A stretch of 35,491 bases of DNA from a virus. The stretch covers positions 1 through 35,491 of IMG/VR virus record IMGVR_UViG_3300014491_000437, one strand, 5' to 3'. Both the position numbers and the translations under genes were made by a program. Below the pieces are notes generated by a model that saw only the letters and a list, made by a program, of their open reading frames with translations, was not told the DNA's origin and searched no databases. Each line of letters opens with the position of its first letter. The first letter of the stretch is position 1. Below, in pieces: positions 1-35,491 of the stretch.

Positions 1-366
1 TTATCCGGCCTGATCCGAAAAATCCTTTCGTTTCATACTTGAGGAAACGATATAGAGCGCAGATTTTGGACCATTGACTTCGATTTTTCGAAATATTGGA
101 AATGTGACGCCATAGCTCGTCGAACAAAATTCGGCGATTTCGTTGTCGCCACCCGGCTCTCGCGCCCCGAATTGATTGCAAGGAAAGCCAAGAAGAACAA
201 AGCCCTGCGGACCATGGGTACGATAGAGTTCCTCCAGCCCCTTATATTGCGGCGTGAATCCACATCTGCTCGCCGTATTGACGATAAGTAGCAAATTCAC
301 CGCAATCTCTTGAAGCGGCGTGCTTTCGCCCCGCAAACTCGCTGAAAAATCGCAAACTACGCCCAT
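1..366 (-). pseudogene. Glutathione peroxidase, frameshifted and cut by window edge
   Basis: The N-terminal 90 or so residues match glutathione/thiol peroxidases, cytoplasmic enzymes that reduce peroxides. Seen: the LLIVNTASRCGFTPQY block with the peroxidatic Cys (about residue 35 from the chosen ATG at 364-366) and the GFPCNQFG block with the catalytic Gln. After IEVNGPKSALY the reading frame becomes unrelated sequence and stops at base 1, about 40 residues short, without the conserved Trp block. Reading the minus strand with two bases removed near 50-54 (a CTATAT run) restores YRFLKYETKGFFGSGRI, which is the expected family sequence and stays open to the window edge. So a 2-base duplication or sequencing error broke the gene. 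The longer TTG start at 396 is unlikely because homology begins at the ATG. It is probably host flank or a passenger, not a phage structural gene. Confidence 0.8.
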
Positions 367-466
367 TTCGTGTCCGCTCAGATCACCGCGAAACAAATCG
401 AATTTTTTTGCTTACCGCAACCCAACAGCAAATATTGAATCAGCTCATTCCGCCCGTTTGCGCAAC

Positions 467-502
467 AAAAAAGCCCCTGCCCCGCGCGCGCGGGACAGGG
501 GC
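467..502 (-). terminator. Rho-independent terminator after the small lysis-like genes
   Basis: A GC-rich inverted repeat with 13-14 bp arms (473-486 and 489-502, one G.U pair and a very short loop) is followed on the minus strand by six U (A6 at 467-472). It lies 120 bases downstream of the leftward gene ending at 622 and would end that transcript before the peroxidase fragment. Confidence 0.85.
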
Positions 503-621
503 CGGCAAATGTCGATATTTGGTCGCACATGGATTGCTAGCGCAGACAGATTTTCGCTCGTCCTCGGGCCCCGCTGCGTCTCAATCCGCAAATCTTACGC
601 GACGCGTAGCGTCACATTTAT

Positions 622-906
622 TTAATCCAGCGGGCGGTTACCCGGCCCCGCTCGATCCGCGCGAGCCAGTTCAAGCGCATTCGTTAGGGCATCGACTTTC
701 GTCTCCAGTTTGCGGATCTCCGTCTGGAGATCATTGATGTGCTTCTCGTAGCCCTCTATCAGCATCCGGATTCGTGCGTCGATAAGTGCCGCCATCGGTG
801 GCTGACGGTTGATCAGCGCCACTATGACGGTACCCAGAATCCCAAGGACGGCGCCGGCGCTCCCGCTTAGGAGATTGTTCCACATGTCGCCATCATTCGC
901 CGCCAT
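622..906 (-). CDS. Small membrane protein with C-terminal coiled coil (spanin/holin-like)
   Basis: A 94-residue protein of unknown family. One hydrophobic segment (about residues 15-31, SAGAVLGILGTVIVALI) is followed by a charged helix rich in heptads (IDARIRMLIEGYEKHINDLQ, then ETKVDALTNALEL), predicted to be a coiled coil. This layout is that of an inner-membrane anchored protein with a soluble helical arm, as in Rz-type i-spanins or small phage membrane proteins. The ATG at 904-906 is preferred to the upstream alternative because GGGAGGG lies just before it. It overlaps the end of the preceding gene by 14 bases, so the two are probably co-translated, and a terminator follows. A lysis role is inference from layout and context. 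Confidence 0.7.
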   Translation of the reverse strand: MAANDGDMWNNLLSGSAGAVLGILGTVIVALINRQPPMAALIDARIRMLIEGYEKHINDLQTEIRKLETKVDALTNALELARADRAGPGNRPLD

Positions 907-1120
907 TCTGGCCCTCCCTTGTAGCAGGACGCGCGCAAATGATCTTCGTAAAAAGCCCTGCGCTGCCACGCGGATCGCTCGCGGCCGCGAACAGTCCCGC
1001 CATGGCGCATTGCATCGGATTGTCCGCGAGCACCTCGCGGACGTCTACTGCGGTTTGCCTTGTGCAGGCTTCCTGCGGCGTCGCCGCAAGGCAGGTCAGA
1101 ATCAAAACGGCAGTTTGCAT
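893..1120 (-). CDS. Small secreted/periplasmic protein, unknown
   Basis: A 75-residue protein starting MQTAVLILTCLAATP, which looks like a short signal peptide or N-terminal membrane segment, followed by a Cys-containing domain with EACTRQTAVDVREVLADNPM and KIICARP. The ATG at 1118-1120 has GGAGGG five bases upstream, so it is chosen over the ATG four codons earlier. It overlaps the next gene (spanin/holin-like) by 14 bases. Similar short exported proteins with two or three Cys occur near lysis genes of rhizobial prophages, but I do not recognise a named family. An o-spanin-like role is possible, although I see no clear lipobox. Confidence 0.6.
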   Translation of the reverse strand: MQTAVLILTCLAATPQEACTRQTAVDVREVLADNPMQCAMAGLFAAASDPRGSAGLFTKIICARPATREGQNGGE

Positions 1121-1437
1121 AGCGCCCTCCATGCCGACACGGTCAAAGAAGCCATCGGATCAGCCTTTCACTGGATCAGTGGTCGGAAACGCCCGCGCGT
1201 TGGCTCGCTAGCACGTCTCCTTAAGTGAGGTCGCAAGGTCCACCGACGGAGAGACGTTTCAGCCCGAAAGGATCCACGGCGGCGATAGACAGATGTTTGC
1301 GCGGACCTGGTTGAGAACTGGCCTCGCCAAATCGGACATCAGCTTAGGTGGATTCTCTGCCTGACGGCGGCGCAGATTTTCGCCGCCGTCAGGAGCATCC
1401 GCGTCGGCGGATCGATACCGGACTGTGTATCTAATTT
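1121..1437. other. Gene-free stretch upstream of the small gene pair
   Basis: No convincing gene on either strand. The stretch contains short inverted repeats (for example CACTG-GAT-CAGTG near 1172-1184), a strong hairpin at 1361-1392, and from about 1380 onward sequence that leads into the IS30 transposase remnant. It looks like decayed transposon flank, with the promoter of the leftward small genes possibly inside it. Confidence 0.5.
1361..1392. repeat. Perfect 12-bp inverted repeat (hairpin)
   Basis: CTGACGGCGGCG (1361-1372) and its exact reverse complement (1381-1392) flank an 8-base loop, CAGATTTT. No U-tract follows on either strand, so a classical terminator is unlikely. It sits beside the IS30 remnant and may be a transposon-end or repetitive palindromic element. 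Confidence 0.7.
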
Positions 1438-1638
1438 TGTGACCCGCACAGCCCGTGGCAAAGAGGCGCGAACGAAAACACCAACGGGCTGCTCCGCCAG
1501 TATTTTCCGAAGCGAATCGATCTTTGCGAGCACAGCGCCGAAGCCTTGGCGGCTGTCGCTCAGGCCTTGAACGCGCGACCGCGAAAAGCGCTGGATTGGC
1601 GAACGCCTGCTGAAGCGTTGAACGCCCTCGTCGAATGA
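1438..1638 (+). pseudogene. IS30-family transposase, C-terminal remnant
   Basis: The plus frame from 1438 reads CDPHSPWQRGANENTNGLLR followed by QYFPK and later RPRKALDWRTPAEAL, ending at TGA 1636-1638. This is the conserved C-terminal end of the IS30 DDE transposase, including the catalytic Glu in the NENTNG block. Just upstream the frame hits a stop (1432-1434), and the N-terminal two thirds are missing. It is a dead fragment. Confidence 0.9.
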
Positions 1639-1678
1639 ACTATTTTCACTGCCGTTGCGACGATCAATTGAATCCGCC

Positions 1679-1936
1679 CTGTTCACAGGCATCGACTTTA
1701 CGAGCGCGCTGCTCGATGCGAAAGTTTCGATCAGCATGGACGGCAAGGCCACCTGCCGCGACAACGCGTTCGTCGAGCGGCTGTGGCGCGGCGTCAATAT
1801 GAGGAGGTCTATCCGCGCGCCTGTGACAGCGTGTCCGAGGCGCGCGCCGATCGCTAGATATCTGGCCTTTTACAATGAGCGGCGTCCGCATTCGACCCTC
1901 GACGCCCGCTCGCCGGACGAGGCTTGTTTTGGTTGA
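1679..1936 (+). pseudogene. IS3-family transposase (OrfB), C-terminal remnant
   Basis: The plus frame reads TGIDFTSALLDAKVSISMDG, then DNAFVERLWRG and RYLAFYNERRPHSTLD, ending at TGA 1934-1936. This is the end of the IS3 OrfB integrase domain, with the DDE Glu in FVERLW. The middle stretch RSIRAPVTACPRRAPI is out of frame: the neighbouring frame gives YEEVYPRACDSVSEARAD, the normal IS3 sequence. A one-base loss near 1798 and a two-base loss near 1852 compensate each other. Nothing upstream of about 1679 fits the family. It is inactive. Confidence 0.9.
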
Positions 1937-1987
1937 GGCGGTGATGGCGGCATGATCGCCGCTGCGATTTTGTCGCGCCTCTGATCG

Positions 1988-2161
1988 GGCTACGCTTCGA
2001 GCCGGCGTATTCGCAAACGAATCGAAGAAGCCTTCGGCTGGATGAAGACCATCGCCGGCCAACGCAAGACCAGGTTCCGCGGCGCAGAGCGCGTTGCATG
2101 GTCCTTCGCCATTGCCGCGGCCACCTATAATCTGGTTCGATTGCGGAAATTGTTGGAGCCA
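1988..2161 (+). pseudogene. IS5-family transposase, C-terminal remnant
   Basis: The plus frame reads GYASSRRIRKRIEEAFGWMK, then TIAGQRKTRFRGAERVAWSF and AATYNLVRLRKLLE. This is the conserved end of IS5/IS1182-like DDE transposases, with the catalytic Glu in KRIEEAFGW. No start codon or N-terminal part precedes it, and the open frame downstream of about 2161 has no family resemblance. It is the third unrelated transposase fragment within 750 bases. Confidence 0.88.
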
Positions 2162-2343
2162 GACGCGGGACGACCGGCAAGCCGACGCCAGGGACCCTCA
2201 AACGGAGCGCCGGACCACGGCCCTTGCCTTCCGCCACCGGTCACAGGCCGAAATCGGCGGCAATTAGCCCCAGACGCTCAACGCCAAACATTTTTCAGCA
2301 GCCGGCTAGGCTGCCTCGGAATGAAGGGAGAGAACCAGAGGAC

Positions 2344-2727
2344 TCATTTGCCCCTGACAAAATTCGAGGTCAGCGCCATGATCGGCGAAGTCAAAAAGAA
2401 TGATCCGAGGATCACCCACGCATAACCGTCCCACGGCGCCGGGAGCTTCGCGATCTGCCAGCCGAAATGGAACATGCTGTCCAAGATGATCGAGCCGAAA
2501 TAGATCACAACGAGTTCGCCCGCCGTGCAGGTCACGATCATCGGGCCGATCGCCGTCAGCCATTGCGCGCGCGCCTGGTTGGTCGCGGTGATGGCGGCCA
2601 GCTCGGCTTGCGTCGTCGCGAGCTGGGTGTTTTGCTGACTTGTCAGATAGGCCGAGATCGCGGACGGCGCGCCGGCCAGCGTCCTGAAGAGCCACGGTGC
2701 GACCGTGGTGAGCAGGAACGTGATCAT
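2344..2727 (-). CDS. Holin-like membrane protein (GTA-type 3-TM)
   Basis: A 127-residue protein with three likely membrane segments: residues 3-20 (N-terminal FLLTTVAPWLF), about 57-82 (TAIGPMIVTCTAGELVVIYF) and about 102-120 (YAWVILGSFFLTSPIMALT). A helical Gln/Thr/Ala-rich linker joins the first two. Size, topology and the position at the end of the lysis cassette fit phage holins, in particular the three-TM holin of alphaproteobacterial gene transfer agents. Holins form inner-membrane lesions that release the endolysin. Its ATG (2725-2727) overlaps the stop of the upstream 38-codon gene by one base. It is the last phage gene before the transposon graveyard. Confidence 0.7.
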   Translation of the reverse strand: MITFLLTTVAPWLFRTLAGAPSAISAYLTSQQNTQLATTQAELAAITATNQARAQWLTAIGPMIVTCTAGELVVIYFGSIILDSMFHFGWQIAKLPAPWDGYAWVILGSFFLTSPIMALTSNFVRGK

Positions 2728-2843
2728 TAAAATCTCTCCCGCTCAGGAAGGCCGAGAACATCCGTCCATGCAAAATGGATGTCGACGAGACTGAGGCCGA
2801 CCACCATTCCCGCGCCGATCACCGCTTCCCGAAACAGCTTCAT
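2727..2843 (-). CDS. 38-residue membrane peptide in the lysis cassette
   Basis: This short open frame reads MKLFREAVIGAGMVVGLSLV and ends in PERERF. It has one hydrophobic segment (about residues 7-22) between charged ends. Support for a real gene: GGGGAG lies seven bases before the ATG (2841-2843). It begins three bases after the stop of the upstream membrane protein. Its TAA overlaps the ATG of the holin gene by one base (TAATG). The unbroken chain of coupled genes in the same direction argues for translation. It could be a pinholin, an antiholin or a holin regulator, and function is inferred only from size and place. Confidence 0.65.
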   Translation of the reverse strand: MKLFREAVIGAGMVVGLSLVDIHFAWTDVLGLPERERF

Positions 2844-2846
2844 GAC

Positions 2847-3248
2847 TCAGCTCCCCGGCGTTTGCGTCGGCCTCGAGGGCGCGGACGGCGCGACGGGCGT
2901 CATCGAAGCCACCTCCTGCAGGCCGGTGAAATGCGTCCACAGGCCAACGGCCCAGAAGAGGAACCCGAGGATCACCGCCTTGTCGTGCGAAATGAAGGCG
3001 TCCCAGTTGAACGATTTGAGCGCGTTGTTTTCCGTCGAGACGAACAGGAAGATCGTCCCGAGAGTGCTGCAGATCGGCGTCTTGAGCCCGAGCAGCCATA
3101 GCCAGATTTTTTGCAAGCCGGTCAGGCCCGGCGCGGCGGCCTGCGCCGGGATGCCGACCGCGGCGCGCATGGTCTGCAGCTTGGTCCAGAGGACTGCGAA
3201 GAACGCGGCAAGAGCGACGATTCCAAGGATGGCGAGGAGAATTTTCAT
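2847..3248 (-). CDS. Membrane protein in lysis cassette, unknown
   Basis: A 133-residue protein with an N-terminal membrane helix (MKILLAILGIVALAAFFAVL), a second hydrophobic region (about residues 44-72, with IWLWLLGL and STLGTIFLFVS) and a third (about 90-108, AVILGFLFWAVGLWTHF), ending in a Pro/Ser/Thr-rich tail. Its ATG overlaps the endolysin TGA by one base (TGATG), so translation is coupled. A second holin or an antiholin is plausible. The family is not recognised. Longer frames upstream only read through the endolysin gene in another frame. Confidence 0.7.
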   Translation of the reverse strand: MKILLAILGIVALAAFFAVLWTKLQTMRAAVGIPAQAAAPGLTGLQKIWLWLLGLKTPICSTLGTIFLFVSTENNALKSFNWDAFISHDKAVILGFLFWAVGLWTHFTGLQEVASMTPVAPSAPSRPTQTPGS

Positions 3249-4156
3249 CAGTGCACCTGCGGGGACGTCCCCGTTTGAGGAAAGGTCACGGCGCGCGCTT
3301 CCGGCGCCGCGGATGCTATGGCGGCCTTCGCCGCGTCGATCTTTTGCTGTTCCGCCGCTACCGCCGCCGTAGCGGTCGTTTTGGCCGCCACCGACGCCGC
3401 CTGAGCCGCCAGCGCCGCCTTTTCGCGCGCTTGCAGATCGGCAACCGCCTGGTCGAGCGTCGCGGCGCGCTGGCCCTGCCGCCACGCAGCGAACGCGTGG
3501 ATGCCAACGACGGCCAGCGCTATGCCGACCATGGCGAGCAGAATCCAGCCGCCATGCGCGATCACGGGCGAAAGCCCCGAGGCCGCCGAGGCGACGATGC
3601 CCGAACCGGCGCCCGCGCCAATCGCCTTTGTTTTGGCGACATCCGCCTTCGCGCGAGCGGCGCTGGCGGCGGCCGAGATCGGCGCACCCGCCATCTTCAG
3701 GCTGGCGGCCTCGATACGCGCGACGCGCGCCCCCCAGCCCTTGCCGAACGCGCCCCAGTTCGCGAGGCCGTGCAGAAAGGACAGCCGGTCATTGGCGATC
3801 TGGTCGATGACCGCCGCCGAGGCCGGATCGCCCTGCATCACCTTGGCGAGTTCGAAACGCGCCTTCTTCGGCCCCGAATTGACCGCGTAGTCCAAACCCG
3901 AGAGGTCGACGCCGGCCGGAAGCCCCGAGGCGCCGATCGCGTTCCAGTAGCCGCCGAGATAGATGTCGTCGCGCTCGGCGGCCGTAATCAGGCGAACGTC
4001 CTGTCGCGGCAAGCCCTTGCCGTCGCGATAGGCGTCATAAGTCGCGTGCGTGACGCCCCATTTCGTCGCGCCGCCGGAATCGCCAGCGACATCGGAATAG
4101 CCTCCCTCCTCGCGGAGGGTGAACGGTAGACAGTTCGGGAAATTTCCAGCGGCCAT
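3248..4156 (-). CDS. Endolysin (GH108-type muramidase) with C-terminal membrane anchor
   Basis: A 302-residue protein. Residues 1-150 match the GH108 lysozyme family (N-acetylmuramidase, peptidoglycan cleavage): LREEGGYSDVAGDSGGATKW contains the catalytic Glu (E17), and GLDYAVNSG and the Gly/Trp-rich end of the domain follow. Unlike ordinary members of about 180 residues, it continues through an Ala-rich linker (160-200) into a membrane helix (203-225, WILLAMVGIALAVVGIHAF) and an Ala/Lys/Gln-rich coiled coil (228-283). The ATG at 4154-4156 has AGGA upstream, and homology begins there. The following membrane protein is translationally coupled. The TM plus coiled coil resembles an i-spanin arm fused to a muramidase, or a topology that keeps the enzyme tethered until lysis. 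That second reading is inference. Confidence 0.88.
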   Translation of the reverse strand: MAAGNFPNCLPFTLREEGGYSDVAGDSGGATKWGVTHATYDAYRDGKGLPRQDVRLITAAERDDIYLGGYWNAIGASGLPAGVDLSGLDYAVNSGPKKARFELAKVMQGDPASAAVIDQIANDRLSFLHGLANWGAFGKGWGARVARIEAASLKMAGAPISAAASAARAKADVAKTKAIGAGAGSGIVASAASGLSPVIAHGGWILLAMVGIALAVVGIHAFAAWRQGQRAATLDQAVADLQAREKAALAAQAASVAAKTTATAAVAAEQQKIDAAKAAIASAAPEARAVTFPQTGTSPQVH

Positions 4157-4353
4157 GGTTTTTCCTATTCTGAGAATGTCGAACCGTGCCGAGTGCAGTT
4201 GTCGCAAACAGGTGGATTGCCAGAGATATAGACAAGCGGGCCAACATATGGCCGCGTCGCGCCCTACCAATCGACATGAACAAAAATCAGATCGACATTC
4301 GCCTGAGACGCCGCCTTGATGTCGAAAGACACGGCGTTGCCCGAAGGCGTTGC

Positions 4354-5025
4354 CTAGCACGCCTGACACTGCATCATTGATATGATGACGCGGAGCTGAT
4401 TAGATAACCCGTCGCGTCCGTTCGCGGTCGGTTCGAAATACATGAATCCCGGCAACGTATTGTTCGGGTGCGTCGGCTGGCAGCAGGCTGTGAACCCCAT
4501 TCCCTCAATCTTGACGATCGGGGAAGTTCCGTTCCCCCAACCATCGACGCGCATCAGTTGCCCTATCAACTCGCTGCGCCCGCGCTCGAATGTCATCGGG
4601 ACATTGAGGTATCCGCCGAAGCGAAGAAAGATCGAACTGTACGAATCAACCGTTCCCGGGACCGACGTATCAAGATCGGTTCCCGAAACGCCGCCACCAC
4701 CCGCCGGGGCGGTGTCGAAATAGACGCCGCCGACGCGCAGGGTGCCGGAAAGATGGTCGAATTTCTGGTTAGATCCACCCGTAGTATTCAGGTAAATGAC
4801 AGACAGTACATTGTTGAAGTAGATGTCATCGAATGCGCTAAACTCACCATCATGGAAACCGTTGGCGACAATCCTCCAAATTGCATTGTTGACATTGTCT
4901 ATGCGAATGTCACGAGATATGCCGTTCCGCTGGCCGCCAGTTAGTTGCAATCTTACAAGCGTATTATTCAGGCCGCTAAGGAACAGAGACCCGATATGCA
5001 CCGGATGCGCTTGGTCGGTCTGCAT
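4354..5025 (-). CDS. Tail spike, C-terminal part (beta-helix-like), split gene
   Basis: A 223-residue product beginning MQTDQAHPVHIGSLFLSGLN, with alternating hydrophobic short strands (DIRIDNV, FDDIYFNNVLSVIYLN, SSIFLRFGGYLN) typical of the parallel beta-helix of phage tail spikes and pectate-lyase-like folds. It ends in a Cys-containing tail. It has no N-terminal particle-binding domain of its own: that lies in the upstream frame 5025-5441, whose TAA overlaps this ATG by one base. A single inserted base would join them into a continuous protein (ending NDNAAMNA and resuming VMQTDQ). Therefore it is either the second half of a broken spike or made by coupled re-initiation. Confidence 0.6.
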   Translation of the reverse strand: MQTDQAHPVHIGSLFLSGLNNTLVRLQLTGGQRNGISRDIRIDNVNNAIWRIVANGFHDGEFSAFDDIYFNNVLSVIYLNTTGGSNQKFDHLSGTLRVGGVYFDTAPAGGGGVSGTDLDTSVPGTVDSYSSIFLRFGGYLNVPMTFERGRSELIGQLMRVDGWGNGTSPIVKIEGMGFTACCQPTHPNNTLPGFMYFEPTANGRDGLSNQLRVIISMMQCQAC

Positions 5026-5441
5026 TACATCGCATTCATCGCGGCGTTGTCGTTGATGAATGTTGTGCCGCGGCCCTCACCGATAATAAACGGCGTCGAG
5101 TTCGGATAGCTCCCCGGCGCCAGAGAGATGTCGCTGATCCCGATCGGCGTCGAAATGCCGTAGAGAGCGTTCATCAGCTGCACGCCGGATTTACAGACGC
5201 CGGCAAGCCGCGAATGGCTGCGCGCTGACACGATCGCGGCATTGATCCCGACCGCATCATCCTCGCCGCCTGCGCCTTGCCCCGGCATGGGGCATATGAC
5301 TCGGTTGCTTGCGCCAGCCGGACCGCGCGCGCCTGTCGCCCCGGCGGGGATGCCCGCTATCGCGCTAGCAATAGCGACGTCCCGTTCCGTCGCGACCCTG
5401 CCGCGCAGACCTATGATGTCGTCCAGTGTCGCGGTGCTCAT
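5025..5441 (-). CDS. Tail spike, N-terminal part with collagen-like hinge
   Basis: A 138-residue product starting MSTATLDDIIGLRGRVATER. It contains a helical N-terminus, then a short collagen-like stretch (GATGARGPAGA), then DDAVGINAAIVSA, a common entry to tail-spike beta-helices (GDGVxDDTAAIQAAI type). The last residues, FIIGEGRGTTFINDNAAMNA, are the first beta-helix turn, and the frame stops there with TAA at 5025-5027. The beta-helix continues in the next frame. Together the two halves are about 361 residues. A spike of this type binds and often cleaves surface polysaccharide, but no active site can be assigned. Confidence 0.6.
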   Translation of the reverse strand: MSTATLDDIIGLRGRVATERDVAIASAIAGIPAGATGARGPAGASNRVICPMPGQGAGGEDDAVGINAAIVSARSHSRLAGVCKSGVQLMNALYGISTPIGISDISLAPGSYPNSTPFIIGEGRGTTFINDNAAMNAM

Positions 5442-5448
5442 CGTATCG

Positions 5449-6996
5449 TCACGCCTTTTTCGCGATTGCGTCGATGACCGAATCGGCGCAGCGCAGGCCC
5501 TCCATGATGTAGCCGTAGCCGCCGATATGCGGCTCCGAAGTTGTGTACGCGCCCAACGTCAATGTCAGACCTGTTCCCGCGCTCGGCGAAACGGCTGTCA
5601 CGGTGACCGGGTTTGCGACCTGCGATTGCGTGTAAGTCCCCTTGGTGACGAGCGATACGGCGGTGACGACGCCGCCGGATACGGCGGTGACCTTCACCTG
5701 AATCGGCTGATCAAGCGGGGACACAGCGGCCCCAACCGCCTGATCATTCACAGCCCATCCCGCGCCGCCGGACGCGACGGCGGGCGCGGTGGTTGGCGTC
5801 GCTGCCGCGACATAGAATTGCGCGTTTCCGTCATTGGTATTGTTGCCGACGAACCCCGTGCCGCTCACCCACGGCTGCTGGCTGGTCATGACCGGAATGA
5901 AGAACGCATTTGGATCGTTCTTCGCCGCGACATAGGCCGCGAGCAGCTGCTCATAGGCGCTGACGTTTGCCGCCACCGTCCCGTAGGTGCCGCCCATGAC
6001 GCCAAGGATGAACAGCGGCGTCGTCGGCCACGCCGCCCGATAGGCATTGTAGCAAAGATCGAAATTCGGCTGGATCGCGGCGAGATTCGCCGCGCCGGAG
6101 ATGGCGTTGTTCACATCGTTGATGTTCATCGCGAACATGCAGGCGTCATGCGCATAATTGATCGCGTCGCCCATGCGCATCGGCAGATTGTTGAGGCCCG
6201 TCCCGGCCGGATTCATCGAATTATAGCCCGTGCCGCCGATGGTCGATTGCCAGCCGTCGGGAACGCCGAGCGCGTCCGTCATCGCCTGCGACCAGGCATC
6301 CCCCGATGTCGGAGACGCCGATCCGCCGACGGTGCTGTCGCCCAGCACGATCATCCGGAAGCGATCGGAAATCGGCGCGGGCAAGATTTCGTCCTGCGGC
6401 AACAGGAAGATATTTGGCGGCGTGTAGAATGAGTATGGTATCTCGATCGTGATATTGCGCTTGAGCCGGCCGCCCGCCGACGTGAAGTCAAGCAAAACAT
6501 ATCCAGTCGTGCTCGGTTGCGTCGTAACGGTTAGACTGAGATAGCGATTATTTACGAGGATGCGATATTGCGTGAATGTGTTGACCTGAACGATGACCTT
6601 GCTGGCGATGACGGCAAAGGACAGGCGTTGCAGGTTCGGACCGCGACGCGACGCATTGCCCGTGTACATGAGGTTCGGCAAGGCGACATTCGTAAAACTC
6701 GCATAGAAATATCTCCCGGCGTTTGTCTCCGGACTGCCGCCGGTCGGGTAGAACCGCGCATCGGTCGGCGTAAACGGGATTTGCTGGGAATATCCAGCCG
6801 CGATCACGGCCGCCGCGTTGGCGTAGACCGGGCTCGTGACAACAGGCACGCTCGTACCGGCCGCGAGTTGCGGCAGGCCCGTCGAGGGGTCGATGACATG
6901 CGGATGGCCATTGGCCTGCGCCTTGGCGTAGAGGCGGCGCAGCTTGGCGTAAGTCGTCTCACCCGCCACGGAGGCGTTAGAATTGATTGCCGGCAT
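5449..6996 (-). CDS. SGNH/GDSL hydrolase tail-associated esterase
   Basis: A 515-residue protein. Residues 1-85 are a helical N-terminus (probably fibre attachment), and 90-200 are beta-rich. The SGNH hydrolase follows: block I MIVLGDSTVGG (Ser about 221), block II GGTGYNS (about 254-260), block III AMNINDVNNA (Asn about 293), and block V SEPHIGGYGYIMEGLRCADS (His about 490). A beta-rich insert (about 396-487) separates the catalytic His from the rest of the fold. It resembles the repeats of the next fibre protein. The canonical Asp of the DxxH block is Ser or Glu here. Known members deacetylate or de-esterify surface polysaccharide. In a tail-fibre operon this suggests modification of the host receptor glycan. 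Confidence 0.85.
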   Translation of the reverse strand: MPAINSNASVAGETTYAKLRRLYAKAQANGHPHVIDPSTGLPQLAAGTSVPVVTSPVYANAAAVIAAGYSQQIPFTPTDARFYPTGGSPETNAGRYFYASFTNVALPNLMYTGNASRRGPNLQRLSFAVIASKVIVQVNTFTQYRILVNNRYLSLTVTTQPSTTGYVLLDFTSAGGRLKRNITIEIPYSFYTPPNIFLLPQDEILPAPISDRFRMIVLGDSTVGGSASPTSGDAWSQAMTDALGVPDGWQSTIGGTGYNSMNPAGTGLNNLPMRMGDAINYAHDACMFAMNINDVNNAISGAANLAAIQPNFDLCYNAYRAAWPTTPLFILGVMGGTYGTVAANVSAYEQLLAAYVAAKNDPNAFFIPVMTSQQPWVSGTGFVGNNTNDGNAQFYVAAATPTTAPAVASGGAGWAVNDQAVGAAVSPLDQPIQVKVTAVSGGVVTAVSLVTKGTYTQSQVANPVTVTAVSPSAGTGLTLTLGAYTTSEPHIGGYGYIMEGLRCADSVIDAIAKKA

Positions 6997-7000
6997 GTTC

Positions 7001-9106
7001 TCAGCCCTCCCAAGCAGTGAACTGCTGGAACGCGGACTGTCCGATCAGAGTCAGCGCATTGCTTGGGACTCGTGCGCCGCCCCATTCGTAGCCACCGCCA
7101 TTCGCCGCGAGCACAGTCGTTCCAAGACCGCCACTTAAGGAGCCCGACAGAGACGCCGCGCCGCTAAGTGACAAGCCAAGCGCCTGTGTTGCGCTCTCGT
7201 TGCGCACAGCAAGATAAGTCCGCGAGGGATTGGAGCTGGCGACTGTCGTCGATACCGCTGTAAATGCTGAAAGACTGACTGTCGCACCTGTGCCAGAGCC
7301 TGACGTTGCAGCCGGTGCAATCGGATTCGCTGGCTGTACGCTATATTCACCGCCCGTCACAAGGCCAAATGTCGCCGGCCCCATCCTGATGCTGAGTTGA
7401 ACGCCTGTCGCCGACCCCGCTCCGGCGCCCGTCACCGTCACCGGCTCAGCTGGCAAATTCGCCGGGTTCGCAGTATATGATCCTCCGGTCAACAGGATGA
7501 CAGCCGACAGAACGCCAGAAGTCATCGTGCCCGTCGCTGTGAATTTTAAGCCGGCTCCCGTAGTCCCGGTTAGCGTGACGGCGCCCGTGCCGCCCCCCGA
7601 GCCAGAGGAAGTCACGATCGGAGCACCAACAACCTGCGTCGTCCCGACACTGAGAACCGGAGCTGTCACGACAGTGGGATCCGTCGGCAGCGTCAGCGTA
7701 TCCCCGGGAGCATAGCCGCCTGCGGTTCCCGCCGACGCAACCGCTGCAGAGGCGGCGGCGCCATGAATATACCCAGAACGATTGGTGACGGCGCTCGCCG
7801 TCGGATTCACCGCGATTGACGCATCCTTGATGTTTACATCAAGGCCGCGCGACGACGAACCGGTAAGGCGATCCATCGCCACGCCGTTCCAAAGCCCAAG
7901 CGAGACGGCGATGATATTCTGCGGCGACATTCCGTCCTGAGTCGCCGCACGCTCTGCGTAATATTTCCCCGAGACGGGGTCAAAGATGGCTGCTTCCTCA
8001 ATCCCTATGCCAAACGGCAGAAAGCCATTCAACTGTGGCCCAAGAGCCGAGAACGCATCGTAACCGATTGTGTCATATCCGACCCCGCCGACGATCGGCG
8101 AGGCGAGCGGAACGGTCGTCGAGCCAGGCGAATAGCTCAAATCGATATTGACCGACTCGAAGGAGCCAGATGCCGGGAATGCCGATGCCTTATAGAGAAG
8201 CACCTTGGTCCCTGGCTGTAGCCCGGTAGCGGACGCTAGGGTCACGCCGGTGGAAGCGGCGCTACCGCCCGCTGTGATCGCTTGTGTCGTCAATCCCTTG
8301 GCGTTTAGGGAGCGGACCCTGTCAAAGTTTCCTCCTGACGGATCGCCAGCATTATATTCGAACTCGGCGGCCACTGCAGTACCAGAACCGGTCGCGCCGT
8401 CATTTTCGCCGGACGCATCTCGCCCCTGATTATAGACAAAGCCCGTAATCGGCGCCGCCGTTGTCGAATGGGCCTTCCCAAACACTGCGGCGAACGACGT
8501 TGGAGTGATGGCGCTGACGATGACGACTTCTCTATTCGTCCCCGTGTCGATAACCAGCGTGGAGCCAACCTGAATTGACCAGTTAACGCCTCCGACGACG
8601 CCTGCCATTGCGAGAGGCGTAACCGTTTGCAGACCTGCGGAGATCGCGCCTGCGCTCGACGTCTTGAACTGCATCGCAAACGACGTCACCCCGGAAGAGA
8701 TGCCTTGGGCGGGAACGCCATCAATGCCCGCCTCTCTCTGCCGATCAAGGTTCCCTGCAGCGTTCAGGAGCTGTGCGACGCCGCCAGTATTGACGCCATA
8801 CGCCGAGCCGCCGAGCGCTACATTGTCAGCGTTGTGGAACTGGAACACGTTCGCGCTGTGTCCCGATAGTGGGTCCGCAACGGTCACGCCCCCAACTGTA
8901 TTCGTCCCAGCCGCAAGAGCTACAGAGCCGCCAATGGCGGGCATAGCGCCGGTCGGTAGAGGCAGAGACGCCGCCGTCACGGGAACAGCGGATTGATCCG
9001 TAGCGAGCGCCACCGAAACGCTGTTCGCTGTCGTAGCCGGCGCATTGGGGAGAGTGTTAATCGTGGCACCGGACCCGGGTGTCACATTAAGTGTCGGTAA
9101 CGCCAT
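7001..9106 (-). CDS. Large repetitive tail fibre/adhesin-like protein
   Basis: A 701-residue protein, very rich in Gly, Ala, Thr, Ser and Val and nearly free of Lys and Cys, as in phage fibres. It has an N-terminal beta region (MALPTLNVTPGSGATINTLP). A central part contains DGMSPQNIIAVSLGLWNGVA. A C-terminal repeat array of Gly-start, Val/Thr-rich strands follows (GGYAPGDTLTLP, GGSYTANPANLPAEPVTVTG, GGEYSVQPANPIAP with GTGATVSL). The last 70 residues (RTYLAVRNESATQALGLSLS and AFQQFTAWEG) look like a distinct terminal domain. It lies between the SGNH protein and a small fibre protein with 4-15 base gaps, in one leftward operon. The receptor is unknown. Confidence 0.75.
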   Translation of the reverse strand: MALPTLNVTPGSGATINTLPNAPATTANSVSVALATDQSAVPVTAASLPLPTGAMPAIGGSVALAAGTNTVGGVTVADPLSGHSANVFQFHNADNVALGGSAYGVNTGGVAQLLNAAGNLDRQREAGIDGVPAQGISSGVTSFAMQFKTSSAGAISAGLQTVTPLAMAGVVGGVNWSIQVGSTLVIDTGTNREVVIVSAITPTSFAAVFGKAHSTTAAPITGFVYNQGRDASGENDGATGSGTAVAAEFEYNAGDPSGGNFDRVRSLNAKGLTTQAITAGGSAASTGVTLASATGLQPGTKVLLYKASAFPASGSFESVNIDLSYSPGSTTVPLASPIVGGVGYDTIGYDAFSALGPQLNGFLPFGIGIEEAAIFDPVSGKYYAERAATQDGMSPQNIIAVSLGLWNGVAMDRLTGSSSRGLDVNIKDASIAVNPTASAVTNRSGYIHGAAASAAVASAGTAGGYAPGDTLTLPTDPTVVTAPVLSVGTTQVVGAPIVTSSGSGGGTGAVTLTGTTGAGLKFTATGTMTSGVLSAVILLTGGSYTANPANLPAEPVTVTGAGAGSATGVQLSIRMGPATFGLVTGGEYSVQPANPIAPAATSGSGTGATVSLSAFTAVSTTVASSNPSRTYLAVRNESATQALGLSLSGAASLSGSLSGGLGTTVLAANGGGYEWGGARVPSNALTLIGQSAFQQFTAWEG

Positions 9107-9120
9107 CTCTGAAATCCCCG

Positions 9121-9591
9121 TTAGGCTGCGATTGCCGCAAGCAAGCTGCTGTTAAAAGAATTACGAAAGTCCATAGTGCCCGCGTCGGCCAACGGGCCGG
9201 CTAGAAACGATCCGGCGCTTTCGTCGATTTCCAGACTGTACAAGTGCGGCCCGGCCAGCAGGGTGCCTGTCGGAACGATCCAATTTCCATTTACGTCGGA
9301 GATTGTCGCCCCAACGGGTGTCGCAGACCCATCGATATAGAGCCTGACTGCGAGGCCAGCCGGAGATCCGTTCGGATTTTTCACGACGCCGCTCACCGCG
9401 CCCGCCGTGTAGAATGACGTCGTCACCGGCGTCGATGCCCCGATGAAGGGCGTCCATCCGTTTGCTTCCAATGTGGGAGCGTCGAACATAGGAACTGCGA
9501 TAGGCACGCCTGGCGTGCTTTGGTAAAGGCGCCCAAAGATGGACACCGTATTCCGGCCGCCGTCGTCAGGTGGCGTCAATAGCTGCGTCAT
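9121..9591 (-). CDS. Small fibre/Ig-like structural protein
   Basis: A 156-residue protein. The middle (about 64-130) reads like an Ig-like or carboxypeptidase-regulatory-like beta-sandwich: AGAVSGVVKNPNGSPAGLAV, GATISDVNGNWIVPTG, LLAGPHLYSLEID. The ATG at 9589-9591 follows GAGGAGAG. The longer frame upstream (to 9693) would overlap the preceding gene and is unlikely. It is probably a decoration or connector within the fibre set, and I do not recognise a named family. Confidence 0.65.
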   Translation of the reverse strand: MTQLLTPPDDGGRNTVSIFGRLYQSTPGVPIAVPMFDAPTLEANGWTPFIGASTPVTTSFYTAGAVSGVVKNPNGSPAGLAVRLYIDGSATPVGATISDVNGNWIVPTGTLLAGPHLYSLEIDESAGSFLAGPLADAGTMDFRNSFNSSLLAAIAA

Positions 9592-9671
9592 CGGGATTGC
9601 TCTCCTCGTTTGAAGTGACGGAAATCCGCGAGTCGGAGCGTCCAAACAGCTTCGATGAAAGAAACGTTTCT

Positions 9672-10247
9672 TCACGAAGTCGGCGGCGCGCAAACCAGAT
9701 AGTGAATAGCAACCCTGACGACCCCGCCGGTGAAGCCTGATCCGTTCGCGGTGAGCTTTATCGTGGAAGCCGCATACCAGGCGGTAGGGCCGATGACGCC
9801 CGCATTGCTTGATCCAGCCAAAATGCCAAGGCCGGAGCCAAACTGGCCCGCCGCCGCCCCAGCGCCACCGCTTGATGATGTCGTCGCGTCGACATTAAAT
9901 GAGCTCGCGCCCGTAATTGCCGTTACAACAAAGATCGACACGCCAAATACAATCGCCCGGTTTGGGATCAGCTGCGTCGAGGCGCTCGACGCGCCGGAAC
10001 AGACGACAATGTCCTCGAGGCACCCTATCTTGATGGCAGAGCCGTGCGTTGCGCCCTGCGCCGCAACCATCAAGGCGCTCAGCGGCGACACTTCAGACAA
10101 CTTCGCGGCCGCAAATCCGCCGGGGGTCGCACCATCGTGCACTTGCACGCGGTTGTTTGTCGTGTCGACCAGCAACTCGCCAGCCCCGCCCGTAAACGTA
10201 GATAAAAATCCAGCAGCCTCGCGGCGCCGTCTGACCTGGACCGACAT
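9672..10247 (-). CDS. Fibre protein with Mtd-N-like trimerisation domain
   Basis: A 191-residue protein. Residues 3-48 (RRREAAGFLSTFTGGAGELL followed by VDTTNNRVQVHDGATPGG) match the small N-terminal domain found in Bordetella phage major tropism determinants and many phage fibres, a particle-attachment/trimerisation unit. The rest is a Ser/Gly/Ala-rich beta region with no variable-repeat or C-type lectin hallmark. It sits directly after the host-specificity protein, the usual place for a distal fibre. Confidence 0.72.
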   Translation of the reverse strand: MSVQVRRRREAAGFLSTFTGGAGELLVDTTNNRVQVHDGATPGGFAAAKLSEVSPLSALMVAAQGATHGSAIKIGCLEDIVVCSGASSASTQLIPNRAIVFGVSIFVVTAITGASSFNVDATTSSSGGAGAAAGQFGSGLGILAGSSNAGVIGPTAWYAASTIKLTANGSGFTGGVVRVAIHYLVCAPPTS

Positions 10248-10264
10248 TATTAAAACCTCGCAAA

Positions 10265-12853
10265 TTACGCGGACGCCAACCCCAAATCGATGACTGTGAC
10301 AAAAGAATCGGAGGCGACGCCAAAATCATCGGCTTCGTTTACGCCCGTACCCGCGAGCCCATAGTCAAGATTTGACCCGACGGAGATCGCCTGCGCGACG
10401 GGCCCGGGGCTGCTTGCACCGGTTGGCGTGTAAGCATATACAGCGCAGGTCGATAGATCCTGGATAGACTGCCCAAAAATATTGAAGCTGGCGAATTTAA
10501 GATAAAGTGGCGCCCCAACAAAAGCGGAGGGGAGCGCGTATTTGAAAATTAGGCCATCAAGTCGCGCAAAGGGCGCGTTAGCTGGGTGCGCGACCGCCTT
10601 CGAGCCATAAAGACCCCTTTCGAGGTAAGTCAGACTGTAGTTCAAGCCGGACACCAGCGTGGCAGTCTGGTACGCGAATAGCTCGTTATCGACGATACAG
10701 AGCGTGAGCGCATTTTTCGCGTCCGCTGCGCTACCCGAAGCGAGCACGCCGCCGCTTGCCGTAAGATCCACCATCATCTCGTTGGCGAGATCTGGCTGCG
10801 CCGACGGCGCTGCGATAGAGGCGGCAAGGACGCCTTGACGCGCTGGCCCGTTGATTTCGCCAACTTGCTCGTAGGTTGAACCGTCGGTCGAGAGATAGAC
10901 CAGAGCCCCGCCCCAATAGGGATCCGCCGCTTCGGTCGGCCCCTCTGGCGACATGATGCCGGACGCGACCGCAAACGTTACGCCCGAAGGGGACGGCGTA
11001 AGAGGAAGCAATGTCGGCCCCTCTGACGCACCTGAGAGCGAGGGGCCCCAGACATAAACGCCAGCGCCCACCGTCCCCGCATAGGATTGGGCGCCAGCGG
11101 CCATTTCCAGCCCAATTTGAACTTGCGGCGCCCCCGCGACGCTCATTACGCAGGAAATTGTGAGCTTCCAGAACAAATTGTCGGCGGGCGCGATCGTCGC
11201 CGCTATACCGGGCGCGGGGGTTGCCGTCGCCGCCGCTAGATCAAATTCCGCGATGGAACTCGTCAATCCGTCATGTATCAGCCCCCAAACCTTCGTTCTT
11301 TCAACCGCCTGCACGTAGATCGTGACGGACACTGCGGAGCCCGCGGCTTCCGTGACGCCACTCGTCCATGTAGCGAAATGAACGCCGGTAGATCCGTCTT
11401 CGGCGATCTTGTAGACCGGTGTGATCGCTCCGCTAAGCGCAATCCACACCTGCGAGACGCCGCCGGTCAGCGCTCCGGGCGGTTCGAAAATAATGGGCGT
11501 ATTGACCGGCGCCGGAATGACGCCCTGATCCAGCAATTCGGGAGTACCGCGCTGCACGGGATAGGCCGCCGCCGTCGCTATGCCGCCGGGAAACTCTTCC
11601 GCTGTGACGGTCAGAATGCCAGCTTCATCCTCCTCGACCGACACGATGCGCGCCGCGACATCGATCATGCCAAGACCGGGGTCTGTGATTGTGACGAGAT
11701 CCATTGGCTCGAGGAGGCAATACTCGAATGAAAGCTTGAACTGATAGGCATTGCGGATATAAAGCCGCCGCTGGAGAATGAGTTGCGCGGAGATCTGCGC
11801 GACCTTGGGGTCGCAGAACTCATGCGCCGTGATCGAGGATTCCCTCTGCAACCCATACAGCTCGATCGCATTCTGATCCCAGACGTCGACGGGCGTGGCG
11901 TTGTATTGATTGCCGCGATCAAGCGCTTCGAGCGTGATCCAATTCTTCGCTGTGAAAGGATCGCTGCGGATTACATCGACCGGATCCTTGCCTTCTTCAT
12001 GAACGAAGTCGTCATCAGTCAGATTATAGATCGGCGTGACGTTGGGCGTGAAGGTTACGCCATTGTCCGCGATCGGCGTATCGCCATATGGTATGAACTT
12101 CAGCTTGCCACCAGACCAGACCGCAGCGCTATTGGTCAGCTGCAGCCATCGCGTCAGGATGCTATTTGCACTTTCCTGATTCGCTAGAACCGGTGAAAAC
12201 GCGAATCCGCCGGCATTGCAATAAGCCTGATAGGACGACCCGCCGGATCCACCAAGCAAAGTCGTCGCATCTATGCTAGCCGCCGGAAATCCGACGCCGT
12301 ATTGCGAGTTCGTCAGAAAATCCTGAACTGCAAGAGCCGGATTCGCGTCGATGCCATTGTAGGTTCCAGATCCCACAAGGCGCCCAAACACTTCAAATGA
12401 GAGCGCCGGCATATTTGGGCTCGAGCCGAGATCGAAATAGGCTGTCACGGCATAGGCGACGCCGGGATAATTCAGGGCGGCGCCTGGAAATAGATAGCTT
12501 TCATAGGCATAACGCCCTTGCGGCGTTGCGCCGTTAAAGAGACCGAGACTCAGATTCCAAAGATAGGTCGTCGTCCTCCCGTTCCAGACCATCCCGACGT
12601 TCTGGATAGGGCCCTCGGAAAGCCCAAGCGCAAAGCCGCAGGTGTAATTATAGCCAGTGACCTGCCCTCCCCCTTTGCCGCCTTTGGCCTTCTGTGTCGT
12701 GTAACGGAAGTTTCCCGTCCACATGACGTTAGGGGCGACCTTGTTCGCCCCATAAACAATCTGGATTGGAACCGCGTTGCTCGAGGTCTGCACCTGAAGG
12801 CCGGTGTAGAGCGGGATCTGCGCCGCGTTTGATTTCGGCCTCAGAAAGCTCAT
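10265..12853 (-). CDS. Tail tip/host-specificity protein (GTA/lambda J-like)
   Basis: An 862-residue tail-tip protein of the GTA/phage host-specificity type. The N-terminal part (MSFLRPKSNAAQIPLYTGLQ, then AVPIQIVYGANKVAPNVMW) and the middle block with DDDFVHEEGKDPVDVIRSDP and FKLSFEYCLLEPMDLVTITD are typical of the Phage-tail_3 family, which forms the hub below the tail tube. The last 450 residues are fibronectin/Ig-like beta-sandwiches (for example TYEQVGEINGPARQGVLA) that vary between phages. Start: the ATG at 12851-12853 overlaps the TGA of the NlpC/P60 gene by four bases (ATGA). It determines attachment and participates in DNA delivery. Confidence 0.88.
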   Translation of the reverse strand: MSFLRPKSNAAQIPLYTGLQVQTSSNAVPIQIVYGANKVAPNVMWTGNFRYTTQKAKGGKGGGQVTGYNYTCGFALGLSEGPIQNVGMVWNGRTTTYLWNLSLGLFNGATPQGRYAYESYLFPGAALNYPGVAYAVTAYFDLGSSPNMPALSFEVFGRLVGSGTYNGIDANPALAVQDFLTNSQYGVGFPAASIDATTLLGGSGGSSYQAYCNAGGFAFSPVLANQESANSILTRWLQLTNSAAVWSGGKLKFIPYGDTPIADNGVTFTPNVTPIYNLTDDDFVHEEGKDPVDVIRSDPFTAKNWITLEALDRGNQYNATPVDVWDQNAIELYGLQRESSITAHEFCDPKVAQISAQLILQRRLYIRNAYQFKLSFEYCLLEPMDLVTITDPGLGMIDVAARIVSVEEDEAGILTVTAEEFPGGIATAAAYPVQRGTPELLDQGVIPAPVNTPIIFEPPGALTGGVSQVWIALSGAITPVYKIAEDGSTGVHFATWTSGVTEAAGSAVSVTIYVQAVERTKVWGLIHDGLTSSIAEFDLAAATATPAPGIAATIAPADNLFWKLTISCVMSVAGAPQVQIGLEMAAGAQSYAGTVGAGVYVWGPSLSGASEGPTLLPLTPSPSGVTFAVASGIMSPEGPTEAADPYWGGALVYLSTDGSTYEQVGEINGPARQGVLAASIAAPSAQPDLANEMMVDLTASGGVLASGSAADAKNALTLCIVDNELFAYQTATLVSGLNYSLTYLERGLYGSKAVAHPANAPFARLDGLIFKYALPSAFVGAPLYLKFASFNIFGQSIQDLSTCAVYAYTPTGASSPGPVAQAISVGSNLDYGLAGTGVNEADDFGVASDSFVTVIDLGLASA

Positions 12854-13326
12854 ATCGTGCCTCGCCCTTCGGCGGCGCCGCGCCCCCACAGGGAGAAGAA
12901 GCGCCGCGGTCGCTTAGGTTCAAGCAGTTGCTGGTTCGTCTGCATTTCTTCCTCGATGACCGCGCGAGAAGGCTGGAATGCATGCACGATTCGGATCGGA
13001 TTTACGCCAGTCACGATTGCGCCATGGCTGAAAGTTCGACCGTATTTGAAGACGATGATGTCTCCGGGGCCTGGGCAGGACACTTCCCGAAAGCGATCGG
13101 CGGCGAAGCTGAGATATCGCTCCTCGCCACGATGCAAGTGCCAATCTTCCGGATAAGGACGAGGATCGAATGGAGCGAGCAACCCCGTATCGACGAATAC
13201 GCGAACCAGTAGCATTCCGCAGTCGACGCCTGCGCCTCGCACATCCGCGCAGGCGTGATATCGCGTGCCAATCCATTTTCGGGCTTCAGCGACGACGCTC
13301 GCGCGCTCGATATGTTCCGACGTCAT
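12850..13326 (-). CDS. NlpC/P60 tail-tip peptidase
   Basis: A 158-residue protein of the NlpC/P60 cysteine peptidase superfamily: catalytic Cys in GVDCGMLLV (C36), His in TFSHGAIV (H101) and a third polar His in IRIVHAF (H115). GTA and lambda K-like homologues occupy the same slot between DUF2163 and the J-like protein. They cut cell-wall peptides or help tail-tip maturation during DNA entry. The start is uncertain: the ATG at 13324-13326 begins the homology (VVAEARKWIGTRYH) but has no good Shine-Dalgarno, while an ATG at 13369-13371 would overlap the upstream gene. The four-base overlap with the next gene indicates coupling. Confidence 0.85.
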   Translation of the reverse strand: MTSEHIERASVVAEARKWIGTRYHACADVRGAGVDCGMLLVRVFVDTGLLAPFDPRPYPEDWHLHRGEERYLSFAADRFREVSCPGPGDIIVFKYGRTFSHGAIVTGVNPIRIVHAFQPSRAVIEEEMQTNQQLLEPKRPRRFFSLWGRGAAEGRGTI

Positions 13327-13342
13327 GGCGGGCGGCCACGGA

Positions 13343-14221
13343 TCAATACGCGAACATAGGGGACGGGACATAAGGGAAGCCGCGAAACTTTGTGAGATTG
13401 TTAAACTTGCTCTTGCATGTCGCCATGGTGTGATCGCAGCCCTGAGAGACGGTGAACGCATCACCGATGGTAGGAGCGTTCTGCAGAGGATAACTTAGGT
13501 AAACTGCGGCGCCGTCTGCCGCCTTGATATTGGATCTCGCACCTGTGTTAGGCCCGGATGTAAAGGTGATGGCGCCTTGGGCGTACACGCTCGACGCATT
13601 CGACCAATTGATCTGCGCGCCTGACGAACCGGCGCCGACGACGCCGTTCGCGCTGTAACCACTTTTGACCAGGCCACAGCCAGAATCGTAATGCACGTGC
13701 TGGCAATTCGGCGCGTAGACATTGCGAGGCATGTCGAGATCGAGGAGCACGAGGTCGGAGTTGACCGTGATTTCCGCGGAAGTCCTGCCGATGCTATCCA
13801 CAGACCCGACGCGCCCTTTGAATAAAATCACGCTCCCGATCGGCGCGGCCAGATCTGCGACGGACCAGGACCTCAGAAAGGCGCGCTCCCGCTGGATCTC
13901 CGCGCCGTCGAGAACGCCATTGCGCACCGCCTGTAAAAAAGGAATTCCACCGATCGTGTCGATTTGCCGCGCTGCGATCGTAATCTGTTGCTGATCGACG
14001 CTAAGGCCTGTCGTACACTTGGCTCTAAGGCCGTCGACAAGGATCGAATTGGCAGTATACACATAACCGTTCAGCGTCACGGGCAGGTCGGCGTTTGTAT
14101 AGGTCAGGATCGCGCCCGTGAGCAATTTGAAGGTAAAGCAATCGGCGACGAACGCTTGTGCATCACGGCTCGCCCGCAAAGAGTTCAGATATACTGCGAG
14201 CGTCCCTGTACAGGCTCTCAT
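13343..14221 (-). CDS. DUF2163 / GTA tail protein
   Basis: A 292-residue tail-tip protein of the DUF2163 (phage BR0599-like) family. The N-terminal part has FVADCFTFKLLTGAILTYTN and the C-terminal hallmark is GCDHTMATCKSKFNNLTKFR followed by GFPYVP. The conserved Cys/His cluster (CQHVHYDSGCGL and CDHTMATC) fits an iron-sulfur or metal-binding tail-tip hub, as established for the GTA homologue. Good ribosome site GAGGGGAAG before the ATG. It sits between DUF2460 and NlpC/P60 in the canonical order. Confidence 0.88.
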   Translation of the reverse strand: MRACTGTLAVYLNSLRASRDAQAFVADCFTFKLLTGAILTYTNADLPVTLNGYVYTANSILVDGLRAKCTTGLSVDQQQITIAARQIDTIGGIPFLQAVRNGVLDGAEIQRERAFLRSWSVADLAAPIGSVILFKGRVGSVDSIGRTSAEITVNSDLVLLDLDMPRNVYAPNCQHVHYDSGCGLVKSGYSANGVVGAGSSGAQINWSNASSVYAQGAITFTSGPNTGARSNIKAADGAAVYLSYPLQNAPTIGDAFTVSQGCDHTMATCKSKFNNLTKFRGFPYVPSPMFAY

Positions 14222-14276
14222 TCAAACTTCCCCTCAAGTACACGCGGGTGTTCAGTCGGCGCACGGATTCGCACGT

Positions 14277-14885
14277 TCAAGGTTTCACGCTGCGGAATTT
14301 GAGCGATTGCACCGTCCATAGTTCCGAGGTGAAATTCTCGAAATCGTTCTGATCGTCCAGAAAGCGGCACACGAAGGCGTAGGAGAAGTCCGCGGCTATC
14401 TCCGCGCCGGCCGCGGGCGCCACTGCGAAGGTAAGTTCGTTCGGCGCGGCGAGGGAAAAACCGGAGGTCTGAACAGCGCCATTGAGATAGACCCTATTCA
14501 GGCCAGTTACCCATCCCACCGGATCTGTGAATCCGCCCATGGTTCTCACCATCGGGAACACCGTCGTCGCGCCGTCGCCGGAAGCGACGACTTGCGAGGC
14601 GACGGCGTTATCAGTTGGATCGGTATAGAGAAAGGTTCCAAACTGCCCCTGCACGCGAAGGAAAAGCCCCATCAGGCTTTGCAGTCCATAGGACCCCAGC
14701 CCCGGATAGTGCGATCCGGAGTCGAGTGCGTCGAAGGTCAGCTCGAACTCATAGAGCGGGTATGTATAGAACGGCGTCCGCGCCTCGCGCCCGGACGCAT
14801 GCGAAGCAACGCGGGTGGAAAACAGCGGCTTCTTGTGAACTGACCAGCCCTGGCCGGCGAGGATCGGGAAGGAAGGCGGCGTCAA
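14277..14885 (-). CDS. DUF2460 tail protein, stand-alone copy
   Basis: A 202-residue protein of the DUF2460 family (lambda M/L-type hub component of GTA-like tails): PSFPILAGQGWSVHKKPLFS near the start and CRFLDDQNDFENFTSELWTV followed by QSLKFRSVKP at the end. The TTG start (14883-14885) is chosen because the upstream 58-codon gene stops there (TTGA overlap) and CAGGAG lies eight bases before it. The longer TTG at 14942 lacks such support. The C-terminus is paralogous to the last 170 residues of the 777-residue protein upstream. Confidence 0.82.
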   Translation of the reverse strand: MTPPSFPILAGQGWSVHKKPLFSTRVASHASGREARTPFYTYPLYEFELTFDALDSGSHYPGLGSYGLQSLMGLFLRVQGQFGTFLYTDPTDNAVASQVVASGDGATTVFPMVRTMGGFTDPVGWVTGLNRVYLNGAVQTSGFSLAAPNELTFAVAPAAGAEIAADFSYAFVCRFLDDQNDFENFTSELWTVQSLKFRSVKP

Positions 14886-15058
14886 TGTGAGAACTCCTGA
14901 CGCAGCGCGTAGTTCGCTGCGTTCACGCCGCGCCTCTCGCAAACAGGAGTGATACGCACGTCCAATGTTCGAGCGGTCCCCTGTGTTTCTGCGTGAATCG
15001 TCTTCAAGCGGTTGCCCCTCGGCGAGCGGGCGGTGGTCCAGATGTCATGCGCGTCCAT
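14882..15058 (-). CDS. 58-residue protein, coupled between two DUF2460 genes
   Basis: A 58-codon frame starting MDAHDIWTTARSPRGNRLKT and ending NYALRQEFSH. Its ATG overlaps the TGA of the 777-residue gene by one base (TGATG), and its own TGA overlaps the TTG start of the DUF2460 gene (TTGA). Such two-sided coupling within an otherwise tightly packed leftward operon supports real translation. It is charged, with one Cys and no membrane segment. No family recognised. It may have a minor structural role or simply carry the ribosome to the next gene. Confidence 0.55.
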   Translation of the reverse strand: MDAHDIWTTARSPRGNRLKTIHAETQGTARTLDVRITPVCERRGVNAANYALRQEFSH

Positions 15059-17391
15059 CATTCCCCCTTGACCGTACGCAACGTCAGTGACTGAACGCGC
15101 CAGAACTCGCTCATGAACTGTTCAAAATCTTGCTGGTCCGCTGCAAGGCGGCAGGTTAATTCGGGGCCAAAGCCGAGCGTCGCCTGCAATGCGGCTGGAA
15201 CCGGAAATGTAAACGGCCGGTCCTGGCCGAGGTGCGTTGCGACAAAGGCAAGAAGGGTCTGCAGTTCCGCAAGCGGCGGCGGCGCTCGTAGAAGATCGAA
15301 AGCAATCTCGATTTCGACAAGCGGGGCGAAAACCCGCGCGCAGCGGCTCGATCGGCCGGATACATGATCAGCGACGCCCGTAAGAAACTGGGGGCGGTAA
15401 CGCACGTTCCAGCCCTGTCCAGCTAGGGTCGGAAATGCGACGTAAGCGGCAGGCGAAGGCGCCAAATCCGGCGCCGGAACGGCGACGAACGGCCCTTTTC
15501 CATTCAACCAATTGCCCGTTTGCCAATTGCCGGCGTCGTCCCAAAGGGAGTTCAGGTTCGGAAAGGCCGGAAACGGCCGCGCATCCCAGTTCCAGACAGA
15601 GCAAAAGGCTTGCTGGATCATCGGTACGCCGCCGACCGTCGCGTTGTTGCCGTCGACGAACCAATATTCGTAGAGCGCCTCTAACGCGAGCAGTTGCAAA
15701 CTCTGGTCGCGTCGCGGCTGATAGCCGCCGCCATCGGCCGGATCCCAGATCGACCAATAGGGCGTCGCACTTTCGCTCGATTTCGCGTCGAAAAACACAT
15801 TCGGCTGGTTCGTCGACCGATCGCAGGATGGGAATCCGTATTCAGTGAAGACCACCGACTTGGAATTTGCGGTCCAAAGCGTCCGCGACCCCTTCGGACT
15901 TTCGCCGGTCCCGTCGCCATCGTCATAAAGCGCCAGATGCGGATTGTTCCACCACCAGCGGATTTGCTTCTGGCCGAGGATTTGCTGGTTCGGATAGTAG
16001 CGGTTGCGGCTTTGCGTCAGCCTATCGCCCTGGGGCAAAGAGACCTTCAGATCCGATCCTTTCGGATCGGAGCCGCGGCCGAGATTGCCGCCTTCAAAAT
16101 AGAACCAGTTGAAGCGCTCGCCACCCTCGATATTGGCCTTGAGATAGGCCTTGCTATTGAGCAGCGGCGTCCCGGAGAGTCCAAGGCCGATCGAGTTGGG
16201 GGCTGTAGGCGGCCAACTTGGCGGCGGCGTCTCGGACCAGTTCAACGCATCCTGCCCGCCATTCGGCGCCGTCGTCCAGTCGGACAGTGGTAGATAATTG
16301 TCAAAGCAGACAAGATCGATGTTTGGGTGGGCCCAGAGCTGATCGAGGTGCGGCCACTGACCGTTTGGCGAAGCCGGATTCGACCCGCTATGACTAACGC
16401 CCATCCATGACGACCAGTCGGCGGCGTAGCTGATCAGATGGCGAAGCCCCGCGAGATCTTTGTTTAGTCCGGCTCCATCAAAAATCAAGCGAACGTCATC
16501 GGCGAGTGTGATCAGTCCGTTGACGAAGGGGTAGTCCCATGTCGCCGCGCCGCCGCTGACGGAGCCCTCGTTTGTCCACGCGGCCCCGCGGATGACCTCG
16601 AGTCCGCGGAGCTCGGACCCGATTAGAAAAAGGTCGACGCCACCTGCAATCACGCACAAATTGGCGTAGTGCAGGATCATTCGGCGATAGGTGTAGTCGT
16701 TCGGAGCGCCGGAGTATGCGACGGTCAGCATGGCGGGATCGCGGCTGAAGTCGCCGGCCGAGGCCGACCCGAGAAACGCCGCCACCGCCCTGGTCGCCGC
16801 GTCTGATAGATCCGGACTGGACAGGTCTGGCGAAAAAGCGATCCTTCCGCGCCAGGGATAGAAACCGGGAATATCACCAAGCAGAAAGGGGTAAAAAACG
16901 ACCCTTAAGCCTCTGGACTTCAGATATCTGATACAGCGAACGATGGACTGATCTGACGGCGTCCCGCCATAAGCATAGGAACCGTTGATCTGCGAAATTG
17001 GTACGATGCAGCCCGAAGTTTCCGTGAGGCCCGAGACGCGCCAATGATCATTCGCCCATTCGGAGCCATTCCAGAATTGGAAGACGTCCGTGACCGGAGA
17101 CCCCGGAAGATTGTTGACATAAGTGGTCGAAGGATAGACCTGGCAGGCGTCGGCAGTCTCCGAATTGAAGAACCACGCGCAAACGATTGCGACCGTCGAG
17201 CAGCCAGGATGAGCAGCGCGAAGCTGATCGATCGAAAGCTCCAAATCTGTGCGAAATGAAGGCTGATTTGCGTAGGCGTTGATCTGGGCCAGGACGCCCG
17301 GCGGCTCGGCCCGCTGGCCCCGATACGCCACAGTGTCATAGGTGAACTCACCTGTTGCCGGGAGGAGATTGACGCCGTTCACGTAGTTCAT
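15058..17391 (-). CDS. GTA TIM-barrel protein fused to DUF2460 domain
   Basis: A 777-residue fusion. Residues about 1-600 match the GTA TIM-barrel-like (megatron/host-specificity) domain: CSTVAIVCAWFFNSE, RGLRVVFYPFLLGDIPGFYP, WRGRI, HPNIDLVCFDNYLPLSDW, VVFTEYGFPSCDRSTNQPN with FFDAKSS and ALEALYEYW. In GTA this domain is the N-terminal part of a larger tail-tip protein. Here the C-terminal 170 residues (FPTLAGQGWNVRYRPQFLTG to DQQDFEQFMSEFWRVQSLTL) are instead a DUF2460 domain, paralogous to the separate DUF2460 gene two genes downstream. It begins four bases after the tape-measure stop. Inferred role: glycan-binding or -cleaving tail-tip part. Glu/Asp residues in the barrel (TEYGFP, FDNY) sit at typical glycosidase positions, but activity is not proven. 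Confidence 0.85.
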   Translation of the reverse strand: MNYVNGVNLLPATGEFTYDTVAYRGQRAEPPGVLAQINAYANQPSFRTDLELSIDQLRAAHPGCSTVAIVCAWFFNSETADACQVYPSTTYVNNLPGSPVTDVFQFWNGSEWANDHWRVSGLTETSGCIVPISQINGSYAYGGTPSDQSIVRCIRYLKSRGLRVVFYPFLLGDIPGFYPWRGRIAFSPDLSSPDLSDAATRAVAAFLGSASAGDFSRDPAMLTVAYSGAPNDYTYRRMILHYANLCVIAGGVDLFLIGSELRGLEVIRGAAWTNEGSVSGGAATWDYPFVNGLITLADDVRLIFDGAGLNKDLAGLRHLISYAADWSSWMGVSHSGSNPASPNGQWPHLDQLWAHPNIDLVCFDNYLPLSDWTTAPNGGQDALNWSETPPPSWPPTAPNSIGLGLSGTPLLNSKAYLKANIEGGERFNWFYFEGGNLGRGSDPKGSDLKVSLPQGDRLTQSRNRYYPNQQILGQKQIRWWWNNPHLALYDDGDGTGESPKGSRTLWTANSKSVVFTEYGFPSCDRSTNQPNVFFDAKSSESATPYWSIWDPADGGGYQPRRDQSLQLLALEALYEYWFVDGNNATVGGVPMIQQAFCSVWNWDARPFPAFPNLNSLWDDAGNWQTGNWLNGKGPFVAVPAPDLAPSPAAYVAFPTLAGQGWNVRYRPQFLTGVADHVSGRSSRCARVFAPLVEIEIAFDLLRAPPPLAELQTLLAFVATHLGQDRPFTFPVPAALQATLGFGPELTCRLAADQQDFEQFMSEFWRVQSLTLRTVKGE

Positions 17392-17394
17392 CCG

Positions 17395-18657
17395 TCAGAC
17401 AGAGGCTCCGAGCTTGCTGAGCCCCAAATGCGAGCCCGTGTGCACGCCATCGTTGATCGCACGCAGAATCTGCCTTCCATTGTTCTTGAGGAATTGCCTG
17501 ACGCCGGACGCGTCGATCGCCTGGATGCTGAAATTGGTGGCATGATGAACATGCACGGTCCCGCCACCACCTCCGACGCTCGCGCCGCCATTCGCCATCA
17601 AGCCCTGGGCCCACGGCGTTACGCCCGCCGGAACAACCATCTCGCCCTTATGCGCCTGCACGATCATGTCGGATGGCAGCTCCCAGGCGCCGACGGCCAG
17701 GCCGCCGGCAACCGCCATGGCCGTAGCCTGGCCCGCAGCCGCAGGGCCGGCCGCGGCGGGCCCCATGACTGGTGCGAGAAAGCCGAAGATCCCGGCAAAT
17801 GTCTCCGCGGCCGAAGCACTGATGTTTTTTAGTACGCTTCCGATGATGGTGGCGTTGGAAGCCGCCGCCGCCGTACTCGCGAGCCCGGCTCGCGCCGAAG
17901 CGCCTGCCGCGACCGCGCCCGTCTGCGCCGTCTCCGCCGCTTGCATCGCTGTCGTATTGGTTGCGAGGCCGGCGAGAACTTCGGCGGCCGACCTGACCCG
18001 CGCGGCGATGAAGGATTGGATGATCGATAAGGCGACCTGCTGGGCGGCGGCGCGGAGCGTCTCGTGCCCCTTGATCATGCCCATGATCGAACTCGTGACG
18101 CTTGATCCAATCTGGTCGAATGCGCGCCGATAATCGGCGGAGATCTGCTGGTTGACGTCACGCGCGATCTGCTGGCGCCTCAGCGCAGATTGGCTGGCGA
18201 GTTCGTCGATCTGCCGCTGCACCGTCGCATAGGCGAGCGTTCCCTGCTGATACGATCCTTGCAGCGTCTGAAGATGACGCACCTCGATGTCCTCGCGCTC
18301 CTTCTCCGACGCCAGCAGGGCGGCGAGTTCCTGGCCCCGCGACATCTGTCCGGTCTGCGCCTCCTCTCTAATGATGGAGGATTGCAGGCTTAGACCATTC
18401 AACGCGATGTCATACCGGGCCTTCTCAGCCTCGCGCGCGATCGCGAGATCGGCGTCACTGGAGCTTTGGGCCGATGTGACTTTCTGCGCGGCGTTGCTGG
18501 CGTAGGCTTGCGACAAGCCGGCGAAGGCGGCGTTGATCTGAGCGGCGCCGGCGCGTAGACAAGCAGTCGTCCCATCAACCGCGGTCGCGGCCTGCTGCAA
18601 GCCCTTCTGCAGATCCGAAACATCGGCGGTGAATCGGATGGAAACGTCGTCTGTCAT
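17395..18657 (-). CDS. Tail tape measure protein (short)
   Basis: A 420-residue Ala/Gln-rich helical protein starting MTDDVSIRFTADVSDLQKGL, the usual opening of tape-measure/minor tail proteins. Coiled-coil regions span about 90-190. Hydrophobic Ala-rich helices follow (about 225-330, including LKNISASAAETFAGIFGFLA and PVMGPAAAGPAAAG). The end reads DMIVQAHKGEMVVPAGVTPW, a C-terminal motif common in such proteins. At 420 residues it is short for a siphovirus tape measure. If it sets tail length, the tail would be stubby (inference). AAGGA precedes the ATG at 18655-18657. It follows the chaperone gene by 57 bases. Confidence 0.82.
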   Translation of the reverse strand: MTDDVSIRFTADVSDLQKGLQQAATAVDGTTACLRAGAAQINAAFAGLSQAYASNAAQKVTSAQSSSDADLAIAREAEKARYDIALNGLSLQSSIIREEAQTGQMSRGQELAALLASEKEREDIEVRHLQTLQGSYQQGTLAYATVQRQIDELASQSALRRQQIARDVNQQISADYRRAFDQIGSSVTSSIMGMIKGHETLRAAAQQVALSIIQSFIAARVRSAAEVLAGLATNTTAMQAAETAQTGAVAAGASARAGLASTAAAASNATIIGSVLKNISASAAETFAGIFGFLAPVMGPAAAGPAAAGQATAMAVAGGLAVGAWELPSDMIVQAHKGEMVVPAGVTPWAQGLMANGGASVGGGGGTVHVHHATNFSIQAIDASGVRQFLKNNGRQILRAINDGVHTGSHLGLSKLGASV

Positions 18658-18714
18658 CGGGACAATCCTTAACGAGACTGGAGAGAACAAGCTCTACTCA
18701 CGCGGGGGCCTCGT

Positions 18715-18951
18715 TCACCCGCCTTTGGCCGCCCCGACAAAGCCACCGGGATAGCGAGCGATGAGACCGCCGATGCCGCTAGGATCAGCGGCGCTCGCCG
18801 CAACCGGCGCGGCAACCTTGCGCTCGATGCGGTAGACGCATTTCAGGATCTCGTGCGCCGGCGGAAACTCGCGCCAATAGGCGAAGAGCGCCAGCACGTC
18901 GTGCAGCGTCATCTCGTCTATTTCGGCCGGGGTGTAGCCACAACAGGTCAT
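18715..18951 (-). CDS. Tail assembly chaperone, downstream (T-like) frame
   Basis: The annotated ATG gives 78 residues, MTCCGYTPAEIDEMTLHDVL followed by ALFAYWREFPPAHEILK, the phage tail-assembly chaperone type seen in Rhizobiales prophages. The same frame continues open upstream of the ATG, through VDFDFIYARL, back across the stop of the upstream chaperone gene at 19014. DFxFIYARLM looks part of the domain, so this ATG is probably internal. The product would then be made as a -1 frameshift extension of the 101-residue protein, like lambda G/GT. Confidence 0.75.
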   Translation of the reverse strand: MTCCGYTPAEIDEMTLHDVLALFAYWREFPPAHEILKCVYRIERKVAAPVAASAADPSGIGGLIARYPGGFVGAAKGG

Positions 18952-19013
18952 GAGCCGCGCGTATATGAAATCGAAGTCGACGCGGGCGGGGGCCTCGCGG
19001 CCGCCGCGCCCGC

Positions 19014-19319
19014 TCAGGCTTCCCCCGGCTTGTCGCCCCCTTCGGACGACGGAAGAAAGCCGCCGAGGCGAAGGACGGCCGCCATGGCGGCGCCGATCTC
19101 CGTCGCCGTCGCTTCGACATCGCCAAGCGCAGCCGCCGCCTCCGCGTGGTCCCGCCGGAGCGCGATCGCAACGATCGCCATGGCGGCCGTCACATTCCCC
19201 GCGGCCTCTGGCGCGCCGGCCAGCAGTATGGGTTCGATTTCCTGCACCTGGCGCAGCGTCAGCGGCCGCAACGCCCAGTCGCGCTCCCCGAGCTTAATAG
19301 TCTCGACGCGCGTCCGCAT
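19014..19319 (-). CDS. Tail assembly chaperone, upstream (G-like), GTA family
   Basis: A 101-residue protein, MRTRVETIKLGERDWALRPL followed by TLRQVQEIEPILL, matching the GTA-family tail-assembly protein (Phage_TAC type) that sits between tail tube and tape measure. The ATG (19317-19319) overlaps the tail-tube stop by one base (TAATG). The longer frame start at 19343 lies inside the tube gene and is rejected. Its C-terminus, SSEGGDKPGEA, ends over a G-rich run where a -1 slip into the T-like frame is possible. Confidence 0.82.
   Translation of the reverse strand: MRTRVETIKLGERDWALRPLTLRQVQEIEPILLAGAPEAAGNVTAAMAIVAIALRRDHAEAAAALGDVEATATEIGAAMAAVLRLGGFLPSSEGGDKPGEA
19021..19041 (-). promoter_or_regulatory. 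Candidate -1 ribosomal frameshift site, G/GT chaperone
   Basis: Near the end of the G-like frame the mRNA has CCGGGGGAAGCC: codons CCG GGG GAA GCC TGA in the zero frame. Slipping one base back gives GGG GGA AGC CTG and enters the T-like frame, which stays open to its stop at 18715. A second G5 run lies about 14 bases upstream (19036-19040, GAA GGG GGC). The Gly codon re-pairs perfectly, while the A-site re-pairing is imperfect, so the exact site is uncertain. Confidence 0.5.
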
Positions 19320-20056
19320 TACGACGCCTCCGCGAACGACCACGTCATCACATTGCCGGCGGCGTCGGCGAAGCAGGAAAAATCAAACTCCGGCATGACG
19401 AAATCCTCCAGCTTGGTGTGGAAACTCAACTTGTTCGACGTGCAATTATTGAGCTTGAGTGAAATTGCCTGCCCTTGAAACGTCGTATAGAAATTCGCTT
19501 GGAAAGTTGGCGTCGTTCCGAGCAGTTGATTGGCGACGGTGAACTGCTGGCCGGTCGCCGCGAGCGTATAGTTATAGCTGATCAGGACAGCCTTTCCGGT
19601 ATCGGCCGCGGCGAATGTGTAGATGCCGGCCACGACCGCATACTGACCTGCCGCAGGCGCCGAGGCGACCTGCGATAGCGGAAGACCGGTCGCAGCGTAG
19701 AGCACGCCGAGATCTTTGACCCATGTCGACGCGTTCGCCGCCGAGACTGTGTAAGGCGAAGTACCCGGGACCGCGCCTGCTTCCGCGAAAGAGGTCGCGA
19801 GCTGACCCGACGTCGGCGTCACGCCATAGAAGAGATTGGCGAACGCCAGCCCGGAAATACGCGCAACTTTCGCCTTTCCCGTCGTCTTGATCGTCCCGCG
19901 CGCGACCGCCACGGGACGCTGGTACTGGCCGGTCAGCTCCTTGATGCTGGCGGTTTCTTCGATGGTGACCTCCTGCACGAGGCCGAAATTCACCGGCGTC
20001 GCATTCGCGATATCCGTACGGGTTCCAAACAATACGCCCGAGCCGAAACTATACAT
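19319..20056 (-). CDS. Major tail tube protein
   Basis: A 245-residue protein: MYSFGSGVLFGTRTDIANAT at the N-terminus, then VQEVTIEETASIKELTGQYQ and ARGTIKTTGKAKVARISG, and the end LEDFVMPEFDFSCFADAAGN. This is the pattern of siphovirus/GTA-like major tail proteins, with a beta-sandwich that polymerises into the tube. A roughly 40-residue insert (AAGQYAVVAGIYTFAAADTG followed by KAVLISYNYTL, about 134-166) is a beta module that also occurs in the head-tail connector gene at 21102. Position between terminator and chaperone is canonical. Confidence 0.85.
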   Translation of the reverse strand: MYSFGSGVLFGTRTDIANATPVNFGLVQEVTIEETASIKELTGQYQRPVAVARGTIKTTGKAKVARISGLAFANLFYGVTPTSGQLATSFAEAGAVPGTSPYTVSAANASTWVKDLGVLYAATGLPLSQVASAPAAGQYAVVAGIYTFAAADTGKAVLISYNYTLAATGQQFTVANQLLGTTPTFQANFYTTFQGQAISLKLNNCTSNKLSFHTKLEDFVMPEFDFSCFADAAGNVMTWSFAEAS

Positions 20057-20149
20057 GGAAAACCTCTCTCGTTCGACCGTTGCCGATGCCGCGCGTCCGT
20101 TCGCCCGATAGGAGAACGCCCCCTCGCAGCAATGATTTCCTCAAAATCT

Positions 20150-20596
20150 CTAGGGAAGGATGAGCTTCACCGGAATGATCAACAGCGCATCGCCGTCGAG
20201 ATCGCCAGGGTCCTTCAACGCCTTGCCGTCGATGCGGCAATGATGGACCGCGCCGCCGAGGGTATTGCGACCTGTGGCGAGATCCGCGCCAGATAGCGCG
20301 AAGGCGCCATCAAGTCTGTCCAACACGTCATTCAAGAGCGCAGCGCCGGCAATGGCGGAATCCTTGGCGTTGAGGTAGATGAAAAGCCGGACTTCGATCA
20401 CTCGTTTGGGCGTCGCGCTCTCGCTCCAGGAGTAGGTCTCCTGACCGCCCTCAAATAGGAAGCAGGCCGGTCGGCTTACCGCCGGCACATCGCTCCAAAG
20501 TTTCAGTCGCCGCGCCGGCCCAAGCTTCCAGGCGTAGGCCCCGGCGACGAGGTTCTGCAACGCCGCAATGGCGATCTCCCGGCTTGCCCCGGCCAT
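20150..20596 (-). CDS. Tail terminator-like protein
   Basis: A 148-residue protein with a mixed alpha/beta pattern: an N-terminal helix (SREIAIAALQNLVAGAYAW), then RPACFLFEGGQETYSWSESA, VIEVRLFIYLNAK, a central helix and a C-terminal strand, LLIIPVKLILP. Size, order and the place between the HK97 gp10-like gene and the tube fit a tail terminator (lambda U / DUF3168-like). ATG at 20594-20596. The start six codons upstream is an alternative. The name rests mainly on gene order. Confidence 0.68.
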   Translation of the reverse strand: MAGASREIAIAALQNLVAGAYAWKLGPARRLKLWSDVPAVSRPACFLFEGGQETYSWSESATPKRVIEVRLFIYLNAKDSAIAGAALLNDVLDRLDGAFALSGADLATGRNTLGGAVHHCRIDGKALKDPGDLDGDALLIIPVKLILP

Positions 20597-20658
20597 GTCT
20601 ACCCCACTTTCCAATCGGCGTCGGACGCTTTTGTTGGCGCCGACGTCGCGTCGCCGCT

Positions 20659-21105
20659 TTAGGCTTGTCCCAGCGCGTCCAAAACGGCCTGCTTTAGGCC
20701 GCTGGCGATTTCCGCGCTCATCTCCGAGAAAGACGCGCCGATGAAAGAATGCGCCGGGATTGCCGAACCCGGGTGATGAATGCTCCTGGCGAACACCTGG
20801 CCGCCGCCAGCGGTGAAGGCCAACGCCTTCGCCTTCACCGCGACGATCTCGTGCGCTGCGGTCTTGCCGCCAAATTCCTGGATTGCGGCGTAAGGAGAGC
20901 CGCTGCTCGATGCGACGATCGACACAGCGGATCCGTCATCCTCGACCGCGGATTGGATCGAACTCGTGAGGGCGCCAGAACGCGACTGCAGCACGTCGCC
21001 CGATAGTTTTTGTCGGATCCGCGTTTCGAGCGCAGCGCGCAAGACGTCCGCCCGCTCACGCAGCGCGCGATCGACGGCGCCTGAATCAAGAATCGCCTCG
21101 ATCAT
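20659..21105 (-). CDS. HK97 gp10-like tail completion/neck protein
   Basis: A 148-residue protein. An N-terminal helix (VDRALRERADVLRAALETRI) is followed by LQSRSGALTSSIQSA, then YAAIQEFGGKTAAHEIVAVK and ARSIHHPGSAIPAHSFIGAS, the typical HK97-gp10-like pattern (EFGG, then the PxxPAxSFI motif). It joins head and tail. Its ATG overlaps the connector TGA by four bases (ATGA). Confidence 0.83.
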   Translation of the reverse strand: MIEAILDSGAVDRALRERADVLRAALETRIRQKLSGDVLQSRSGALTSSIQSAVEDDGSAVSIVASSSGSPYAAIQEFGGKTAAHEIVAVKAKALAFTAGGGQVFARSIHHPGSAIPAHSFIGASFSEMSAEIASGLKQAVLDALGQA

Positions 21106-21929
21106 GGCGTCACAACGCGCCGATAGGGCTGCAAGGCGCTCGCGACGAAGTCAGGAACGCTCTTGACGATAAAGGCCATCGTCTCCTGACCGCCAAGCGA
21201 TTTAGACTGCTGTCCGATGCGGGAGCGATAGCCGTAGCGTTCAGCAACCCAGTCGAGGCAGGCGACGGCGAGATCGGCCGGCACATAGCCATAGGTCAGG
21301 CTCAGCGCAGCCCCGGCGTCCGCCGCTGCGAAGGAATAAACGCCGTTGGCCGCCGAATATTGTCCCGCGCCAGGATTGGCGGCGACCAAAGTCATCGCGC
21401 CGCCGCCGGCGTAAGCAACGCCGCCATCGCTCGCCCAGTCTCCATAGGGCGCTAGAGCGGCGACGCTGTAGGGCGGCCCGGCCGGCGCCACAGTTGTCTC
21501 ACCACTGATCTGATAGCCTGCCGTATAGGAGATCGCGACATTCTGCAGCCCGTGCGCGAAGCGACGCCCGCGCAATGACAGCCGCTGCATGCGCCCGGGA
21601 GGCGGCGCCTCCCCTCCGTCCAAAACGAAGCCGACTCCGATTGGTCCGTTGGCGGCAAGGGGCGGAGCCGCGGGAATCGCAACGCCATTCACGCTGCAGG
21701 ACTGAACGACGTTGACGGGCCAGTGCCGTAATACGATCGAGGGCTCCTCGCCGCCGTCATGGATCTCGGCATAGGTGGCAGGCAGGATCGAGGGACGATC
21801 AAGTATATTTAGAATCGCCCGGCTGATCTGTGTGATCAGTCGCGACAAGACGATATCGTCGTCGCTTCCGCCGATATCGAGCCAGGTCTTTACATCGGAG
21901 AGGCTGACGAGATCACCGTAGGAAGCCAT
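21102..21929 (-). CDS. Head-tail connector (gp6-like) with inserted beta module
   Basis: A 275-residue protein. The N-terminal half (MASYGDLVSLSDVKTWLDIG, then DDDIVLSRLITQISRAILNI) and the C-terminal CLDWVAERYGYRSRIG are the helical gp6-like head-tail connector/adaptor. Residues about 135-215 hold an insert with GAGQYSAANGVYSFAAADAG and SLTYGYVPADL, nearly the same beta module as in the tail tube protein. Typical gp6 adaptors are about 100-200 residues, so this one is long. It binds the portal from below and forms the neck with the gp10-like protein. Confidence 0.82.
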   Translation of the reverse strand: MASYGDLVSLSDVKTWLDIGGSDDDIVLSRLITQISRAILNILDRPSILPATYAEIHDGGEEPSIVLRHWPVNVVQSCSVNGVAIPAAPPLAANGPIGVGFVLDGGEAPPPGRMQRLSLRGRRFAHGLQNVAISYTAGYQISGETTVAPAGPPYSVAALAPYGDWASDGGVAYAGGGAMTLVAANPGAGQYSAANGVYSFAAADAGAALSLTYGYVPADLAVACLDWVAERYGYRSRIGQQSKSLGGQETMAFIVKSVPDFVASALQPYRRVVTP

Positions 21930-22055
21930 GAGCCAATATCCTTAAAAGAGGGAGGGGAACGGCTTTCAACGACATGGGCCGCCCTGCCCCATGGAAAGAG
22001 CGAGAAGTCACGGCGTCTCCTCGGAGCAAGGGCGGCCAGCTTCTCCGACATCGCT

Positions 22056-22508
22056 TCAGGTCAAGCCGATCGCCTGCCGCGCCAGAGCCCGCAACGCATC
22101 ATTCGTCACCGGCAGGGACACGGAGACGCCCTTGTTTCGGAGAAACGCGAAGAGCCCCTGCCGATTTAGCATCGATACGCGCTCTGCATCGGCGTCGATA
22201 ACCGGAGCAGCCAAAGATTGCTGCACCGGCGCCGCCGCCTCAGACGCTAGAAGCCGGGCGCGGATGTCCTCGGTGCCCATCGCCTGCAACGCTTTCAATG
22301 TCGCGTCCATGGCCGCGCCGATCAGCTCCTCCCGCGTCATCTGCTCAGCATCCGGCGCCTCTCGGCAATCCACCCAGGGCCGAAAGCCATGCGCCAGGAA
22401 GGCGGCCCATTCATCGTCATCGACCTCGATCGAGTTATCATCGGCAATTTCGAGGCTCCGCCCAAGATGCGAGATGGCTCCACATCCGTCGGGAACGCGT
22501 AGTTTCAT
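22056..22508 (-). CDS. Capsid-adjacent protein with SAP/LEM-like C-terminus, unknown
   Basis: A 150-residue acidic protein. The N-terminus (MKLRVPDGCGAISHLGRSLE, then DDNSIEVDDDEWAAFLAHGF) resembles the short post-capsid proteins found in many alphaproteobacterial siphoviruses. The C-terminus (about 110-150, MLNRQGLFAFLRNKGVSVSL then TNDALRALARQAIG) has the helix-extended-helix pattern of SAP/LEM-like folds. I do not recognise a named family. The second of two nearby ATGs is chosen (22506-22508), with AAGGAT seven bases upstream. It could be a head-completion or DNA-contacting protein. Confidence 0.65.
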   Translation of the reverse strand: MKLRVPDGCGAISHLGRSLEIADDNSIEVDDDEWAAFLAHGFRPWVDCREAPDAEQMTREELIGAAMDATLKALQAMGTEDIRARLLASEAAAPVQQSLAAPVIDADAERVSMLNRQGLFAFLRNKGVSVSLPVTNDALRALARQAIGLT

Positions 22509-22562
22509 GACGACCATCCTTTTGGAGCGCCGCGTTTCAATAAGATTTTCAAGGTGAGGCCG

Positions 22563-22590
22563 CCGGGGCGGCCGCAAGCGGGCGCCCCGG
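22563..22590. other. Stable hairpin just after the major capsid gene
   Basis: Minus-strand RNA folds as CCGGGGCG, one mismatch, CCGC, two-base loop, GCGG, mismatch, CGCCCCGG. It begins eight bases after the capsid stop. There is no U-tract, so it is more likely a 3-prime stabiliser or partial terminator that raises capsid mRNA relative to downstream genes. Confidence 0.6.
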
Positions 22591-22598
22591 ACGACAAC

Positions 22599-24119
22599 TC
22601 AGCCGTTGCCGATATTTGTGATAAGGGCCATTGAGGGCGGGAAGTAGTTCTGCAACACTTGATCGGCATAGACGCCATATTCGTATTTTCGGGTCCGCAG
22701 CGGCCACTCAATCTGGTAGTAATCCTGGCGCGTACGGATCTGAACGAGATTGCCAACGCCGGCGAGCGGATAGGGCAGCGCCCGCGTCGTGAACAGGATC
22801 GCGCCGGCCGGCATGTTCGGATGCACTTTGATATCGACCACGCTGCCGCCCTGCATCGAGAATCGGTTCAGATAGGTGCGCACCATGATGCCGCCGCCGA
22901 CAACGTCCTGCGCCGTTTCAAAAACAAAGCGCTGCGCGGACGTTTGCGAGCCCGCCAGGATCTTCTTCGAAACGTTCAGCGCCTCTTGCGAACTCACCCA
23001 CATCGTGTCGGGCGACAGCCGGTAATTGTCCCACATGGACTTCAGAATGGTGTCGATCTCCATGACGCCGCCAGAGCCATCCGCGGTCAATGGCGAACCA
23101 ACGCCGGCAACGCCGGAAGGCATGGTGTAAACAGACGCGCCCGAACCCGCCTTCACGGCCTGGTAGATCAATCCGTCGAAGGCCAGCAGGTTGGCTGAAT
23201 TGTCATTGGCGCCGAGGGAGGCCGCCGTCTGGGAGCCGGTCGCCGCCGCGCTGATGACCACGGAATTGATGGTCGTGATGGCGCCCAGCGTCTCCGCGCC
23301 AGCGGCGCCCCAGAACCACGCATAGCCGAGAGCGCCCCGCACCGGGGCGACGCTCGCGCTGATCGATCCGGTCGGTCCTGTCGTCGGCACGGTGGCGTTC
23401 GCGCTGGCTTTGGCGACGCCGCCGCCGAACGTATCCGACGACCCGTCGGCGTTCGTACGGGTGATCTGTCCCTGCACGCCGCCTGCGATCGAACCATTCA
23501 TCAACGCGTCGAGAGTGAGGGCGGTGCAGATGACTGACCAGGTCTGCGCGGCGAGGGTTCCGCCGCTTGTCGAGGCCACGAGCGAGGGCGTCGGCGTCGC
23601 GCCGAGCGGACCGGATGAACAACCGCCGAGGATCATCGCCTCTTCGCCGATCATCAGCGCTTCGAGCCCGGTCTTGGCGCCGATCGCGCGAACGTCATCG
23701 AATTCCTGGCCGGCGAATTGCGCTTCGAAATCAACGCTGGTCTCAACGCCGATGCCCTTATAGGTCGCGGTATAGTCCTGCGTCGCCACGGCGAGAACGC
23801 CGCCGCGATTGGCCGACGATACGCCAAACCGGAGGCCGGTGGTGTTGATCGCCGTAATCGCGCGCCACGCCGCCTGAATGCCGCCCTTCCCCGATACGCG
23901 CGGGATCATGTTGCGCAATGGCGTCAGCACCGGATAGAGAAATTTGGCGCCGAGCTCGAGGTCGTAGAACGTGAGCCCCGACGTCGCGTTGGAGCTCTGC
24001 GCAAAGGTGCTCTTCTCGAGCCCGATCAGATTCTTGAAACGCGGATCGCCGAGCGGCCTCGACTGCGCCGTCTTGATCCGATCAAGAACGTCCTGGGAAT
24101 CGGTCTGCATCGTGGTCAT
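22599..24119 (-). CDS. Major capsid protein (HK97-like), large insert
   Basis: A 506-residue protein. The N-terminal extension reads DVLDRIKTAQSRPLGDPRFK. The HK97-like core follows: FYDLELGAKFLYPVLTPLRN, ATYKGIGVETSVDFEAQFAG, VSSQEALNVSKKILAG, then the C-terminal LPYPLAGVGNLVQIRTRQDY and IEWPLRTRKYEYGVYADQVL. Residues about 185-360 are a Gly/Ala/Thr-rich insert (SSDTFGGGVAKASANATVPT) that probably forms a surface-exposed decoration domain. It is placed right after the prohead protease gene, with CCAGGAG upstream of the ATG. The order terminase, portal, minor head, protease, capsid is canonical. Confidence 0.86.
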   Translation of the reverse strand: MTTMQTDSQDVLDRIKTAQSRPLGDPRFKNLIGLEKSTFAQSSNATSGLTFYDLELGAKFLYPVLTPLRNMIPRVSGKGGIQAAWRAITAINTTGLRFGVSSANRGGVLAVATQDYTATYKGIGVETSVDFEAQFAGQEFDDVRAIGAKTGLEALMIGEEAMILGGCSSGPLGATPTPSLVASTSGGTLAAQTWSVICTALTLDALMNGSIAGGVQGQITRTNADGSSDTFGGGVAKASANATVPTTGPTGSISASVAPVRGALGYAWFWGAAGAETLGAITTINSVVISAAATGSQTAASLGANDNSANLLAFDGLIYQAVKAGSGASVYTMPSGVAGVGSPLTADGSGGVMEIDTILKSMWDNYRLSPDTMWVSSQEALNVSKKILAGSQTSAQRFVFETAQDVVGGGIMVRTYLNRFSMQGGSVVDIKVHPNMPAGAILFTTRALPYPLAGVGNLVQIRTRQDYYQIEWPLRTRKYEYGVYADQVLQNYFPPSMALITNIGNG

Positions 24120-24311
24120 CGGTTACTCCTGGCGAAGAAAACTCGCTGAAAGAATTTGGGAAAAAGCGCTGGCCGTTCGCACGGTCTCGACGAACGGATC
24201 GGAAGAGCCTGGATTGCCTCGTCGGAGCGCGCTATTCAGCGGCCATTGGCTTGCGCGACGCGATTCGCCTCGGCGCTGATCCGTCGCGGCATGGATTTGA
24301 CACGAGGCGCG

Positions 24312-25439
24312 TCAGCGCATCGGAGAGCGACCATTGCGTTGGGCGAGTTTGATCGCGAGGATCGAAAGCGCTTCCGGATCGAGGAGCAGCTTTTCGAGCG
24401 GCTCGTTTCCACGCGGATCGCGGCCGGCGTCCTCATTTTTCGCGATCACCCGCGCCTGCCCGGCGAAGGGCAACGGCAAGGGCTGCGCCTCGATCTGCTT
24501 CACCCGTTGCAGAACATCGGCGAGCGTCGCGGCGAGCGCGTCGAATTTCTTCTCGAGGCCGTCGCCGACCGCAAATTTCTGCGCGCCGCCGCATGCGGCG
24601 CCGAGTTCAACCGCGGTATCGTGCAGCTTCTGCACCCGGCTCTGATCCGCCTCGCTGTTGCGCGCGCCAACCTTCGAAAAAGCCACACCGCCCCGGCGCG
24701 CCGCCTTGTGGCTGCGCGCCGACATCTGCAGCGGCTGCGCCGCCTGCTCCGCGTCCCCGTCGCTATCCGGGGTCTCTTCATTCGACAGAGCGCCCAAAAG
24801 GGCCGCGGCTTGCGCGATGAGGCCGCGCAGGTCCGGCCCATCCGAACCATCGCCATCGCCATCCGTGTCCAGGGCGCCCGCGCTCTGAAGGTCGTTCAGT
24901 TCGTCGATCACGAACTGCAGCCGCGCGGCGGCGTCAGAACCTTTGCGGAAACGTCGCAGCTCGCGCGCCCCGTCGAGCTTGATCATTTCGAACCGCGCCT
25001 GCGGCAGGCAGGGCATATCGACCAGCGAGATTTCGCTCGGGTCCGCCGTGTAGCGCGTCAGCCCCTCTTCGTCCGTCCATCGCCGCGCATAGGCGCCGCC
25101 CTGAGAGAAGCCGGTGTAGACGCCCTCTGCCACCTTCTCCCATTCGGCGTCGTCAATCACCTTGGCGCAGATCTCAATTTGCTTGTCGGCGTCGTTGAAA
25201 TTGATCTTCGTCACCTTGCCGGCGGCGACGGCACCATGCATCGCGCGGACATTGCCGAGCGATTTCCCGTTGGTGGATTTCGCGATCTCGGCCGACCATT
25301 TTTCGTAATTGGGCTTGGTCGAGGCGTAGTCGCAGATCTCGCCGGCGCGATCCTCCGCCTCCGCGGTCGCGAGGCCATAAACGAGGCGCTGCGCCGCGTC
25401 GACCTTGGTAATCGGTATGAACATTCGCAGCGCGGACAT
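24312..25439 (-). CDS. Prohead protease fused to scaffold-like domain
   Basis: A 375-residue protein. The N-terminal 150 residues are an S78-type (HK97-like) prohead protease: LVYGLATAEAEDRAGEICDY, then His in NVRAMHG (H68), Ser in VYTGFSQGG (S112) and SEISLVDMPC (E136/D141). The C-terminal 220 residues are a long acidic and Ala-rich helical region (GALDTDGDGDGSDG, then HDTAVELGAACGG and ATLADVLQRVKQI) fitting an internal scaffold that the protease removes with itself during capsid maturation. The ATG (25437-25439) has AAGGAG. The 190 bases before the capsid gene contain no gene I can support. Confidence 0.85.
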   Translation of the reverse strand: MSALRMFIPITKVDAAQRLVYGLATAEAEDRAGEICDYASTKPNYEKWSAEIAKSTNGKSLGNVRAMHGAVAAGKVTKINFNDADKQIEICAKVIDDAEWEKVAEGVYTGFSQGGAYARRWTDEEGLTRYTADPSEISLVDMPCLPQARFEMIKLDGARELRRFRKGSDAAARLQFVIDELNDLQSAGALDTDGDGDGSDGPDLRGLIAQAAALLGALSNEETPDSDGDAEQAAQPLQMSARSHKAARRGGVAFSKVGARNSEADQSRVQKLHDTAVELGAACGGAQKFAVGDGLEKKFDALAATLADVLQRVKQIEAQPLPLPFAGQARVIAKNEDAGRDPRGNEPLEKLLLDPEALSILAIKLAQRNGRSPMR

Positions 25440-25536
25440 GCGTGCTCCTTGGCTGTGAGGAGGTGATAGGAAAGGATAGAAAGCAATTTCGCGCGCGGCG
25501 CGGCCAAGCAGGCGCCGCATTCAAAGACGCGGTGCG

Positions 25537-26027
25537 TCAGACGCGATCGAAGATGCCGGGCGTGTTATACTGACCTGGAGCGATGGACCCGCCTAACCGG
25601 CTACTTCCTTGATAACGCCGCAACGTGTTGAAGGGGGATGGCTCCTGTTTGGGAGCTTCCAGCGGATCCAGCGGCGGCTCGCCTTTGCGGCCTATGCCGG
25701 GCCTGACCGACCGCCCCTCCGCAACACCCCCACCCTGCCCGCCCTGAAACTGCCCGCCGCCCGGCGATCCGGCGGGAACACGCGGATGTTTCGATTCATC
25801 CCAGCCGCCCGCCTTGGCGAGCAGGCCGGCCGCGCGCGCGTGATCCTTGAACAAAGCTGCATGCGCCGCGACATCGTCCGCCGTCCAAAGCCGCGGCCCG
25901 TCAGCGGGGGGCAGCTCCAGCAGCGCGATGTTGAGCGACGCGGCCAGCGCGCGTCCGAGCGCCGCGCCATCGGGCGAGAGCCGCGCGAGGCCGCTCGCGT
26001 CAAGCGCGCTTTGCGCGCCGGCTTTAT
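25537..26027 (-). pseudogene. Toxin-less cassette: copy of minor-head N-terminal module with alternative end
   Basis: From about 26022 leftward this frame repeats residues 85-183 of the minor-head/toxin protein at 28785: SALDASGLARLSPDGAALGR, LWTADDVAAHAALFKDHARA and KHPRVPAGSPGGGQFQGG. It then continues with GIGRKGEPPLDPLEAPKQEP and a 40-residue end (LGGSIAPGQYNTPGIFDRV) instead of the nuclease toxin. It starts directly after the last DUF2019 stop with an in-frame TGA and no start codon near the repeat. The first usable start (TTG at 25854) is inside the module. Either a leftover 3-prime end of the ancestral gene or a silent cassette for recombination. Confidence 0.7.
25726..26022 (-). repeat. 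N-terminal module repeat, copy 3 of 3
   Basis: A 297-base copy of the module in the full-length gene (29343-29639), equal in length and almost identical at protein level (residues 85-183 there). Candidate site for homologous exchange of C-terminal domains. Confidence 0.8.
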
Positions 26028-26042
26028 GTCAGGGGCGCCGTA

Positions 26043-26414
26043 TCAATCCGGCTTGAAAATACCTTCGTCGAGGTTTCGCAGAGTCATTCCTGCCTCCCCA
26101 GCTTGCGGAAACCAGCCCGATTCACTTACAGCTTCAATCACCTTTCTGGCGGCGACCGGCGCGATGCCAACAGTGCATTTTGCGGCCTGCAAACGCACTT
26201 GAATATTAGGGTGATCATAGAGCCGAAGAAGTGCCAGCCGTGCCTCAGTCCCTCGCGTGCGAAGCGCTTTGTCCACAGCAAGCATTTCGATGAAAAGCTG
26301 GTTAACTTTCCGAAGTTCATTTCCCATTTCAGCGACATACTAAGCTACGCCGATCTCGGCGAATCGTTCCACAAGTTGATCGACCGTTAGATCCTGGAGA
26401 CTGACTTTCTTCAT
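26043..26414 (-). pseudogene. DUF2019 immunity-like gene, nonsense-mutated
   Basis: The frame from ATG 26412-26414 reads MKKVSLQDLTVDQLVERFAE IGVA, then TAG at 26340-26342 where the other copies have a Gln codon (GVAQ). The same frame continues intact as LRKVNQLFIEMLAVDKALRT and GMTLRNLDEGIFKPD. One C-to-T change therefore interrupts an otherwise complete DUF2019 gene. An internal ATG could give a 94-residue fragment lacking the first helices. Its ATG overlaps the stop of the decayed toxin by four bases (ATGA), as in intact pairs. Confidence 0.85.
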
Positions 26415-26795
26415 GGCTTCAACACGCCAAATTCAGTCAACGCATCCAAACCAACGCGCCGCCTTTCCGTCCAGCTCTTGCCACGCAGATATTCACGCGG
26501 CGATAGACCGCCGAACTTGTCAGTCGACTTCATATACCACCCGTGATCTCCCAATGCTTCAAGGTAGGCACCAGCACGAGATTGTCCGGTCCATCAATAT
26601 CCTCGCGTGCGTGACCTTCGCGCGCGGCGGGCGTCTGCTCGACAATATGGTGAACTTCATACACTTTCTCGGGCTTGCCGACATCCCTTTGCAACTCTTC
26701 GAGCGATTTTGGGCCATCGAGTTAGGCCTTGATGTAGGGGAGTTTGCCACAAAGCCACCCAGCGGTCTCAGCCGCCGTCACCTGCGCCTTCAGCG
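26411..26795 (-). pseudogene. HNH-type toxin domain, decayed cassette
   Basis: Translating leftward from 26795 gives ETAGWLCGKLPYIKA, then TAA at 26722-26724 where the homologue has a Tyr codon, then LDGPKSLEELQRDVGKPEK, YEVHHIVEQTPAARE, GPDNLVLVPTLKHWEITG. A one-base deletion near 26540 follows, and the next frame gives WYMKSTDKFGGLSPREYLRG and LDALTEFGVLKP with TGA at 26411-26413. All catalytic-motif residues (HH, N, H) are still readable. The N-terminal module is absent: the fragment starts immediately after the preceding DUF2019 stop. Confidence 0.85.
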
Positions 26796-27167
26796 TCAAT
26801 CCGGCTTGAACACTCCCGATTCAAGGTTGCGTAAAGTCATCCCGGCATCGAGAGACTGAGGTAGACAACCTGAACCATAGACAGCTCCGATGACTTGGCG
26901 CGCTAAATCTGGCGCAACAGCCAGTGTCTTCACGGCTGCCTTTAGCCGAACTTGCATATTCGGATGGCGGTAGAGCGGAAGCAGAGCCGCGCGAGCGTCG
27001 TTTCCTCGCCTCCTTAATTCGCTGTCAATATCGTTCATTTGACGGAAGAGCTGTCTAAATTCCGCGCGGCGCTCATAGAGAAGCGCTTGATCCTGTGCGA
27101 CTCCTATCTCGGCAAATCGCTGGACCAGTTCGTCGATCGTCGTCTCTTCGAGCTTGACCCTTGTCAT
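26796..27167 (-). CDS. DUF2019 protein, candidate immunity, orphan copy
   Basis: A 123-residue all-helical protein of the DUF2019 family: TTIDELVQRFAEIGVAQDQA, LFRQMNDIDSELRRRGNDAR, LYRHPNMQVRLKAAVKTLAV and AGMTLRNLESGVFKPD. The repeating helix pairs with HPNxQVRLxAA look HEAT-like. It has its own ribosome site (AGGGG before ATG 27165-27167) and begins 19 bases after the previous DUF2019 stop, with no toxin gene between them. It is probably retained as protection against a lost or external toxin variant (inference). Confidence 0.83.
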   Translation of the reverse strand: MTRVKLEETTIDELVQRFAEIGVAQDQALLYERRAEFRQLFRQMNDIDSELRRRGNDARAALLPLYRHPNMQVRLKAAVKTLAVAPDLARQVIGAVYGSGCLPQSLDAGMTLRNLESGVFKPD

Positions 27168-27186
27168 GGCGTCCCCTGTACGACCC

Positions 27187-27558
27187 TCAATCGGGATCAA
27201 ACGCCCCTGTCTGAATCCGCCAAAGCACCATTCCCGCATCGCCGGCTTGAGGGTAACATGCGGACCGACTTATATTTTCGATTACCTGAAGTGCCTCCTG
27301 CCGCGCGACCGCAAGCGTTTCGATTGCCGCCTGCAACCTCACCTGCGTGTTAGGGTGGTGGTAAAGCTGGACCAGCGATAATCGTGCTTCCCGGCCGCGT
27401 GAGCGCAACTCCCCGGTCACAGCTGCCATTTCTTCAAAAAGCCTATTATATTTGGAGATTTCTCCATAAAGTTCGGCTTTATCTTGGGCGACGCCAAGTG
27501 CAGCAAAACGAGCGACGAGCTCGTCGATCGCCACCGCGTGAAGGTTTAAACGCTTCAT
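27187..27558 (-). CDS. DUF2019 protein, candidate immunity for cassette 2
   Basis: A 123-residue DUF2019 protein: AIDELVARFAALGVAQDKAE, LFEEMAAVTGELRSRGREAR, LYHHPNTQVRLQAAIETLAV and the variant ending GMVLWRIQTGAFDPD. Its ATG (27556-27558) overlaps the cassette-2 toxin stop by four bases (ATGA), so the two are coupled. It is the most divergent of the four copies, matching the divergence of its partner toxin, as expected for specific toxin/immunity pairs. Confidence 0.84.
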   Translation of the reverse strand: MKRLNLHAVAIDELVARFAALGVAQDKAELYGEISKYNRLFEEMAAVTGELRSRGREARLSLVQLYHHPNTQVRLQAAIETLAVARQEALQVIENISRSACYPQAGDAGMVLWRIQTGAFDPD

Positions 27559-28310
27559 GGGCTCATTACCCCGAACTTCCTGAGCGCCAATAGGGCGACT
27601 TCTCGCATCTCTTGCCAACTCTTGCCTTTGAGATACTCCCGAGGAGAGAGATTTTCGAAGTATGGGTTCTTTCTCATATACAACCCGGTAATTTCCCAAT
27701 GCTTCAGGGTTGGTATCCGCACCAGATTGTCCGGGCCATCGATATCCTCTTGCGCGTGCCCCCCGCGCGCGGCGGGCGTCTGTTCTACGATATGATGGAC
27801 TTCATAGCCTTTCTCGGGCTTGCCGACGTCCCTTTGCAGCTCTTCTAGCGATTTTGGGGCGTCTAGATAGGCATTGATAGAGGGCAGCTTGTCGTAAAGC
27901 CAGCCGGTTTCCGCCGCCGCGGCGAGCACCTCGAGATATGCGCCCGCTCGCCTGGCCGCGTCGCCGGCCCCCGCCATGGCGCGCGCCAGCCATCGCGCCG
28001 CAGTCTTGGCGAAAGCGTTGCGCAGCTTTGTTTCAGCCGGCGGGACTGGCGGAATTTCCGGCGGTGGCCCCAGCGGCGGGCCGCCATTGTGGCCAATGCC
28101 CGAAGCGGCCGACCTACCTTCGACAACGCCTCTACCCTCAGAGCCGCCTCCGCCCCGTCCACCCTGAAACTGCCCGCCGCCCGGCGATCCGGCGGGAACG
28201 CGCGGATGTTTCGATTCATCCCAGCCTCCCGCCTTGGCGAGCAGGCCGGCCGCGCGCGCGTGATCCTTGAACAAAGCTGCATGCGCCGCGCGACATCGTC
28301 CACCGTCCAA
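27555..28310 (-). CDS. Orphan HNH-type toxin cassette with partial N-terminal module
   Basis: About 251 residues if read from the TTG at 28308-28310. It carries part of the N-terminal module (AALFKDHARAAGLLAKAGGW, KHPRVPAGSPGGGQFQGG), a GIGHNGGPPLGPPPEIP linker, helices (about 90-150), then the nuclease-like domain: EKGYEVHHIVEQTPAARGGH, GPDNLVRIPTLKHWEITGLY, SPREYLKGKSW, LLALRKFGVMSP. HH, DN and KH form an HNH/EndoVII-like pattern. Upstream (28311-28384) the module continues only with frame changes (one base lost, two gained), so no full-length protein can be made. I read it as a silent or internally started cassette downstream of the complete gene. Its stop overlaps a DUF2019 gene. Confidence 0.75.
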   Translation of the reverse strand: MDGGRCRAAHAALFKDHARAAGLLAKAGGWDESKHPRVPAGSPGGGQFQGGRGGGGSEGRGVVEGRSAASGIGHNGGPPLGPPPEIPPVPPAETKLRNAFAKTAARWLARAMAGAGDAARRAGAYLEVLAAAAETGWLYDKLPSINAYLDAPKSLEELQRDVGKPEKGYEVHHIVEQTPAARGGHAQEDIDGPDNLVRIPTLKHWEITGLYMRKNPYFENLSPREYLKGKSWQEMREVALLALRKFGVMSP

Positions 28311-28384
28311 AGCGCGGCCCGTCAGCGGGGGGCAGCTCCAGCAGCGCGATGTTGAGCGACGCGGCCAGCGCGCGTCCGAGCGCC
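28146..28384 (-). repeat. N-terminal module repeat, copy 2 of 3 (degenerate)
   Basis: Second copy of the module, shortened at its upstream end and carrying frame-changing indels (one base lost near 28318, two gained near 28290) relative to the full-length gene. It begins about 35 bases after the first DUF2019 stop. Confidence 0.78.
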
Positions 28385-28419
28385 TTTTGCGCGGCGCCTT
28401 TCAGCTAGGACTGTCAACA

Positions 28420-28788
28420 TTAATCCGGTCGGAAAATGCCGGCGTCAAGATTCCGCAGCGTCATGCCCGCGTCACCTGCCTGCGGAAATATGTCAGAGTT
28501 GCTAATCGCCTCAATTGCGTTTCGCGCAGCCTTCGGGGCAACGCCGAGCGTTCGCTTCGCGGCGTTCAAACGAACTTGCAAGTTCCCGTGGTCATAAAGC
28601 CTGAGCAATGCGAGTCGGGCGTCGCGACCGCGCGTTCGGAGTTCTTTCTCGGTTGCATCCATTTGATCGTAAAGTCGATTAAACTTTCGATATTCCTCCG
28701 ATATCAATGCTTGGTCCTGGGCAATGCCGATCTGCGCAAATCGGTCGATCAATTCATCTATCGTCATAGCGGCGAGTTTCTGTTTCAA
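28420..28788 (-). CDS. DUF2019 protein, candidate immunity for full-length toxin
   Basis: A 122-residue DUF2019 protein: AMTIDELIDRFAQIGIAQDQ, LYDQMDATEKELRTRGRDAR, LYDHGNLQVRLNAAKRTLGV and AGMTLRNLDAGIFRPD. The start is taken as TTG (28786-28788). Its first bases overlap the toxin TGA (TTGA), and the residue order then lines up with the ATG starts of the other copies (KQKLAAMTIDEL versus KRLNLHAVAIDEL). Longer frames to 28848 would run far into the toxin gene. An immunity role is inferred from coupling and copy number; the family itself has no settled function that I know of. Confidence 0.85.
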   Translation of the reverse strand: MKQKLAAMTIDELIDRFAQIGIAQDQALISEEYRKFNRLYDQMDATEKELRTRGRDARLALLRLYDHGNLQVRLNAAKRTLGVAPKAARNAIEAISNSDIFPQAGDAGMTLRNLDAGIFRPD

Positions 28789-29891
28789 TGACGTAGCACC
28801 TTGAATCTCAACAAAGCGTCTATACCAACGTTGCGTCGATCTTCCCAACTTCGGCCCTTGAGGTAGTCTCGGGGCGCTTTGCCGCCGAAATCATCGTTTT
28901 TTGTCATATACCACCCCGTAATGTCGCGATGCTTAAAAGTTGGGATCAGAACCTTGTTGTCCCCTGCTTCGATCAAATCTCGCGGGAAGCCATCAGCCCG
29001 AGCGGGCGTTTGTTCCACAATGTGGTGAATTTGGTAGCCCTCGGCAGGTTCCTCGGCCGCTCTTTGTAACTCTTCGAGGGATTTCGGTCCATCGAGCGAA
29101 GAGCGGATATTGGCGACTTCGTCGCGGAGCCACCCGGTCGCCTCGAGGATTGCCGAAAAAGCGTGCATCATCGCGACGGCGCGACGATGCTTCGCCCGGC
29201 CGAGCCAATTCGCCGCGCCTCGCACGACAGCGCGCCGCCCTACTCGCGTCGGCGGTCTTTGCTTTGGAATCTCAGGCAGTTCCTCGCCACCGTCGCCCGA
29301 AGCGGCCGACCGGCCTTCGACGACACCCGTGGCCTCCGCAACACCCCCACCCTGTCCGCCCTGGAACTGCCCGCCGCCCGGCGATCCGGCGGGAACGCGC
29401 GGATGTTTCGATTCCTCCCAACCTCCGGCCTTGGCGAGCAGTCCCGCCGCATGCGCATGATCCTTGAACAACGCCGCATGCGCCGCGACATCGTCCGCCG
29501 TCCAAAGCCGCGGCCCATTGGCGGAGGGCAGCTCCAGCGGCGCGATGTTGAGCGACGCGGCCAGCGCGCGTCCGAGCGCCGCGCCATCGGGCGAGAGCCG
29601 CGCGAGGCCGCTCGAGTCAAGCGCGCTTTGCGCGCCGGCCTCATCGCCCGAGTTGAGTTTCCGCACAGCCTCCGCGAGACAGCGCAACGCCCGCGCCTCA
29701 TCCGCCGCCGGCCCATGCAGACGGCTGATCCAAAAGCGTGCGACATCCGCCGCGACCGGCACGCTCGAAGCGCCGCGCTTTTCCGTCAGAGGGACGCCGG
29801 GCCATATCCAAATGGCGCCCGCACGCGCCAATATCGAACGCGCGCGCGGAGGCGCGCCCGCCCGCGCCTTTGCGGCGATGAAAGCGTGCAT
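28785..29891 (-). CDS. Minor-head-like protein with C-terminal HNH-type nuclease toxin
   Basis: A 368-residue protein between portal and prohead protease, the slot of MuF/gp7 minor head proteins. Residues 1-160 are a helical domain (AADEARALRCLAEAVRKLNS and LWTADDVAAHAALFKDHAHA). Residues 162-180 are the linker KHPRVPAGSPGGGQFQGG, typical of phage proteins before variable ends. Residues 181-225 are disordered. Residues 226-368 form a toxin domain: SLDGPKSLEELQRA, YQIHHIVEQTPARA (H289, H290, E293), DNKVLIPTFKH (N312, H321), DITGWYMTKNDDFGG, PRDYLKGRSW. HH, N and H suggest a metal-dependent HNH/EndoVII-like nuclease. The stop overlaps a DUF2019 gene. If packaged with DNA it could be delivered at infection. 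Toxicity is inference. Confidence 0.8.
   Translation of the reverse strand: MHAFIAAKARAGAPPRARSILARAGAIWIWPGVPLTEKRGASSVPVAADVARFWISRLHGPAADEARALRCLAEAVRKLNSGDEAGAQSALDSSGLARLSPDGAALGRALAASLNIAPLELPSANGPRLWTADDVAAHAALFKDHAHAAGLLAKAGGWEESKHPRVPAGSPGGGQFQGGQGGGVAEATGVVEGRSAASGDGGEELPEIPKQRPPTRVGRRAVVRGAANWLGRAKHRRAVAMMHAFSAILEATGWLRDEVANIRSSLDGPKSLEELQRAAEEPAEGYQIHHIVEQTPARADGFPRDLIEAGDNKVLIPTFKHRDITGWYMTKNDDFGGKAPRDYLKGRSWEDRRNVGIDALLRFKVLRH
29343..29639 (-). repeat. N-terminal module repeat, copy 1 of 3 (in the full-length gene)
   Basis: Codons 85-183 of the minor-head/toxin gene. The same segment recurs at 28146-28384 and 25726-26022 in the same orientation, each placed just after a DUF2019 gene or before a different C-terminal end. 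Confidence 0.82.
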
Positions 29892-29936
29892 GAAAAAATC
29901 CGGAAATGAGAGACGTTCGGAAAGCCCTGGCCGCGC

Positions 29937-31286
29937 CTATTCCGGCAGCGGCACATAGCCCGAAGCCGTCAGCGCCATCGGCGAATTGGCCGACGCTTCG
30001 GGCAGCGGGGGGCGGCCAAGCGCGGCGCGCGCCTCATTGATCGTCATGATCCCTTTCGAGGTGAAATTCGAAAGGATCGTCTCCTGCGTCAACGGATCGG
30101 TCTCGCGACCGCCGCTCCACATGAACTCAAGATCGGGCGCGTCGAATTCGCTCGCCAGCACATCGTCGATGAGGGCCTTCGCCCAGGAAAGGATCGGCGC
30201 GAGCCCCTCCTCCTCGGCGAGTTCCTTCTGCGTCTCCGCCGTGGCGCGGTTCATCGTCTGCGTCAGCGCCTGCGGCGAGATTGAAAAGGCGAAGCAGACG
30301 ATGCGCGCAAGCCATTCGTCGAAGGGGCCTTTAAGTTCAGGCTCCTTGGTCTGGATGAAGGTCTTGGCGACACCGCCCGGCACGAATTTCGCGCGCCGGC
30401 GGCGGCCGAGGTCGCCATCGAAATAAGCGTCCCAATATTTCTGGTAGGAGGCGATCTGGTCCGGCGTCCAGTTCTCCGGCACGCCGATCAGGCTATCTGG
30501 AATATTGCCGTCGGTGAAGTAATCGAGCAGATACATCTGCCGCCGCAGCGCGATGTTGACGGTGGTGAGAATCTGCTCCACCGGGCTCATGCCATAGACG
30601 CGGTTGACGCGCAGATTGCGCGGCCTGTAGATCAGGTCGCGCACGGAATAGTCGATCGCCGGATAGCCTTTCAGCACCTGTTGGTAGGCGGCGGGATAGA
30701 CCAGCGCGCCATTCTCCATATAGGGCTCCGGCGTGCGGCCAAAGCCATCGATGACCGGCTTGATCGTCGCGCCGTCGAGCGGCAGCAAGGCGGCGAGCCG
30801 CCCGGCCCGGTCGCGCCGCATATAGAGCGCGGCGGCGTCGGTGACGAAAACCTCTTCAAGCAGAATGCGCAGCCAGTCGGCGAAGCAATGGCGTCCATCT
30901 GGCTTCGAAAAAAACTGCGTCGCGGCGGCGATGCGCCCGGCGTTCGCGGCGATGCCCGCCGTTCGGTCTCGCGCGGCGATCATCCAGGACTGGCGCGCGG
31001 TCTGATCCTTTCGCGTCTCGATGACGAGGCGCAGCAGATCATAGCCATCAGCGAGGCTGCGCAAGGTTGCGAATGTGACCGCCTCGAAATTGCGGACATT
31101 CGTCGCAAGATTATAGCCGGAGGGATAGTCCCACTGGCGGCCGGCGACATCCGGCGGCGCCAGCGGCGTCATTGGCTCCAGCGGTCCGAACCAGCCGCTC
31201 TCGCCGGCGGCGGCTGCGTCGAAGCGGACATCGACCTGATAGGGGCTGAGCGACCAGCTTCTCGTCCCGGCGCTGCGATCGACCAT
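29937..31286 (-). CDS. Portal protein
   Basis: A 449-residue portal, the dodecameric DNA channel of the capsid vertex. Hallmarks: LADGYDLLRLVIETRKDQTA, PDGRHCFADWLRILLEEVFV, IYRPRNLRVNRVYGMSPVEQ, LDYFTDGNIPDSLIGVPENW and FAFSISPQALTQTMNRATAE, the phage portal (DUF935-unlike, SPP1/HK97-like) pattern. The ATG at 31284-31286 has AAGGAAG upstream. The longer frame to 31391 overlaps the terminase gene by 62 bases and begins with a low-complexity stretch, so it is not preferred. Confidence 0.9.
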   Translation of the reverse strand: MVDRSAGTRSWSLSPYQVDVRFDAAAAGESGWFGPLEPMTPLAPPDVAGRQWDYPSGYNLATNVRNFEAVTFATLRSLADGYDLLRLVIETRKDQTARQSWMIAARDRTAGIAANAGRIAAATQFFSKPDGRHCFADWLRILLEEVFVTDAAALYMRRDRAGRLAALLPLDGATIKPVIDGFGRTPEPYMENGALVYPAAYQQVLKGYPAIDYSVRDLIYRPRNLRVNRVYGMSPVEQILTTVNIALRRQMYLLDYFTDGNIPDSLIGVPENWTPDQIASYQKYWDAYFDGDLGRRRRAKFVPGGVAKTFIQTKEPELKGPFDEWLARIVCFAFSISPQALTQTMNRATAETQKELAEEEGLAPILSWAKALIDDVLASEFDAPDLEFMWSGGRETDPLTQETILSNFTSKGIMTINEARAALGRPPLPEASANSPMALTASGYVPLPE

Positions 31287-31329
31287 GCTGCTTCCTTCGC
31301 TCGTTGATGATTTTTTCGCGCGGCCGGCC

Positions 31330-32637
31330 TCAGCCGCCGGCGGCGCCTTCCGCTTCGCGGCGGTAGAATTCGATGATGCCGGTTCCGTCATCGCGGCCGA
31401 AGAGATGCGTCAACGCCCAGATCGCGGCGTCTGCGTGGTCGGGGCTGCCGCCGCCATTGTAGCCAGCGCCAGAAAAGGCGCAGAGCTGATCCTCCAGTTT
31501 GCCGAAACGACCGGCGTGATGCACCTGCCCCTGTGCGTAGCGCACCGAGATCGGCTCCGCCCGCACCGCCTTGCCGCGGCTCGCGGCGACGAGACGCACC
31601 GGCACGTTGCGATCGGCGGCCTGTATCGTCGCGCGAACCATCTCCCCGCCAAAATTGCTTTCCGCCACGATGCAGTCGGCGCGATATTTGTGAAACGCAA
31701 CCACCGCTCGCCTGCCCCACACGGCGGGGGCCTCGCGGCAGGAGAGATCATCGAGGACATAAGCGTCGCCATCGAACCCGCGCGCCGCAATGACAATGCC
31801 AATTTCGTCGGCGCCAAGATCATCGCGGCCCGCCGCGCCTGATGGATCCACGGCGACGACGACGCTGGCGCGCCGGTCTTCAGGGATATCGTCCGGCGCG
31901 CAGCGATTGGCGTCGATCACGCTGTAGCTCCACAGCGCGCCATCGACCTCGTCGACGTAAACGCCCTCGAAGAAGCGCTTGCGTTGCTTCTCTGGAAGAT
32001 TTGCGAGGCTGGCCAGAAATTGTTTCGACAGATTGGCCTTGTTGTCGGACGGATTGAGGAAAGCGCGGGCGTAGCTTGCCGGATCCTTCAAGGGCTTCAA
32101 ACTAACAGGATCGATCTTGTCGCCGAACAGCCTATTGGTCCAGTGCGTCTTGCCAACCGGATTGAGATCGACAAACGCGCGCTGGCTGATTTTCGGCGCC
32201 ACCTGCGCCAGCCGGGTAAAGGCGACGAGAGCAGACGAATAGGGAATCTGCGAGGCCTCGTTCAGAAATACGGTTGAATATTCAAGACCAAGAATTTTTT
32301 CGACCCGGTCCTTGTCGTCGAGGCCGCCGATCCAGATCCGCGACCCGTTCTCCAGTTCGAAATATCCATCCTGGCGGCGCTCGCGCAGTTTCGTCCCGGG
32401 AAAGCAGCAGCGCATCACTTTCGGCAGGGAATCAAGCGTGATCGAGGCGCGGGCGGCGTTGGCATGGAAGCGCAGAACGGCGTGACGGGAGCCCTCTGAC
32501 AGCAGCGCGCGCGTGACGATGGCGCGAAGGATCAGAAATGTCTTGCCCGAACGCGTGCCGCCGACGAGGCAGGCGTAACGCTGCGGTCCATCCAGCAGGC
32601 GGCGCGCCGCCTCCTGGCCTGGGCTGAATGTCGCCAT
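31330..32637 (-). CDS. Terminase large subunit
   Basis: A 435-residue large terminase, the ATP-driven DNA packaging motor and headful/site nuclease. Walker A GGTRSGKT (residues 26-33), a Walker B-like STVFLNEAS with Glu127, coupling motif FVDLNP, and a C-terminal RNase H-like nuclease with VVVAVDPSG, DCIVAESNFGG and DHADAAIWALTHL. The ATG at 32635-32637 has GGGAG. Upstream extensions enter the repeat region and lack homology. No small terminase is recognisable beside it. Confidence 0.92.
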   Translation of the reverse strand: MATFSPGQEAARRLLDGPQRYACLVGGTRSGKTFLILRAIVTRALLSEGSRHAVLRFHANAARASITLDSLPKVMRCCFPGTKLRERRQDGYFELENGSRIWIGGLDDKDRVEKILGLEYSTVFLNEASQIPYSSALVAFTRLAQVAPKISQRAFVDLNPVGKTHWTNRLFGDKIDPVSLKPLKDPASYARAFLNPSDNKANLSKQFLASLANLPEKQRKRFFEGVYVDEVDGALWSYSVIDANRCAPDDIPEDRRASVVVAVDPSGAAGRDDLGADEIGIVIAARGFDGDAYVLDDLSCREAPAVWGRRAVVAFHKYRADCIVAESNFGGEMVRATIQAADRNVPVRLVAASRGKAVRAEPISVRYAQGQVHHAGRFGKLEDQLCAFSGAGYNGGGSPDHADAAIWALTHLFGRDDGTGIIEFYRREAEGAAGG

Positions 32638-32758
32638 GCACGCTCCCGTCTTCGAGGTTTTATGATTGCGGCTGAGGATCGCGCTTGGCCGGAGGCGGGC
32701 TGCGTTCCTTGAAGAATCGGGTTCGCGATGGCGGTTGATGCAGCCGGCGAAACAAAGG

Positions 32759-32851
32759 CGCAGTTCGGCCCCGGCACACGCGCATATTGCCCTTGCAATC
32801 TGTTGCAAGTCAATCCACAGCGGCGACAGTCAAATCGCGTATCTTACAACA
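32759..32851 (-). repeat. 93-bp repeat, copy 1 of 3
   Basis: Shares a 55-base core (32759-32813) with copies at 33041 and 33707 and the element ATCTTACA at its other end, with a diverged 25-base middle but identical total length. Read leftward the core contains TTGACT (32808-32813), 18 bases, CAATAT (32784-32789), with the inverted repeat CTTGCAA-N4-TTGCAAG between them. That is compatible with a regulated promoter facing the terminase operon 120 bases away. Confidence 0.8.
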
Positions 32852-33040
32852 TTGTCATGCGACCCAACGCACAACAACGCCATTAGATGCTCCGATCCGG
32901 CGCGGTTGCATCGCCGCGCGCTGGCAATGCGCGGGTCTTTAAACGGCGCGGGTTCGTCGTGTTGAATTCTGGGGAGTCGACGATATTGGCCAATCACGCC
33001 CGCCGGGCCGCTGGAGGCTGCGGAGGCACATCGCGAAGGA

Positions 33041-33133
33041 CGCAGTTCGGCCCCGGCACACGCGCATATTGCCCTTGCAATCCGTTGCAAGTCAATCCAC
33101 CGCAACAATGGCAAAACAACGCATCTTACAACA
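33041..33133 (-). repeat. 93-bp repeat, copy 2 of 3
   Basis: Core nearly identical to copy 1, with one change in the inverted repeat spacer (TCCG for TCTG). TTGACT at 33090-33095 and CAATAT at 33066-33071, 18 bases apart on the minus strand. Lies upstream of the GrlR-like moron. Confidence 0.8.
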
Positions 33134-33255
33134 TCGTTTGCGATTTGACGCTGTTTCGCGGACATATTGGCCGCGCGGCTCGATTTTATTGTGTCGCGGT
33201 CGGGCGAATCGGCTATGGGTCTCAAACTAAAATCGATCGAAATTCGGAGATTTAG

Positions 33256-33579
33256 ATGACGGATGGTCTTTACAAGGTTCACTACGAAACAGCGCTCGGA
33301 CAGGGATTTGGCGTCGCTACGCTGCTCGATGGGACAATTCGCGGCGGCGACAGCATTTTTTACTACAGCGGCCCGTTTACGTGGAAAGGCGATGAGTTCG
33401 TCGCCAATGTCCTAACCGGCCGATTTGGCGACGTGAGCGCGCCATCCGTATTCGGCAAAGACGACGTCCATCTCGCGCTGCAGGGAAAGTCAACGAAGGG
33501 TTCGCTCAGCGTGACCGGCCATGCCAAGGAGGCGCCGGATATCGCCTTCCGGGCGACCTTCACGAAAATTGCGGATTGA
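33256..33579 (+). CDS. GrlR-like regulator, prophage moron
   Basis: A 107-residue protein resembling the GrlR family (small beta-barrel proteins known as negative regulators of type III secretion in enteropathogens): DGLYKVHYETALGQGFGVAT, LLDGTIRGGDSIFYYSGPFT, GDEFVANVLTGRFG and the ending LSVTGHAKEAPDIAFRATFT. It is the only plus-strand gene within the leftward phage operons, has GGAG seven bases before its ATG and a perfect terminator 40 bases after its stop, and is bracketed by 93-bp repeats. This is the layout of a moron, expressed from the lysogen independently of phage genes. What it regulates here is unknown. Confidence 0.78.
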   Translation: MTDGLYKVHYETALGQGFGVATLLDGTIRGGDSIFYYSGPFTWKGDEFVANVLTGRFGDVSAPSVFGKDDVHLALQGKSTKGSLSVTGHAKEAPDIAFRATFTKIAD

Positions 33580-33616
33580 TAAGGCCGCCGTCGCAGGCGT
33601 GTTGAAAAAGTTTGGA

Positions 33617-33642
33617 AGCCCGGCGGATCGGCCGGGCTTTTT
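33617..33642 (+). terminator. Rho-independent terminator of the GrlR-like gene
   Basis: AGCCCGGC (33617-33624), six-base loop GGATCG, perfect complement GCCGGGCT (33631-33638), followed by a run of T. Ends the rightward moron transcript. Confidence 0.92.
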
Positions 33643-33706
33643 CATTGCGTTCGGTCTGGAAAGGACTAAGGGCGCGAAGCGATGTTGGACGTCGGCGCCG
33701 CCGGCG

Positions 33707-33799
33707 CGCAATTCGGCCCCGGTATGCGCGCATATTGCTCACGCAATCTGTTGCAAGTCAACGCAGGGAGATCGCGGCTATTTCCGCGATCTTACAAGG
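33707..33799 (-). repeat. 93-bp repeat, copy 3 of 3
   Basis: More diverged copy (CGCAATTCGGCCCC core, one arm of the inverted repeat altered) but again exactly 93 bases. TTGACT (33756-33761) and CAATAT (33732-33737) keep the 18-base spacing. It lies between the DUF6362 gene end and the moron terminator. Confidence 0.75.
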
Positions 33800-33852
33800 G
33801 TTCGCGGCGCCTGCGTGACGTGTCCGACTTTCGCCAATCCCAAGTGCCCGCG

Positions 33853-34371
33853 CTAAAACACCAACACGCCGCGCGCATTGAGCCATTGCGCCAGATGCGA
33901 TAGCGCCTTCGCCCGCTTGCGGTAGAATGTGTGCGGCGCCCATTTCTTTTCGCTGCAAAGCGCTTTGACGGAACGCCCTCGCGCGGCGCGCAAGGCCCAA
34001 AGGCTCGTCACCAGCGCCATGCCGGTATCGATTGTCCGCAATTCGCGCAGCCAGTCGAAAGCCGCCTCCATCTGCCCGATTTCGGCGCTGGTCGGGCGTA
34101 GATTTGTGCGGTTAGCCGCGGCCTCGCGCGCGCGGCGCTCGCCGTCGTCAATTTCGGCCTGCGCCAATTGGTCCGCCCATTCGACGCTGTGGCGCGGCCA
34201 ATGTCCGCCGGGCTCGCGCGGCCCGCGCGAACGCGGCATGCGGTCGAGTGTGGCGAAGGCCTTGACGAGCGCGCGGGCGACCTGCTCCGGCTCCCAATGC
34301 GTCGGCAATGTCTGGCGGTCTGGCGAATAGGGCGCTTCGAGCGCGTTGATCTTCTCGGCCGGCTCCATCAT
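33853..34371 (-). CDS. DUF6362-type phage protein
   Basis: A 172-residue protein resembling DUF6362: THWEPEQVARALVKAFATLD, RMPRSRGPREPGGHWPRHSV, LRPTSAEIGQMEAAFDWLRE and SLWALRAARGRSVKALC, then a helix-turn-helix-like end (WAPHTFYRKRAKALSHLAQW followed by LNARGV). The start is ATG 34369-34371, overlapping the previous gene stop by one base (TGATG). DUF6362 genes commonly follow GcrA-like genes in Rhizobiales phages. The HTH-like C-terminus suggests DNA binding, so a regulator or a small-terminase-like role is possible. Confidence 0.72.
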   Translation of the reverse strand: MMEPAEKINALEAPYSPDRQTLPTHWEPEQVARALVKAFATLDRMPRSRGPREPGGHWPRHSVEWADQLAQAEIDDGERRAREAAANRTNLRPTSAEIGQMEAAFDWLRELRTIDTGMALVTSLWALRAARGRSVKALCSEKKWAPHTFYRKRAKALSHLAQWLNARGVLVF

Positions 34372-34712
34372 CAAATTCCGTCGTCGAGAATATTGTCGAT
34401 CAGCGTCGGATCGGCGGCGACGACGAGCAACAGGAGCTTGATCATCGAGTCGCGGGTGAGGCTGCGCTTGGCAGCCGCCGCGTCATAAAGCTGGGCGGCT
34501 TCGGGCGGCAGGCGCAGCGCAAGCGCGGCCGCAGCGGCGCGGAAGGCGAGGCCGAAGCGCTGCGCCTGACGGTGCACATTGTTGGGCGTGGAGCTTATCA
34601 ACGGGTCTTCGGCGATGCGGCGGGCGTCCCAGCCAAGGCCGAGGAGAAAGCCGAGCCTTGCGATGCGCTCGCCGGTCCAGGGGGCTTTCTGGATTTCAGT
34701 TCTGATCTTCAC
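34371..34712 (-). CDS. GcrA-like DNA-binding protein, first early gene
   Basis: A 113-residue protein. Residues 10-50 (APWTGERIARLGFLLGLGWD, then ARRIAEDPLISSTPNNVHRQ and AQRFGLAFR) look like the helix-turn-helix domain of GcrA cell-cycle regulators (W-T-x-E-R, then N-x-V, then the GL-x-x-R end). The C-terminal half is a helical region, ending DPTLIDNILDDGI. GTG start at 34710-34712, with GGGAG eight bases upstream; homology begins there. It lies first behind the early promoter and may control early or middle phage genes through the host methylation-dependent GcrA circuit (inference). Confidence 0.68.
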   Translation of the reverse strand: MKIRTEIQKAPWTGERIARLGFLLGLGWDARRIAEDPLISSTPNNVHRQAQRFGLAFRAAAAALALRLPPEAAQLYDAAAAKRSLTRDSMIKLLLLVVAADPTLIDNILDDGI

Positions 34713-34777
34713 GGTAAATTCTCCCAGGCGCTTTCCCGTTGAATGGCCGCGGCGGCATGCTTGGCGGCGCGAGTTGG

Positions 34778-34806
34778 AGAATACGGTAACACTACCTATA
34801 TGTAAA
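34778..34806 (-). promoter_or_regulatory. Early leftward promoter (PR-like)
   Basis: On the minus strand: TTTACA (34801-34806), a 17-base spacer, TATTCT (34778-34783). Close to the sigma-70 consensus with ideal spacing. It would start about 34771 and read into the GcrA-like gene at 34712. Operator 1 lies inside the spacer and operator 2 touches the -35 element, as expected for repression by the divergent repressor. Confidence 0.78.
34785..34796. promoter_or_regulatory. Operator-like palindrome 1
   Basis: GGTA-ACAC-TACC, inside the spacer of the early promoter. Confidence 0.72.
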
Positions 34807-34818
34807 GGTATTTTTACC
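34807..34818. promoter_or_regulatory. Operator-like palindrome 2
   Basis: GGTA-TTTT-TACC, next to the -35 of the early promoter; centre 22 bases (two helix turns) from palindrome 1. Confidence 0.72.
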
Positions 34819-34840
34819 GAATGTTTTTGGCGCAAAGTAC

Positions 34841-34852
34841 GGTTATTCTACC
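34841..34852. promoter_or_regulatory. Operator-like palindrome 3
   Basis: GGTT-ATTC-TACC, within a wider ACGGT-N6-ACCGT palindrome. It covers the -10 of the repressor promoter, consistent with autoregulation. Centre is 34 bases from palindrome 2. Confidence 0.7.
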
Positions 34853-34855
34853 GTT
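34844..34855 (+). promoter_or_regulatory. Repressor -10 element, probably leaderless transcript
   Basis: TATTCT (34844-34849) ends six bases before the repressor ATG (34856-34858), so the expected start of transcription is at or next to the ATG. No ribosome-binding site precedes it. The -35 region is weak (TGTTTT about 34822-34827). This resembles the leaderless cI transcript from lambda PRM. Confidence 0.5.
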
Positions 34856-35491
34856 ATGGATCTCGAAGACGTTCTCACCCGCATCGAAAGCCGGCTCGAG
34901 GCCCTTGGCCTTTCCGCCCACGCCGCCTCGCTCGCGGCGAAGAAGCCCGACGCCATCCGCAATCTGAAACGCGCTGTCAAAAGCGGCGACCGGCGCGGCG
35001 TCACGACCGAGACTCTGACGGCCCTCGCGCCAGTCCTGAAGACGACGGCGGCCTGGCTGCTCGAGGGCGTCGGCGATGCGCAGCCCGGCAATCGCGTGCG
35101 CGTGGTCGGGCGCATCGGCGCCGGCGCCGAGATCCAGCCCGAGTTTGAGCAGATTCCTCCTGACGGGCTCTATGAAATTGAGGTGCCCTTCCCGATCGCC
35201 GCGGACGCCATCGCATTCCAGGTCGAGGGCGACAGCATGTGGCCGCGCTACGATCCCGGCGACGTCATCATCTGCTGGCGCGAGGGCGCCGACGCCGAGC
35301 AGGTGATCGGCTGGGAGGCGGCGGTGCGCACCGCCGACGGCAAACGCTATCTGAAGCGCATCCAGCGCGGCGCGCGGGCCGGGACCTTCGACCTCGAAAG
35401 CCATAATGCGGCGCCGATCCGCAGCGTCAGGATCGAATGGGCGGCCGAGATCCAGGGCGTCGTGCGATTCGGTCAATGGCGCCGTCGTTAG
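34856..35491 (+). CDS. CI/LexA-type phage repressor (S24 peptidase)
   Basis: A 211-residue repressor, complete, ending at the last base of the window. The N-terminal domain (about 1-70: LSAHAASLAAKKPDAIRNLK, then LTALAPVLKTTAAWLLEGVG) is the HTH type common in Rhizobiales prophages. The C-terminal S24 peptidase domain has catalytic Ser in GDSMWPRYDPGD (S127), Lys in GKRYLKRI (K163 or K167), and an Ala-Gly self-cleavage site in GRIGAGAEI (A89-G90). It should bind the three GGTA-N4-TACC sites, hold the early promoter shut in the lysogen and cleave itself when RecA is activated. No integrase is visible, so the lysogeny module probably continues to the right. Confidence 0.88.
   Translation: MDLEDVLTRIESRLEALGLSAHAASLAAKKPDAIRNLKRAVKSGDRRGVTTETLTALAPVLKTTAAWLLEGVGDAQPGNRVRVVGRIGAGAEIQPEFEQIPPDGLYEIEVPFPIAADAIAFQVEGDSMWPRYDPGDVIICWREGADAEQVIGWEAAVRTADGKRYLKRIQRGARAGTFDLESHNAAPIRSVRIEWAAEIQGVVRFGQWRRR

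Follow-up and report, generated by a model that had tools for sequence, protein, structure and literature searches.

Placing the site of a regulatory factor inside the promoter that it governs is an established design. The promoter of the main Caulobacter crescentus GTA cluster carries, between -35 and -10, a palindrome required for the binding of GafZ, a proposed antiterminator whose site was likened by the authors to those of Q and AlpA (PMC11150451), and in phage 21 two protomers of Q bind 6-bp direct repeats between the same two elements (PMC6606751). The locus described here plausibly follows this design, and its unusual part is that the promoter is arrayed. We consider it probable that three scattered repeats upstream of a large terminase gene (TerL) are a tandem array of factor-dependent late promoters, each with a factor site between -35 and -10. 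Judged from sequence, a promoter array for the late operon is well supported and a factor bound in the spacer is likely; that the factor is the neighbouring DUF6362-like protein, with or without a GcrA-like partner, and that it acts by antitermination, is plausible.

The window, a virus record of 35,491 bp analysed over its full length, is a prophage-like cluster, possibly GTA-like (Table 1). Read along the minus strand, it runs from the GcrA-like and DUF6362-like genes through the three repeat elements to TerL, the portal, more head genes, an RcGTA-type tail module and a GH108 endolysin. The repeats occupy the gap between the DUF6362-like gene and TerL and are directed toward TerL, which is the first gene downstream of them and opens the late genes. 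Copies 2 and 3 are separated by an accessory gene for a 107-aa protein, which is followed by a terminator-like hairpin and T tract (~33616-33643); the gene is present only in the window record and in one relative, L009, and had no family match in phrog and Pfam searches, and its supposed resemblance to GrlR is borne out by no search. Elsewhere in the window, three similar small genes with a DEL(V/I)xRFAxxGxAQD motif lie close together between the portal and the capsid-side genes (26799-28767, minus strand) and are probably tandem duplicates. At the left end lies a glutathione peroxidase gene (PF00255, 4-396, minus strand); three other records carry a homologue (56-60%) at the equivalent end, and the gene is either a conserved host neighbour or cargo.

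Table 1. Coordinates of the repeat elements and neighbouring genes in the window
Feature	Position	Strand	Basis and details
Large terminase (TerL)	31330..32637	-	phrog_979 E=7e-58; PF17289, PF04466
Element copy 1, TerL-proximal	32757..32848	-	Repeat and profile scan; conserved start region runs to 32757
Copy 1, TGTAAGA	32842-32848	-	
Copy 1, -35 TTGACT	32808-32813	-	
Copy 1, spacer	32790-32807	-	TTGCAA and TTGCAA
Copy 1, -10 CAATAT	32784-32789	-	
Element copy 2, middle	33039..33130	-	Repeat and profile scan
Copy 2, TGTAAGA	33124-33130	-	
Copy 2, -35	33090-33095	-	
Copy 2, spacer	33072-33089	-	
Copy 2, -10	33066-33071	-	
Accessory gene (107 aa) within the array	33256..33579	+	Open reading frame
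Element copy 3, distal, just after DUF6362-like gene	33705..33796	-	Repeat and profile scan
Copy 3, TGTAAGA	33790-33796	-	
Copy 3, -35	33756-33761	-	
Copy 3, spacer	33738-33755	-	
Copy 3, -10	33732-33737	-	
DUF6362-like gene, last before array	33853..34374	-	phrog_6836 3e-15; PF19889 8.8e-5, below cut-off
GcrA-like small protein gene	34371..34712	-	PF07750 0.026, below cut-off; PDB GcrA E=0.034
CI operator region (presumed), GGT-N6-ACC x3	34778..34853		Sites at 34840-34853, 34806-34819, 34784-34797
CI/S24-type repressor gene, divergent from early operon, right end	34856..35491	+	PF00717 1.6e-10; phrog_4 1.6e-15

The earlier note on this DNA described three repeats of equal length, and ungapped copies are indeed found starting at 32759, 33041 and 33707, with three matches in the window to a core 19-mer against 0.00 expected from shuffles. 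Over 93 bp the copies are identical at 80/93 positions (copies 1 and 2), 66/93 (1 and 3) and 64/93 (2 and 3). For the same pairs in the same order, the shared 55-base core agrees at 54/55, 48/55 and 47/55 positions and the last 8 bases at 8/8, 6/8 and 6/8, while the 30 bases between have diverged with their length kept, to 18/30, 12/30 and 11/30. TTGACT-18-CAATAT is present on the minus strand of all three copies, and CTTGCAA-N4-TTGCAAG is matched exactly by copies 1 and 2 and with two mismatches by copy 3. The ATCTTACA end reads TGTAAGAT on the minus strand, where it is the 5' end of the element and lies exactly 35 nt upstream of TTGACT in every copy. On that strand the window copies read TGTAAGA, 28 bp, TTGACT, 18 bp, CAATAT and GCGCG. 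The 93-bp repeat is therefore real, but the unit conserved across relatives is one of ~92 bp running from TGTAAGA to the end of an AAYTGCG block, and it is directional, on the minus strand.

Searching with TerL gave 47 related loci, and 430 kb around the TerL relatives was scanned on both strands, with a simple consensus and then with a profile. The profile scan gave 49 elements, the three of the window included, and all 49 lie upstream of TerL on the TerL strand, at -156 to -1168 relative to the TerL start; some come from near-duplicate records, leaving 40 distinct copies with an 18-bp spacer. Records carry between one and four copies, spaced 171-666 bp apart. A promoter-plus-leader unit of ~260-330 bp is duplicated in L020 and L023, and the upstream copy in L049, L050 and L052 is without the TGTA box. 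Apart from apparently fortuitous matches, scans of the sequence collections found no copies away from TerL, and the derived pattern matched only loci of this terminase lineage; genome_contigs gave seven matches, none reaching the full element, about as many as we estimate would be expected for 18 fixed bases in 257 Gb. No such element is present in the more distant L054-L056 (TerL 62%), and in L054 and L055 the region ahead of TerL is also free of long direct repeats. The TerL protein is at most 46% identical to named relatives in phages and 48% in plasmids, and when sought in ~1,480 genomes, mostly of Pseudomonadota, it gave only two distant matches (45-47%). No DNA-level named relative of the intergenic region was found among phages and no named relative of the DUF6362-like protein, and Rfam returned sub-threshold matches only, with no known RNA family.

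The common architecture is TGTAMGA, 28 bp, TTGAC(T/C), a conserved 18-bp spacer, C(T/A)(A/T)TAT and GCGCGCATGC. Across the 40 distinct copies there is next to no variation in TTGAC, in the TAT that ends the -10 or in the GCGCG start region (1.0-1.95 bits per position), and the spacer motif TGC(A)AC...TTG comes close to this (up to 1.8 bits); the stretch from the TGTA box to the -35 is mostly below 0.4 bits. Between the window and L009, 185 of 192 element positions are identical (96%), against 436 of 619 other non-coding positions (70%; Fisher p ~1e-16). The spacer is 18 bp long in 46 copies and 17 bp in three, in which the TAT shifts along with it, a pattern expected of a promoter and not of coding sequence. 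The suggestion in the earlier note of a family of co-regulated promoters is upheld as regards promoter architecture, found in 49 copies upstream of TerL under strong constraint, but not as regards promoters of different genes, as the copies are in tandem and aimed into one operon, that of TerL and the late genes.

The rhizobial sigma-70 consensus is CTTGAC-N17-CTATAT (PMC2873474). TTGACY and (C)TATAT of the element match this consensus with a gap of 19 in place of 17, and in a scan of 2.2 kb no rhizobial-type site on this strand was better than the three copies. By analogy the transcription start would lie ~6-9 nt after the TAT; a dyad in the start region is not conserved (paired 0.545 vs 0.577 in shuffles). 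An over-long gap that encloses conserved sequence suggests a requirement for a factor.

As to the form of a site in the spacer, the inverted repeat noticed earlier is not the conserved feature, being exact in only 6 of the 49 copies, and its pairing does not co-vary (0.625 vs 0.612 in shuffles). Because TTGCAA is self-complementary, TTGCAA-N4-TTGCAA is equally a direct repeat of 10-bp period. The best direct-repeat offset is 10 (0.51; next 0.35), and the direct reading, TTGYRA twice 10 bp apart, scores 0.69 vs 0.63 for the inverted one, with 11 copies favouring the former, 2 the latter and 27 tied. In the relatives the direct repeat thus appears slightly better kept than the inverted, the difference being modest.

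These features also bear on the view that the elements are promoters needing no phage factor, either constitutive or served by a host regulator in the spacer such as a MerR-type activator, a class that uses long spacers of 19-20 bp. The gap of 19 on the rhizobial scale would suit it, as would the persistence of the array in records without adjacent phage regulators. However, within the sequences searched the array occurs in this terminase lineage and nowhere else, the operators of MerR proteins are inverted repeats while the dyad pairing here is without co-variation, and no MerR protein was seen among the window proteins scanned; we regard such promoters as unlikely.

For the favoured reading of factor-dependent late promoters, candidate regulators are found in the early operon, presumed to be CI-repressed, which opens with the GcrA-like gene and otherwise encodes just the DUF6362-like protein. 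In hosts, GcrA co-regulates the cell cycle together with sigma-70, and this role may tie induction to that pathway. PF07750 was matched by 12 of 12 GcrA-like relatives, all weakly (best 0.0015), and a fold search with the GcrA-like model returned nothing significant. The DUF6362-like protein, whose family has no mention in the literature searched, is small and all-helical by prediction (model pLDDT 71). Its model has no significant PDB match, and its matches to viral folds are weak and for the most part lack names, as does the best of them (E=0.004); several lower-ranking ones are named as sigma-like proteins or regulators. It is a candidate late activator or antiterminator, or small terminase. 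Both genes lie ahead of the array in those relatives in which cI is present as well, and a DUF6362 homologue (hhalign probability 96.6%) and a true GcrA (3e-27) stand ahead of TerL in L054, a distant record; on this homology, the pair is conserved more deeply than the present lineage. In L024, L027, L029/L030 and L037 the array is present without adjacent DUF6362 or GcrA-like genes, so that there a factor would act from elsewhere.

If the DUF6362-like protein were the small terminase, the repeats could instead be packaging-initiation (pac/cos-type) sites to which it binds. The location of the repeats directly before TerL accords with this, as does a small, predicted all-helical protein encoded immediately upstream of TerL, the only small-terminase candidate recognised in the window. 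Nevertheless the best-conserved columns are those of a sigma-70-type promoter in one orientation, the -10 shifts along in the 17-bp variants, both the number of copies (1-4) and their spacing (171-666 bp) range widely, and in L054 an extra gene lies between the DUF6362 homologue and TerL, all of which makes packaging sites an unlikely explanation.

Between the GcrA-like gene and cI, at the early promoter (TTTACA-17-TATTCT), are the GGT-N6-ACC sites presumed to be CI operators; two or three such sites recur at the same place in the relatives examined, and none lies within the window's array. CI thus most likely acts, to judge from these sites, on the early operon, in which case the late array would need another signal. 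Two further GGT-N6-ACC sites were seen beyond the other end of cI in L019 (356-390), L026 (99-132) and L048 (1290-1323). Also beyond cI, on the same strand, is a conserved small gene of unknown family (L048 856-1374, L019 4-321, L051 4-330), followed in L048 by a serpin-like gene, identified by eye, that may mark the host boundary.

An identity of the repeats with CI operators was considered and rejected, the candidate operators differing from them in sequence and place. The palindrome in copies 1 and 2 and the presence of several copies could speak for CI operators or for a generic mobile repeat, but in the relatives examined the candidate GGT-N6-ACC sites occupy the cI/early intergenic region, and no copy of the repeat was found away from this locus in the 430 kb, and we hold either to be highly improbable. 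The earlier alternative that the core codes for a short peptide, in a frame open in all three window copies, has a negligible probability, as that frame contains a stop in 29 of the 49 copies (at codon 7 in 26 of these), each of the other reading frames has stops in some copies, and the 17-bp spacers of three copies differ from the 18-bp form by one-base indels.

In our model of a factor-dependent promoter array, the tandem copies would fire on the minus strand into the TerL, head, tail and lysis genes. CI would block the early promoter, and hence the GcrA-like and DUF6362-like proteins, and upon loss of CI one or both of these would be made and act at the array. The factor, probably as two protomers on the 10-bp-spaced direct repeat, would occupy the conserved spacer between -35 and -10 and engage RNA polymerase. 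There it would activate a promoter whose -35/-10 gap exceeds the rhizobial optimum by 2 bp, and/or render the polymerase termination-resistant over the ~30 kb of the operon, in the manner of Q, AlpA and GafZ. A second factor would be bound at the TGTAMGA box (~-71 to -56). With more than one copy there would be more than one loading site, and the copies may have originated by duplication of the promoter-plus-leader unit. The array would probably switch on the particle-making genes together, helped by the phage regulator.

No tyrosine integrase (PF00589) was found in the window or in 23 of 24 related records, which may be fragments. The tail module is of RcGTA type, with GTA_TIM, DUF2460, BR0599 and Phage-tail_3 with Rcc01698_C; such a module is also possible in ordinary phages. 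In L024, L027, L029, L030 and L037, TerL and the array lie without cI or early genes beside apparently non-phage genes (TPR/glycosyltransferase, methyltransferase-like, transposase-like), and these are possible stand-alone GTA-like clusters. About ten records open precisely with TerL, as though what lies upstream did not resemble phage genes. The non-phage neighbours, these record starts and the glutathione peroxidase gene fit a domesticated cluster, but could also reflect trimming or a shared cargo gene. It is possible, though in our judgement doubtful, that this is a domesticated GTA-like lineage in which a tandem antiterminator- or activator-loading array, changing in size by unit duplication, is run by the GcrA-like and DUF6362 pair.

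In a terminase lineage not described before, the array is the likely switch for the particle-making operon as a whole. With it DUF6362 gains a concrete candidate role, and the 49-member motif with its exact spacing is available for identifying the protein that binds it.

Among known systems, the late regulators of Gram-positive phages and PBSX are encoded by a small sigma-like gene between the early region and the terminase, and act on a promoter just before the packaging genes; they are not known to use promoter arrays. Q requires a sigma-dependent pause element, and a Q-type, -10-like pause element is not evident here, with a 4/6 match in 5 of 40 start regions against ~1.5 expected. Intrinsic terminators after the promoters (5 in 19 regions vs 1.4 expected) are likewise not systematic. 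As at lambdoid pR' with Q, a conserved motif lies between -35 and -10 ahead of a late operon, where by analogy it would be bound (PMC6606751), but no homology between DUF6362 and Q was detected and the promoter here is multiplied. The Pseudomonas aeruginosa AlpA/PalpB system is similarly analogous in having an antiterminator site between -35 and -10 and a regulator under a repressor, and differs in that one promoter, equipped with a terminator and a pause element, serves lysis genes (PMC9371919). Neither of the two regulator proteins scanned has a Pfam match to DUF6456, the domain of GafY, a C. crescentus regulator with ~18 targets (PMC11150451). A close likeness is to C. crescentus PgtaT with GafY/GafZ: the array precedes the first, terminase-region gene, as in that alphaproteobacterial GTA cluster, and has a repeat-type motif, here a putative factor site, between -35 and -10 (PMC11150451). 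An upstream activator site, a long leader and activator genes under a repressor are also common to both, though putative here (PMC11150451). PgtaT, however, occurs once, has a degenerate -35, involves IHF and has its GafY site far upstream, at -123 to -113 (PMC11150451), whereas the present lineage has one to four copies, a near-consensus -35 with a nearly invariant TTGAC, an upstream box at ~-71 to -56 and another spacer sequence, and so adds an arrayed version to the design in which the factor site lies inside the promoter.
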